46,116 bases of DNA from Deltaproteobacteria bacterium (GTDB lineage Bacteria; Desulfobacterota; Binatia; UBA9968; JAJDTQ01), in the NCBI GenBank assembly GCA_026712905.1, contig JAPOPM010000248.1:1-46116 (forward strand), written 5' to 3'. This document shows, piece by piece, positions 1 to 46,116 of this stretch (within the stretch, counting starts at the first letter, position 1; the number at the start of each line of letters is the position of its first letter). Position numbers and translations under genes: made by a program. The notes under the pieces were generated by a model. It was not told where the DNA came from. It was given only the letters and a program-made list of their open reading frames with translations, and did no database searches.

Positions 1-801
1 CGCGCCGATGAAGGGCGCGACGACGTTGCCGGTGCCGCTCAGGATGGCGATGAAGACGAAGTCCCCGGACACCGGCCAGTACACCATGGAGTCCGGGTCC
101 ACGTGGCCGATGGTGAGCACGGCGATGGCGCCGCCGAAACCGCCAAGCAGTCCGGAGATCACGTATTTCGCATGGACCGCCCGCTCCCCGGAGTAGCCCA
201 GGTAACCCAGCCGGATCTCGTTCTCCCGCACCGCGGTGGTCATGTGGCCCAGGGTGGAGCGCAGGTAGAGGTGCACCAGCACCGCCACGCCCCAGGTCAG
301 GATAGCCGCGAAAACGAACAGCGCGGTCTTGTTCTCGGCGCCCAGGGGCGCGTACCAGAGGTAGGTCGTCGCCTCCAGGCTGATGCCGTCGGTGGACCCC
401 AGCTCCTCCAGCTTGGCCAGGACGCCGTAGAGGATCATGGAGAACGCCATGTTGAGCAACGCGAAGAAGATGCCCCGGTACTGCCGCAGCAGGAACCCCA
501 GGCCGTATGCCAGCAGGCCCGCGGTCACCACCCCGCAGGCGATGGTCAGGAAGGCGTCGGTGATGCCCAGGTACCGGCTCATGAGCCCCACGGTGTAGGC
601 GCCGAAGCCGAAGTAGAGCGCGTGGCCGAAGGAGATCAGCCCGCAGCGCCAGAGCACCAGCAGACCCAACGCCACCGACCCCCGGGCCAGTGAGAGCGTC
701 AGGATGTTGCGGAACCAGTCGGCCACCACGAAGTTGAGGAGCAACAGCGCGGCGAGGCCGAGGGTCAGGCCCCAGAGGGTCTTGTCCTGGCGCCAGCTCA
801 T
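1..801 (-). CDS. livM: Branched-chain amino acid ABC transporter permease LivM (3' end off window)
   Basis: Inner-membrane permease of a high-affinity branched-chain amino acid (or urea/short amide) ABC importer. From the ATG at 801 the minus strand stays open for 267 codons to the left edge. It starts MSWRQDKTLWGLTLG and carries the family signature GLISFGHALYFGFGAYT at roughly residues 62-78, then several hydrophobic helices. The C-terminal part lies outside the window. The start overlaps the livH stop as ATGA, which implies translational coupling. No ATPase genes (livG/livF) are visible and would be expected further left. Function as a permease is clear; the exact substrate is not. Confidence 0.92.
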   Translation of the reverse strand, partial: MSWRQDKTLWGLTLGLAALLLLNFVVADWFRNILTLSLARGSVALGLLVLWRCGLISFGHALYFGFGAYTVGLMSRYLGITDAFLTIACGVVTAGLLAYGLGFLLRQYRGIFFALLNMAFSMILYGVLAKLEELGSTDGISLEATTYLWYAPLGAENKTALFVFAAILTWGVAVLVHLYLRSTLGHMTTAVRENEIRLGYLGYSGERAVHAKYVISGLLGGFGGAIAVLTIGHVDPDSMVYWPVSGDFVFIAILSGTGNVVAPFIGA

Positions 802-1700
802 ATGGTCCTCGGCTTGGCGGGCGCGAACAGGCCCTGCGGCCGGACGATGAGCACCGCGGCCATGATCAGGTAGATGACGAACAACTCCAGGGCCGGTTCC
901 TGGTGCACCGCGAACGCCCGGGCCACGCCCACGATAACCGAGCCGATGAGGGCGCCGGGAATGCTGCCCATGCCGCCGATGACCACCACGGCGAAGGCCA
1001 GGACGATCACCTCCACGCCGATGCCGGGCTGCACCGAGATCGCCGGCGCCTGGTAGGCGCCGCCCAGGGCCCCCAGGAACGAGCCCAGCATGAAGGTCAG
1101 CAGAAAGATCCGGTTGACGTTGATCCCCATGGCCTGGGCCAGCTCCCGGTCATAGATCACCGCCAGCAGAAGCTTGCCGAACTGGGTCCGGTTGAGCCCG
1201 TACCAGAGCACCGAGGCCACCACGGCCGACAGCAGCACCATGGACAGGCTGTAGTTGTCGAAGGGAAGCCCGGCGATCTCCGTCGAGCCCAGCAGCCCGA
1301 GGGGCTCCGGTGCAAGATAGGGGTCGGTGCCCCAGATCAGCAACAGGACGTCCTCGAGCACCAGGAAAGCCGCGAAGGTCGCCAGCACGATGATGTGCTC
1401 GTCCTCGTGATAGAGATGGCGCAGCAGGCCGCGCTCGATGATGAGGCCGAAGACCACGCCGAGGAAGAGCGCCGCCAACAGCATGACCACGAAGGCGCCG
1501 TACTCGGGCCAGTCCACCCGGAAATAGAGGATCAGCAGCGTTGCCGCGAGATAGGCGCCGAACGCGTAGAGCGCCCCGTGGGTAACGTTGAGGAGCTTCT
1601 GGACGCCGCAGATGACCGTCAGGCCCACCGCCACCATGAACAGATAGGAACCGTAGACGAGTCCGTCGACGAGGATGATGAGTAGCAGCTCGGGATCCAA
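798..1700 (-). CDS. livH: Branched-chain amino acid ABC transporter permease LivH
   Basis: Second inner-membrane permease of the same importer, 300 aa, the usual length for LivH. The start is a TTG at 1700, preceded by a purine-rich GGGGGAA; from there the N-terminus (LVDGLVYGSYLFMVAVGLTV) matches the family and no upstream ATG suits. It shows about eight hydrophobic segments, the VTHGALYAFGAYL motif near residue 39 and the conserved GGMGSIPGALIGS stretch near residue 243. It lies 113 bp downstream of the binding-protein gene, separated by a hairpin repeat, and overlaps livM by 4 bp. Substrate specificity is set by the binding protein and cannot be read here. Confidence 0.93.
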   Translation of the reverse strand: MDPELLLIILVDGLVYGSYLFMVAVGLTVICGVQKLLNVTHGALYAFGAYLAATLLILYFRVDWPEYGAFVVMLLAALFLGVVFGLIIERGLLRHLYHEDEHIIVLATFAAFLVLEDVLLLIWGTDPYLAPEPLGLLGSTEIAGLPFDNYSLSMVLLSAVVASVLWYGLNRTQFGKLLLAVIYDRELAQAMGINVNRIFLLTFMLGSFLGALGGAYQAPAISVQPGIGVEVIVLAFAVVVIGGMGSIPGALIGSVIVGVARAFAVHQEPALELFVIYLIMAAVLIVRPQGLFAPAKPRTI

Positions 1701-1732
1701 CGGTTCCCCCGTGCGCGGGAATGAAAGAAAAT

Positions 1733-1776
1733 GGCGTCCTTCGACAAGCTCAGGACAGGCGAAGTCGAAGGACGCC
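1733..1776. repeat. REP-like inverted repeat between binding-protein gene and livH
   Basis: Perfect 13-bp arms, GGCGTCCTTCGAC at 1733-1745 and its complement at 1764-1776, around an 18-nt loop containing AAGCTCAGGACAGG. A longer member of the same family lies at 11433-11541. In the minus-strand transcript the hairpin would sit just after the binding-protein stop codon (1814), a place where such hairpins can stabilise upstream mRNA. Confidence 0.8.
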
Positions 1777-1813
1777 GTCTAGTAGCCCATGTCGGCCTAG
1801 GCCGGGACGCCGA

Positions 1814-3127
1814 TCAGTCGCACTTGGCGCCCTTCATGCCGCCCTTGACCCAGTCCGCCGCATTGACCCCTTCCGGCGGGTTCACGCACTCGGCCTTGAA
1901 CTCCACCACGTCCTTGACGACGATCTCGCCCTTGGCATCGTCCCACTCGGCATAGCCCCAGCGGTCCGAGGTGACCGCCTGATGCCCCTTGCCGAGGGAC
2001 ATCTTGACCTTGGCGGCGATGATGTCGAAGGTGGCGTGCTCAAGCGCCTTGATCACCTGGTCCGTGGACGGGAACTTGCCGCCGTTGGCCTTCATGGCCG
2101 TGTCATAGGCGTACTTGGCCGCCACAATACCGTCGGCGTAGTGATAGGCCGGCGACGAGGGCGGCTGCTTGTACGCCTTCCGGTATTCGCTCCGGAACCA
2201 CTTGTTGATCGGGGTGTCGATACCCGCCGCGTACAATCCATAGGGACCGCGCGCGAGCTGTCCCGGCGGGAACTTCTTGCCGATCCGGTGGGCCGTTATC
2301 TCGCCCACCGTGAAAACGAACGTCTTGCGCTTGAACAGTCCCCTGGCTTTGCCCTGGGCGATCAAGGCCTCGATGTCGCCGCCCCAGAAGCTCGAGTGCA
2401 CCACCTTCTGCTTGGCCCTGAGCAGAACCGAGATCTCGGTGCCGTACTGGCCGGAGAACAGCTTGGGGAACTGCTGCTTCTTGGCCGGCTTGAGCTCCGG
2501 CGCCAGGGTCTGCACGCCCAGGTTGAAGTCGCGCCAGGCATCCTGGCCCCAGGCGTAGTTCTGGTTGATGCCCATGTAGCCGTCCTTGGCCTCGTTCCGG
2601 AGCTTCTTGACGACGTAGTGCGCGGCACCCACGTTGCCGGCGGTGCTGTGGTTGATGATGCGGAAGAGGTACTTCGGCTCCTTCACCAGTTCCTCGAAGA
2701 TGCGCGGCGTGCCGCATACCGTCAGCAGGGTCAGGACCCGAAGCTCCTCGGCCACCCGGGCGATGGCCGCGCAGCTCCCGGAGGAGACGTAGCCGACCAC
2801 GACGTCCACGCCCTCCTTCTGCACCTTGTTGCGCAACTCCGTGACCTGCTTGGTGCCGCCGCCCGACTCGTCGTAGACCACGAGATCGATCTTGCGGCCG
2901 GCAAGCCCGACGCTGTTGTAGGGTGCCGGCAGGGCGCCCTCGTTGATGGCGCGGACCACCAGCTCCACGCCGTTCTTGGACGCGGTGCCGTAAGTTGGCG
3001 CTCCGCCCCCGGTAAGGAACGTCGGAACCGCCAGCTTGAGGGTCTGCGCCGAAGCGGCGCCCGCCGCCAGCAACACCGCCAAAGCCGCGGTCAACGCCAT
3101 GAATCTCGTACGAGGAATTGGGGTCAT
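1814..3127 (-). CDS. ABC transporter periplasmic substrate-binding protein (Leu/Ile/Val-BP family)
   Basis: Periplasmic binding protein (type 1 fold) feeding the LivHM permeases downstream. I chose the ATG at 3127 because GGGAGG lies 5-6 nt upstream and the protein then begins with a clean signal peptide (MTPIPRTRF, hydrophobic core, cleavage near ASA-Q). A longer reading to 3208 would add 27 unrelated residues. Length is 437 aa. Mature features typical of the family include LKLAVPTFLTGGGAPTYGT, VVVGYVSSGSCAAIARVAEE and a central YMGINQNYAWGQD. Ligand is not predictable; amide, urea or amino acid are all possible. Confidence 0.9.
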   Translation of the reverse strand: MTPIPRTRFMALTAALAVLLAAGAASAQTLKLAVPTFLTGGGAPTYGTASKNGVELVVRAINEGALPAPYNSVGLAGRKIDLVVYDESGGGTKQVTELRNKVQKEGVDVVVGYVSSGSCAAIARVAEELRVLTLLTVCGTPRIFEELVKEPKYLFRIINHSTAGNVGAAHYVVKKLRNEAKDGYMGINQNYAWGQDAWRDFNLGVQTLAPELKPAKKQQFPKLFSGQYGTEISVLLRAKQKVVHSSFWGGDIEALIAQGKARGLFKRKTFVFTVGEITAHRIGKKFPPGQLARGPYGLYAAGIDTPINKWFRSEYRKAYKQPPSSPAYHYADGIVAAKYAYDTAMKANGGKFPSTDQVIKALEHATFDIIAAKVKMSLGKGHQAVTSDRWGYAEWDDAKGEIVVKDVVEFKAECVNPPEGVNAADWVKGGMKGAKCD

Positions 3128-3349
3128 ATCAGCCTCCCATGTTTCTCGATCGCCGCCACCCATGCGGCCGCGGCACGCCGAACACGAAGTATAGCCGAAT
3201 CGTCTCACAATCGCGTCGGCCGGGCAACCAGACTACCCGTTCCGCGTCACGTGTTCGCCCGTGGCGGGCTCATTAGGCTATAGTTATGGCGCAGATCAAG
3301 CCCAAGGCACCGGCGTGGAACGCGGTTGCCGTCACGGAGGGAATCGCAC

Positions 3350-3970
3350 ATGGCCAAAAACATGACCCAACGAGGCAAGGTCGACCTGGAGGGGCTCCGC
3401 GGCCCCGACGTCCAGGCGATGAAAGACCTTCAGCCGCCGGCCGACATGCCCTTCCGCATCGGCAACATGGGACACGCGGTGCTGGTGGTGCGGGACATCG
3501 ACGCGTCGGTCCGGTTCTACACCCAGGTGCTCGGCTTCAAGGTCTCCGACGTCTATCCGGAGAGCATGGTGCCGGGCCGGATGGTCTTCATGCGCTTCAA
3601 TGAGGACCACCACGGCCTCGGCCTCATCGGCCAGGCCAAGGAGGCTTCCGCGGGCCGGGAACTGCATCACCTGGCCTTCGAGGTGCCCACGCTGGACGAT
3701 GTCTTCCGCGCCCGGGACCACCTCGAGAAGCACGATGTGCCCATCGACTTCCACGGCCGCAGGCGCGCCGGCTGCCAGGTGTCGGTGGAGTTCCGGGATC
3801 CGGACGGCCACAGCCTGGAGATCTTCTGGGGACTCGACCAGGTGGACTGGAACGGTGAAGCGCGGCCGCCCGAGGAGTGGGCGCCGAGACCGGCCCTCGA
3901 AGAGGCGCTGGACGAGGCCCCGCCGGGACAGGACACCACCCTCGCGGATCCGGGTCTGCGGCGGAAGTAG
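3350..3970 (+). CDS. VOC-family (glyoxalase/extradiol dioxygenase-like) protein
   Basis: Vicinal-oxygen-chelate fold protein of 206 aa with two beta-alpha-beta-beta-beta modules. The ATG at 3350 is preferred because GGAGG sits 8 nt upstream; a TTG at 3326 is also in frame. Putative metal ligands are visible: His in GNMGHAVLVVRDI, His in GRELHHLAFEV and Glu in DGHSLEIFWGLD. The FYTQVLGFKVSD and VEFRDPDGHS motifs are classic for the superfamily. A single-domain extradiol dioxygenase or an isomerase/lyase are both possible. It is divergent from the binding-protein gene and convergent with the autotransporter gene, so no operon partner helps. Confidence 0.85.
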   Translation: MAKNMTQRGKVDLEGLRGPDVQAMKDLQPPADMPFRIGNMGHAVLVVRDIDASVRFYTQVLGFKVSDVYPESMVPGRMVFMRFNEDHHGLGLIGQAKEASAGRELHHLAFEVPTLDDVFRARDHLEKHDVPIDFHGRRRAGCQVSVEFRDPDGHSLEIFWGLDQVDWNGEARPPEEWAPRPALEEALDEAPPGQDTTLADPGLRRK

Positions 3971-4014
3971 TCGGTGGCCGGCGGCGATGGGAGAAAGGCG
4001 GAATACCGGGACGA

Positions 4015-6594
4015 CTACCAGATCATGTTGGCGCTCAGCATGACACCCTGGCTGTCCGCGCCGTGGGGCTGATCGTTGTGCACGCCTTCCAGGCTCAACG
4101 TGACCCACGACCCTGCCTTGAACTGCCCGCCCAGGCTCAGCCGCCGCGACCCCGCCCCGGAAAGCGACACGTCCGTGTAGGGCGTCAGCACCCCCCGGCC
4201 GCCCCACGTGGTGCCGAACCCATACGCGACCCGCGCATGGACACGCCCCGTTTGGTCGTCCGCCACCGGGCCGGCGACCCCGGTGTTCCACAACCGCTTC
4301 ACACCCCCGCCCGTCCGACCCCAGGCCGGCCGCAGGCTCGCCGCGAACCCCAGGCCCGCCTCGCCCGGATCGAGCCGCAACAGCCCGCTCACGCCCCACT
4401 CCTCGTAATCCTCGCTGTGGGCGAACAGCGTCCGCGCCCGGCCTTCCACCGTCAGTCCCGACGCCGCGTCCGTAAAGCGCAGCCCGCCCCCCGTCTCCAC
4501 ACTGCTGCCCGTGTCCCCGTCCCCGCCGTCGTAGCGCATACCCACCTCGATGGACGGCGTGAACGTCGCCCCGGAGGCCAGTTTGCGCTCGTGCACCCCT
4601 TCCAGCATCAGCCGCTGCCGGCTGGCGCTCAACGTCGTTTGCTCAAGACTCCCCGAGCCTTCGATATCGGCCCACGAAAACATCGTTTCGCCTTTCAGTC
4701 GCAGGCTCGTGGTCCCGCCGCCGATCAACTCATCGCTCGACACCAGAGGCCCGCTCACCCCCGCCGCCACCATCCGCTGCGTCAGGTCGCTCGCCTGCGT
4801 GTCCCCCGACTCGTCGATCTCCACCTCGCCCCAGCCATAGCCCCCCGTGGCCCACAGGTTCATGCCTGCCGAGGACTGCCAGCCCACGTACGGGTTGACG
4901 CTCGTCAACGTCGTCTCGGAATCGCCCGTCACCCCGGAGGCCGTGTATTCCACGGCTCCCCGCGCCCACGCCAACGACACCCCCGCCAGAAAGTCCTCGC
5001 TCAACCTCGTGTCCACCCCGAGGTTGGCGCTCGCCACGTTGCCGTCGTAGTCCACGGTCGCCGCGCTGCCGCCGGAGAAGTTGCGGTAGTCGCCGCCTCC
5101 CCAGAACGTCAGGTTCCCGAACAAACCACCCCTGCCCGTGCCCGCCGCGTAGAGCGGCACGGTAAAGGACGAGCCCGCGAGCAGCCGGCCGAGGTTGAAC
5201 GTGCCGCCTTCCAGCGCCCGCGCGTTCGTCAGAAGAACATCGGAGAACTTCGACGCGCCGCCGAGACGGAACCCCTTGGCGGGCGGGATGTCGGAGGTGG
5301 CCCGCCGGATGCGCCCGGAGACGGCATCGACGGTGCTGGCGGTCATGGCCCGCATGACCTGCGGCACCACCGACTTGACGGCCGTGTTCCGGCGCGCGGC
5401 CACCACGTTGGGTGAGCTCTGATAAAAACCCGACCCGACGATGATGTTGATCGGGCGTCTTCCCCGCGCCGTCACCACTTCATCGTTGAACGCGCGGGCG
5501 TAGCCCACCTTGGGGGTATCGGCGCTGTCGGTGTCGTCCGAGGGATCGTCGAAGTAATACTCGACGAAGCCGCCTTCCGGGTTGTTCTTCGCCGCGTCGA
5601 AAACCTGCGGCAGAATCAACTCTCCGGTCACGGCGTCCCGGACGGTCGGGGTCAAGGGTCGAAGCTCGAATCGGTTCGGAAACGCTCCGTGAAACAGAAT
5701 CGCGTCGATGGTGCGATCCAGGATGTAGAGGTACACCGAACCGTGTCTCCAGGGCCCGTTCGGATCCCGCAAGGCGATGAATGCTTTCGCACTGGCGGAC
5801 GGATCTCCACTCTTCAGGTGCCCCGTAACATAATTCCCCGCTTCCGTGACGAAGGCTTTCAATGTTTCCCGGTCCACCACGTCCCTGGCGGTAACGGCCG
5901 GGTCGCCATAATCGATTTGTTCCACGGCCAAGGGAGCCAGGTGAGACGAGTCGAGTTCGAATCCGGCAAGGGCCACGAACGGCAAACCCCCATAGGGGGC
6001 CGACACATAGGCGCTGGCATGACCGGAGGCGCCCGGCACCACGGAGGTCGCGTCGAACGGGGCCTCCGGTCCTCGCGACAGTATGCCGACCAGGACGGCT
6101 CGAGCGCGGACGGCCATCACAAGATCGGCGGAAGCCAAGTCCGCCAGGACTTCTTGCGGGACCCCCAACGCGGAAAGAATCGCGCCATAAATCAAGGGGT
6201 TGAGTTGCCGGCCCGTGAGGGCCGTGTCTTTCGCGTGCAAGAACAGCCTGCCGTCCAGCGACAGTGTCACGACGTAGGTGGAACCCGAACGCCAAGGACC
6301 CCCTTCTTGCCTCATGAGACACGCAAAGTGCAGGAATCGTCCCAGATCCGCCGAATCATTCTGGTTCCCTAATTCCGCGGTCACGGCCAGCGCGAACTCC
6401 ATCAGACCACCGCTGCCGTCTTCCACCTGTTGTGCCGTCACGGGCGGGTCCGCGGGAGCAGTCACACCGGCGGGAAGCGGACACGCCTCACGCGTCTGCG
6501 CCAGGGCGGGGTTTATATCGGAAAAGACCGCGAGCACGAACAGGCCGGCACAAGAAACCATTATAGTCGCGGCGGACAGTGTCCCGGTTTTCAT
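4015..6594 (-). CDS. Autotransporter-type outer-membrane protein with two Cache-like domains in the passenger
   Basis: Secreted/outer-membrane protein of 859 aa from the ATG at 6594 (AGGAG 10 nt upstream, then a signal peptide ending NPALA-Q). GTG/ATG codons at 6630/6627 would extend it by 11-12 residues. Residues about 55-225 and 235-390 look like two diverged Cache-type sensor domains: both contain a GPWR.GS.Y motif followed by an L/LF-H strand, and the second ends PKVGYARAF then IIVGSGFY, as in single-Cache domains. Residues about 490-859 form an autotransporter beta-barrel with many alternating strands, ending in the typical LSANMIW with a terminal aromatic residue. Cache domains normally sit in inner-membrane receptors, so this arrangement is unusual. 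Confidence 0.82.
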   Translation of the reverse strand: MKTGTLSAATIMVSCAGLFVLAVFSDINPALAQTREACPLPAGVTAPADPPVTAQQVEDGSGGLMEFALAVTAELGNQNDSADLGRFLHFACLMRQEGGPWRSGSTYVVTLSLDGRLFLHAKDTALTGRQLNPLIYGAILSALGVPQEVLADLASADLVMAVRARAVLVGILSRGPEAPFDATSVVPGASGHASAYVSAPYGGLPFVALAGFELDSSHLAPLAVEQIDYGDPAVTARDVVDRETLKAFVTEAGNYVTGHLKSGDPSASAKAFIALRDPNGPWRHGSVYLYILDRTIDAILFHGAFPNRFELRPLTPTVRDAVTGELILPQVFDAAKNNPEGGFVEYYFDDPSDDTDSADTPKVGYARAFNDEVVTARGRRPINIIVGSGFYQSSPNVVAARRNTAVKSVVPQVMRAMTASTVDAVSGRIRRATSDIPPAKGFRLGGASKFSDVLLTNARALEGGTFNLGRLLAGSSFTVPLYAAGTGRGGLFGNLTFWGGGDYRNFSGGSAATVDYDGNVASANLGVDTRLSEDFLAGVSLAWARGAVEYTASGVTGDSETTLTSVNPYVGWQSSAGMNLWATGGYGWGEVEIDESGDTQASDLTQRMVAAGVSGPLVSSDELIGGGTTSLRLKGETMFSWADIEGSGSLEQTTLSASRQRLMLEGVHERKLASGATFTPSIEVGMRYDGGDGDTGSSVETGGGLRFTDAASGLTVEGRARTLFAHSEDYEEWGVSGLLRLDPGEAGLGFAASLRPAWGRTGGGVKRLWNTGVAGPVADDQTGRVHARVAYGFGTTWGGRGVLTPYTDVSLSGAGSRRLSLGGQFKAGSWVTLSLEGVHNDQPHGADSQGVMLSANMIW

Positions 6595-6626
6595 GCGAAT
6601 GGTTCTCCTGCTCGGACCGTTGGCCA

Positions 6627-7010
6627 TCACGCGGGAGGTTGGCGCGACGCCGCCGTCACGCCCGCTCGTTCATCCCCTGGATTGACGATGAAGGCTTCGC
6701 CGCGCGTGAAGAAGTCACGCACCAGGGCGACGAACCGCTCGGGCTGGTCCACCTCGACGTTGTGACCCGCGTCGTAGACGTAGAGCAGCTTGGCATGGGG
6801 AATCTCCCGCGCCAGGAGCTGGCCGCTCTCGGGCGGCATCATGCCGTCCTTGGTGCCCTGCAGCACGAGGGTCTGTTGCTCGATCTCGGGCAACAGGGCC
6901 ACGAGCGCCTCATCGAGTCCGATGGAGTCGTGGTAGTAGTTGGCCCATCCCCGGAAGCCCCGACATGGTGTCGAGCCCCTCGTGGGGCGGAGTCCCGTCG
7001 AAACCGGGCG
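6627..7010 (-). pseudogene. Alpha/beta-hydrolase C-terminal remnant (frameshifted, 5'-truncated)
   Basis: The minus strand encodes an alpha/beta-hydrolase tail: LPEIEQQTLVLQGTKDGMMP with the usual acid-loop Asp, then YVYDAGHNVEVDQPERF with the catalytic-type His. Reading upstream, GWANYYHDSIGLDEALV continues in the same frame to about 6957. Before that, the plausible sequence TPPHEGLDTMSGL is in another frame, so a frameshift lies near 6950-6965. Nothing resembling the nucleophile elbow is found further upstream. The stop overlaps the GTG/ATG codons in front of the autotransporter gene. Most likely a decayed gene; sequencing error plus truncation is the alternative. Confidence 0.55.
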
Positions 7011-7196
7011 CGCACGCGCACTGCGCCGGCTCTTTGGATGTGCGAGTATATCCTTGCCCGTGTTGCATCGTCAACTACGAACCGTCGGGGTTGATGTACG
7101 AAAGTTTCAGCCCCGCCGAGCCCTTGCCGGCTCTACCGACGGCACTGTTGTTCCCACGCGGTTCGGGCTTTTCGTGACCGGGGCCGACCCATGACA
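7011..7196. other. Intergenic stretch without recognisable gene
   Basis: No reading frame on either strand gives a recognisable protein and no RNA gene is seen. It lies between the decayed hydrolase and the repeat array in front of the DUF4143 ATPase gene. Confidence 0.5.
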
Positions 7197-7277
7197 TTCC
7201 CATTCGGATGGTGTTCTATTCCGATTTGGACGGTGGTATATTCCGAAATGGACGCAACTTGATTCCGAATTGGACGG
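7197..7277 (+). promoter_or_regulatory. 22-bp-period direct repeat array upstream of DUF4143 ATPase gene (putative operator)
   Basis: Three near-identical 15-mers of the form TTCCGAnnTGGACGg begin at 7219, 7241 and 7263, exactly 22 bp apart (two helical turns). A fourth, degenerate copy matching 12 of 15 positions begins at 7197, in the same phase. A TATATT hexamer at 7237-7242 lies inside the array and the last copy ends 26 bp before the ATG at 7304. The spacing on one DNA face suggests cooperative protein binding, possibly autoregulation. Confidence 0.65.
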
Positions 7278-7303
7278 AAGGGATTCCACTTCGCGAGGCC
7301 ATC

Positions 7304-8560
7304 ATGCCAAATCCGACCACACGCGGGAAGTATGTGCCACGGCATTCGGAGGCACGAGTCCGCGAGGCGCTTACGGACACCCGCATCGTCGCCATCGTGG
7401 GTCCGCGGCAATCCGGCAAGACGACCCTCGCCCGGCGTATCGCCGCTGACGACGGCCGCCCCTTCATCTCCCTGGACGACGATCAAAACCGACGTTTCGC
7501 CGCGGACGATCCCATAGGCTTCGTCCGTGGCAACCCGACGGCGGTTATCGACGAGATTCAGCGTGCGCCGGCGCTGATCCTGGCCATCAAGCAGGCCGTC
7601 GACGAAGATGCGCGGCCCGGGCGCTATCTGATTACCGGATCGGTGGACCTCTTCAGGGCCGCCATCTCCCCCGATTCGCTTGCAGGCCGCATCGAAACCA
7701 TCGAACTGCTCCCCTTTTCCCAAGCCGAAATAACCCGGAGCGGCGTGCCGGGTTTCCTGGATCGGGCATTCTCCGGAGACTTCCCGAACCTCGCGGCAGC
7801 GGACGCCACGACGGATCTGACTCAGTGCGTCCTTGCCGGCGGCTTCCCCGAAGCCCTTTCACGGCCGCTGCCGTCACGCCGCGCGAACTGGCTGCGAGCC
7901 TACGCGGGTTCGCTGGCCGAGCGCGACGTCTCGGATATCGCAAGCGTTGGGAACCGCGACGCAATGGCCCGGCTGCTCGATCACGCGGCAGCCGCGGCCG
8001 GTCAGTTACTCAACATGAGTGGGATAGGGGCACGCCTGGGAGTGGACGGAAAGACCGTCGACCGCTGGCTGGCCCTGTTCGAGCACATGTTCCTTGTCCG
8101 ACGGGTCTACGCCTGGCATCGCAACGACCTGAAGCGCTTGGTCAAGCGGCCCAAGCTCCAGTTCCTCGACTCGGGCCTGCTTGCCGCGCTTCGGCGGATC
8201 GACAGCGCCGCCATCGCCGCAGACCGGCAGCAACTCGGTCCGTTGCTGGAATGCTTCGTGTACTCCGAGCTTGCGAAAGCCGCTACCCTGGTGGATCATC
8301 CGACATTCTTCTCCCACTACCGGGACAAGGACCGGGTCGAGGTGGATCTGGTGCTGGAGCGGTTGCCGAACGCCATTGTCGGCATCGAGGTCAAGGCAGG
8401 CGCCACCGCCCACCCCGGCGATTTCAAGGGTTTGGCCCGCCTCCGGGAAGCGACGGGCTCGCGCTTTGCCTGCGGCATCGTCCTCCACGACGGGGACCGT
8501 ATTCAGCAGGCGGGGCCGAAGCTGTTCGCCATGCCGGTGAGCGCGCTGTGGAAGGCGTGA
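7304..8560 (+). CDS. AAA ATPase with DUF4143 C-terminal domain
   Basis: P-loop ATPase of 418 aa from the ATG at 7304 (GCGAGG 5 nt upstream); a frame extension to 7208 would run through the repeat array and is unlikely. The Walker A motif is GPRQSGKTT and Walker B is AVIDEIQRAP, followed by a sensor-like YLITGSVDL. The C-terminal DUF4143 region has PKLQFLDSGLLAAL and an RVEVDLVLE...VGIEVKAG block resembling a PD-(D/E)XK nuclease core. These proteins are widespread, often mobile or variably present, and their cellular role is not established. It stands alone between a pseudogene and serS. Confidence 0.9.
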   Translation: MPNPTTRGKYVPRHSEARVREALTDTRIVAIVGPRQSGKTTLARRIAADDGRPFISLDDDQNRRFAADDPIGFVRGNPTAVIDEIQRAPALILAIKQAVDEDARPGRYLITGSVDLFRAAISPDSLAGRIETIELLPFSQAEITRSGVPGFLDRAFSGDFPNLAAADATTDLTQCVLAGGFPEALSRPLPSRRANWLRAYAGSLAERDVSDIASVGNRDAMARLLDHAAAAAGQLLNMSGIGARLGVDGKTVDRWLALFEHMFLVRRVYAWHRNDLKRLVKRPKLQFLDSGLLAALRRIDSAAIAADRQQLGPLLECFVYSELAKAATLVDHPTFFSHYRDKDRVEVDLVLERLPNAIVGIEVKAGATAHPGDFKGLARLREATGSRFACGIVLHDGDRIQQAGPKLFAMPVSALWKA

Positions 8561-8576
8561 CGGCGATCAGAGTCCT

Positions 8577-9887
<1,311 letters not shown>

Positions 9888-10259
9888 CTATGGCTCCGAG
9901 AAATCGAACGCACGCCGGACGTGGCGCACCGCCGGCGGGTCCGAACGCAACGAAATGCCGACCACGTCGAACTGCACGTCCCGGTCATGCAAGTGATGTC
10001 TGTTGAGATAGTGCATCGCGGCGCGCTTCAAGCGCTGCTGCTTGGCGCCGTTGACCGATTCCAGCGGCGCGCCCGCCGTGTCCACCCTGCGAGTCTTCAC
10101 CTCGACGAACACCACGGCGCGTTTGTCGAGTGCGATCAGATCGATCTCGCCCAACGGGCACCGGTAGTTGCGTTCGACGATGGCGTAGCCCTGGCGCTTG
10201 AGGTAGCGTTCGGCGAGTTCTTCGCCCGCCTTGCCCAGGGACTGCCGCGGATCACTCAT
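9888..10259 (-). CDS. yraN: UPF0102 (YraN) family endonuclease-like protein
   Basis: Protein of 123 aa, typical of the YraN/UPF0102 family of restriction-endonuclease-like folds. The conserved GEELAERYLKRQGY..VERNYRC.LGEIDLI block covers the N-terminus, with VVFVEVKTRR supplying the E-x-K of the nuclease core. The start ATG at 10259 lies 3 bp after the rnhB stop, so the two are translationally coupled, a common genomic pairing. Physiological role in DNA metabolism is inferred from the fold. Confidence 0.93.
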   Translation of the reverse strand: MSDPRQSLGKAGEELAERYLKRQGYAIVERNYRCPLGEIDLIALDKRAVVFVEVKTRRVDTAGAPLESVNGAKQQRLKRAAMHYLNRHHLHDRDVQFDVVGISLRSDPPAVRHVRRAFDFSEP

Positions 10260-10262
10260 TCC

Positions 10263-11036
10263 TCATTTTGTGGCACCTGAGAGCGGCACCGGCAAGCCTT
10301 CCCGCAACAGCGACGTTGGAGCGCGTTGTTCCACCCAATCCCGCACGGGCTTGAAGCTCCGCCGGTGGACGGGACAGGGACCGTAGCGGTCCAAAGCCTC
10401 GGAGTGGCGGCGGCTGCGGTAGCCCTTGTGGCTGGCGAACCCGTACTCCGGATACGCGGCGTCCAACTCCACCATCATGCGGTCCCGGGCCACCTTGGCG
10501 ATGATCGATGCGGCCGCGATGGAGAAGCACACCCGGTCCCCGCCCTTGATCGTGCGCTGCGCCGGCGGCGCGGTAGGGTAACCGTCATCCTCCAGCAGGC
10601 TGGCGGTGGGAATGCCGTAGGGACCGTCGATCATGAGGAAGTCCGGCGCGACTTCCAGGCCCCGGACCGCCCGCGCCATGGCCAGCAGGCTCGCGCGCAG
10701 GATGTTGAGGCGGTCGATCTCGCCTGGATCGGCAACCCCCACGGCCCAGGCAACCGCGTGGCCCTGTATCCACCCGACAAGACGCTCGCGCTTCTTGGGC
10801 GTCAGCAGCTTGGAATCCTTGACGTCGGGATTGAAGACGCCGGACTCGAACACCACCGCCGCGGCCACCACCGGCCCCGCCAGGGGACCGCGCCCGACCT
10901 CGTCCACCCCGGCGATGCGCCGGAAGCCGCGCGCGAGCGCATCCATTTCAAAGACGGTGCCGTCGGGTCCGCGGCGCTCCGGAGCGAGCAACCGGCCGGG
11001 ACGGGAGGGTTCGGGGAGGGTTCGTTTGCCGGGCAT
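10263..11036 (-). CDS. rnhB: Ribonuclease HII
   Basis: Removes RNA from RNA/DNA hybrids and misincorporated ribonucleotides. The active-site block is IAGVDEVGRGPLAGPVVAAA (DEVGRG with the first Asp and Glu), followed by VKDSKLLTPKKRE, LMIDGPYG and ASIIAKVARDR. From the ATG at 11036 it is 257 aa, slightly longer than usual because of a roughly 30-residue N-terminal extension; an ATG 30 codons further in (MDALARGFRR) would give a more typical 227 aa. It is divergent from gatC with only 25 bp between starts and overlaps functionally with yraN downstream. Confidence 0.94.
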   Translation of the reverse strand: MPGKRTLPEPSRPGRLLAPERRGPDGTVFEMDALARGFRRIAGVDEVGRGPLAGPVVAAAVVFESGVFNPDVKDSKLLTPKKRERLVGWIQGHAVAWAVGVADPGEIDRLNILRASLLAMARAVRGLEVAPDFLMIDGPYGIPTASLLEDDGYPTAPPAQRTIKGGDRVCFSIAAASIIAKVARDRMMVELDAAYPEYGFASHKGYRSRRHSEALDRYGPCPVHRRSFKPVRDWVEQRAPTSLLREGLPVPLSGATK

Positions 11037-11061
11037 TCGACCCGCATGATAAGAAATCGGC

Positions 11062-11349
11062 GTGAAAATCACCAGCGAAGAGGTCCGGCACGTCGCCACC
11101 CTCGCGCGCCTGGATCTCGCTCAGGACGAGCAGGAAAGGCTTGCCGGCGAACTCGACCGCATCCTCGAATACATGGACAAGCTGAGCGAGCTCGACACCG
11201 ACGGCGTCGAGCCCCAGTCCCACGCGGTGGACGTGGTCAACGTCCTGCGCCCGGACCGGGTCGTCAACCAGCCGCGGACCGAGGACATGCTGCGCAACGC
11301 CCCCGCACGGGACGACGACTTCCTGAGCGTCCCGAAAATCATTGAATGA
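11062..11349 (+). CDS. gatC: Asp-tRNA(Asn)/Glu-tRNA(Gln) amidotransferase subunit C
   Basis: Small subunit that stabilises GatA-GatB in the amidotransferase converting mischarged Glu-tRNA(Gln) and Asp-tRNA(Asn). It is 95 aa with GTG start at 11062. It shows the typical ITSEEVRHVATLARLDLAQD opening, the helical EYMDKLSELDTDGVEP segment and the C-terminal DDDFLSVPKIIE signature. It is 190 bp upstream of gatA, an unusually wide gap filled by a long inverted repeat. Confidence 0.96.
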   Translation: MKITSEEVRHVATLARLDLAQDEQERLAGELDRILEYMDKLSELDTDGVEPQSHAVDVVNVLRPDRVVNQPRTEDMLRNAPARDDDFLSVPKIIE

Positions 11350-11432
11350 CGGTTCACGACCTCAGCGTTCCTTTGACCGGTCGCCTTGGTGCGGGATGGC
11401 GTTTCTCTTCGTGCGGAATGGCATCCTTGAAG

Positions 11433-11541
11433 ATGGCGTCCTTCGACTTCGCTACGCTACGCTCAGGACGAACGGTTGGTGTATCCTCCGTTCGTCCTGA
11501 GCGTAGCGCAACGCGGGCGGAGCGAAGTCGAAGGGCGCCAT
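11433..11541. repeat. Long inverted repeat between gatC and gatA, covering the gatA start
   Basis: Outer arms of 21 bp at 11433-11453 and 11521-11541 match at 20 of 21 positions; inner arms at 11455-11475 and 11488-11508 match at 21 of 21. It shares the GGCGTCCTTCGAC core with the repeat at 1733-1776. The right arm contains the only plausible Shine-Dalgarno of gatA (AAGGG) and reaches into its ATG at 11540. Confidence 0.88.
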
Positions 11542-13003
11542 GACCACCGATCCGTGTCTTCTCAGCATCCATGAACTGCATGACCGCCTGCGCCGCCGGG
11601 AGTTGAGCGCCGTCGAGTTGGCGGAAGCGCTGTTCGCGCGCATCGACGCCACGGACCACGCCATCGGCGCCTATCTCACGGTGTGCCGCGAGCAAGGCAT
11701 GGAAGCCGCGCGCCAGGCGGACGCACGCTTCGCCGCGGGCGACACGCCGTCGAAGCTGCTCGGCATCCCCGTGGCCCTCAAGGACGTCCTCCTCACCGAC
11801 GGTGTGGCCACCACCTGCGCGTCCAGGATCCTGGACGGGTTCACGCCGCCCTACGACGGCACCGCGGTGCGCCGCCTCAAGGACGCGGGGGCGGTGCCCG
11901 TGGGCAAGACCAACATGGACGAGTTCGCCATGGGCTCCTCCACCGAGAACTCCGGCTACGCCGTCACGCGCAACCCCTGGAACCTCGACCACGTGCCGGG
12001 CGGCTCCTCCGGCGGTTCCGCCGCCGCCGTGGCCGCCGGCCAGTGCATTGCCGCGCTGGGAACGGACACCGGCGGCTCCATCCGCCAGCCGGCGGCCTTC
12101 TGCGGCATCGTCGGCCTCAAGCCCACCTACGGACGGGTGAGCCGGTACGGCGTGGTGGCTTATGCGTCGTCGCTCGACCAGGTGGGGCCGATGACGCGTG
12201 ACGTCACCGACTGCGCGCTGGTGCTCCAGGCCATCGCCGGCCACGACCCCGCCGACTCGACCTCGGTGGACGTGCCGGTGCCCGACTACACCGCCGCGCT
12301 GACCGGCGACGTCAAGGGGATGCGTATCGGCGTTCCCAAGGAATTCTTCGCGGCGGGGCTACAGCCCGAGGTGGAGCAGGCGGTGCGGCAGGGCATCCTG
12401 GAACTGGAGAAGGCCGGCGCCGTGGTGACCGAGGTATCGCTCCCGCGGAACGACTACGCCGTGGCCGCCTACTACGTCATCGCCGCCGCCGAGGCCAGCT
12501 CCAACCTGGCGCGCTACGACGGCATGCGCTACGGCCCCCGGGCCGAAGCCGCGGACCTCACCGCCACCTACATGAAGAGCCGCGCCCAGGGGTTCGGGAA
12601 GGAAGTGAAACGGCGCATCATGCTCGGCACCTACGTGCTGTCCGCCGGCTACTACGACGCCTACTACATCAAGGCACAGAAGGTACGAACGCTGCTGAAG
12701 CAGGACATGGAATCGGCCCTGAGCCGCTGCGACGCCATCGTCGCCCCCACCTGCCCCACCACCGCCTTCAAGCTCGACGAGATGACCCACGACCCCCTGC
12801 AAATGTACCTCTCGGACATCCTCACCATCTCGGTAAACCTGGCGGGGCTCCCCGCGCTGTCAGTGCCGTGCGGTTTCGACGACAACGGCCTCCCCATAGG
12901 CCTGCAGATCATAGGGAAGCACTTCGACGAGGCCACGCTGCTACGGCTGGGGTACGCCTACGAGCAGGCGACGGAGTGGCACACGTTACGACCCAACCTA
13001 TAG
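11540..13003 (+). CDS. gatA: Asp-tRNA(Asn)/Glu-tRNA(Gln) amidotransferase subunit A
   Basis: Glutaminase subunit (amidase-signature family), 487 aa, normal length. It releases ammonia from Gln for transfer in GatB. The Ser-cisSer-Lys triad is visible: Lys in [11 protein letters not shown], the cis-Ser in [14 protein letters not shown], and the nucleophile in [14 protein letters not shown]. Start is the ATG at 11540, whose AAGGG lies inside a long hairpin. It converges with the DUF262 gene, only 8 bp between the two stop codons. Confidence 0.97.
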
Positions 13004-13011
13004 GGGCAGCC

Positions 13012-14739
13012 CTACCGTTGCCAGATCAGCGCAGCTTCCGCCGCAAGTCCTTCGCCCCTACGCTGAATTTCTACTTCACCCCAAGCTCGTTGATCGCGCA
13101 TGGCCGTGTTCAGCGCGAAATGAGAATCTGCAAGAATAAGCTGTTTCTCCGCGAATGGTTTGTTACTCAGAGTTGGATTGTACCCGGAGAGAGTAAGATT
13201 CCCAATCGTATCAAGCCACTGCTCGTGAACCTCCGCTGCACTTGCACCAAGGTCACGCTCCCATTCTGCTGACAGAGTTTGAGGCATGACATGCTCTATG
13301 GTTATGTCGTCAGTCAACGCCGGGGTTTCATTATGGCCACGGCAACACTCTATTGTCCATAGCACTAGTCGCGTCCGGCTCAGACGCTGCTTATTGTAAA
13401 GCCTGTACTGCCGCATCCTCGAGCGGAACTCTTCGTCCGTCGGCCAACTATTATTTAACAGATGTCCCCTCACGCTCCCAACGACATCCTCCCAGTCAAT
13501 TTGCTCGATCATCTGTGCAAATATCCGCCGCACCGAGTTCGTAGGGACGCCGCAAATGGTTCGCCGCACCACAAATGATTCGATCAACTTCACTACTTCG
13601 ACCACATCGCGGAGTACGATTTCTCCTTTTGCCGCTCGGTCCATAGCCCTCATTAGAAAAGGGTCCGCTACGACAACGTCCCATTGCTTCAACCGCCAGT
13701 ACCGCATCGCCAGTCCTAGTTCGGCGTCCAACGACCCCGGCGTCAAGAGTAGCTTCTGTATTGCCTTCGGATCCGCGGAGTCATGCGACTTTGTTTCTGA
13801 GATCTTCGCGTAATGGCGCGCAAATTGATAGAAATCTCTCAACCTTTCGACCGACGCGTCTGGGGTCAGCGACTGAAACCTATCCTTTATCTCGTCATAA
13901 GTGTCATCTTGGCGTGGCAAGCTGCCATCCATCATCAAATAGTTCCAAAAGAAAGCTGTCGGAATCTGCTCACCCGGAAACAACTGCTCCATGGGTCGCC
14001 AACAATTCTCGTATTCTCTTTGTTGAGTATCCACGTCAGAAATACTCATCAGGAGGTAATTGCGGATCAGATCGGCGACGCTGAGAGGTAGACCTGTATT
14101 GTTCAAACTCTCGAAGATCCTGTTGGGGCTGTCTTGCGCATCTAGGTGGATACTTACCATGTCAAGATGGGTTACTATACAGCGGTACAAGTTCCGCAAA
14201 TCGAAAGCGCCTCCGCCGTTTCGTTCGCCGAACACCTGGTCACTGAAGTACTTACGAGCGTCGTCTATTGCGGTTCGGCGAACACAACCGGCAGGTTCCC
14301 TATTGGGCTCTGTTTCTACTATCAGTGCCTGAAAAGCGTCCCGATCTCCTTGTGTAGGGACAAATTTCGTGTGGTCAGGCCCCGTAGCGTACTGGTTAAC
14401 CAAGCAACTGTTGTGTATCTCCGCCGCCAAACTGGGGTAATCTTCTTGTCCGGCATGGTCACGAATGATACTGAGCAAGATGAATAGAGTAGTCATGCGT
14501 TGCTGGCCGTCAATCAGCAAGTACTTGGATGCGCCCTCAGGTGATGTCGTAACCTGTTGTGTGACGACGGAGCCGATAAAATGGTTTCGCGGTTCTTGTA
14601 ATCGGTAGATTTCGACAATGTCGCTCCAGAGCTGTTCCCATTGTTTTTCGCCCCAACTGTAGGGACGTTGGTACAACGGGACCACATACTGAATCTTACC
14701 ATCGAGCAACCTCTGAAAAACCACTTCGCCAGCTTTCAC
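13012..14739 (-). CDS. DUF262/DUF1524 protein (GmrSD-type restriction-like)
   Basis: Protein of 575 aa with GTG start at 14739, fixed by a strong AGGAGG 6 nt upstream. The N-terminal DUF262 (ParB-like fold) has VPLYQRPYSWGEKQWEQLW and LLIDGQQRMTTLFIL. The C-terminal DUF1524 (His-Me finger nuclease-like) has IEHVMPQTLSAEWERDLG, then NLTLSGYNPTLSNKPFAEKQ. GmrS and GmrD halves are fused here, as in type IV enzymes that cut glucosylated or otherwise modified DNA, so phage defence is likely. Base composition is clearly more AT-rich than flanking housekeeping genes, indicating transfer; it sits between gatA and gatB. Confidence 0.88.
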   Translation of the reverse strand: MKAGEVVFQRLLDGKIQYVVPLYQRPYSWGEKQWEQLWSDIVEIYRLQEPRNHFIGSVVTQQVTTSPEGASKYLLIDGQQRMTTLFILLSIIRDHAGQEDYPSLAAEIHNSCLVNQYATGPDHTKFVPTQGDRDAFQALIVETEPNREPAGCVRRTAIDDARKYFSDQVFGERNGGGAFDLRNLYRCIVTHLDMVSIHLDAQDSPNRIFESLNNTGLPLSVADLIRNYLLMSISDVDTQQREYENCWRPMEQLFPGEQIPTAFFWNYLMMDGSLPRQDDTYDEIKDRFQSLTPDASVERLRDFYQFARHYAKISETKSHDSADPKAIQKLLLTPGSLDAELGLAMRYWRLKQWDVVVADPFLMRAMDRAAKGEIVLRDVVEVVKLIESFVVRRTICGVPTNSVRRIFAQMIEQIDWEDVVGSVRGHLLNNSWPTDEEFRSRMRQYRLYNKQRLSRTRLVLWTIECCRGHNETPALTDDITIEHVMPQTLSAEWERDLGASAAEVHEQWLDTIGNLTLSGYNPTLSNKPFAEKQLILADSHFALNTAMRDQRAWGEVEIQRRGEGLAAEAALIWQR

Positions 14740-14800
14740 CTGTGACCTCCTATACGATTGGATATGTTGGGCGTCGCTTGTGCGTCGCAGGCGCCGCGCC

Positions 14801-15955
14801 TTACGCCGTCCCGAGTATCAACGACGCATGCATGGCCAGGCTGCCGCCGTGTCCGCTGATGATGCCGACCTTGGCGTCGGCCACTTGCCGCTCGGGCTCG
14901 ACGTCGTTGCCGCGGAGCTGGCGGGCGCCTTCGGTGAGGTGGAGCATTCCCTCCAGGTGGGCCTGGGACAGGAGGCCGCCGTGGGTGTTGAGGGGGATCT
15001 CGCCGCCGAGGCCGATGCGGCCGTCCTTGACGAAGTCCTTGCCCTCGCCCTTCTCGCAGAAGCCGTAGTCCTCCAGGGTGATCATCGCGGTGATGGTGAA
15101 GCAGTCGTAGAGCTCGGCGAAGTCCATGTCCCTGGGCTCCAGGCCGGCCATGTCGTAGGCCATGCGCGAGGACTTGCGGCCGCCCAGGGTGGTGAGGGTG
15201 GGCGCGTCCAGCAGGCTGAAATGGGGGTGGTGCTGGCCCATGCCGAGGATCACCACCGGCGGCCTGGGGAAGTCCTTGGCGCGTTCCAGGCTGGTGACCA
15301 GCACGGCGCCGCCGCCGTCGGACTCCAGCGAGCAGTCCAGCAGGTGCAGCGGTTCGACGATCATGCGGGACTGCTGGTGGTCCTCCAGCGTGATGGGTTT
15401 CCGCATGGTGGCGTTGGCGTTCAGCGACGCGTGCCGGCGCGTAGAGATGGCGATCTCCGCCAGGTCCTCGCTGCGGGTGCCGAACTCGTACATGTGGCGC
15501 TGGGCCGCCAGGGCGTGCCCGGCCGCCGCGGCGAAGTGCCCCCAGGGCCGCTCCCAGTGCTCGTCTCCCCGGCGGATGGGGTAGCCGGGAGTGGCGTCGC
15601 CGGTGGAGCGCTTGCGCGCGTGCACGCACACCACCGTGTGGCACATGCCCGCGTCGATGGCCATGACCGCGTGCTGCACCATGGCGATGGGCGTGGCGCC
15701 GCCCAGGGCCAGGTCGGTGGCGTACACCGGGGTGATGCCGGCCATGTGCGCCAGCCGCACGGCGTAGCTCCGGTGAGCGTCGTTGAGCGGCTGGTTGGTG
15801 ACGAAACCGTCCACCGCGTCGCCGCGGATGCCCGCGTCGTCGAGACACGCACGGATCGCTTCCAGATGCAGCGAGTGCGTGGTTCCGTCCGGACGCTTGC
15901 CTACTTGCGTTTCGCCCACGCCGACGATGGCGTATTTTCCCCCGAGATTGGCCAT
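14801..15955 (-). CDS. Thiolase-like protein (SCP-x/Ltp2 type) lacking the catalytic cysteine
   Basis: Protein of 384 aa from the ATG at 15955, chosen for GGAGGAAGC immediately upstream; a longer frame to 16036 adds no family sequence. Thiolase landmarks include YAIVGVGETQVGKRPDG, GMCHTVVCVHARKRSTG, LYDCFTITAMITLEDYG, the NTHGGLLSQAHLEGML block and C-terminal GHGGSLAMHASLI. Where thiolases have the nucleophile (ACASG), this protein reads TDLALGGAT, with no Cys. Ltp2-like aldolases of sterol side-chain degradation also lack this Cys and work with a DUF35 partner; none is adjacent here. Aldolase or acyl-CoA binding are more likely than thiolysis. Confidence 0.85.
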   Translation of the reverse strand: MANLGGKYAIVGVGETQVGKRPDGTTHSLHLEAIRACLDDAGIRGDAVDGFVTNQPLNDAHRSYAVRLAHMAGITPVYATDLALGGATPIAMVQHAVMAIDAGMCHTVVCVHARKRSTGDATPGYPIRRGDEHWERPWGHFAAAAGHALAAQRHMYEFGTRSEDLAEIAISTRRHASLNANATMRKPITLEDHQQSRMIVEPLHLLDCSLESDGGGAVLVTSLERAKDFPRPPVVILGMGQHHPHFSLLDAPTLTTLGGRKSSRMAYDMAGLEPRDMDFAELYDCFTITAMITLEDYGFCEKGEGKDFVKDGRIGLGGEIPLNTHGGLLSQAHLEGMLHLTEGARQLRGNDVEPERQVADAKVGIISGHGGSLAMHASLILGTA

Positions 15956-16077
15956 GCTTCCTCCTTGGCGGGGCCGTGCCCCTACGCGGCAGAAATGACT
16001 GAGAGATCCGTAACAGCAAAGGGTTGAAGGCGTCAAGAATTGCGACGTCCCGGCCTTTCTGTTACCCCAGCGGAACC

Positions 16078-17520
16078 ATGAGCTACGAAACGGTCATCGG
16101 TCTGGAGGTGCACGCGCAGATCCTGACCGAATCGAAGATCTTCTGTGGTTGCTCCACCCGCTTCGGCGAGGGGCCGAACCGGAATACCTGCCCGGTGTGC
16201 ATGGGCTTTCCGGGGGTGTTGCCGGTGCTGAACCGAAAGGTGGTGGAGCACACCATCCGCACCGGGCTGGCCACCCACTGTGCCATCGCCCGGCACAGCC
16301 GCTGGGCGCGCAAGAACTACTTCTACCCGGACCTGCCCAAGGGCTACCAGATCAGCCAGTACGAGCTGCCGTTGTGCACGGGCGGCCACGTGGACGTGAG
16401 CGTGGACGGCGCCGCGAAGCGGGTGCGGCTCACCCGCATCCACATGGAGGAGGACGCGGGCAAGAACATTCACGACGCCCGCGGCGACCACAGCCTGGTG
16501 GACCTCAACCGCGCGGGGGTGCCGCTCATGGAGATCGTGAGCGAACCCGATATGCGCAACCCCGGCGAGGCCGGCGAGTACCTGAGGACCCTGCGCTCGA
16601 TCCTGGAGTACCTCGAGGTGTGCGACGGCAACATGGAGGAAGGGAGCTTTCGCTGCGACGCCAATGTGTCACTGCGAGAGGCGGGGGACGAGGAGCTGGG
16701 CGTCAAGGTGGAAATCAAGAACCTCAACTCCTTCAAGGCGGTGGAGAAGGCGCTGGAACACGAGATCCGGCGCCAGGGACAGGTGCTTTCCGACGGCGGC
16801 ACGGTGGTGCAGGAGACGCGGCTGTGGGACCCGGATGCGGAAGTCACCCGGTCCATGCGCTCCAAGGAGCACGCCCACGACTACCGCTACTTCCCCGATC
16901 CGGACCTGCTGCCGCTGGAGATCGACGAGGCCTGGATCGACGAGATCCGCGCCACCCTGCCCGAATTGGCGCAGGAGCGGCAGAGCCGTTTCGTGGAGCA
17001 GTACGGCCTGCCTGCCTACGACGCGGACATCCTCACGCAGCGGCGCGACGTGGCCGACTACTTCGAGTCCGCGGTCAAGGCCCACGCCAATCCCAAGGCC
17101 ATCGCCAACTGGCTCATGGGCGACCTCTTCCGGGTGCTCAAGGAGCGCAAGCTGGACGCCGCGCTGCGCATCGAGAGCTGGCCCGTGGAGGCTGACGATC
17201 TGGCGCGGATGGTGCGGTTGGTGGACGAGGGCACGATCAGCGGAAAGCTCGCCAAGACCGTCTTCAACGACATGCTGGAGACCGGCAAGGGGCCGGACGC
17301 CATCGTCAAGGAGAAGGGCCTGGAGCAGGTGTCCGACACCGGCGCCCTGGACGCGGCGGTGGACGAGGTGCTGGCGGCGTGCGCGGCGCAGGTGGAGGAG
17401 TTCCGCGCCGGCAAGGAGAAGGTCTTCGGCTTCCTGGTGGGTCAGGTGATGAAGGCGACGCGGGGGAAGGCGAATCCGCAGATGGTGAACGAGATTCTGC
17501 GGGGCAAACTTCAGGGCTGA
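16078..17520 (+). CDS. gatB: Asp-tRNA(Asn)/Glu-tRNA(Gln) amidotransferase subunit B
   Basis: tRNA-binding kinase/transamidase subunit, 480 aa from the ATG at 16078 (MSYETVIGLEVHAQI). A longer frame to 16024 is not family-like. The N-terminal cradle contains IFCGCSTRFG and NRNTCPVCMGFPG with paired Cys that can hold zinc, YFYPDLPKGYQISQYELPL, and the IHMEEDAGK..H motif. The C-terminal YqeY-like tail ends VGQVMKATRGKANPQMVNEI. It is about 3 kb from gatCA, separated by two minus-strand genes, so it needs its own promoter in the 122-bp divergent gap. Confidence 0.97.
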   Translation: MSYETVIGLEVHAQILTESKIFCGCSTRFGEGPNRNTCPVCMGFPGVLPVLNRKVVEHTIRTGLATHCAIARHSRWARKNYFYPDLPKGYQISQYELPLCTGGHVDVSVDGAAKRVRLTRIHMEEDAGKNIHDARGDHSLVDLNRAGVPLMEIVSEPDMRNPGEAGEYLRTLRSILEYLEVCDGNMEEGSFRCDANVSLREAGDEELGVKVEIKNLNSFKAVEKALEHEIRRQGQVLSDGGTVVQETRLWDPDAEVTRSMRSKEHAHDYRYFPDPDLLPLEIDEAWIDEIRATLPELAQERQSRFVEQYGLPAYDADILTQRRDVADYFESAVKAHANPKAIANWLMGDLFRVLKERKLDAALRIESWPVEADDLARMVRLVDEGTISGKLAKTVFNDMLETGKGPDAIVKEKGLEQVSDTGALDAAVDEVLAACAAQVEEFRAGKEKVFGFLVGQVMKATRGKANPQMVNEILRGKLQG

Positions 17521-17539
17521 CGGCCTCGTCGGCCAACCC

Positions 17540-17596
17540 CTCCCCGCCTGGATTCCCGCTTTCGCGGGAATGACGATTCGGGGCGTTGGTGCCTGA
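17540..17596. repeat. Dispersed intergenic repeat (GGATTCCCGC...GCGGGAATGACG type)
   Basis: Contains a perfect 7-bp stem, TTCCCGC at 17553-17559 and GCGGGAA at 17564-17570, with TGACGATTCGGGGCGTTGG following. Related copies are at 31287-31319, 31346-31390 and 31427-31460. When read through on the minus strand it gives the spurious peptide VIPAKAGIQ, a well-known hallmark of this kind of element. It could act as a terminator-like hairpin between gatB and argJ (convergent). Confidence 0.75.
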
Positions 17597-17639
17597 CGTG
17601 TTCCGACACGGCCCCTTTCTCGGGAATCGCGGATCGGCG

Positions 17640-18826
17640 TCAGGTCCGGTAGTCCGAATTGATGCGCACGTACTCGTGGCCGAGGTCGGAGGTCCATACG
17701 GACGTGCCGGCGGCGCCCATGCCGAGGTTGATGCGGACGGTGAAGGACGGGCGCTGCATGACCTTGGCGGCGGCGGACTCGCGGGTGCCGACGGCCAAGC
17801 CCCGGCGCACGACCTTGACGGTGCCCAGGGCCACGTCGATGGTCTCTTCCACCACGGGCACGCCGGCGTTGCCGATGGCCATCATGAAGCGGCCGATGTT
17901 GGGGTCCTCGCCGAAAAAGGCGGTCTTGACGAGCTTGGAGTTGGCCACGGTGAAGGCCACCTTGCGCGCCTCGGCCACCGTGCGAGCGCCGTCCACGCGG
18001 ATCTCCACGAGCTTCTTGCTGCCCTCGCCGTCGGCCACGATCTTGAGCGCCAGCTCCTTCATCACTCGAGTCAACTCCCGCTCCAACACGTCCTCGCCCT
18101 CGCCGCCGGGGGTGATGCGGGGGTTTCCGGCGACGCCGTTGGCCAGGCACAGCACGGTGTCGTTGGTGCTGGTGTCGCCGTCCACGGTGATGGCGTGGAA
18201 GGTCGAGTCGGTGGCCCGCCGCACCATGGGGCGCAGAGCGGCCGGAGCGACGGCGGCGTCGGTGAGCACGTAGCACAGCATCGTGGCCATGTTGGGGGCG
18301 ATCATGCCCGCGCCCTTGGCGATGCCGGCGATGTGCACGGGGCGGCCGCCGACGCGGCACGTGGCCGCCGCGATCTTGGCGCCGTTGTCCGTGGTCATGA
18401 TGGCCTGGGCGGCGTCCTGCAGGGCGTCGGGCGCGAGCGCCGCCGCGGCATCGGCGATGCCGCGGTTGATCTTGTCCATGGGCAGGCGCACGCCGATGAT
18501 GCCGGTGGAGGACGGCAGCACCCGCCGCGCGTCGATACCCAGGTGCCGCGCGGTCTCGGCGCACATGGCTTCGGCGTCCCGCAGCCCGCCCGGACCGGTG
18601 CAGGCGTTGGCGTTGCCGCTGTTGACCACCACCGCCTGGAGCTGCCCCGAGCGCGCGTGCTGCGCGCCCGCGGTGACGCTGGGGCTCTTGACGCGGTTCT
18701 TCGTGAACACGGCGGCCGCGGCGGCCGGGCCCTCGGAGGCGATGAGAGCCAAGTCCTTGCGCCCGCTCTGCTTGAGGCCGCACGCCACGCCCGCGAAGCG
18801 GAAACCGGGTACCCCGGTGGGGGTCT

Positions 18827-18842
<16 letters not shown>
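17640..18842 (-). CDS. argJ: Bifunctional ornithine acetyltransferase / N-acetylglutamate synthase
   Basis: Arginine biosynthesis enzyme that recycles the acetyl group from N-acetylornithine to glutamate; 400 aa. The start ATG at 18842 ([14 protein letters not shown]) overlaps the end of secA by 16 bp. The autoproteolysis/nucleophile region is [18 protein letters not shown], where the Thr after Ala becomes the N-terminal nucleophile of the beta chain. Other landmarks are [27 protein letters not shown] and the C-terminal [22 protein letters not shown]. Monofunctional versus bifunctional activity cannot be decided from sequence. Confidence 0.95.
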
Positions 18843-22306
<3,464 letters not shown>

Positions 22307-22312
22307 TGGTTC

Positions 22313-22341
22313 AGGATAGCGATTCCGGGGACGAGTTGCAA
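22313..22341 (-). promoter_or_regulatory. secA: Possible secA promoter
   Basis: On the minus strand TTGCAA (22336-22341) and TATCCT (22313-22318) are 17 bp apart, each matching 4 of 6 sigma-70 consensus positions. Initiation 7 nt downstream would fall on the secA ATG at 22306, implying a leaderless transcript. Modest match, so low confidence. Confidence 0.3.
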
Positions 22342-22411
22342 TTTCCCGTATTCCTCAGAACAACTCATCAAAAGACCGAGACCGCACCACGGTTGCCACC
22401 GTCTCCACCAC

Positions 22412-23887
22412 TTAGACCCTCGCCAACACTGCCGCAATCATCTCCCTTGCAACACGCGGCGAGGGGCAAATTTCCGTCAAGATGCTGAACACCCGCTGAT
22501 ATACCAACGCATCCGACACCGCCACGTCTCGAAATCGCTCCGATTCGCATGGTGCGTCGAAACTCCGCAGTCTCATCTCCAACGCATTGAGTCTCCCCAG
22601 ACTGTTCTTGCCGTCTCCGCCGCTCTCTCTCAACTCCACCCGAAGTTCCGCGAGCCGTTCCGACGCTAGATCAGCCAACCGGCCAGCGTCTCGTCGAGCC
22701 AAGTAACCAGAACATACAAGTTCGTACGTCTCTTCCAATTGTGCTATCATGGATTGAAACCGACGATCCTCGTGGCGCACCGTTGACGCCTTCCGACACC
22801 GCGAAGCAATCTCCCGCGCGATCCTTCCCAAGTGGTTCTCCAGGTTCCTAACATGGGGCCCGGGCTCAAAGTAATCACGCCGCGCGTTAGGAACGATTCT
22901 TGAGTCCACGATATGAACCTCACCCACACACCACCTATTAAAACGCTCCTCTGGAAAGACGCTGTCGAACACAGACTCGTCACCGACTTGAATATTTCCT
23001 ACGCGGGCACGCAACCCTCTGATCCCAATCTCCTTCGGTAGCGCCCCCAGATACGACGAATGTGCGACCCATCCTATAGCCGCCGTGTCCTCAGTATCCA
23101 CCGACGGGACCCGAAACCCTTGGAACTCCCTGAACTCGTCTTGGCGCGCGGAAGAGAATCGAATGGTGGCGCCGTCCAGCCGCCTGACGTCGCTGCCTTC
23201 CTTGTCAACCGCCACGTCTAACACCAGCGGCTTCCTGGTTTCCTGAAAGAGGTTACGAATCTTAGCAGCGTAAGGGAACGATGAGGACATCGGCACGGGG
23301 CATACTTCACTAATGTACTTCCTGACCGCGTTTCGATTTAATATCAACCCCGCGGCGTGACGCCCAATACCCGCTATCTGCACCTCGAAAAAGTTCGGTG
23401 GATAATCTTGCCCGGAACACACGTCGACTGCCGTGCAGTTCCGGATAACATCTTCCGAACCGCCTGCCGCGCCGCGTTGAGCACGCAGTTTTGTTCCATC
23501 CCACACGACCCGCGTAGGTGGTCGTCCACCGCCTTCGCGCGTCACAAATGTAACCGTTTCAGCAAATGCCAAACCACACAAGCGTCCGATCCCACGGAAA
23601 CCTCGGTCGGTAGCCCGCCGTTTTTCACTGTCCCCAATCGGGAGTAATGCATTGACCGCCATGTCATGCGACAATCCTGGCCCGTTGTCCCGAACGGTCA
23701 CGCGTAGGCCCTCAACATCGATGTCAATTTCCACCCGCCCGTCAGCGACGTTGCCCGCTTCTACTGAATCGGCCGCGTTTTGAACATATTCCCTATAAAT
23801 CGCCAAGGGATTACCATACATCCCGAACGTAACTAAATCCAGGATCCCGGTACCAACCAACACCTCCCTGCCTCTCGGGTCTATCAT
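22412..23887 (-). CDS. Hsp90-like (GHKL) ATPase of candidate defence island
   Basis: GHKL-fold ATP-binding protein of 491 aa, unlike HtpG beyond the ATPase domain. The N box is YREYVQNAADSVE (residues 31-43), the G1 box VRDNGPGLS (65-73) and the G2 box DRGFRGIGRLCGL (94-106). The N-terminal VGTGILDLVTFGMYGNPLAI is typical of Hsp90-like ATPases found in defence contexts. Residues from about 400 on are helical and charged, suitable for dimerisation. ATG at 23887 lies 37 bp after the radical SAM stop; it is the last gene of the island operon, 105 bp before secA. Precise role unknown; a sensor or conformational switch is inferred. Confidence 0.8.
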   Translation of the reverse strand: MIDPRGREVLVGTGILDLVTFGMYGNPLAIYREYVQNAADSVEAGNVADGRVEIDIDVEGLRVTVRDNGPGLSHDMAVNALLPIGDSEKRRATDRGFRGIGRLCGLAFAETVTFVTREGGGRPPTRVVWDGTKLRAQRGAAGGSEDVIRNCTAVDVCSGQDYPPNFFEVQIAGIGRHAAGLILNRNAVRKYISEVCPVPMSSSFPYAAKIRNLFQETRKPLVLDVAVDKEGSDVRRLDGATIRFSSARQDEFREFQGFRVPSVDTEDTAAIGWVAHSSYLGALPKEIGIRGLRARVGNIQVGDESVFDSVFPEERFNRWCVGEVHIVDSRIVPNARRDYFEPGPHVRNLENHLGRIAREIASRCRKASTVRHEDRRFQSMIAQLEETYELVCSGYLARRDAGRLADLASERLAELRVELRESGGDGKNSLGRLNALEMRLRSFDAPCESERFRDVAVSDALVYQRVFSILTEICPSPRVAREMIAAVLARV

Positions 23888-23924
23888 GTTTTTCTTCCCA
23901 CCATCGGGCTATGCGTTCCTCGCT

Positions 23925-25538
23925 CTACCGTGAATCCCTTCCATCCCCGTGATCAAAGAGGCCGGCGTCCTCTACCAGCTCGTCGTCCTTCGGTATGACA
24001 AAATCAGCATCAGATGGGAGTCGGCTCAGGATTCGAGCGCCATCAAGCTTAGCGTCCTCCCTCGCCGCTAGCGCATGGAACTCGACGACGTCCCGAATGC
24101 GGCGGTCGACGGAAGGATCTTTCGCAAGATCTCGGTAGTAGCCCGATCGCCCCCCCACCGTTCCGGACGGTCCCGCCAGTAGCCCGTATAGTTCTTCTTC
24201 TTGGCGGTGGGAGAGGCGCTTCCGGAGACGCCGGTACTCCTCGAAAACCGGTCGCCCGTCCCCTCGCTCATAGTAGTCCCTGTGGAAAATGAACGCGTGC
24301 GGAAGAGCTAACAGCCTTTCAAACGCTTCGGCATTCTCCCCGTACGCTTTAGCAAAAAAGGACGGATTGCCGCTGACAATGCCCCCGGTCGCTTGGAGCA
24401 TGATCTGAAATGACCGCAGGTAATACCGATTCCAGTGTTCACCGACGTGCGATCGGTCCTTTAGGGTAACTGGTTGATAACGCATGGGGAAGGACCAAAT
24501 ACGGATCCCGAGCTCTTCATTGAGGGCTATGTTGAGTCGCATTCTGTCGTAGAGGTCTCGGGGCGTATCCTTGAAGTTGTAGAGCATGTAATTTGACAAC
24601 GAGGTGATTCCATTGTCCGCCGCCATTCGGATAGAGGTTTCATAGACTTTCCGAACACCAAGATGATCGAAGGCAATACGTAACGGGCTGATTGCGATCG
24701 TTGATATCTCCCGCAGGAACATCGGGGATTTCGCCAGAATCCGGGCATCCACACCCTGATTGAAATCGACGCGCCGTTTCACGGGACGACCCCCGTCGCG
24801 CCGGATCGTAGCGCCCGGAGTGAAACCCAAGTCACGAATTTCCGCGATGATCTCCTTGAACCGGCCGGACGCGGTGAGGTTGTTGTCCATGAGGACCAAG
24901 TCTTTCCGCGGCCCGTACAGCCTATCCACTTCCCCTACGAGTCTCGACAGCGGTGGCATCTCACGCTGTCCTCCTTCGAGTTTGGGCACACCGCAGAAGG
25001 CGCATCGCCGGACACAGCCTCGCGAGGCGTAACCGAAGTACGCGTCAACCACCGGATATTTGTACGCAACGTGTCCCAAGATATCGTAATCCGGAACCCG
25101 TTCCTCGATCGGTTCGCTCTCCACATCGCCAAACCCGAAATCGTGATTCTCCTCCGACAACCTCAACGCCGTTGAGGGCGCTCCGTCGAGCAAGCCCTTT
25201 ATAAACCGCACCCCCGCCCAGCGTGGCTCCTTCAGAAATTCCTCGTACATCAACGAGGCCGCGATCCCACCCACAAACACCCGTTCGGGTTGACTTCCGG
25301 CCGCCCTCAGCGCGAAGTCAATCGCACTCGCCGTTCTCTCCCATTCAAAACTGAAAAGCGTACCGACATAAACGCGGTCCCACACGTCTTCCAACACGGC
25401 CGGCGATGGCCCCTTGATGAAGCGCACTACGTCTCCGCGGCCCCGCGGACCGTGGTACGCCGCCAACTTCATCAGGCCCAACGGCGGATACTTATTCGGG
25501 TAAGCCGGTTCAACCAGCAGCACGTTTTTCTTCGCCAT
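23925..25538 (-). CDS. Cobalamin-type (B12-binding-domain) radical SAM protein of candidate defence island
   Basis: Radical SAM enzyme of 537 aa from the ATG at 25538 (MAKKNVLLVEPAYPNKYPPL); a GTG at 25571 is also possible. The N-terminal 150 residues resemble a B12-binding Rossmann domain (PPLGLMKLAAYHG, VFVGGIAASLM). The 4Fe-4S ligands are C175, C179 and C182 in ASRGCVRRCAFCGVP. DLVLMDNNLTAS, FNQGVDARIL and IAFDHLGVRKVYETS follow as in this class. The start overlaps the end of the second ParB-like gene by 29 bp. Substrate is unknown; such enzymes methylate or rearrange unactivated carbons, and DNA-base chemistry is an inference from neighbours only. Confidence 0.82.
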   Translation of the reverse strand: MAKKNVLLVEPAYPNKYPPLGLMKLAAYHGPRGRGDVVRFIKGPSPAVLEDVWDRVYVGTLFSFEWERTASAIDFALRAAGSQPERVFVGGIAASLMYEEFLKEPRWAGVRFIKGLLDGAPSTALRLSEENHDFGFGDVESEPIEERVPDYDILGHVAYKYPVVDAYFGYASRGCVRRCAFCGVPKLEGGQREMPPLSRLVGEVDRLYGPRKDLVLMDNNLTASGRFKEIIAEIRDLGFTPGATIRRDGGRPVKRRVDFNQGVDARILAKSPMFLREISTIAISPLRIAFDHLGVRKVYETSIRMAADNGITSLSNYMLYNFKDTPRDLYDRMRLNIALNEELGIRIWSFPMRYQPVTLKDRSHVGEHWNRYYLRSFQIMLQATGGIVSGNPSFFAKAYGENAEAFERLLALPHAFIFHRDYYERGDGRPVFEEYRRLRKRLSHRQEEELYGLLAGPSGTVGGRSGYYRDLAKDPSVDRRIRDVVEFHALAAREDAKLDGARILSRLPSDADFVIPKDDELVEDAGLFDHGDGRDSR

Positions 25539-26544
25539 CAGTCTCAGCTTGTTTGATGATGTTTGCGACACGGTCGACCTGTTTCGCTAATTTCCGGAAC
25601 GCTTGTCTCACCGCGTTGAAGCGGCCTACGTCAAGCTCACTAACGTCCCTACCGGAAACGTCGTCTAGGACAGTGCACGCCTGTTTGAGCCTCTCTTCTA
25701 CTTCACTGATCTTCGCCGCGCGGTACGCGTCGTCCAAATCGACCTTCCCGGCGACAAAACGTCTGAGCACTTTCGGCTTCCGTACCACCACGGGCAGTTT
25801 CGCACGAAGTTCCTGTGCCGTGAAGTCGTTGTTCTCCTCCTTCGAACCGAACTCCCTTATGGTGCGCAACAAACACGCTCGCAGCCCTTTGTCCTTCTTC
25901 ATCACCTCGTCGATCGTTCCTTTTCGAACCAAGACGTCGTAATAACTGAAATGGTCGCGTTGGTTGTCCAAATTCTCCTTCATCAGCTCAATGACTCGCG
26001 TCCGGGTCCGAATCGTCCCCACCGACTCTCCAAACACGGTCGCTATCTTGTCAAGCTTCCATCCTCGCTCCCGCCGGACGTATGCGAAATTCGCCTTCTC
26101 GTAAGCGGACTACTTTGTCTTCCCCTTGACGTGAACCTGGTTGAGAAAAGCCGCTTGCTGATCCTCTGTCAGACTACTCACTAGTTCGCATTGGACTCGC
26201 CCCCACTCCCCCTCTTCGTTCCGTTGGTCCAGAAGTCGGTAGACCGCCAAGCGCGAATTGCCCTCAATTACCTCCATGGTGTCGTTGCGAACAAAAATCG
26301 GTTCAATTAGTCCGCCGTGTCGCTTTACATCGGGCACCAGGTTCCTCACACTAGGTTCTTCGCGCAAGCGTTCAAGAATCAACTCCTGTTGTTCCTCCTC
26401 CGTTCGGTCCTCGAACCCTGGCTCTCCGTGGGTACACGCGTATACCCTAGGATTGTCGCGAAGAAATTTCAGCTTATAGATGTCCACCTCCCCACTCGCG
26501 ACAGGGACCGCTTCCCCCAGGATCGTGACGTGTTTCTGGTCCAT
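25510..26544 (-). pseudogene. Second ParB-like protein, split by one in-frame TAG (codon 145)
   Basis: A continuous reading frame of 344 codons interrupted only by TAG at 26110-26112. The upstream part has the ParB box VIEGNSRLAVYRLL (residues 92-105) and FLNQVHVKGKTK; directly after the TAG the same frame continues SAYEKANFAYVRRERGWKLD, then a helical C-terminal half. The other ParB-like protein of the operon reads EWPAYEKARYLHYLR there, so TAG replaces a conserved Trp (TGG). Start ATG at 26544 lies 1 nt after the helicase stop. It may be a nonsense mutant, a sequencing error or a readthrough site. Restart at GTG 26037 would give a 175-aa tail. Confidence 0.75.
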
Positions 26545-26545
26545 A

Positions 26546-28081
26546 CTATACAACCTCTCGTTTGGAGTCGTTTTCACTAGGTGCGGGTGACAGAACCTTA
26601 AGCAATTGATCGGGCAGGTCAAAGATGATCGACGTATCAAACTCCTCCGATGATATGTCTCCCTGCGTCACCCGCGCGGCCTCATATTTGGCGTGCAACA
26701 GCTGATCGATCCACTCATCAATTGTGTTTCGCGCAATCAAGTTATGCACAAAACAGTCAACCCTTTGCGAGATTCGGTGGATGCGATCCTGAGCCTGCAG
26801 GTAATCATCCAAACTGAACCCTCGATCGTAGAAGACCGCGTGATTCGCCGCGGTCAACGTCAACCCCTCTTTCGCCGCGCCGGGCGTCGCGACCAAGACC
26901 CGGCAGGTATTGTCCGCGGAGAATCGATCAATTGATCTATTTCTCTCATCGACAGTCATTCCCCCGTGCACCTTGGCTGGCCGCAGTTCCAACAATTGCG
27001 CGCTCAGCCATTCGACGTTCTCTACGAAACACGTCCAGACAATCGCCTTGTGAACCCGGAGGTCTACTTCCTCGGCCAACTGCAAGAGACGTGACAACTT
27101 AGCCGGCTCTTCCTCGTACCCGTCGTCCACCAGTCCCGGGTTGGATGCACACTGTACCAAGCGCAACAGTCGCTTGAGAAGGTTCTCCGCGTCGTCCGTA
27201 GTTAACCCGTCTCTCCCCCGGATTTCATACATCAAGGCATCGCGATACGACGCGTAAATGACCGATTGGTGCGGCGCTAGGTCGACAGACACGGTTCGTA
27301 TGGTCTTGTCCGGAAGGGCGAGGCCGGCTGTCTCCTTTGTTTCCCGTACCGTGAAGTTTCGTATCCTCTCCATCACCCTCGACAGTCTGCCGCCATAAGA
27401 CTCCGCTCCCCCGCCGTCACCTCGATCGCGCTCCGACATAGTTCCGCGTTGATGAGCACCTCGACTCGGTAGGTCCAACTCTGCTCTGAAGGTTTCGAAC
27501 GAGCTGCCAAGCGCCCTACCTGCATCCAAAAAGCGTACCTGCGACCAGATATCGAAAGGCCGGTTTGCCACTGGCGTCCCGGTCATGATCACCCGACGCA
27601 CGAACCGCTCCGCGATTGAGTGAAGGCACACCGAAATGCGGGCCTCGGGGTTTTTGATCTTTTGACTTTCATCCAATATCCCCGCCACCCGACACGTCCC
27701 TAGAAACTCGCGAATCAAATCGACATTCGCGGAAATCACTTCATAGTTGAGAAGGTAGATCAGGACCGGGGAGTTCAGAGCAATACTGTTCTCCCGTCGA
27801 TTTCCGGTCAAGGCTCGTGGCGTAACGTACGTGTGATTGCTGATTTCATTGGCCCAGTTACGAACCAGTGTTTTCTTGGTAATTACGAATACCGTATCCA
27901 CCACATCGTCCGACAACCAACGCAACATCAAATCGACCGCAATCTTTGTCTTTCCAAGACCCTGTTCGTGAAAAATTGCAGCATAGGGCAGGTTCTCCAC
28001 CGCCCTCACCGCGTCCAATTGGTACGGATAGGCTTGATGTTTTCCTACCAGCTTTGGGGGTCTTCTTAACCTAAACGCCAC
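26546..28081 (-). CDS. SNF2/Rad54-type helicase-like ATPase of candidate defence island
   Basis: Superfamily 2 DNA translocase of 511 aa with GTG start at 28081. Motif I is HEQGLGKTKIAV (residues 38-49), motif II is DESQ (137-140) instead of the usual DEAH, motif III is MTGTPVANRP, and motifs V-VI are VLVATPGAAKEGLTLT and LQAQDRIHRISQ (about 428-439). SNF2 proteins translocate on double-stranded DNA and commonly remodel or restrict it in modification systems. The gene overlaps the nuclease-like gene by 16 bp and abuts the second ParB-like gene, so they are one transcript. Confidence 0.88.
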   Translation of the reverse strand: MAFRLRRPPKLVGKHQAYPYQLDAVRAVENLPYAAIFHEQGLGKTKIAVDLMLRWLSDDVVDTVFVITKKTLVRNWANEISNHTYVTPRALTGNRRENSIALNSPVLIYLLNYEVISANVDLIREFLGTCRVAGILDESQKIKNPEARISVCLHSIAERFVRRVIMTGTPVANRPFDIWSQVRFLDAGRALGSSFETFRAELDLPSRGAHQRGTMSERDRGDGGGAESYGGRLSRVMERIRNFTVRETKETAGLALPDKTIRTVSVDLAPHQSVIYASYRDALMYEIRGRDGLTTDDAENLLKRLLRLVQCASNPGLVDDGYEEEPAKLSRLLQLAEEVDLRVHKAIVWTCFVENVEWLSAQLLELRPAKVHGGMTVDERNRSIDRFSADNTCRVLVATPGAAKEGLTLTAANHAVFYDRGFSLDDYLQAQDRIHRISQRVDCFVHNLIARNTIDEWIDQLLHAKYEAARVTQGDISSEEFDTSIIFDLPDQLLKVLSPAPSENDSKREVV

Positions 28082-28509
28082 CGGACATTCCCTTTCGAAT
28101 CAAGGGTCCAAAAGTCGCAACCATCAAAAACTTCAAAGTTTGTACGCAACGGCCCTGCGCGACGATGTGTAAACCACAACACCGTCTTAGCAAGGTCCGC
28201 CGTACAGCCCGTCACTGCCAAAACGACTACTCCCCTGAGACTTCCCTCCAAGTAGTCAACAAACGCCTCCAATTGGTCGTGTGTGTGCTTTCTGTCCACG
28301 TCTCTATCAGTCTTAGCATCCGCAATCACCTCCAATTCGGGAATGGTCTTCGTGCCATACACGTCCGGTCGATACCCGCCAATCAGTGGCGGTATTGGGT
28401 CTCCCGGCCGATTCTGGAGATCCGTCACTATAGATATTTCGGGATACCGCACCTCCAGCGCCTCCGTGACCCGGACGACCAGATTTCGATGAAGTTCACT
28501 CTGAGACAT
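28066..28509 (-). CDS. PD-(D/E)XK nuclease-like protein of candidate defence island
   Basis: Small protein of 147 aa. The nuclease core is readable: GGYRPDVYG with Asp49, then LEVIADAKTD with Asp64-x-Lys66, then a helix with Gln79 (HDQLEAFVDYL). This order matches PD-(D/E)XK endonucleases and Holliday-type enzymes. Start ATG at 28509 overlaps the first ParB-like gene by 14 bp and its stop overlaps the helicase start by 16 bp, suggesting stoichiometric synthesis and a nuclease-helicase effector pair. Biochemical activity is inferred from the motif only. Confidence 0.75.
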   Translation of the reverse strand: MSQSELHRNLVVRVTEALEVRYPEISIVTDLQNRPGDPIPPLIGGYRPDVYGTKTIPELEVIADAKTDRDVDRKHTHDQLEAFVDYLEGSLRGVVVLAVTGCTADLAKTVLWFTHRRAGPLRTNFEVFDGCDFWTLDSKGNVRWRLG

Positions 28510-29530
28510 CTTCGATCAAGGCTCGTACGCGTTCCGCTAGGTCTTCGAGACACCGGACCTGGTCTTCCGCTTCTTCGCGTTCTTTGTTCCGTAGCGCCCT
28601 CACTTCCGAATACGGCATATCGTTGATGCGCCGCGTCAGGACCTCTGCCAACTGGAATACGGACGCGGCGTCCAGGGTGGTCGCGCCGGTGGCTCCTTTG
28701 TCGGCTTGCTCTGACTGTCGATCGATCGCAGCCATCGCAGCCTCGATAGACCTGGGCCCGCCGGACAGGAATATCTCTCGCGCCTCATCGTTTCGAAGGA
28801 CCTTAGGCAACGAACGGACATCAGCCAAGCGGTATATTTTCCCGTCCCGAATCCATTCTCCAAAATCCTTTAGGTCCAAGTTAGCGGCGTAGATTGCTTC
28901 CTTGACCCCGCGTTTTTGGAGCTCCACGAATCCGCTAAACCGGTCGATGTGGAAAGCTGTGTCGTCGACTACGTCCCGGTAGTACTCGTTCATGTCCTGG
29001 TATGCGTACATCTGTCGCTCGATATCGACCTTGTTGCCTCCACAGAGGGCGATCATCTCGCTGTAGTCCATGAACTTCTGATTGCGCAAATAATGGAGAT
29101 AGCGGGCCTTTTCGTAGGCGGGCCACTCTCGGGCTCCCACCAAATGAGCGGAGACGCGCACAGTTTCGACATCACGCTGATCCGCGTTTTCCAACACTAT
29201 TGCCTTAATCGTCGCCCAAGGACCGTCTACTCCCTCTTTCTGAAGCTGCTTGTAGATGGCTAGTCGAGTGTTCCCGTCGATACATACAAAGTCGCCACCG
29301 GTCATTGTGACGGTGACGGGCACGGTTATTCCGGGTTTAGCAAGGATCGAATCCCTGAGGTGTGTGTAAGAGGAGGCGCCCCTGTCGCCGTCCGTAGCGG
29401 ATCGCAGGGCGAAATGAATGCGCTCAGCGTTCAACTGGTGTCCGTATTTTTGCAATGCCATCCGTATTCGAGGATTCTCCGTGTCGAATGAAATTTTATC
29501 GATCGGCAACAACTGATAGTTCTCTTCCAT
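28496..29530 (-). CDS. ParB-like (ParB/sulfiredoxin-fold) protein of candidate defence island
   Basis: Protein of 344 aa, first gene of the island operon. ATG at 29530 is preferred because GGAGAG lies 3 nt upstream, whereas a frame extension to 29587 has no support. The ParB-type box is FVCIDGNTRLAIYKQLQ (81-97), followed by VRVSAHLVGAREWPAYEKAR (124-143). The second half is helical and charged (EEAEDQVRCLEDLAERVRAL at the end). ParB-fold proteins in modification loci bind or regulate DNA and some hydrolyse nucleotides. It is paralogous in layout to the gene at 25510-26544. Role in this system unknown. Confidence 0.8.
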   Translation of the reverse strand: MEENYQLLPIDKISFDTENPRIRMALQKYGHQLNAERIHFALRSATDGDRGASSYTHLRDSILAKPGITVPVTVTMTGGDFVCIDGNTRLAIYKQLQKEGVDGPWATIKAIVLENADQRDVETVRVSAHLVGAREWPAYEKARYLHYLRNQKFMDYSEMIALCGGNKVDIERQMYAYQDMNEYYRDVVDDTAFHIDRFSGFVELQKRGVKEAIYAANLDLKDFGEWIRDGKIYRLADVRSLPKVLRNDEAREIFLSGGPRSIEAAMAAIDRQSEQADKGATGATTLDAASVFQLAEVLTRRINDMPYSEVRALRNKEREEAEDQVRCLEDLAERVRALIEDVSE

Positions 29531-29608
29531 TTTCTCTCCAAGAGACGGCCGGCATACCCCAACCGAGTAATGATTGACAACAGCCACTCTCGCCTATGAC
29601 TCCCGCAA

Positions 29609-30727
29609 TTAGCCTCTGGCATCACCATTTACGGTTTCCGCCCCCACCAACTCGTTTCCCAACTCCTTGCCGCAGCTCGGGAAGTAGCCGAACACCTGGT
29701 CCCACACTTCGCGTGTCTCCATGCAGAGGTAGATGGGCACCAGCGGGGCGGCCTCGCGGATCCATTGGCGCATCTTGCGGTACATGGCGACGCGCAGGGG
29801 CTGGAAGTAGCGCATCTTGCCGTCGGGGCACGGGACCTGCTCGCCGGAGAGGATGCGGGTGGCGGGGAAGCGCTGGCGCATGACGCGCTTGAGCGACGGG
29901 GTGGTGCGCAGGACGCCCATGCTGGTCCAGGCCATGCGCCGGTGGTCCAGGCGGGTGAAGATTTGGTGCAGCAGGTCGCGGTAGTCTTCTTCCCATCCGG
30001 GGTATTCCACCATGGGGTCGAAGTGGAAGCCGAGCTTGTAGCCGGCCTGCTGGCAGCGGTAGGCGGCGTCCAGGCGTTCTTCGAGCGAGGCGGTGAGGTC
30101 CTCGTCGGCGTCGATGACGGCCTGGGGGTTCATGGACCAGGAGACCACCACCCGCTCCTTCGGGTCGAGACCGAGCAGGCTGTCGACGTGGCTGCTCTTG
30201 GTCTTGAGCTCCAGCAGCGCGTTGGGCTGCTCGGCGAAGAACGGCACGGTGGCGGCGGCGAAGCCGATGAGGGGCTCCAGCGCCAGGCTGTCGGTGATCT
30301 CGCCTGTGCCGATGCGGAAGAGGAAGCCCCGGTGCTTCGCCAGCAGGTCCCGGGTCTCCGTGAGGAGGTCGTCGACGTTGCTGAACACCTTGAGGGCCGG
30401 GTTCTCGGCGAGGTAGTCCTGCAGGTAGCAGTAGCTGCAGTCCATGGGGCAGTTGCTGGCGAAATTGATGATGAAGTAGTTGCAGCACACTTGGCCGTCG
30501 CTGCCCGGACAGGCCTTGAGGAACCTGCCCTTGTGGCGCATGAGCAGCAGGTCGCGCTTGCCCCGGGAGATGGGGTCGGCGGCGCCGTCGCGCTCGGCCC
30601 AGTAGCGCTGGGGGTCCGGCACGGTCACGAAGGGCACGTCGGGCAGGGCGCTCCGCAGGTTGTCGAAGATCGCCGACCCTTCGGCGCCGCTCTCCACGAT
30701 GACCCTGTCAGGCCGATACGGCTGCAA
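29609..30727 (-). CDS. Spore photoproduct lyase-like radical SAM protein
   Basis: SPL-family radical SAM protein of about 372 aa. A TTG start at 30727 is proposed because GGAAGGG lies upstream and the protein then begins MQPYRPDRVIVE; earlier in-frame codons read through another gene. The 4Fe-4S motif is NCPMDCSYCYLQDYL (C-x3-C-x2-C), followed by GTGEITDSLALEPL as in SPL. Classical SPL repairs the 5-thyminyl dihydrothymine lesion in spores; homologues in non-sporulating bacteria are of uncertain role. It overlaps its upstream partner gene by 20 bp. GC content is high, so I treat it as host, not part of the island. Confidence 0.85.
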   Translation of the reverse strand: MQPYRPDRVIVESGAEGSAIFDNLRSALPDVPFVTVPDPQRYWAERDGAADPISRGKRDLLLMRHKGRFLKACPGSDGQVCCNYFIINFASNCPMDCSYCYLQDYLAENPALKVFSNVDDLLTETRDLLAKHRGFLFRIGTGEITDSLALEPLIGFAAATVPFFAEQPNALLELKTKSSHVDSLLGLDPKERVVVSWSMNPQAVIDADEDLTASLEERLDAAYRCQQAGYKLGFHFDPMVEYPGWEEDYRDLLHQIFTRLDHRRMAWTSMGVLRTTPSLKRVMRQRFPATRILSGEQVPCPDGKMRYFQPLRVAMYRKMRQWIREAAPLVPIYLCMETREVWDQVFGYFPSCGKELGNELVGAETVNGDARG

Positions 30728-31268
30728 CTTCTTTCCCTTCCATGAGCGCGAATACCTCTCTGGTGGAATCGTTATCGGCCAGGGACTCCACTTCACGGGC
30801 CAAACGGCCCAGCGCCTCCGCGCTGCCGGCCTGCAGCTCCACCGTGAGGCCTCCTTCGAGTCCCTGCGCCACGGTGATGCGGATGCGCGGGTCGAGCTTG
30901 AGGCCGCGGAGCCGGGCGCGGACCTCGTCCTCGATGCGGGTGAGGCGCGGATAGCGCAGCCGCCGGAGCGCTTCCTTGGCGTGCTTGAGCCTGTCGTTGC
31001 GGCCCATGCGGCCGTCGGACAGGGTCGGCGCGAGTTCCTTGCGGTCCATGATGGCGGCGATGGAACAGCCGTCGCGCAACGATATTTCCACGCACCAGTC
31101 CAGGAAATCGTTGAAGTGGTTGCCGCCGAGCCGTAGGCCGCGCGCGAGCTCGAGGAGCGCCCGCTGGTCTTCCTCGCCCAGCGCCAGCCAGCGCTCGACG
31201 CCCTGGGCGTGGATACCGCGCTCACGGGCGTAGCTCGTGACTTCTTCGGGCAGTGCCATCTCGCTCAT
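30708..31268 (-). CDS. Conserved-looking protein paired with the SPL-like gene
   Basis: Protein of 186 aa that I do not recognise. ATG at 31268 with GGAG just upstream. The N-terminal part (GVERWLALGEEDQRALLEL, FLDWCVEISLRDGCSIAAI) is helical; the C-terminal part alternates beta strands (RIRITVAQGLEGGLTVELQA). No membrane segment or cysteine cluster is seen. Its 3' end overlaps the SPL-like gene by 20 bp, so the two are made together and probably act together, perhaps as an accessory or lesion-binding subunit. Confidence 0.75.
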   Translation of the reverse strand: MSEMALPEEVTSYARERGIHAQGVERWLALGEEDQRALLELARGLRLGGNHFNDFLDWCVEISLRDGCSIAAIMDRKELAPTLSDGRMGRNDRLKHAKEALRRLRYPRLTRIEDEVRARLRGLKLDPRIRITVAQGLEGGLTVELQAGSAEALGRLAREVESLADNDSTREVFALMEGKEVAAVSA

Positions 31269-31286
31269 TTCTCCAACCCCGGATAC

Positions 31287-31460
31287 GTCATTCGCGCGGA
31301 AGCGGGAATCCAGGCGGGGCGCGGCGGGGAAACACGGCCTATTGACCCCTCCCCACCCCTGGATTCCCGCTTCCGCGGGAATGACGTTCCGTTACGTAGT
31401 TGCCTCATGAGTATCGACACAGCCAGCTCCGCGGGAATGACGGTTCGGGGCGTTGGTGTC
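31287..31460. repeat. Cluster of three dispersed-repeat copies
   Basis: Two copies in opposite orientation (31287-31319 and 31346-31390) form a large imperfect inverted repeat containing CGGAAGCGGGAATCCAGG and CCTGGATTCCCGCTTCCG. A third partial copy (31427-31460) carries GCGGGAATGACGGTTCGGGGCGTTGG, nearly identical to that at 17564-17590. They fill the gap between the GT2 gene stop and the 186-aa gene. Confidence 0.75.
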
Positions 31461-31465
31461 GATCC

Positions 31466-32323
31466 TTAGCCAAGTAGTGTCTTGACGCGGCCTGATGCCT
31501 GGCGCAGCCGCTCCTCATATTCGCGCGCCATGGCTTCGTGGCCACGCTTGCGGAACCCCCGAGCGAGAATCGTAACCTTTTTCGCCATGGCCTCCAAGGC
31601 CCATTCGGTCTTCTCCTCGTCCAGACACGCCTCGACGAGTTTGGCAATGGACTGGACGCGGAAGCGGTCGAGTCCCCAGGTGGAGCGGGAGAGCTGATCC
31701 GCGTGTCCTCCCCGCTTGGTCACCAGCGCCTCGGGGATCAGCGGAATCTCGATGTCCTTGGCGATGCGCAGCCACAGGTCGTAGTCCTCGCACACCGGAA
31801 GCGACTCGTCGAAGCCCTCCACCCGCTCGAACAGGTCCCGCCGCATCATCACCGCCGAAGGGCTCACCAGGCAGAGTTCGAGGCTGGCGCGGAAGATGTC
31901 GCCGGAGGGCTTGCGGTGCTTGTTCCTCGGGTTCACGCGCACGCCGTTGCGTATCCAGATCTCTTCGGTCTGGCAGATCTCCACCTCCGGGCTGGATTCC
32001 ATGAAGGCGACTTGGCGCTCAAGCTTCCGAGGGTGCCAGATATCGTCGGAGTCCAGGAAGGCGAGATACCGGCCGGAGGCGTGGGTGGCTCCCAGGTTCC
32101 GGGCGGCGGCCACGCCGCGGCGGCTCTGGCTTAGCACGGTGAGCTTTTCGCCGTAGCCCCGCAGCCGGCCGGGGGTCTCGTCCGTGGACCCGTCGTCCAC
32201 CACGATCAGCTCGTACTCGCTCGTGGTCTGCGCCAGCACCGAGTCGATGGCCTCGCCGACCAGGGGCCAACGGTTGTAGGTGGGGATGATGACGCTGACC
32301 GGCAAACCGGAATCCTTGGCCAT
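31466..32323 (-). CDS. Family 2 glycosyltransferase
   Basis: GT-A fold glycosyltransferase of 285 aa. It opens VSVIIPTYNRWPLVGEAIDS, has the nucleotide-binding VVDDGSTDETP, the DXD-type metal motif LAFLDSDDIW and an acceptor-side GFDESLPVCEDYDLWLR with the general-base-type ED. Start ATG at 32323. It lies 15 bp after the TRAP large-subunit gene and may be co-transcribed, but no functional link is evident. Product likely a surface glycan; donor and acceptor are unknown. Confidence 0.92.
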   Translation of the reverse strand: MAKDSGLPVSVIIPTYNRWPLVGEAIDSVLAQTTSEYELIVVDDGSTDETPGRLRGYGEKLTVLSQSRRGVAAARNLGATHASGRYLAFLDSDDIWHPRKLERQVAFMESSPEVEICQTEEIWIRNGVRVNPRNKHRKPSGDIFRASLELCLVSPSAVMMRRDLFERVEGFDESLPVCEDYDLWLRIAKDIEIPLIPEALVTKRGGHADQLSRSTWGLDRFRVQSIAKLVEACLDEEKTEWALEAMAKKVTILARGFRKRGHEAMAREYEERLRQASGRVKTLLG

Positions 32324-32338
32324 GGGGTATCGGGAAAT

Positions 32339-33613
32339 TCAGCCCAGGTAACGGGTCAGGAACAGCGACAGCTCGGGAATGTAGGTGATGATCAACAGCG
32401 CCGCCACGTTGATGACGATGAACGGCACGAGCCCCGGGTAGAGGCTCTTCAGCGGCGCCTTGAACAGTGCCTGGGTGACGAAGATGTTGAGTCCGAAGGG
32501 CGGCGTGAACATGCCGACGGCCAGGTTCACGGTCATGATGATACCGAAGTGGACCAGGTCCACGCCGATGGCGACGGCGATGGGCGCGAGCAGCGGCGTG
32601 AGCACCAGGATCGCGGAGGCGGGATCGAGCAGGCAGCCCACGAACAACAGGAAGACGTTGATGGCCAGGAGCGCCATCCACGGCGGAAGATCCATGTCCC
32701 GGATCATCGCGACCATGCTCTGCGGCGCCCCGCTGATGGTCAGAAGCTGCGAAAAGACCCCGGCCGCGGCCACGATGATCAGCACCTGGGCCGTCAGGTA
32801 CATGGAGTTGACCGATACGTCCCAGATCCCCTTCCAGCCGATGTCGCCGTAGACGAAACGCGTCACCACGATGGCGTAGACGCAGGCGATGCCGGCCGCC
32901 TCGGTGGGAGAGAAGACGCCCGCGTAGATGCCGCCGAGGATGATGACGGGCATGCCCAGGGCCCACACGCCATCTCTGGTGGCCGACAGGAACTCCCGGA
33001 AGGAAAACCCCGAGGCTTCGCGGATGCCGTGCCTCACGGCGAACGCGTAGATGTAGGCGGCCATCAGCAGCGCCATGATCAGGCCGGGAACGATGCCGGC
33101 CACGAACAGCAGCACCACCGACTCCTGCGCCGACACGCCGTAGAGGATCATGCCGATGGACGGCGGTATGACGATGGCGATGGAGCCTGATGACGTCAGC
33201 AGGCCGGTGGAGAACTTCTCGTCGTAGCCGGCGTCCCGCAGCGGCCGGTAGAGCAGCCGCCCGACCGCGGCCACGGTGGCGGGGCTGGAACCGGAAATGG
33301 CGCCGAACACGGTGCAGGTGCCCACCGCGGTCAGCGCCAGGCTGCCGCGGACGCCGCCGATGGCGGCGAGGACCCAGGCGACGATGCGCCGGGAGATGCC
33401 GCCCCGGCCCATCAGGTCGCCGGCGAAGATGAAGAACGGCACCGCCATGAGAGCGAACTTGTCGACGCTGCCGAACATGTTGATGTGCACCGCCATGGGC
33501 GGAACCGGCGCGAACAGCAGCAGCACGATGGCGGAAGTGGCCAGCAGGATGACGAAGATCGGGAATCCCAGCAGCAGCAGGACCACCGGCACGACGGCCA
33601 TCACCCATTCCAC
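32339..33613 (-). CDS. TRAP transporter large permease (DctM type)
   Basis: Inner-membrane permease of a tripartite ATP-independent periplasmic transporter, 424 aa with about 11-12 hydrophobic segments. GTG start at 33613 has GAGGGG 8 nt upstream. Family landmarks are FFIFAGDLMGRGGISRRIV, FGAISGSSPATVAAVG and SIAIVIPPSIGMILYG. It works with the small permease and binding protein encoded directly upstream. A perfect palindrome (33710-33732) separates it from the small-permease gene. Confidence 0.94.
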   Translation of the reverse strand: MEWVMAVVPVVLLLLGFPIFVILLATSAIVLLLFAPVPPMAVHINMFGSVDKFALMAVPFFIFAGDLMGRGGISRRIVAWVLAAIGGVRGSLALTAVGTCTVFGAISGSSPATVAAVGRLLYRPLRDAGYDEKFSTGLLTSSGSIAIVIPPSIGMILYGVSAQESVVLLFVAGIVPGLIMALLMAAYIYAFAVRHGIREASGFSFREFLSATRDGVWALGMPVIILGGIYAGVFSPTEAAGIACVYAIVVTRFVYGDIGWKGIWDVSVNSMYLTAQVLIIVAAAGVFSQLLTISGAPQSMVAMIRDMDLPPWMALLAINVFLLFVGCLLDPASAILVLTPLLAPIAVAIGVDLVHFGIIMTVNLAVGMFTPPFGLNIFVTQALFKAPLKSLYPGLVPFIVINVAALLIITYIPELSLFLTRYLG

Positions 33614-33709
33614 GAGAACATCCCCTCGCCGAGTCTCCGGTCGGACCCTTTCACACGATGGGGCCTTGCCGGCCGCTGCGTCGCGCGTCCTCGCGTGGTG
33701 CCGGCCCCG

Positions 33710-33732
33710 AGGGGCGACCGCCGGTCGCCCCT
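33710..33732. repeat. Perfect palindrome between TRAP small and large permease genes
   Basis: AGGGGCGACCG, one central base, then its exact complement CGGTCGCCCCT. It overlaps the stop codon of the small-permease gene and lies 97 bp before the large-permease start. It can form an 11-bp GC-rich stem in the transcript and is either a REP-type element or an attenuator-like structure. Confidence 0.7.
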
Positions 33733-34273
33733 ACAGGTCATCGGTCTCGCTGCCGCCGTATCGCTCCACGACCTCGCCGGCAAACTGTCCCTTCACGTAC
33801 GAACGGAAGCGCACCACCACCGCCAGGAACATGAGCACGAAGCCCAAGAGCAGGGCGGAGTGCGGTATCACCATGGGAATCTCGGCGACGACGCTGCGCT
33901 GGCCGAAGTTCCACACGAGCTTCACCACGGTCCAGGTCTGGGGAATGACGAAGACACACACGGCGAGGAACGAAACCGCGGCGATGCCGTTGATGATCTC
34001 CTTCCAGGGCGAGGGCAGCAGGATGGAGAAGAAGTCCATCTTCAGGTGCGTTCCATCGAGGGAGACGAGAACGGCGCCCATGAACACCGTCCAGACCATG
34101 ATGTAGACCATGGCCTCGTCGGCCCAGATGATGGGCTGGAGGAAGACGTACCGCCCGATGACGTTGCCGAAGTTGACGGCGATACCGGCGAGGATCAGCG
34201 TGCCGACGATCGCCTTGGGCACCGTCACGATGACGAAGCGCAGGGGCCCCGTCACCGATTGGTCAACCGCCAC
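33731..34273 (-). CDS. TRAP transporter small permease (DctQ type)
   Basis: Small permease of 180 aa with four predicted membrane helices (for example IVTVPKAIVGTLILAGIAV, MVYIMVWTVFMGAVLV, IINGIAAVSFLAVCVFV and SALLLGFVLMFLAVVV). The YVFLQPIIWADEAMVYIM stretch and LKMDFF loop are typical. GTG start at 34273 overlaps the end of the binding-protein gene by 11 bp, so the order P-Q-M is translationally coupled. Confidence 0.9.
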   Translation of the reverse strand: MAVDQSVTGPLRFVIVTVPKAIVGTLILAGIAVNFGNVIGRYVFLQPIIWADEAMVYIMVWTVFMGAVLVSLDGTHLKMDFFSILLPSPWKEIINGIAAVSFLAVCVFVIPQTWTVVKLVWNFGQRSVVAEIPMVIPHSALLLGFVLMFLAVVVRFRSYVKGQFAGEVVERYGGSETDDL

Positions 34274-35279
34274 GCGTCCGCTCGGCCGCCTCCTTCATGA
34301 CGCGGTAGGCCTCCAGCACCGCCGGGCGGTCCTTGAGCACGTCGTCACCCACGGTGGAAAGCCGCCGCCGCAACTCCGCCTGGTCCTCGGGTGACAACTC
34401 CGCCAACTCGCCGCCGGCCTTGACCCAGATCTTGTACATCCGGTCGACGAACCCGAGGGTCCACTCCTGGTTGAGCGGATCCGTGGCCAGCGCCTGATCC
34501 AGGATCGCCTTCTGGAGGTCGGAAGCCAGTTTGTCGAACCACACCTTGCTCACGAAGCGGCCGCTGCAGATCAGCCCCTCCCCCGGCTTCAGCACGTACT
34601 TGGCGATGCGCTGGTACTTGAAGGGCACGAAGATGGTGATGCCCGCCTTGTTGCCGTCGATGGTCTTCTGCTGTATCGCGGGCACCACCTCGGAGAGCGG
34701 CATGGGCACGCCCGCGCCACCGAGACGGCGCAGGGTTTCGATCTCAAGCTTGCTGCCGAAAACCCGGAGCTTGCGGCCCTTGAAGTCCGAGAGCTTGCGG
34801 ATCGGCGTGGAGGTGGCGTAGTCCGTGGGCGCGTCGCAGGTCATGCTGACGAGCTTGAGGCCCTTGGCATCGCCGATGGGCCAGAACGCCTTCTTGAACG
34901 CCGGATCGTGCACGGTGCGGAAGCCATGCATGAGATCGCGGAATATGCCGGGCGCCGACAGCACCGCGAAGCGCGGTTCCACCCCGGACAGGAACGCCGG
35001 CGGCGTCATCACCATCTCGATGGTGCCGAGCTGGACGCCCTGCACCATGGCCGGTATCGCCCCGAGTTGGCTCAGCGGATAGACCTCGACCTTGATGCGG
35101 TCCCCGACCCGCTTGGCGAGGCCGGCCTTGAAGGTGTCGGCCCAGTTGTCGTACGCGCCCTTGGTGGTCGCGTGCCCGATCTTCATGGTGACCGGTTGCG
35201 CGGCGATGGGCGCGGAAACCAGCAGGCAAGCCGTGAATATCACGACCAGGCAAGAGAGACTCAGACGCAGGTTCAACAT
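34263..35279 (-). CDS. TRAP transporter periplasmic substrate-binding protein (DctP type)
   Basis: Solute-binding protein of 338 aa delivering substrate to the QM permease. Two tandem ATGs (35282, 35279) follow GGAGG; the second has the better 6-nt spacing. It begins with a signal peptide ending SAPIAAQ and then MKIGHATTKGAYDNWADTF. LRVFGSKLEIETLRRLGGAG and MPLSEVVPAIQQKTIDG contain the usual ligand-carboxylate Arg region and dimer segment. Substrate is probably a C4- or other organic acid but cannot be specified. Confidence 0.93.
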   Translation of the reverse strand: MLNLRLSLSCLVVIFTACLLVSAPIAAQPVTMKIGHATTKGAYDNWADTFKAGLAKRVGDRIKVEVYPLSQLGAIPAMVQGVQLGTIEMVMTPPAFLSGVEPRFAVLSAPGIFRDLMHGFRTVHDPAFKKAFWPIGDAKGLKLVSMTCDAPTDYATSTPIRKLSDFKGRKLRVFGSKLEIETLRRLGGAGVPMPLSEVVPAIQQKTIDGNKAGITIFVPFKYQRIAKYVLKPGEGLICSGRFVSKVWFDKLASDLQKAILDQALATDPLNQEWTLGFVDRMYKIWVKAGGELAELSPEDQAELRRRLSTVGDDVLKDRPAVLEAYRVMKEAAERTRGG

Positions 35280-35357
35280 CATCGACCTCCCTGTGAGCGG
35301 CCTTCCGAAATGGGTCGCGATTACATCACAGTTCCCGGCGAGCGACAAGCCGCGGCC

Positions 35358-35792
35358 CTAGACGAAACCCTCCATCTTCTTGAAGAACTGGTTCACCATC
35401 ATCTTGCCCACGCCCCCGAGCATGCGCTGGCCCACCCCGGCGATGAGGCCGCCAATCTTGGCATCCGTGCTGTAACGCAACGTGGTGCCCGCGTCGCCGT
35501 TCTCCTCCAGGTCGATGACCAGGTCCCCCTGCATGAAACCCGGGCCACCGGAGCCCGAGCCGCTCAACACGTAATGGCTCGGAGCCTGCCGGTCCTTGAT
35601 GGCCACCTTGGCCTTGTAGGTACCCTTCACCGCGGCGATGCCGACCTTGACCGTAGCCTCGTACTCGTCCGGGGCGACCTCCTCCATGCCCTCACAGCCG
35701 GGCATGCACTGAGCCATGACCTTGGGGTCCTGCAAAATCTCCCAGATGCGCGCGCGCGGCGCGTTGAATTGATAGCTGCCTTCGATCTTCAT
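35358..35792 (-). CDS. CoxG-like SRPBCC-family protein
   Basis: Helix-grip-fold protein of 144 aa of the carbon monoxide dehydrogenase subunit G (CoxG) family. It starts MKIEGSYQFNAPRARIWEIL and has the signature CMPGCEGMEEVAPDEYEATV and TTLRYSTDAKIGGLIAGVGQ. AAGGAGGAG lies just upstream of the ATG at 35792. No CODH subunits (coxMSL) are in view, so the protein may bind a hydrophobic ligand or a quinone instead of assisting CODH. It lies 78 bp upstream of the TRAP binding-protein gene on the same strand. Confidence 0.9.
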   Translation of the reverse strand: MKIEGSYQFNAPRARIWEILQDPKVMAQCMPGCEGMEEVAPDEYEATVKVGIAAVKGTYKAKVAIKDRQAPSHYVLSGSGSGGPGFMQGDLVIDLEENGDAGTTLRYSTDAKIGGLIAGVGQRMLGGVGKMMVNQFFKKMEGFV

Positions 35793-35848
35793 GCACTCCT
35801 CCTTGATAAACTTGAACCGGCCATCATAACAGCATTTGCATGAAGGCG

Positions 35849-35885
35849 AAAAAGGGGCGAGCCTCCAAAAGACTCGCCCCTTTCC
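35849..35885 (-). terminator. Rho-independent terminator after the Bug-family genes
   Basis: Arms AAAGGGGCGAG (35851-35861) and CTCGCCCCTTT (35873-35883) pair perfectly around an 11-nt loop. On the minus strand the stem is followed by a run of T, about 75 bp after the stop of the binding-protein gene at 35957. It insulates these genes from coxG-like and TRAP genes. Confidence 0.85.
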
Positions 35886-35956
35886 GCTTCAAGAGCCCGG
35901 ACGGCCGCGCAGGACGGCGAGACCGGAGCGGGCGCACGTGCCTGAGGGTCCACGCG

Positions 35957-36934
35957 CTATTTGAGAGCCTTCTTGAAGACCTCCGCGTTGGCTTGGATCA
36001 ATTCGAACTGGGTCTGCATCACGGGCAGCCAGTCGTCGCCGTAGACGGGCAGCGTCTTGGCTTTCATGCCCTTGAACGCCGCCTGGGTTTCGGGGTCCTC
36101 GATAGACTCACGGAACGCCTTGATGAGGACCGCCATACGGTCCTTGGGCATTTTCGGCGGCGCGGCCACCACCCGGCTGGCCGCCAGCACGCTCAGTTGG
36201 GGGAACCCGAGTTCGCCCACGGTGGGCACGTCCGGGTGCCGGGGGTCGCGCTTTTCGAGATAAACCCAGGTGGGGACCAGCGATCCGTCCGTGACGAAGG
36301 CCATCTGGCCCGGAGAGTCCAGCCCCAGGCCGCGGGCGTTCCCCTCGCCGCGAACGATCGCCATGTTCGAGGCCGGAGCGCCGCCGTAGCCCATGATGAA
36401 TTTGGGCTTGAACTTCATGGTCGCGGCCGTCAGCGCGGCAGTGACCCAGCCGGTGGTGCCGTAACCCGACTCGGTAATCAGCACTTCCTTGGCTTTCTGA
36501 AAATCCTCGAGCGTTCGGAGATTGTATTGTTTTCCCGCCGCCCACACGTACTGGCCCGCGGAAATACGGCCGATCCAACTGAACTCCCTGAGCTTGTAAT
36601 GCGTCTCTTTGAACAACTGGCTGACGATAGCGCCCGGCAGGTTGACGATGCCGATGGTGTACCCGTCCGGCTTGGAATTCGCCAGCAGGTTCCACGAAAT
36701 GATTCCCCCCGCCCCCGGCACGTTTCTGATGATAATGTTGACCCCGAGCTTCTTCCTCATCACACGGGCCACCGCCCGGCTGTGCAGGTCGAACCCGCCT
36801 CCTGGAAGAGCATTGATCAGCCAGGTGATGGTCTTGTTGGGATACTTGTCACCATCGGCCGCCAAGGAGCCCTGCACGGCCGCCAAGACGAGCAAAACCG
36901 CCGCGAAAACCGCCAAACAGTATCGGCGCATCAT
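35957..36934 (-). CDS. Tripartite tricarboxylate transporter (Bug/TctC-type) binding protein, copy 1
   Basis: Periplasmic binding protein of 325 aa with AGGAGG 6 nt before the ATG at 36934. Signal peptide ends QGSLAA. Family motifs are YPNKTITWLINALPGGGFDL, NVPGAGGIISWNLLANSKPD and YTIGIVNLPGA. Nearly every block is shared with the neighbouring copy, indicating recent tandem duplication. No TctA/TctB permease is nearby, as is common for Bug proteins, which often work with permeases elsewhere. Substrate unknown. Confidence 0.93.
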   Translation of the reverse strand: MMRRYCLAVFAAVLLVLAAVQGSLAADGDKYPNKTITWLINALPGGGFDLHSRAVARVMRKKLGVNIIIRNVPGAGGIISWNLLANSKPDGYTIGIVNLPGAIVSQLFKETHYKLREFSWIGRISAGQYVWAAGKQYNLRTLEDFQKAKEVLITESGYGTTGWVTAALTAATMKFKPKFIMGYGGAPASNMAIVRGEGNARGLGLDSPGQMAFVTDGSLVPTWVYLEKRDPRHPDVPTVGELGFPQLSVLAASRVVAAPPKMPKDRMAVLIKAFRESIEDPETQAAFKGMKAKTLPVYGDDWLPVMQTQFELIQANAEVFKKALK

Positions 36935-36978
36935 CGTTTACCTCCTGCATCTCCGGAACATACGGATTGTCTACAAAT

Positions 36979-37953
36979 TTACTTGAGAGCCTTCTTGAAA
37001 ATCTCCGCGTTGGCCTGGATCAACTCGAACATGGTCTCCATTTCGGGCAGCCATTTGTCGCCGTAAATGGGCGCGGTCTTGGCCTTCATGCTCTTGAACG
37101 CCTTTTCGGTCTCGGGATCCTCGAGAGCGGCGCGAAAAGCCTTGATCAGCACCGCCATACGGTCCTTGGGCATTTTCGGCGGCGCGGCCACCACGCGGTT
37201 AGCCGCCAGCACGCTCAACTGGGGGAACCCGATCTCGCCCACGGTGGGCACGTCCGGGTAGTTGGGGTCGCGCTTCTTCAGGTAGACCCAGGTCGGCACC
37301 AGCGAACCGTCCTTCACGTAAGCCATCTGGCCCGGCGAATCCAGACCCAAGGGCCGGGCGTGCCCCTCGCCCTTGACCACGCCCAGGGTAGCAGCGGGCG
37401 CTCCGCCGTAACCGGATATGAGGCGCGACTTGAACTTCATGGTGGCCGAGGTCAAGACCGCGTTGACCCAGGCCGTGGAGCCCACCCCGGAGTTCGGAAT
37501 CAGCACCTCGTCCGCCTGTTGAAAGTCCTTGAGCTTACGGAACGGGTACTGCTTGCCCACGGCCCACACGTACGGTGCCGCGGAAATGCGGCCGACCCAA
37601 CTGAACTCCCGCAGGCGGTATTGGGTTTCACGGAACAACTGGCTGATGACCGCGCCGGGAAGGTTGACGATGCCGATGGTGTAGCCGTCCGGCTTGGCCG
37701 CCGACAGCAGGTTCCACGAAATCACCCCGCCCGCTCCAGGGACGTTCCGGACGATGATGTTGACCCCGAGCTTCTTCCTCATGACCCTGGCGACCGCCCG
37801 GCTGTGGAGGTCGAACCCGCCGCCCGGTAGAGCATTGATCAGCCAAGTGATCGTCTTCTTGGGATACTCATCGGCCGCCGCCATCGAACCCTGCGCAGTG
37901 GCCACAACGAGAAACGCCGCCGCGAAAACGGCCAAACAGTATCGGCGCATCAT
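36979..37953 (-). CDS. Tripartite tricarboxylate transporter (Bug/TctC-type) binding protein, copy 2
   Basis: Periplasmic binding protein of 324 aa, paralogue of the gene 44 bp downstream. AAGGAGG precedes the ATG at 37953. It opens MMRRYCLAVFAAAFLVVATA, like its neighbour, and shares KKLGVNIIVRNVPGAGG and PPKMPKDRMAVLIKAFRAAL. Differences cluster near the ligand-pocket segments around residues 135-185 (VGKQYPFRKLKDFQQADEVL), so the copies may bind different ligands. The pair is followed by the terminator at 35849-35885. Confidence 0.93.
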   Translation of the reverse strand: MMRRYCLAVFAAAFLVVATAQGSMAAADEYPKKTITWLINALPGGGFDLHSRAVARVMRKKLGVNIIVRNVPGAGGVISWNLLSAAKPDGYTIGIVNLPGAVISQLFRETQYRLREFSWVGRISAAPYVWAVGKQYPFRKLKDFQQADEVLIPNSGVGSTAWVNAVLTSATMKFKSRLISGYGGAPAATLGVVKGEGHARPLGLDSPGQMAYVKDGSLVPTWVYLKKRDPNYPDVPTVGEIGFPQLSVLAANRVVAAPPKMPKDRMAVLIKAFRAALEDPETEKAFKSMKAKTAPIYGDKWLPEMETMFELIQANAEIFKKALK

Positions 37954-38169
37954 GTAACCTCCTTACAATTGGTGAATGTGCTGGAAAATCGCCAGCTTCC
38001 CCGATTTTGGAAGCCCGCGACGCTAGCATACGGCCGCGTGACGTGTCAACGGCGATCGGTCGGTCTGCCTTGGTTTGACATTCCCGGCGTTTACTGGTGC
38101 TGTATCAAGAACAGCCCCGCGCCGGGAAAGCGACCCGGGGAGGACGGCTCCAGCCCTTCGGAGAACGGT

Positions 38170-39159
38170 TTGCCACCATCGGCCAACATTGCCAGCCAAC
38201 CCGCGGACCGATCCGAGGCGAAACCGGTCGCCCGCCACGTCTCGACCACCCGCTGGCTGGTCTACAGCGTGTGGGCGGGACTGTGGCGCTTGCTCGTACA
38301 GATCATGCGGGTGACGCCGCCGCACCGTTTCATGCGCCTGTTCGCTCCAGTGCTCAGGTGTTTGACCCTGTGCGCGGTCTCGCGCCGGCGCATCGTGGCC
38401 CTGATGGACGCGGCCTTCGGCGACGCCTACACCCTGGCGGCCAAACGCGGTCTGGCGCGGGGCGTGCAGCAGCGAATCGCGGAGAACGTCCTCGATTGCC
38501 TCGTGCAGATGGGCTACCCCGAGCGGCTGCGCGGCGTCCTCGACGTGCAGGGCCAGGAACACCTGGAAGCAGCCCTCGCCAAGGGGCGCGGCGCCATCGC
38601 GTTGAGTTTCCATCTGGGCAACTTCGTGCTCCTCACCGCCGCCATGGGAGTGGCCGGGTATCCGGTCCACATCCTCCTGCGCGTCCTCGACGACGAAAGG
38701 CTATGGAATCTGGTGCTGCACCACAGCCGCTCGTTTTTCACCGAACTCATCCCGTCCTTTCCACGCCGCGAGGCGGTCAAGCGTCTCCTGGGCGTGCTGC
38801 GGGACAACGGCACCGTCGTGATGCTGGCGGACAACCTCAAGCGCGGCGAGCTGGAAACCACCCTGTTCGGCCAGCCCGTGCGCACGGCCCGAGGCGTCGT
38901 GAGCCTTGCGCTGCGCACGCGCGCCCCGGTGTTGCCGGTCTTCCTCGTACGCAGCTATTCCGGGAGACTGCGGCTGGTCATCGAACCGGAAATGGAAATG
39001 GAACGGACCGGAGATCTGAGCGCCGACCTCGCCGCCAACACCGGCCGCATCATGCGGCTTCTGGAGGATCTCGTCCGACGCTACCCGGACCAGTGGTACT
39101 GGCTCACGGCGAAACTGCCGCGGCGCAGCCGGCCGCGGGCGCCGAAGGACGTTGCCTGA
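38170..39159 (+). CDS. LpxL/HtrB-family lysophospholipid acyltransferase-like protein
   Basis: Predicted inner-membrane acyltransferase, 329 aa from a TTG at 38170 (GGAG 6 nt upstream); the frame is open to 37969, and GTG at 38038 is another option. A hydrophobic N-terminal segment (WLVYSVWAGLWRLLVQIMRV) is followed by RGVQQRIAENVLDCLVQMGY. The family active-site block reads ALSFHLGNFVLL: His is present but the acidic residue of H-x4-D/E is Val. Downstream FFTELIPSFPRREAVKRLL and VVMLADNLKRGELETTLFG match the family. It may be a lipid A-type or ornithine-lipid acyltransferase, or inactive. Confidence 0.78.
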   Translation: MPPSANIASQPADRSEAKPVARHVSTTRWLVYSVWAGLWRLLVQIMRVTPPHRFMRLFAPVLRCLTLCAVSRRRIVALMDAAFGDAYTLAAKRGLARGVQQRIAENVLDCLVQMGYPERLRGVLDVQGQEHLEAALAKGRGAIALSFHLGNFVLLTAAMGVAGYPVHILLRVLDDERLWNLVLHHSRSFFTELIPSFPRREAVKRLLGVLRDNGTVVMLADNLKRGELETTLFGQPVRTARGVVSLALRTRAPVLPVFLVRSYSGRLRLVIEPEMEMERTGDLSADLAANTGRIMRLLEDLVRRYPDQWYWLTAKLPRRSRPRAPKDVA

Positions 39160-39290
39160 CCCCACGGCGCAATGATAGATTCACACTAGTGTCCTGTCCG
39201 GCTAATTCGCAGCATGATCTGCGGAGGAGTTTTCGTTGTCGGCAAGGCGCCATGACGAGCAGTGGCGGGCACACAGAAAAGGAGTAATAC

Positions 39291-40328
39291 ATGCAAGGCG
39301 GATCCGAGGGCCCTTGGGGCCGGCGGCGGCAGAGCGGACCTGACTGGGAAGACCTGCTGTCACGGCTGCCGAACTTGCCCGGCTTCCTGAAGTCGGGAGT
39401 GCCCTTCCTTATCGCGGCGGCCATTGCCGTCATCTGGCTGGCCAGCGGCGTCTACACCATTCAGCCCGGCGAGGAAGGAGTGGTGACTCGCTTCGGCAAG
39501 GTGACGCGCATCGCCACCGCCGGTCTGAACTACCACATCCCTTGGCCCATCGAGGAGTTGCGCAAAGTCAACGTGGCGGAGATCCGCCGCCTCGAGGTGG
39601 GCTTTCGCAGCAACGCGGTACGCCCCAACCTGGTGCGTCTCATCCCGGCCGAATCCTTGATGCTGACGGGCGACGAGAACATCGTCAGCGCGCAGCTCAC
39701 CGTCCAGTACCGCATCAAGGAACCCGAGAAGTTCCTGTTCAACCTGCGGGATCCGGTGGACACGCTGCAGGCGGCCACCGAGGTGGCGCTGCGCAGCCGC
39801 GTGGGCAACACCACCATCGAAGAGGTCCTGACGGTGGGCCGTGACCGGGTGCAGACCGAGACGCAGGTATTCCTGCAAGAGCTGATGGACACCTACCAGT
39901 CCGGCGTTCAGATCACCGAGGTCAAGCTCCAGACCGTCGAGGCCCCGCGCGAGGTCAAGGACGCCTTCGACGAAGTGGTGCGGGCGCGCGAGGACCGAGA
40001 GAAGCTCATCAACCAGGCCCGTGGCTACCGCGAGGACCTCATCCCCAAGGCCCGAGGCGAAGTCCAGGAAATCCTCCAGGCGGCCGAGGCCTACAAGCAG
40101 GAGCGGACGCTGAAGGCCACGGGTGACGGAGCGCGCTTCACCTCGGTGCTAACCGAGTATCGCAAGGCCCCCCAGGTGACCCGTGAACGCATGTACCTGG
40201 AGGCCATCGAGCGCGTGCTCCCCAACGTCGACAAGATCATCCTGGACGCCCAGGGGGCCAAGAACGTCGTGCCCCTGTTGCCCCTCAGGGGCATGCCGGG
40301 CTTTCCCGGAACGGGAGGCAACCAATGA
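39291..40328 (+). CDS. hflK: HflK, subunit of the FtsH-regulating membrane complex
   Basis: SPFH/band-7 protein of 345 aa that with HflC forms a periplasmic cage around FtsH protease. GGAG lies 8 nt before the ATG at 39291. The N-terminal cytoplasmic PDWEDLLSRLPNLPGFLKSG is followed by a single membrane span (VPFLIAAAIAVIWLASGVYT, about residues 37-56), then GEEGVVTRFGKVTRIATAGL and the band-7 core with LMLTGDENIVSAQLTVQYRI. It ends in a short Pro/Gly tail and overlaps hflC as ATGA. Confidence 0.96.
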   Translation: MQGGSEGPWGRRRQSGPDWEDLLSRLPNLPGFLKSGVPFLIAAAIAVIWLASGVYTIQPGEEGVVTRFGKVTRIATAGLNYHIPWPIEELRKVNVAEIRRLEVGFRSNAVRPNLVRLIPAESLMLTGDENIVSAQLTVQYRIKEPEKFLFNLRDPVDTLQAATEVALRSRVGNTTIEEVLTVGRDRVQTETQVFLQELMDTYQSGVQITEVKLQTVEAPREVKDAFDEVVRAREDREKLINQARGYREDLIPKARGEVQEILQAAEAYKQERTLKATGDGARFTSVLTEYRKAPQVTRERMYLEAIERVLPNVDKIILDAQGAKNVVPLLPLRGMPGFPGTGGNQ

Positions 40329-41329
40329 ACCGGTCCTACATCACCGGCATCCTCGTCGGCGCGGTCGTGGTCGTGCTGCTGTTCCCGCCCGTGCGCCCGT
40401 TCTTCGTGGTGGGCGAGTGGGAGCAGTCCATCATCACCCAGTTCGGAAAGTTCAAGCGTGCGGTGCGGGAGCCCGGGCTTCACTGGAAGACCCCGCTGGT
40501 GGAAGACGTCACCATGTACGAACGGCGCATCCTGGCCAGCGACGCGCAGCCCAGGGACTACCTGACCCTGGACAAGAAACGCGTGGTGGTGGACCACGTG
40601 ACGCGGTGGCGGATCAGCGATCCTTTCCAGTTCTTCAAGACCGCCCTGACCGAGCAACGGGGACGGTTGCTGCTGGACGACATCGTGTTCTCCGAGTTGC
40701 GGCAGGAGCTGGCGTCGCGAAACTTCGCCGACATCATCGCGGGCCAGCGGGAAGCCGCCATGGAGGCGGTGGCCGAACGCTCCGCCGAGAAGGCCAAGAG
40801 TGAATATGGCGTCACCGTGGTGGACGTCCGGGTGAAACGAGCGGACCTCCCCTCGGAGGTCCAACAGAGCGTGTTCGAGCGCATGCGCGCGGAGCGCGAG
40901 CGCATCGCCAAGCGCTACCGCTCCGAGGGCGAGGAGGAGGCCAAGAAGATCCGCGCCCAGACCGACAAGGAAAAGACCATCCTGCTGGCGGAAGCCTACC
41001 GGGAGAGCCAGACGCTTCGCGGCGAGGGCGACGGCACCGCCACGGCCATCTACGCCGATTCCTACGGACAGGACCCCGAGTTCTACAGCTTCACCCGGAG
41101 CCTGGAAGCCTACGAGAAGTTCCTGCCGGAGAAGAGCACGGCCATCCTGTCCCAGGATTCGCAGCTCTTTCGGCACCTGGTGAGCGCGCAGCTCGGCGCG
41201 TTGCCGGCGCCGACGTCTGCCGCGCCCGCCCCGGACGCCGGCATGAAGGCCACGGAAGCAACAGCCACGGACGCCGAGGCTATGAAGGCCGGGGCCATGG
41301 AGGCCGGGGCTATGGAGGCCAAGCCCTAA
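40325..41329 (+). CDS. hflC: HflC, subunit of the FtsH-regulating membrane complex, with Ala-Met-Glu repeat tail
   Basis: SPFH/band-7 partner of HflK, 334 aa. One N-terminal membrane span (YITGILVGAVVVVLLFPPV) precedes EQSIITQFGKFKRAVREPGL and the core motif LTLDKKRVVVDHVTRWRISD. VFERMRAERERIAKRYRSEG and EEEAKKIRAQTDKEKTILLA are the conserved coiled region. The last 40 residues are atypical: Ala/Pro-rich, then direct repeats of A-G-A-M-E, ending GAMEAGAMEAKP. Start overlaps hflK by 4 bp, so expression is coupled. Confidence 0.95.
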   Translation: MNRSYITGILVGAVVVVLLFPPVRPFFVVGEWEQSIITQFGKFKRAVREPGLHWKTPLVEDVTMYERRILASDAQPRDYLTLDKKRVVVDHVTRWRISDPFQFFKTALTEQRGRLLLDDIVFSELRQELASRNFADIIAGQREAAMEAVAERSAEKAKSEYGVTVVDVRVKRADLPSEVQQSVFERMRAERERIAKRYRSEGEEEAKKIRAQTDKEKTILLAEAYRESQTLRGEGDGTATAIYADSYGQDPEFYSFTRSLEAYEKFLPEKSTAILSQDSQLFRHLVSAQLGALPAPTSAAPAPDAGMKATEATATDAEAMKAGAMEAGAMEAKP

Positions 41330-41337
41330 CACCCCGC

Positions 41338-41490
41338 TCATGCCAAGAGCGAACAGCAGCTCACGCAGTGGCTGACCGGCCGTCCCCGCGGCCGCCCAGT
41401 ATCCGGCGAACACGGCAAGCCCGCCGATCCTCGGGGTGAGCGTCTGGTGAAATTTTGCTATTGTCCGCCCGTCATCAATAACAGCGAGGA
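41338..41490 (-). pseudogene. Fragment of a WecA/TagO-like glycosyltransferase (GT4-type) gene
   Basis: Antisense to the hflC-glycosyltransferase gap, the minus strand reads VIDDGRTIAKFHQTLTPRIG then GLAVFAGYWAAAG, matching the N-terminal cytoplasmic loop of undecaprenyl-phosphate GlcNAc-1-phosphate transferases (D-GR-K-H-PRIGGLA). No start or remaining membrane helices follow; the frame runs into antisense hflC. It appears to be a leftover of a deleted polysaccharide gene. Confidence 0.5.
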
Positions 41491-41495
41491 AGCGG

Positions 41496-44474
41496 ATGAA
41501 GCGGCAAGGGATCACACAGGATCTCCACGCCCGCGGCCCGCGACCGGCGACGGTGCGCGGCAACGACTGGCGCCAAGTGGATCTGCCGGACGCCGGGACC
41601 TTCAGGCCCACCCTTCCGATCAGCGTCATCGTCCCCTGTTACGAAGCGCCCGAGGTCCTGGCGCTGACCCTGGCCGGGCTCGAAGGGCAGAGCTACCCCA
41701 GGGACCTCGTCGAAGTCGTCATCGTCGACGACGGCTCGCGCACGCCACTGGCGCCGCCGGCGTCAACACCCCTCGACGTCAAGGTGGTGCGTCAGGAGAG
41801 ACGCGGTTTCGGGCTCGCGCGGGCCCGGAACACCGGCGCACGCGTCGCGGCGCACGACGTCCTCGTGTTTCTCGATGCCGACGTGATCGCGGAAGCGGGG
41901 CTGCTCGCGGCCCATGCGCGCTGGCACCACGCCGTCTCCGACGCGCTGACGCTCGGCTTCTGCGCGTACGTGTCGGCAGCGGGCATCGACGCGGAGACGA
42001 TCCGTCACCGGCCCGGGTCGCTCCGAGACCTGTTCGCGGACCGGCCCTTCGACCCGCCCTGGTCGGAGCGCCACATGGCCCGCACCGGCGACCTGACCTC
42101 GAAACACGACGACCTGTTCCGGGCGGTGATCGGCAACAACTTCGGCATCGGCAAGGCCTTCTACCACGAGGTGGGCGGCTGCGACGAATCCTTCACCCGC
42201 TACGGAGGGGAGGACACCGAGTTCGGCTACCGGGTACAAACCAGGGGCGGGCTGCTGGTGCCGGTGCGCGAGGCCTTCGCCTGGCACCAGGGACGCTGGG
42301 CGGAGAACCGGGAGAGAAAGGACCGGGACCAAGACCTCCAGGGCGCGAAGATCGCCCATCTGATCGCGAATCCCGGCTTTCGCCACGTCTCGCCGGGCCG
42401 GACCTTCGCGGTGCCCGGGCACGTGGTCACGGTCGAAGCCGGGGAGTCGCCGGCCGGCCGCGTGATCGAGGTCGCCGAGGCGCTGCTCGCCGATCCGGCC
42501 GGCGACCTGGTGGTCCGGATCGAGATGCCGCCGGGCCGGAGCCACGAAGATCTCGCCCGGCTCGAAGAGCACTTCGGACCGGACCCGCGGGTATGCGTCG
42601 CACCCGAGCGCACGGCTCTCGATGAATTCCCGAACTCGCCGTTGCACGTCACCGTCCCCGCCGCCGCGGTCTTCCGCGGCGGCCTGGTCCAGGCACTGTG
42701 CGTTGCACTCGGCGACGCGGTGACCGCAACCGCCCTCCTGAAGGACGGCGCGCGCGTGTCCATCGCCCGGGCGTGGGCCCTCCATCGCGCCCGGCGCACG
42801 GGCCGGGCCGCGGCGGACTACGGTGACGCACGGACCGTGAAGGCGACCGCGCTGGAGCCGGGCTTGGCCCGCGCCCTCCGCATCGGCCGCCGGGGTATGC
42901 TTCCGTGGAAGCGCCGGAGCATGCGCGCCGCCGCGGCCCGGGTATGGGCCGAGGCGCGGCACGTGCGAGGGCTTCGCACCGGGTGGCGGTTCCTCGCGTG
43001 GCTGGCCGGGGCGTTGCGCTGGCAACTGCGCCACGCACGCGACAGTCTGCCGGTGCCGTCCGCCCCGGCCACGCCGGCGCGGGCGCACGGGGATCCGGCC
43101 CTCGGCGCCGGGATCGCCGTATTGGGCGGGCGCGCCCGGGCCGTGTTCCGGGCATCGTCGCGGGTGACGCATGGCCTGGACGGCCGGCACGTGGACGTCG
43201 CGCTGGCCGAGACGCCGGCCGAAGCGGCGGCGGCGGTAAGCCTCGACGTGCCGGTGGTCCTGCTGTCCGAGGCGCGCGCGCTGTCGGTTCCCGCCTTCGA
43301 CCCGGCCGAGCACAATCCAATGGACTGGGTGCGGGAGGTGGAGCACCGCGTCGCGGCCCTGGGGCCGCGGCACCTGCTCCCGCCCGGGATCGGGGCGCAT
43401 GGCGTGGTCACGGCCACGGACCGAAACGCGCTCCGGCACTGCCACCACCTCGAAGACGTGCGCGCCTTCCACCCCGACGCGGTCGAACGCGCCGGCACCC
43501 TGGCTCGCCTGGCGGCGTGCGGCGTGCCCGTCCACCTGGCGGACCGCGACCCGGCGCTCGAGGAACTGCTGGGCGCGGAACTCCACGAACTCATGACCGC
43601 CGGGATCGACCATGCCGGCCCCGCGGCGCGCGAATCGCTCAGCATCCGCATGCGGCGCGCGGCGTTGCGCGACCATTCCCTACGCGCCCGCGCCCGTCAG
43701 GTCTGCGAAGCCGCGCTCACCGATCCGCCGGAGGCGCCCCTGGTGTCGATCCTGCTCGCGACCCGTCGTCCGGCGCTCCTGACGCGGGCGATGGCGAACG
43801 TCGCCCGGCAACGCTATCCGCGTCTGGAACTGGTGCTGGCCCTGCACGGCCCCGGCTTCGAACCGGGCGCGGTGGAACGCAACCTCACCGGGCTGGCGCA
43901 TCCGGTGAAGGTGGTCCGTCTCGACGAACGTCACGCCCTCGGCTCGGTGTTGAACGCGGCAACGGCCGAAGCGAGCGGAAGCCTGCTGGCCAAGATGGAC
44001 GACGACGACGTGTACGGCGCCGAGCACGTCTGGGACCTCGTGCTCGCGCACGAGTACTCCGGCGCGGCGCTCGTCGGCAAGTTCCCCGCGACCGTCTATC
44101 TGCCAAGCTCGGACCGGACGGTCCGTCAGCGCCCGGTGCGGAGCGAGACCTGGTCCCGCTCCATCACCGGCGGCGCCATGCTCATCGCCAGGGCGGACCT
44201 CGAGCGCGCGGGCGGCTGGCGCCGGGTGCGGCGCCACGTGGACCAGGCGCTCATCGACGACGTGCTGCGCACCGGCGGCGGCGTCTACCGCACCCACGAC
44301 GCCGGCTACGTGCTGGTCCGGCACGGCGACCGGCACACCTGGAAAACGGACGACGATGACTTCCTGTCCCAGGCGGAAGCCGTGCGTCCGGGCTGGCATC
44401 CGGCACTCGCCGGGATCGAGGGCGCACCTCACCCGTCGTTGCCCGAGCCGGCCGGCGAAGGACGGCTGCCATGA
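41496..44474 (+). CDS. Bifunctional glycosyltransferase with two GT-A domains
   Basis: Cytoplasmic glycosyltransferase of 992 aa. ATG at 41496 follows GAGGAAG. The N-terminal GT2 domain (residues about 40-260) has PISVIVPCYEAPEVLALTL, VVIVDDGS, the DXD motif VFLDADV and the galactosyltransferase-type ending CDESFTRYGGEDTEFGYRV. The C-terminal GT2 domain (about 745-970) has PLVSILLATRRPALLTRAM and KMDDDDVYGAEHVWDLVL. The middle 450 residues are less clear; HNPMDWVREVEH and LARLAACGVPVHLAD recall a GT-B-type C-terminal half. Likely builds a two-sugar surface glycan repeat. The stop overlaps a truncated sulfotransferase start as ATGA. Confidence 0.88.
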   Translation: MKRQGITQDLHARGPRPATVRGNDWRQVDLPDAGTFRPTLPISVIVPCYEAPEVLALTLAGLEGQSYPRDLVEVVIVDDGSRTPLAPPASTPLDVKVVRQERRGFGLARARNTGARVAAHDVLVFLDADVIAEAGLLAAHARWHHAVSDALTLGFCAYVSAAGIDAETIRHRPGSLRDLFADRPFDPPWSERHMARTGDLTSKHDDLFRAVIGNNFGIGKAFYHEVGGCDESFTRYGGEDTEFGYRVQTRGGLLVPVREAFAWHQGRWAENRERKDRDQDLQGAKIAHLIANPGFRHVSPGRTFAVPGHVVTVEAGESPAGRVIEVAEALLADPAGDLVVRIEMPPGRSHEDLARLEEHFGPDPRVCVAPERTALDEFPNSPLHVTVPAAAVFRGGLVQALCVALGDAVTATALLKDGARVSIARAWALHRARRTGRAAADYGDARTVKATALEPGLARALRIGRRGMLPWKRRSMRAAAARVWAEARHVRGLRTGWRFLAWLAGALRWQLRHARDSLPVPSAPATPARAHGDPALGAGIAVLGGRARAVFRASSRVTHGLDGRHVDVALAETPAEAAAAVSLDVPVVLLSEARALSVPAFDPAEHNPMDWVREVEHRVAALGPRHLLPPGIGAHGVVTATDRNALRHCHHLEDVRAFHPDAVERAGTLARLAACGVPVHLADRDPALEELLGAELHELMTAGIDHAGPAARESLSIRMRRAALRDHSLRARARQVCEAALTDPPEAPLVSILLATRRPALLTRAMANVARQRYPRLELVLALHGPGFEPGAVERNLTGLAHPVKVVRLDERHALGSVLNAATAEASGSLLAKMDDDDVYGAEHVWDLVLAHEYSGAALVGKFPATVYLPSSDRTVRQRPVRSETWSRSITGGAMLIARADLERAGGWRRVRRHVDQALIDDVLRTGGGVYRTHDAGYVLVRHGDRHTWKTDDDDFLSQAEAVRPGWHPALAGIEGAPHPSLPEPAGEGRLP

Positions 44475-44620
44475 TCTCGCACCGCCACCGCTGCATCTAC
44501 GTCAAGATGCCCAAGTGCGCGAGCAGCGCCGCCGGGGAGGGAAAGGCCTTTGGGCCGACAAGGCGTCCTGCGGAAGAATCACCGGCTCATCGGCCCCGTC
44601 CCGGAGGTTCGTCCGTATAG
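44471..44620 (+). pseudogene. Truncated sulfotransferase gene (5' end only)
   Basis: ATG at 44471 overlaps the glycosyltransferase stop by 4 bp and the frame begins MISHRHRCIYVKMPKCASSA, which matches the 5'-phosphosulfate-binding start of sulfotransferases (K-x-P-K-x-A-S-S). After residue 20-21 homology ends and the frame runs to a stop at 44620 through unrelated sequence that is antisense to the following gene's end. A deletion or rearrangement junction therefore lies near 44530. Confidence 0.65.
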
Positions 44621-45531
44621 CCGCCGAGTTCGAAATCTTCGACATACCGTTGTCGCAGCAAGGCGACCGTGTCGTCGTTCAGAGCCGCTTCGGGGTTCAT
44701 GCCGGCCGGGCGGGCGTTCAACCGGGGCAGCTCTTGGAACGGCATGCGCAGGCGTTCGGTAATCGTGCGCCAATCGGCGTCGAGACGTTCATAGGAGCCG
44801 ACGAAGTCCGGCAGGCGGCCGTCCGCGAACCGGATCTGCCGGTGCTGGGAGAGCCAATGACGATTCGCGAAGGCATCGGACCCGCAGGGCGTGTTCAGCC
44901 ACCGGCACAGCTCGCCGAAGCTCATGGACACCCGCACGCCGTAGTAGGGCGCGATGAGCCATTGGAACCAGCGGACCGATTGGAACCATCGGTGGTCCCG
45001 GAGCGCCCGCATATACTTGTCCGCGTAGAAGGAGTACGTGCGCCGGCAGGGGTGGCGAAGAAAAGCAAAGCTGGTGTAGGCCTCGATCTCGGGACGCGCG
45101 GTCAGGATCTCGTCCAGGGTCCGGCCCCGGATCAGCTCGGCTTCGGGATCGACGACCCGCAGGGCGGAGATGATGCTTCGCGACGCCACCTTGGGGTTGC
45201 AGATCCACAGGAACCCGTACCGGCGCGACACCATCTTCTCCGCACGGAGGTCGGGCCGGCATCCGGCCGTATACACAAGGGCCAGCGCGGCCGCGTCATC
45301 CTCCGCCTCGATGGCGGCAGCCAGCGTCGTCGCGATGTCCCGGTGTTCGGCCGTCGGCGACGCCGCCAGCCGGCGCACCATGGGGCGTAGCGCCTGGTCC
45401 CGGATGACGGCGCGAATCCCATCAGCCGGCCGGAAGCGGCCACCGTCACGGCTCGACAGCAGCCTGCCTGCGCCGGTGAGCGCGAGCACCCTGCTCAAGA
45501 ACCGTGCGGCGTCGTACGCGTCGACCGTCAT
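44587..45531 (-). CDS. Sulfotransferase family protein
   Basis: Putative PAPS-dependent carbohydrate sulfotransferase of 314 aa. The ATG at 45531 overlaps the upstream gene's stop (ATGA); a frame extension to 45615 is not needed. The 5'-PSB site is GFLWICNPKVASRSI (residues 106-120) and the 3'-PB site is FAFLRHPCRRTYSFY (155-169), both typical of sulfotransferase family 2. DFVGSYERLDADWRTITERL near the end is also characteristic. Together with the neighbouring glycosyltransferase it suggests a sulfated surface glycan. Confidence 0.87.
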   Translation of the reverse strand: MTVDAYDAARFLSRVLALTGAGRLLSSRDGGRFRPADGIRAVIRDQALRPMVRRLAASPTAEHRDIATTLAAAIEAEDDAAALALVYTAGCRPDLRAEKMVSRRYGFLWICNPKVASRSIISALRVVDPEAELIRGRTLDEILTARPEIEAYTSFAFLRHPCRRTYSFYADKYMRALRDHRWFQSVRWFQWLIAPYYGVRVSMSFGELCRWLNTPCGSDAFANRHWLSQHRQIRFADGRLPDFVGSYERLDADWRTITERLRMPFQELPRLNARPAGMNPEAALNDDTVALLRQRYVEDFELGGYTDEPPGRGR

Positions 45532-45845
45532 CGTGGGCGTTCCCGGTTCGCACCGTCCGTCACGGTGAGCGGCGGCCAGTCGGCATCGGCGCTGCACTGT
45601 CCCGGAAACCGGCACGCCTTGATGCGGTAGCGGTAGGTGCCGGGGCTTTTCCCACCGGGCGTGATGAACGACGTCTGACCCGGGTCATAGGAGTAGAGGA
45701 TGCCGCGCCGGCCGCCGTCTTTCCTCAATTCCGCCACTTGGTGGTAGCCCGCGCCCTCGGACGGTTGCCAGCGCAGCTCGTGGCGGCCGTCGTCGAGTTG
45801 ACGAACTTCGAGGGGCTCCGGCGGCAGCAACGGGCGGGGAAACAC
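45528..45845 (-). pseudogene. FnIII-like fragment, 5'-truncated
   Basis: The minus frame reads PPEPLEVRQLDDGRHELRWQ, then a beta-rich segment ending GTYRYRIKACRFPGQCSADA, as in a fibronectin type III module. A GTG at 45845 could start a 105-aa protein, but upstream in the same frame ARHYLERTRALAPNRPVFP continues to a stop near 45920 without a good start. It is probably the remains of a larger extracellular or repeat protein. Its stop overlaps the sulfotransferase start. Confidence 0.5.
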
Positions 45846-45849
45846 GGGC

Positions 45850-46116
45850 CGGTTGGGCGCCAGCGCGCGCGTTCGTTCCAGATAGTGCCGGGCTTTCGCC
45901 GCCTGTCCGCGGTCAGATCCACGTCATAGTCGAGCACCGAGACCCGGCCCCGGAAGTAGTAGCCCCTCGGACCCAACCACCCGACGCCGAGAGCCCCGCC
46001 CAAGCCCCGCGCGCTAATCTCCCCGCCCCCGGTCGGGGACGACACGTCGCCGGAGCCCTGGACGTGAAGCACCGACAGCGTCCCCGTAAGCCCCGGCCCC
46101 AACTCCACGTCCAGCC
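45850..46116 (-). pseudogene. Autotransporter barrel fragment (runs off window)
   Basis: From the right edge the minus strand encodes LDVELGPGLTGTLSVLHVQG, then ISARGLGGALGVGWLGPRGY YFRGRVSVLDYDVDLTADRR, alternating strands like those of an autotransporter barrel. After LTADRR, around 45905, the expected continuation is lost and the frame reads into the FnIII-like sequence in another phase. Either a truncating frameshift or a deletion junction. The larger part lies outside the window. Confidence 0.5.

Follow-up and report, generated by a model that had tools for sequence, protein, structure and literature searches.

What would two sensor-like Cache domains do as the passenger of an autotransporter? 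The question is raised by a gene on the minus strand of the window (the whole stretch of 46,116 nucleotides that was analysed), for which an earlier note, made from the sequence alone, had proposed a passenger of two Cache-type modules followed by a C-terminal barrel. The open reading frame coincides exactly with positions 4015..6594, stop codon included, and encodes 859 amino acids without internal stops; it begins with ATG at 6594, and a likely ribosome-binding site, AGGAG (6605..6609), can be read 10 nucleotides ahead of it. All parts lie on the minus strand. Judged by eye, the hydrophobic N-terminus ending in ALAQ is a likely signal peptide (residues about 1-32, ...INPALAQ, 6499..6594). 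It is followed by module A (residues about 50-228, 5911..6447), module B (residues about 233-395, 5410..5898), a linker (residues 396-490, 5125..5409) that is kept only among barrel-bearing relatives, and a beta-barrel (residues 491-859, 4018..5124) whose last residue is tryptophan. In the AlphaFold model of the passenger a long helix opens the linker (model residues 363-387, which are protein residues 395-419). Two cysteines of the passenger, Cys38 and Cys92 (6481-6483 and 6319-6321), occur without exception in the 47 sequences aligned, and a disulfide tying the N-terminus to module A is likely. Upstream, positions 6627-7190 hold only the C-terminal piece of an alpha/beta-hydrolase gene, which the locus L010 of the same genus has in full (5007-5888 there); the fragment adjoins an ATPase open reading frame at 7208-8560, and the hydrolase gene of the window was possibly cut by an insertion.

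The earlier note saw two similar modules, one containing GPWRSGSTYVVTLSLDGRLF (residues 99-118) and the other GPWRHGSVYLYILD (residues 280-293), the second ending with PKVGYARAF (residues 361-369) and IIVGSGFY (residues 384-391). A profile-profile comparison of the modules gave a probability of 95.9% and an E value of 6e-9 over 70 columns, so their likeness exceeds chance. Among 53 relatives, the Pfam profile dCache_2 (PF08269) matches 42 with a best E value of 1.9e-22, sCache_2 (PF17200) nine, FlgD_ig 12 and Por_Secre_tail nine; module B of the window protein itself scores 22.7 bits against dCache_2, slightly below the cut-off of 26.5. The AlphaFold model of the mature passenger, computed from an alignment of 47 sequences, has a pLDDT of 89.9 and a pTM of 0.87 and consists of two alpha/beta modules. 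Its best PDB matches by Foldseek are single-Cache chemoreceptor domains (E 5e-4), and VIA-align superposes module B on Adeh_3718 (4k08; Z 14.7, 2.9 A over 134 residues), PscD (5g4y; Z 14.2) and TlpB (Z 12.7-13.0). Module A, modelled alone with a pLDDT of 94, has its best Z of 10.3 to 4k08, and nearly all of the 50 matches listed are Cache-type sensor domains, with a weak best Foldseek E value of 0.015; taken together with its homology to module B, the model indicates a diverged Cache fold for module A. Sequence searches of the PDB, whether started from the passenger itself or from a profile of it, yielded nothing usable, and the Cache link was reached through structure and through the modules of Bryobacterales.

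The architecture supported by these comparisons is a tandem of two single-Cache (sCache_2-like) domains. In most relatives dCache_2 fits module B better than any other Pfam profile, but only about 80-110 of its 298 positions are matched. A dCache unit built on one shared long helix was rejected, since the N-terminal helices are separate for each module; it is also contradicted by the alignment of module B alone to single-Cache structures. A beta-helix passenger was ruled out, the model showing none. With a Cache match present and a beta-helix absent, neither outcome that the earlier note had named as refuting it occurred. Its two-Cache passenger stands, on the Pfam matches of the relatives and on the fold, as a tandem of single-Cache modules, the second of which alone has retained the known ligand pocket.

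That pocket is best understood from PscD, which grips propionate by means of Tyr90, His103, Tyr143 and Lys156, between Trp92 and Trp145; of these contacts, the single-Cache seed alignment shows high conservation for Tyr90, His103 and Lys156 (PMC5062169). All four carboxylate-contact residues have counterparts in module B: Y288 for Tyr90 (5731..5733, conserved in 46 of 47 sequences), H302 for His103 (5689..5691, 47 of 47), Y346 for Tyr143 (5557..5559, 47 of 47) and K362 for Lys156 (5509..5511, 47 of 47), all on the minus strand. The sequence alignment left the histidine out of register, and we infer the match of H302 to His103 from an HxxxP motif found in both module B and 4k08 and from the spacing of tyrosine and histidine (14 residues in module B versus 13 in 4k08). 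The position of Trp145 is occupied by F348 and is aromatic in 47 of 47 sequences, and that of Trp92 by Y290, which is tyrosine in 34 of 47. Module B therefore has an apparently intact pocket of the carboxylate type, with a small carboxylate or a carboxylate-bearing group as the presumed ligand; the ligand class is a prediction, because TlpB binds urea with the same fold. Module A keeps Y107 and H120, its lysine position is alanine in 44 of 47 sequences and the second tyrosine is absent; for want of these two residues it probably does not bind carboxylates as PscD does.

The C-terminal barrel claimed by the earlier note was confirmed by a match of residues 497-609 to the Pfam Autotransporter profile (PF03797) at 31.6 bits, with a gathering score of 26; the same profile matches 19 of the 53 relatives. 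An NCBIfam search gave no match. Neither in the window protein nor in its 53 relatives did Pfam find a methyl-accepting chemotaxis, kinase, cyclase or other output domain, and no transmembrane helix is evident after the signal peptide. Related barrels, 32-43% identical, are encoded at seven further places in the genome of the window; the four of these genes that were read (L075, L078, L080 and L081) have passengers of other kinds, and adhesin-like repeats are carried by other barrel proteins of the genome. In the autotransporter with the barrel of 43% identity (L075, 1501-4263 of G000:C105), the passenger consists of three repeats of a WW...CRLRRIATGDGNT...CAHYPGSG module in which no family was recognised. 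A search of the genome of the window for sCache_2 (PF17200) gave no match at an E value of 0.001.

A pattern scan of 84,980 species genomes, with a reach limited to close relatives, found 63 loci, all in records of metagenome-assembled genomes. The relatives are 44-82% identical and belong, going by record names, to eight phyla: Gemmatimonadota, Latescibacterota, Binatota, Alpha- and Gammaproteobacteria, Acidobacteriota, Chloroflexota (Caldilineaceae), Nitrospinota and one Desulfurellaceae bin. In the phylum of the window the only positive among 297 sampled genomes is that of the window itself, and seven of the nine genomes of its genus carry the gene. The N-terminal Cache pair is common to the relatives and the C-terminus varies by lineage: a barrel in Proteobacteria, the genus of the window, some Gemmatimonadota and Nitrospinota; a tail of the type IX secretion system (T9SS) type in Latescibacterota and Gemmatimonadota; by eye, a lipobox with nothing further in Caldilineaceae; a tail of roughly 150 residues of no named family in Binatota; and other repeats in L014 and L016. 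The pair occurs three times before the barrel in L019 and is also repeated in tandem in L027, and L036 and L067 have four extra Cache-like modules. SprA of the T9SS is present in five of five genomes tested that encode T9SS-tailed forms and in one of ten others, that of L019. The occurrence of one Cache pair with different anchors, and of SprA with the T9SS tails, counts in favour of the surface receptor or adhesin proposed below. In the Latescibacterota-type genome of L012 the Cache-pair gene forms a tandem array of about four copies (G306:C30:26658-34915); arrays also occur at G328:C98 and G307:C34, and Latescibacterota-type genomes hold many shorter single-Cache proteins as well. A search for a conserved operon partner found nothing beyond synteny at the level of lineages, and no transporter or signalling gene adjoins the gene consistently from phylum to phylum.

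The passenger tree (IQ-TREE, quick search, with SH-aLRT support only) mixes phyla and anchor types, which suggests lateral exchange. Anchor type requires 12 changes on it, the minimum possible being six, and phylum requires 18; starred clades unite phyla, as with L012 (Latescibacterota, T9SS tail) and L019 (Gemmatimonadota, barrel). Within the genus, the window and L010 are 92-96% identical in the flanking proteins (dS 0.17-0.40 by simple Nei-Gojobori estimates, as throughout) and 83% identical in the barrel (dS 0.31), versus 70% in module A (dS 0.62) and 67% in module B (dS 0.55); module B of the window is 90% identical to that of L002. As the passenger is more diverged than the barrel or the flanks, the pattern fits a passenger that was recombined or replaced on a vertically kept barrel.

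Some of the bins from which these loci come fit known sponge bins. The bin names and taxa of L059, L063 and L071 agree with a metagenome of the sponge Aplysina aerophoba (PMC5649159), and the labels RHO, IRC and COS agree with the Rhopaloeides, Ircinia and Coscinoderma of a study that also describes sponge-enriched genes passing laterally between symbionts (PMC8163846). The bin names of the SB set were sought in the literature and matched nothing. The sets SB, CO, jk18 and p16, among others, are presumably from sponges too, and with them the genus of the window, since L003 and L010 agree in their coordinates and G001 is therefore jk18x27bins.63. With origins checked for some of the sets, most source genomes appear to be those of sponge symbionts, and the bacterium of the window probably lives in marine sponges.

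The reading preferred here, with a probability of roughly 0.55, is that the protein is a surface receptor or adhesin which is exchanged laterally, has no coupling to signalling and binds small carboxylates or groups that bear a carboxylate; its ligand and its role are deduced from the comparisons above. It draws comparative support from the conservation of the pocket across phyla in 46-47 of 47 sequences, and binding of a ligand at the surface is a grounded prediction. Sec would export the protein, and the barrel would insert in the outer membrane and hand the modules to the cell surface, where they would remain attached. Module B would bind a small carboxylate, of which acetate, propionate, pyruvate and glycolate are examples, or a group of the sponge matrix that bears a carboxylate, while module A would be a spacer or offer a further surface for binding. 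As an output domain is absent, the function would lie in the binding itself, whether it serves to capture, to attach or to recognise, and the passenger may pass laterally among co-resident symbionts and join any anchor that is usable by the cell receiving it. The broader proposal, that sponge symbionts of many phyla, each with its own export system, share and laterally exchange the Cache pair as a surface receptor for small carboxylates or for carboxylate groups of the host, is held more tentatively, at somewhat less than even odds.

The faster divergence of the passenger than of the barrel and the neighbouring genes, the tandem repetition of the pair in L019 and L027, the extra Cache modules of L036 and the adhesin-like repeats on other barrels of the genome would also be expected if the Cache fold were only a stable scaffold, with variable outer faces that bind macromolecules of the host or of symbionts and with pocket residues kept for folding. 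Such a scaffold is nevertheless unlikely, perhaps half as probable as the preferred reading, since it is the ligand-contacting residues that are conserved at 46-47 of 47, and the equivalent positions of module A have been partly lost though its fold is retained. Improbable as well is that the displayed modules hold small carboxylates for uptake in the manner of a surface binding protein: the pocket is of the right type and a branched-chain-type ABC transporter adjoins the gene both in the window and in L010, but no transporter gene recurs beside it from one phylum to the next, and small carboxylates cross porins unaided.

Least probable is that the protein relays the occupancy of its ligand site across the outer membrane to a signalling partner. 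Cache domains do nearly always serve signalling proteins (PMC4822843), but there is neither an output domain nor an evident transmembrane helix past the signal peptide, and no linked signalling gene is conserved across phyla.

The protein differs in several respects from the known systems that it resembles. Module B shares its fold, at Z 12.7-14.7, with the sCache_2 chemoreceptor domains of PscD (5G4Y), Adeh_3718 (4K08), a methyl-accepting chemotaxis protein of V. parahaemolyticus (4EXO) and TlpB (3UB6-9), but theirs is a periplasmic domain in a membrane receptor with a signalling output, whereas here it is an output-free passenger that stands in tandem with another, diverged Cache domain. Like type V autotransporters with the PF03797 barrel, the protein has an apparent signal peptide, a passenger, a helical linker and a C-terminal barrel with an aromatic end, but the usual passenger is a beta-helix and not a pair of alpha/beta modules. 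The use of Cache domains without output is unusual because a 2016 survey reported known signalling outputs for all Cache families except SMP_2, a family like the present one in that respect and reported there as confined to proteobacteria (Upadhyay 2016, PMC4822843). A search of the literature for Cache domains together with autotransporters, T9SS or sponge symbionts yielded only a note of their enrichment in sponge Thaumarchaeota (PMC7848895), and no description of an output-free exported Cache pair was found in the literature searched. Export of the same pair by several phyla through differing routes suggests a widely shared surface trait. That the pair is kept, with several anchors, by unrelated bacteria that apparently share an animal host speaks for a role at the cell surface, and makes it a testable candidate for the recognition of host or metabolite in sponge symbiosis.
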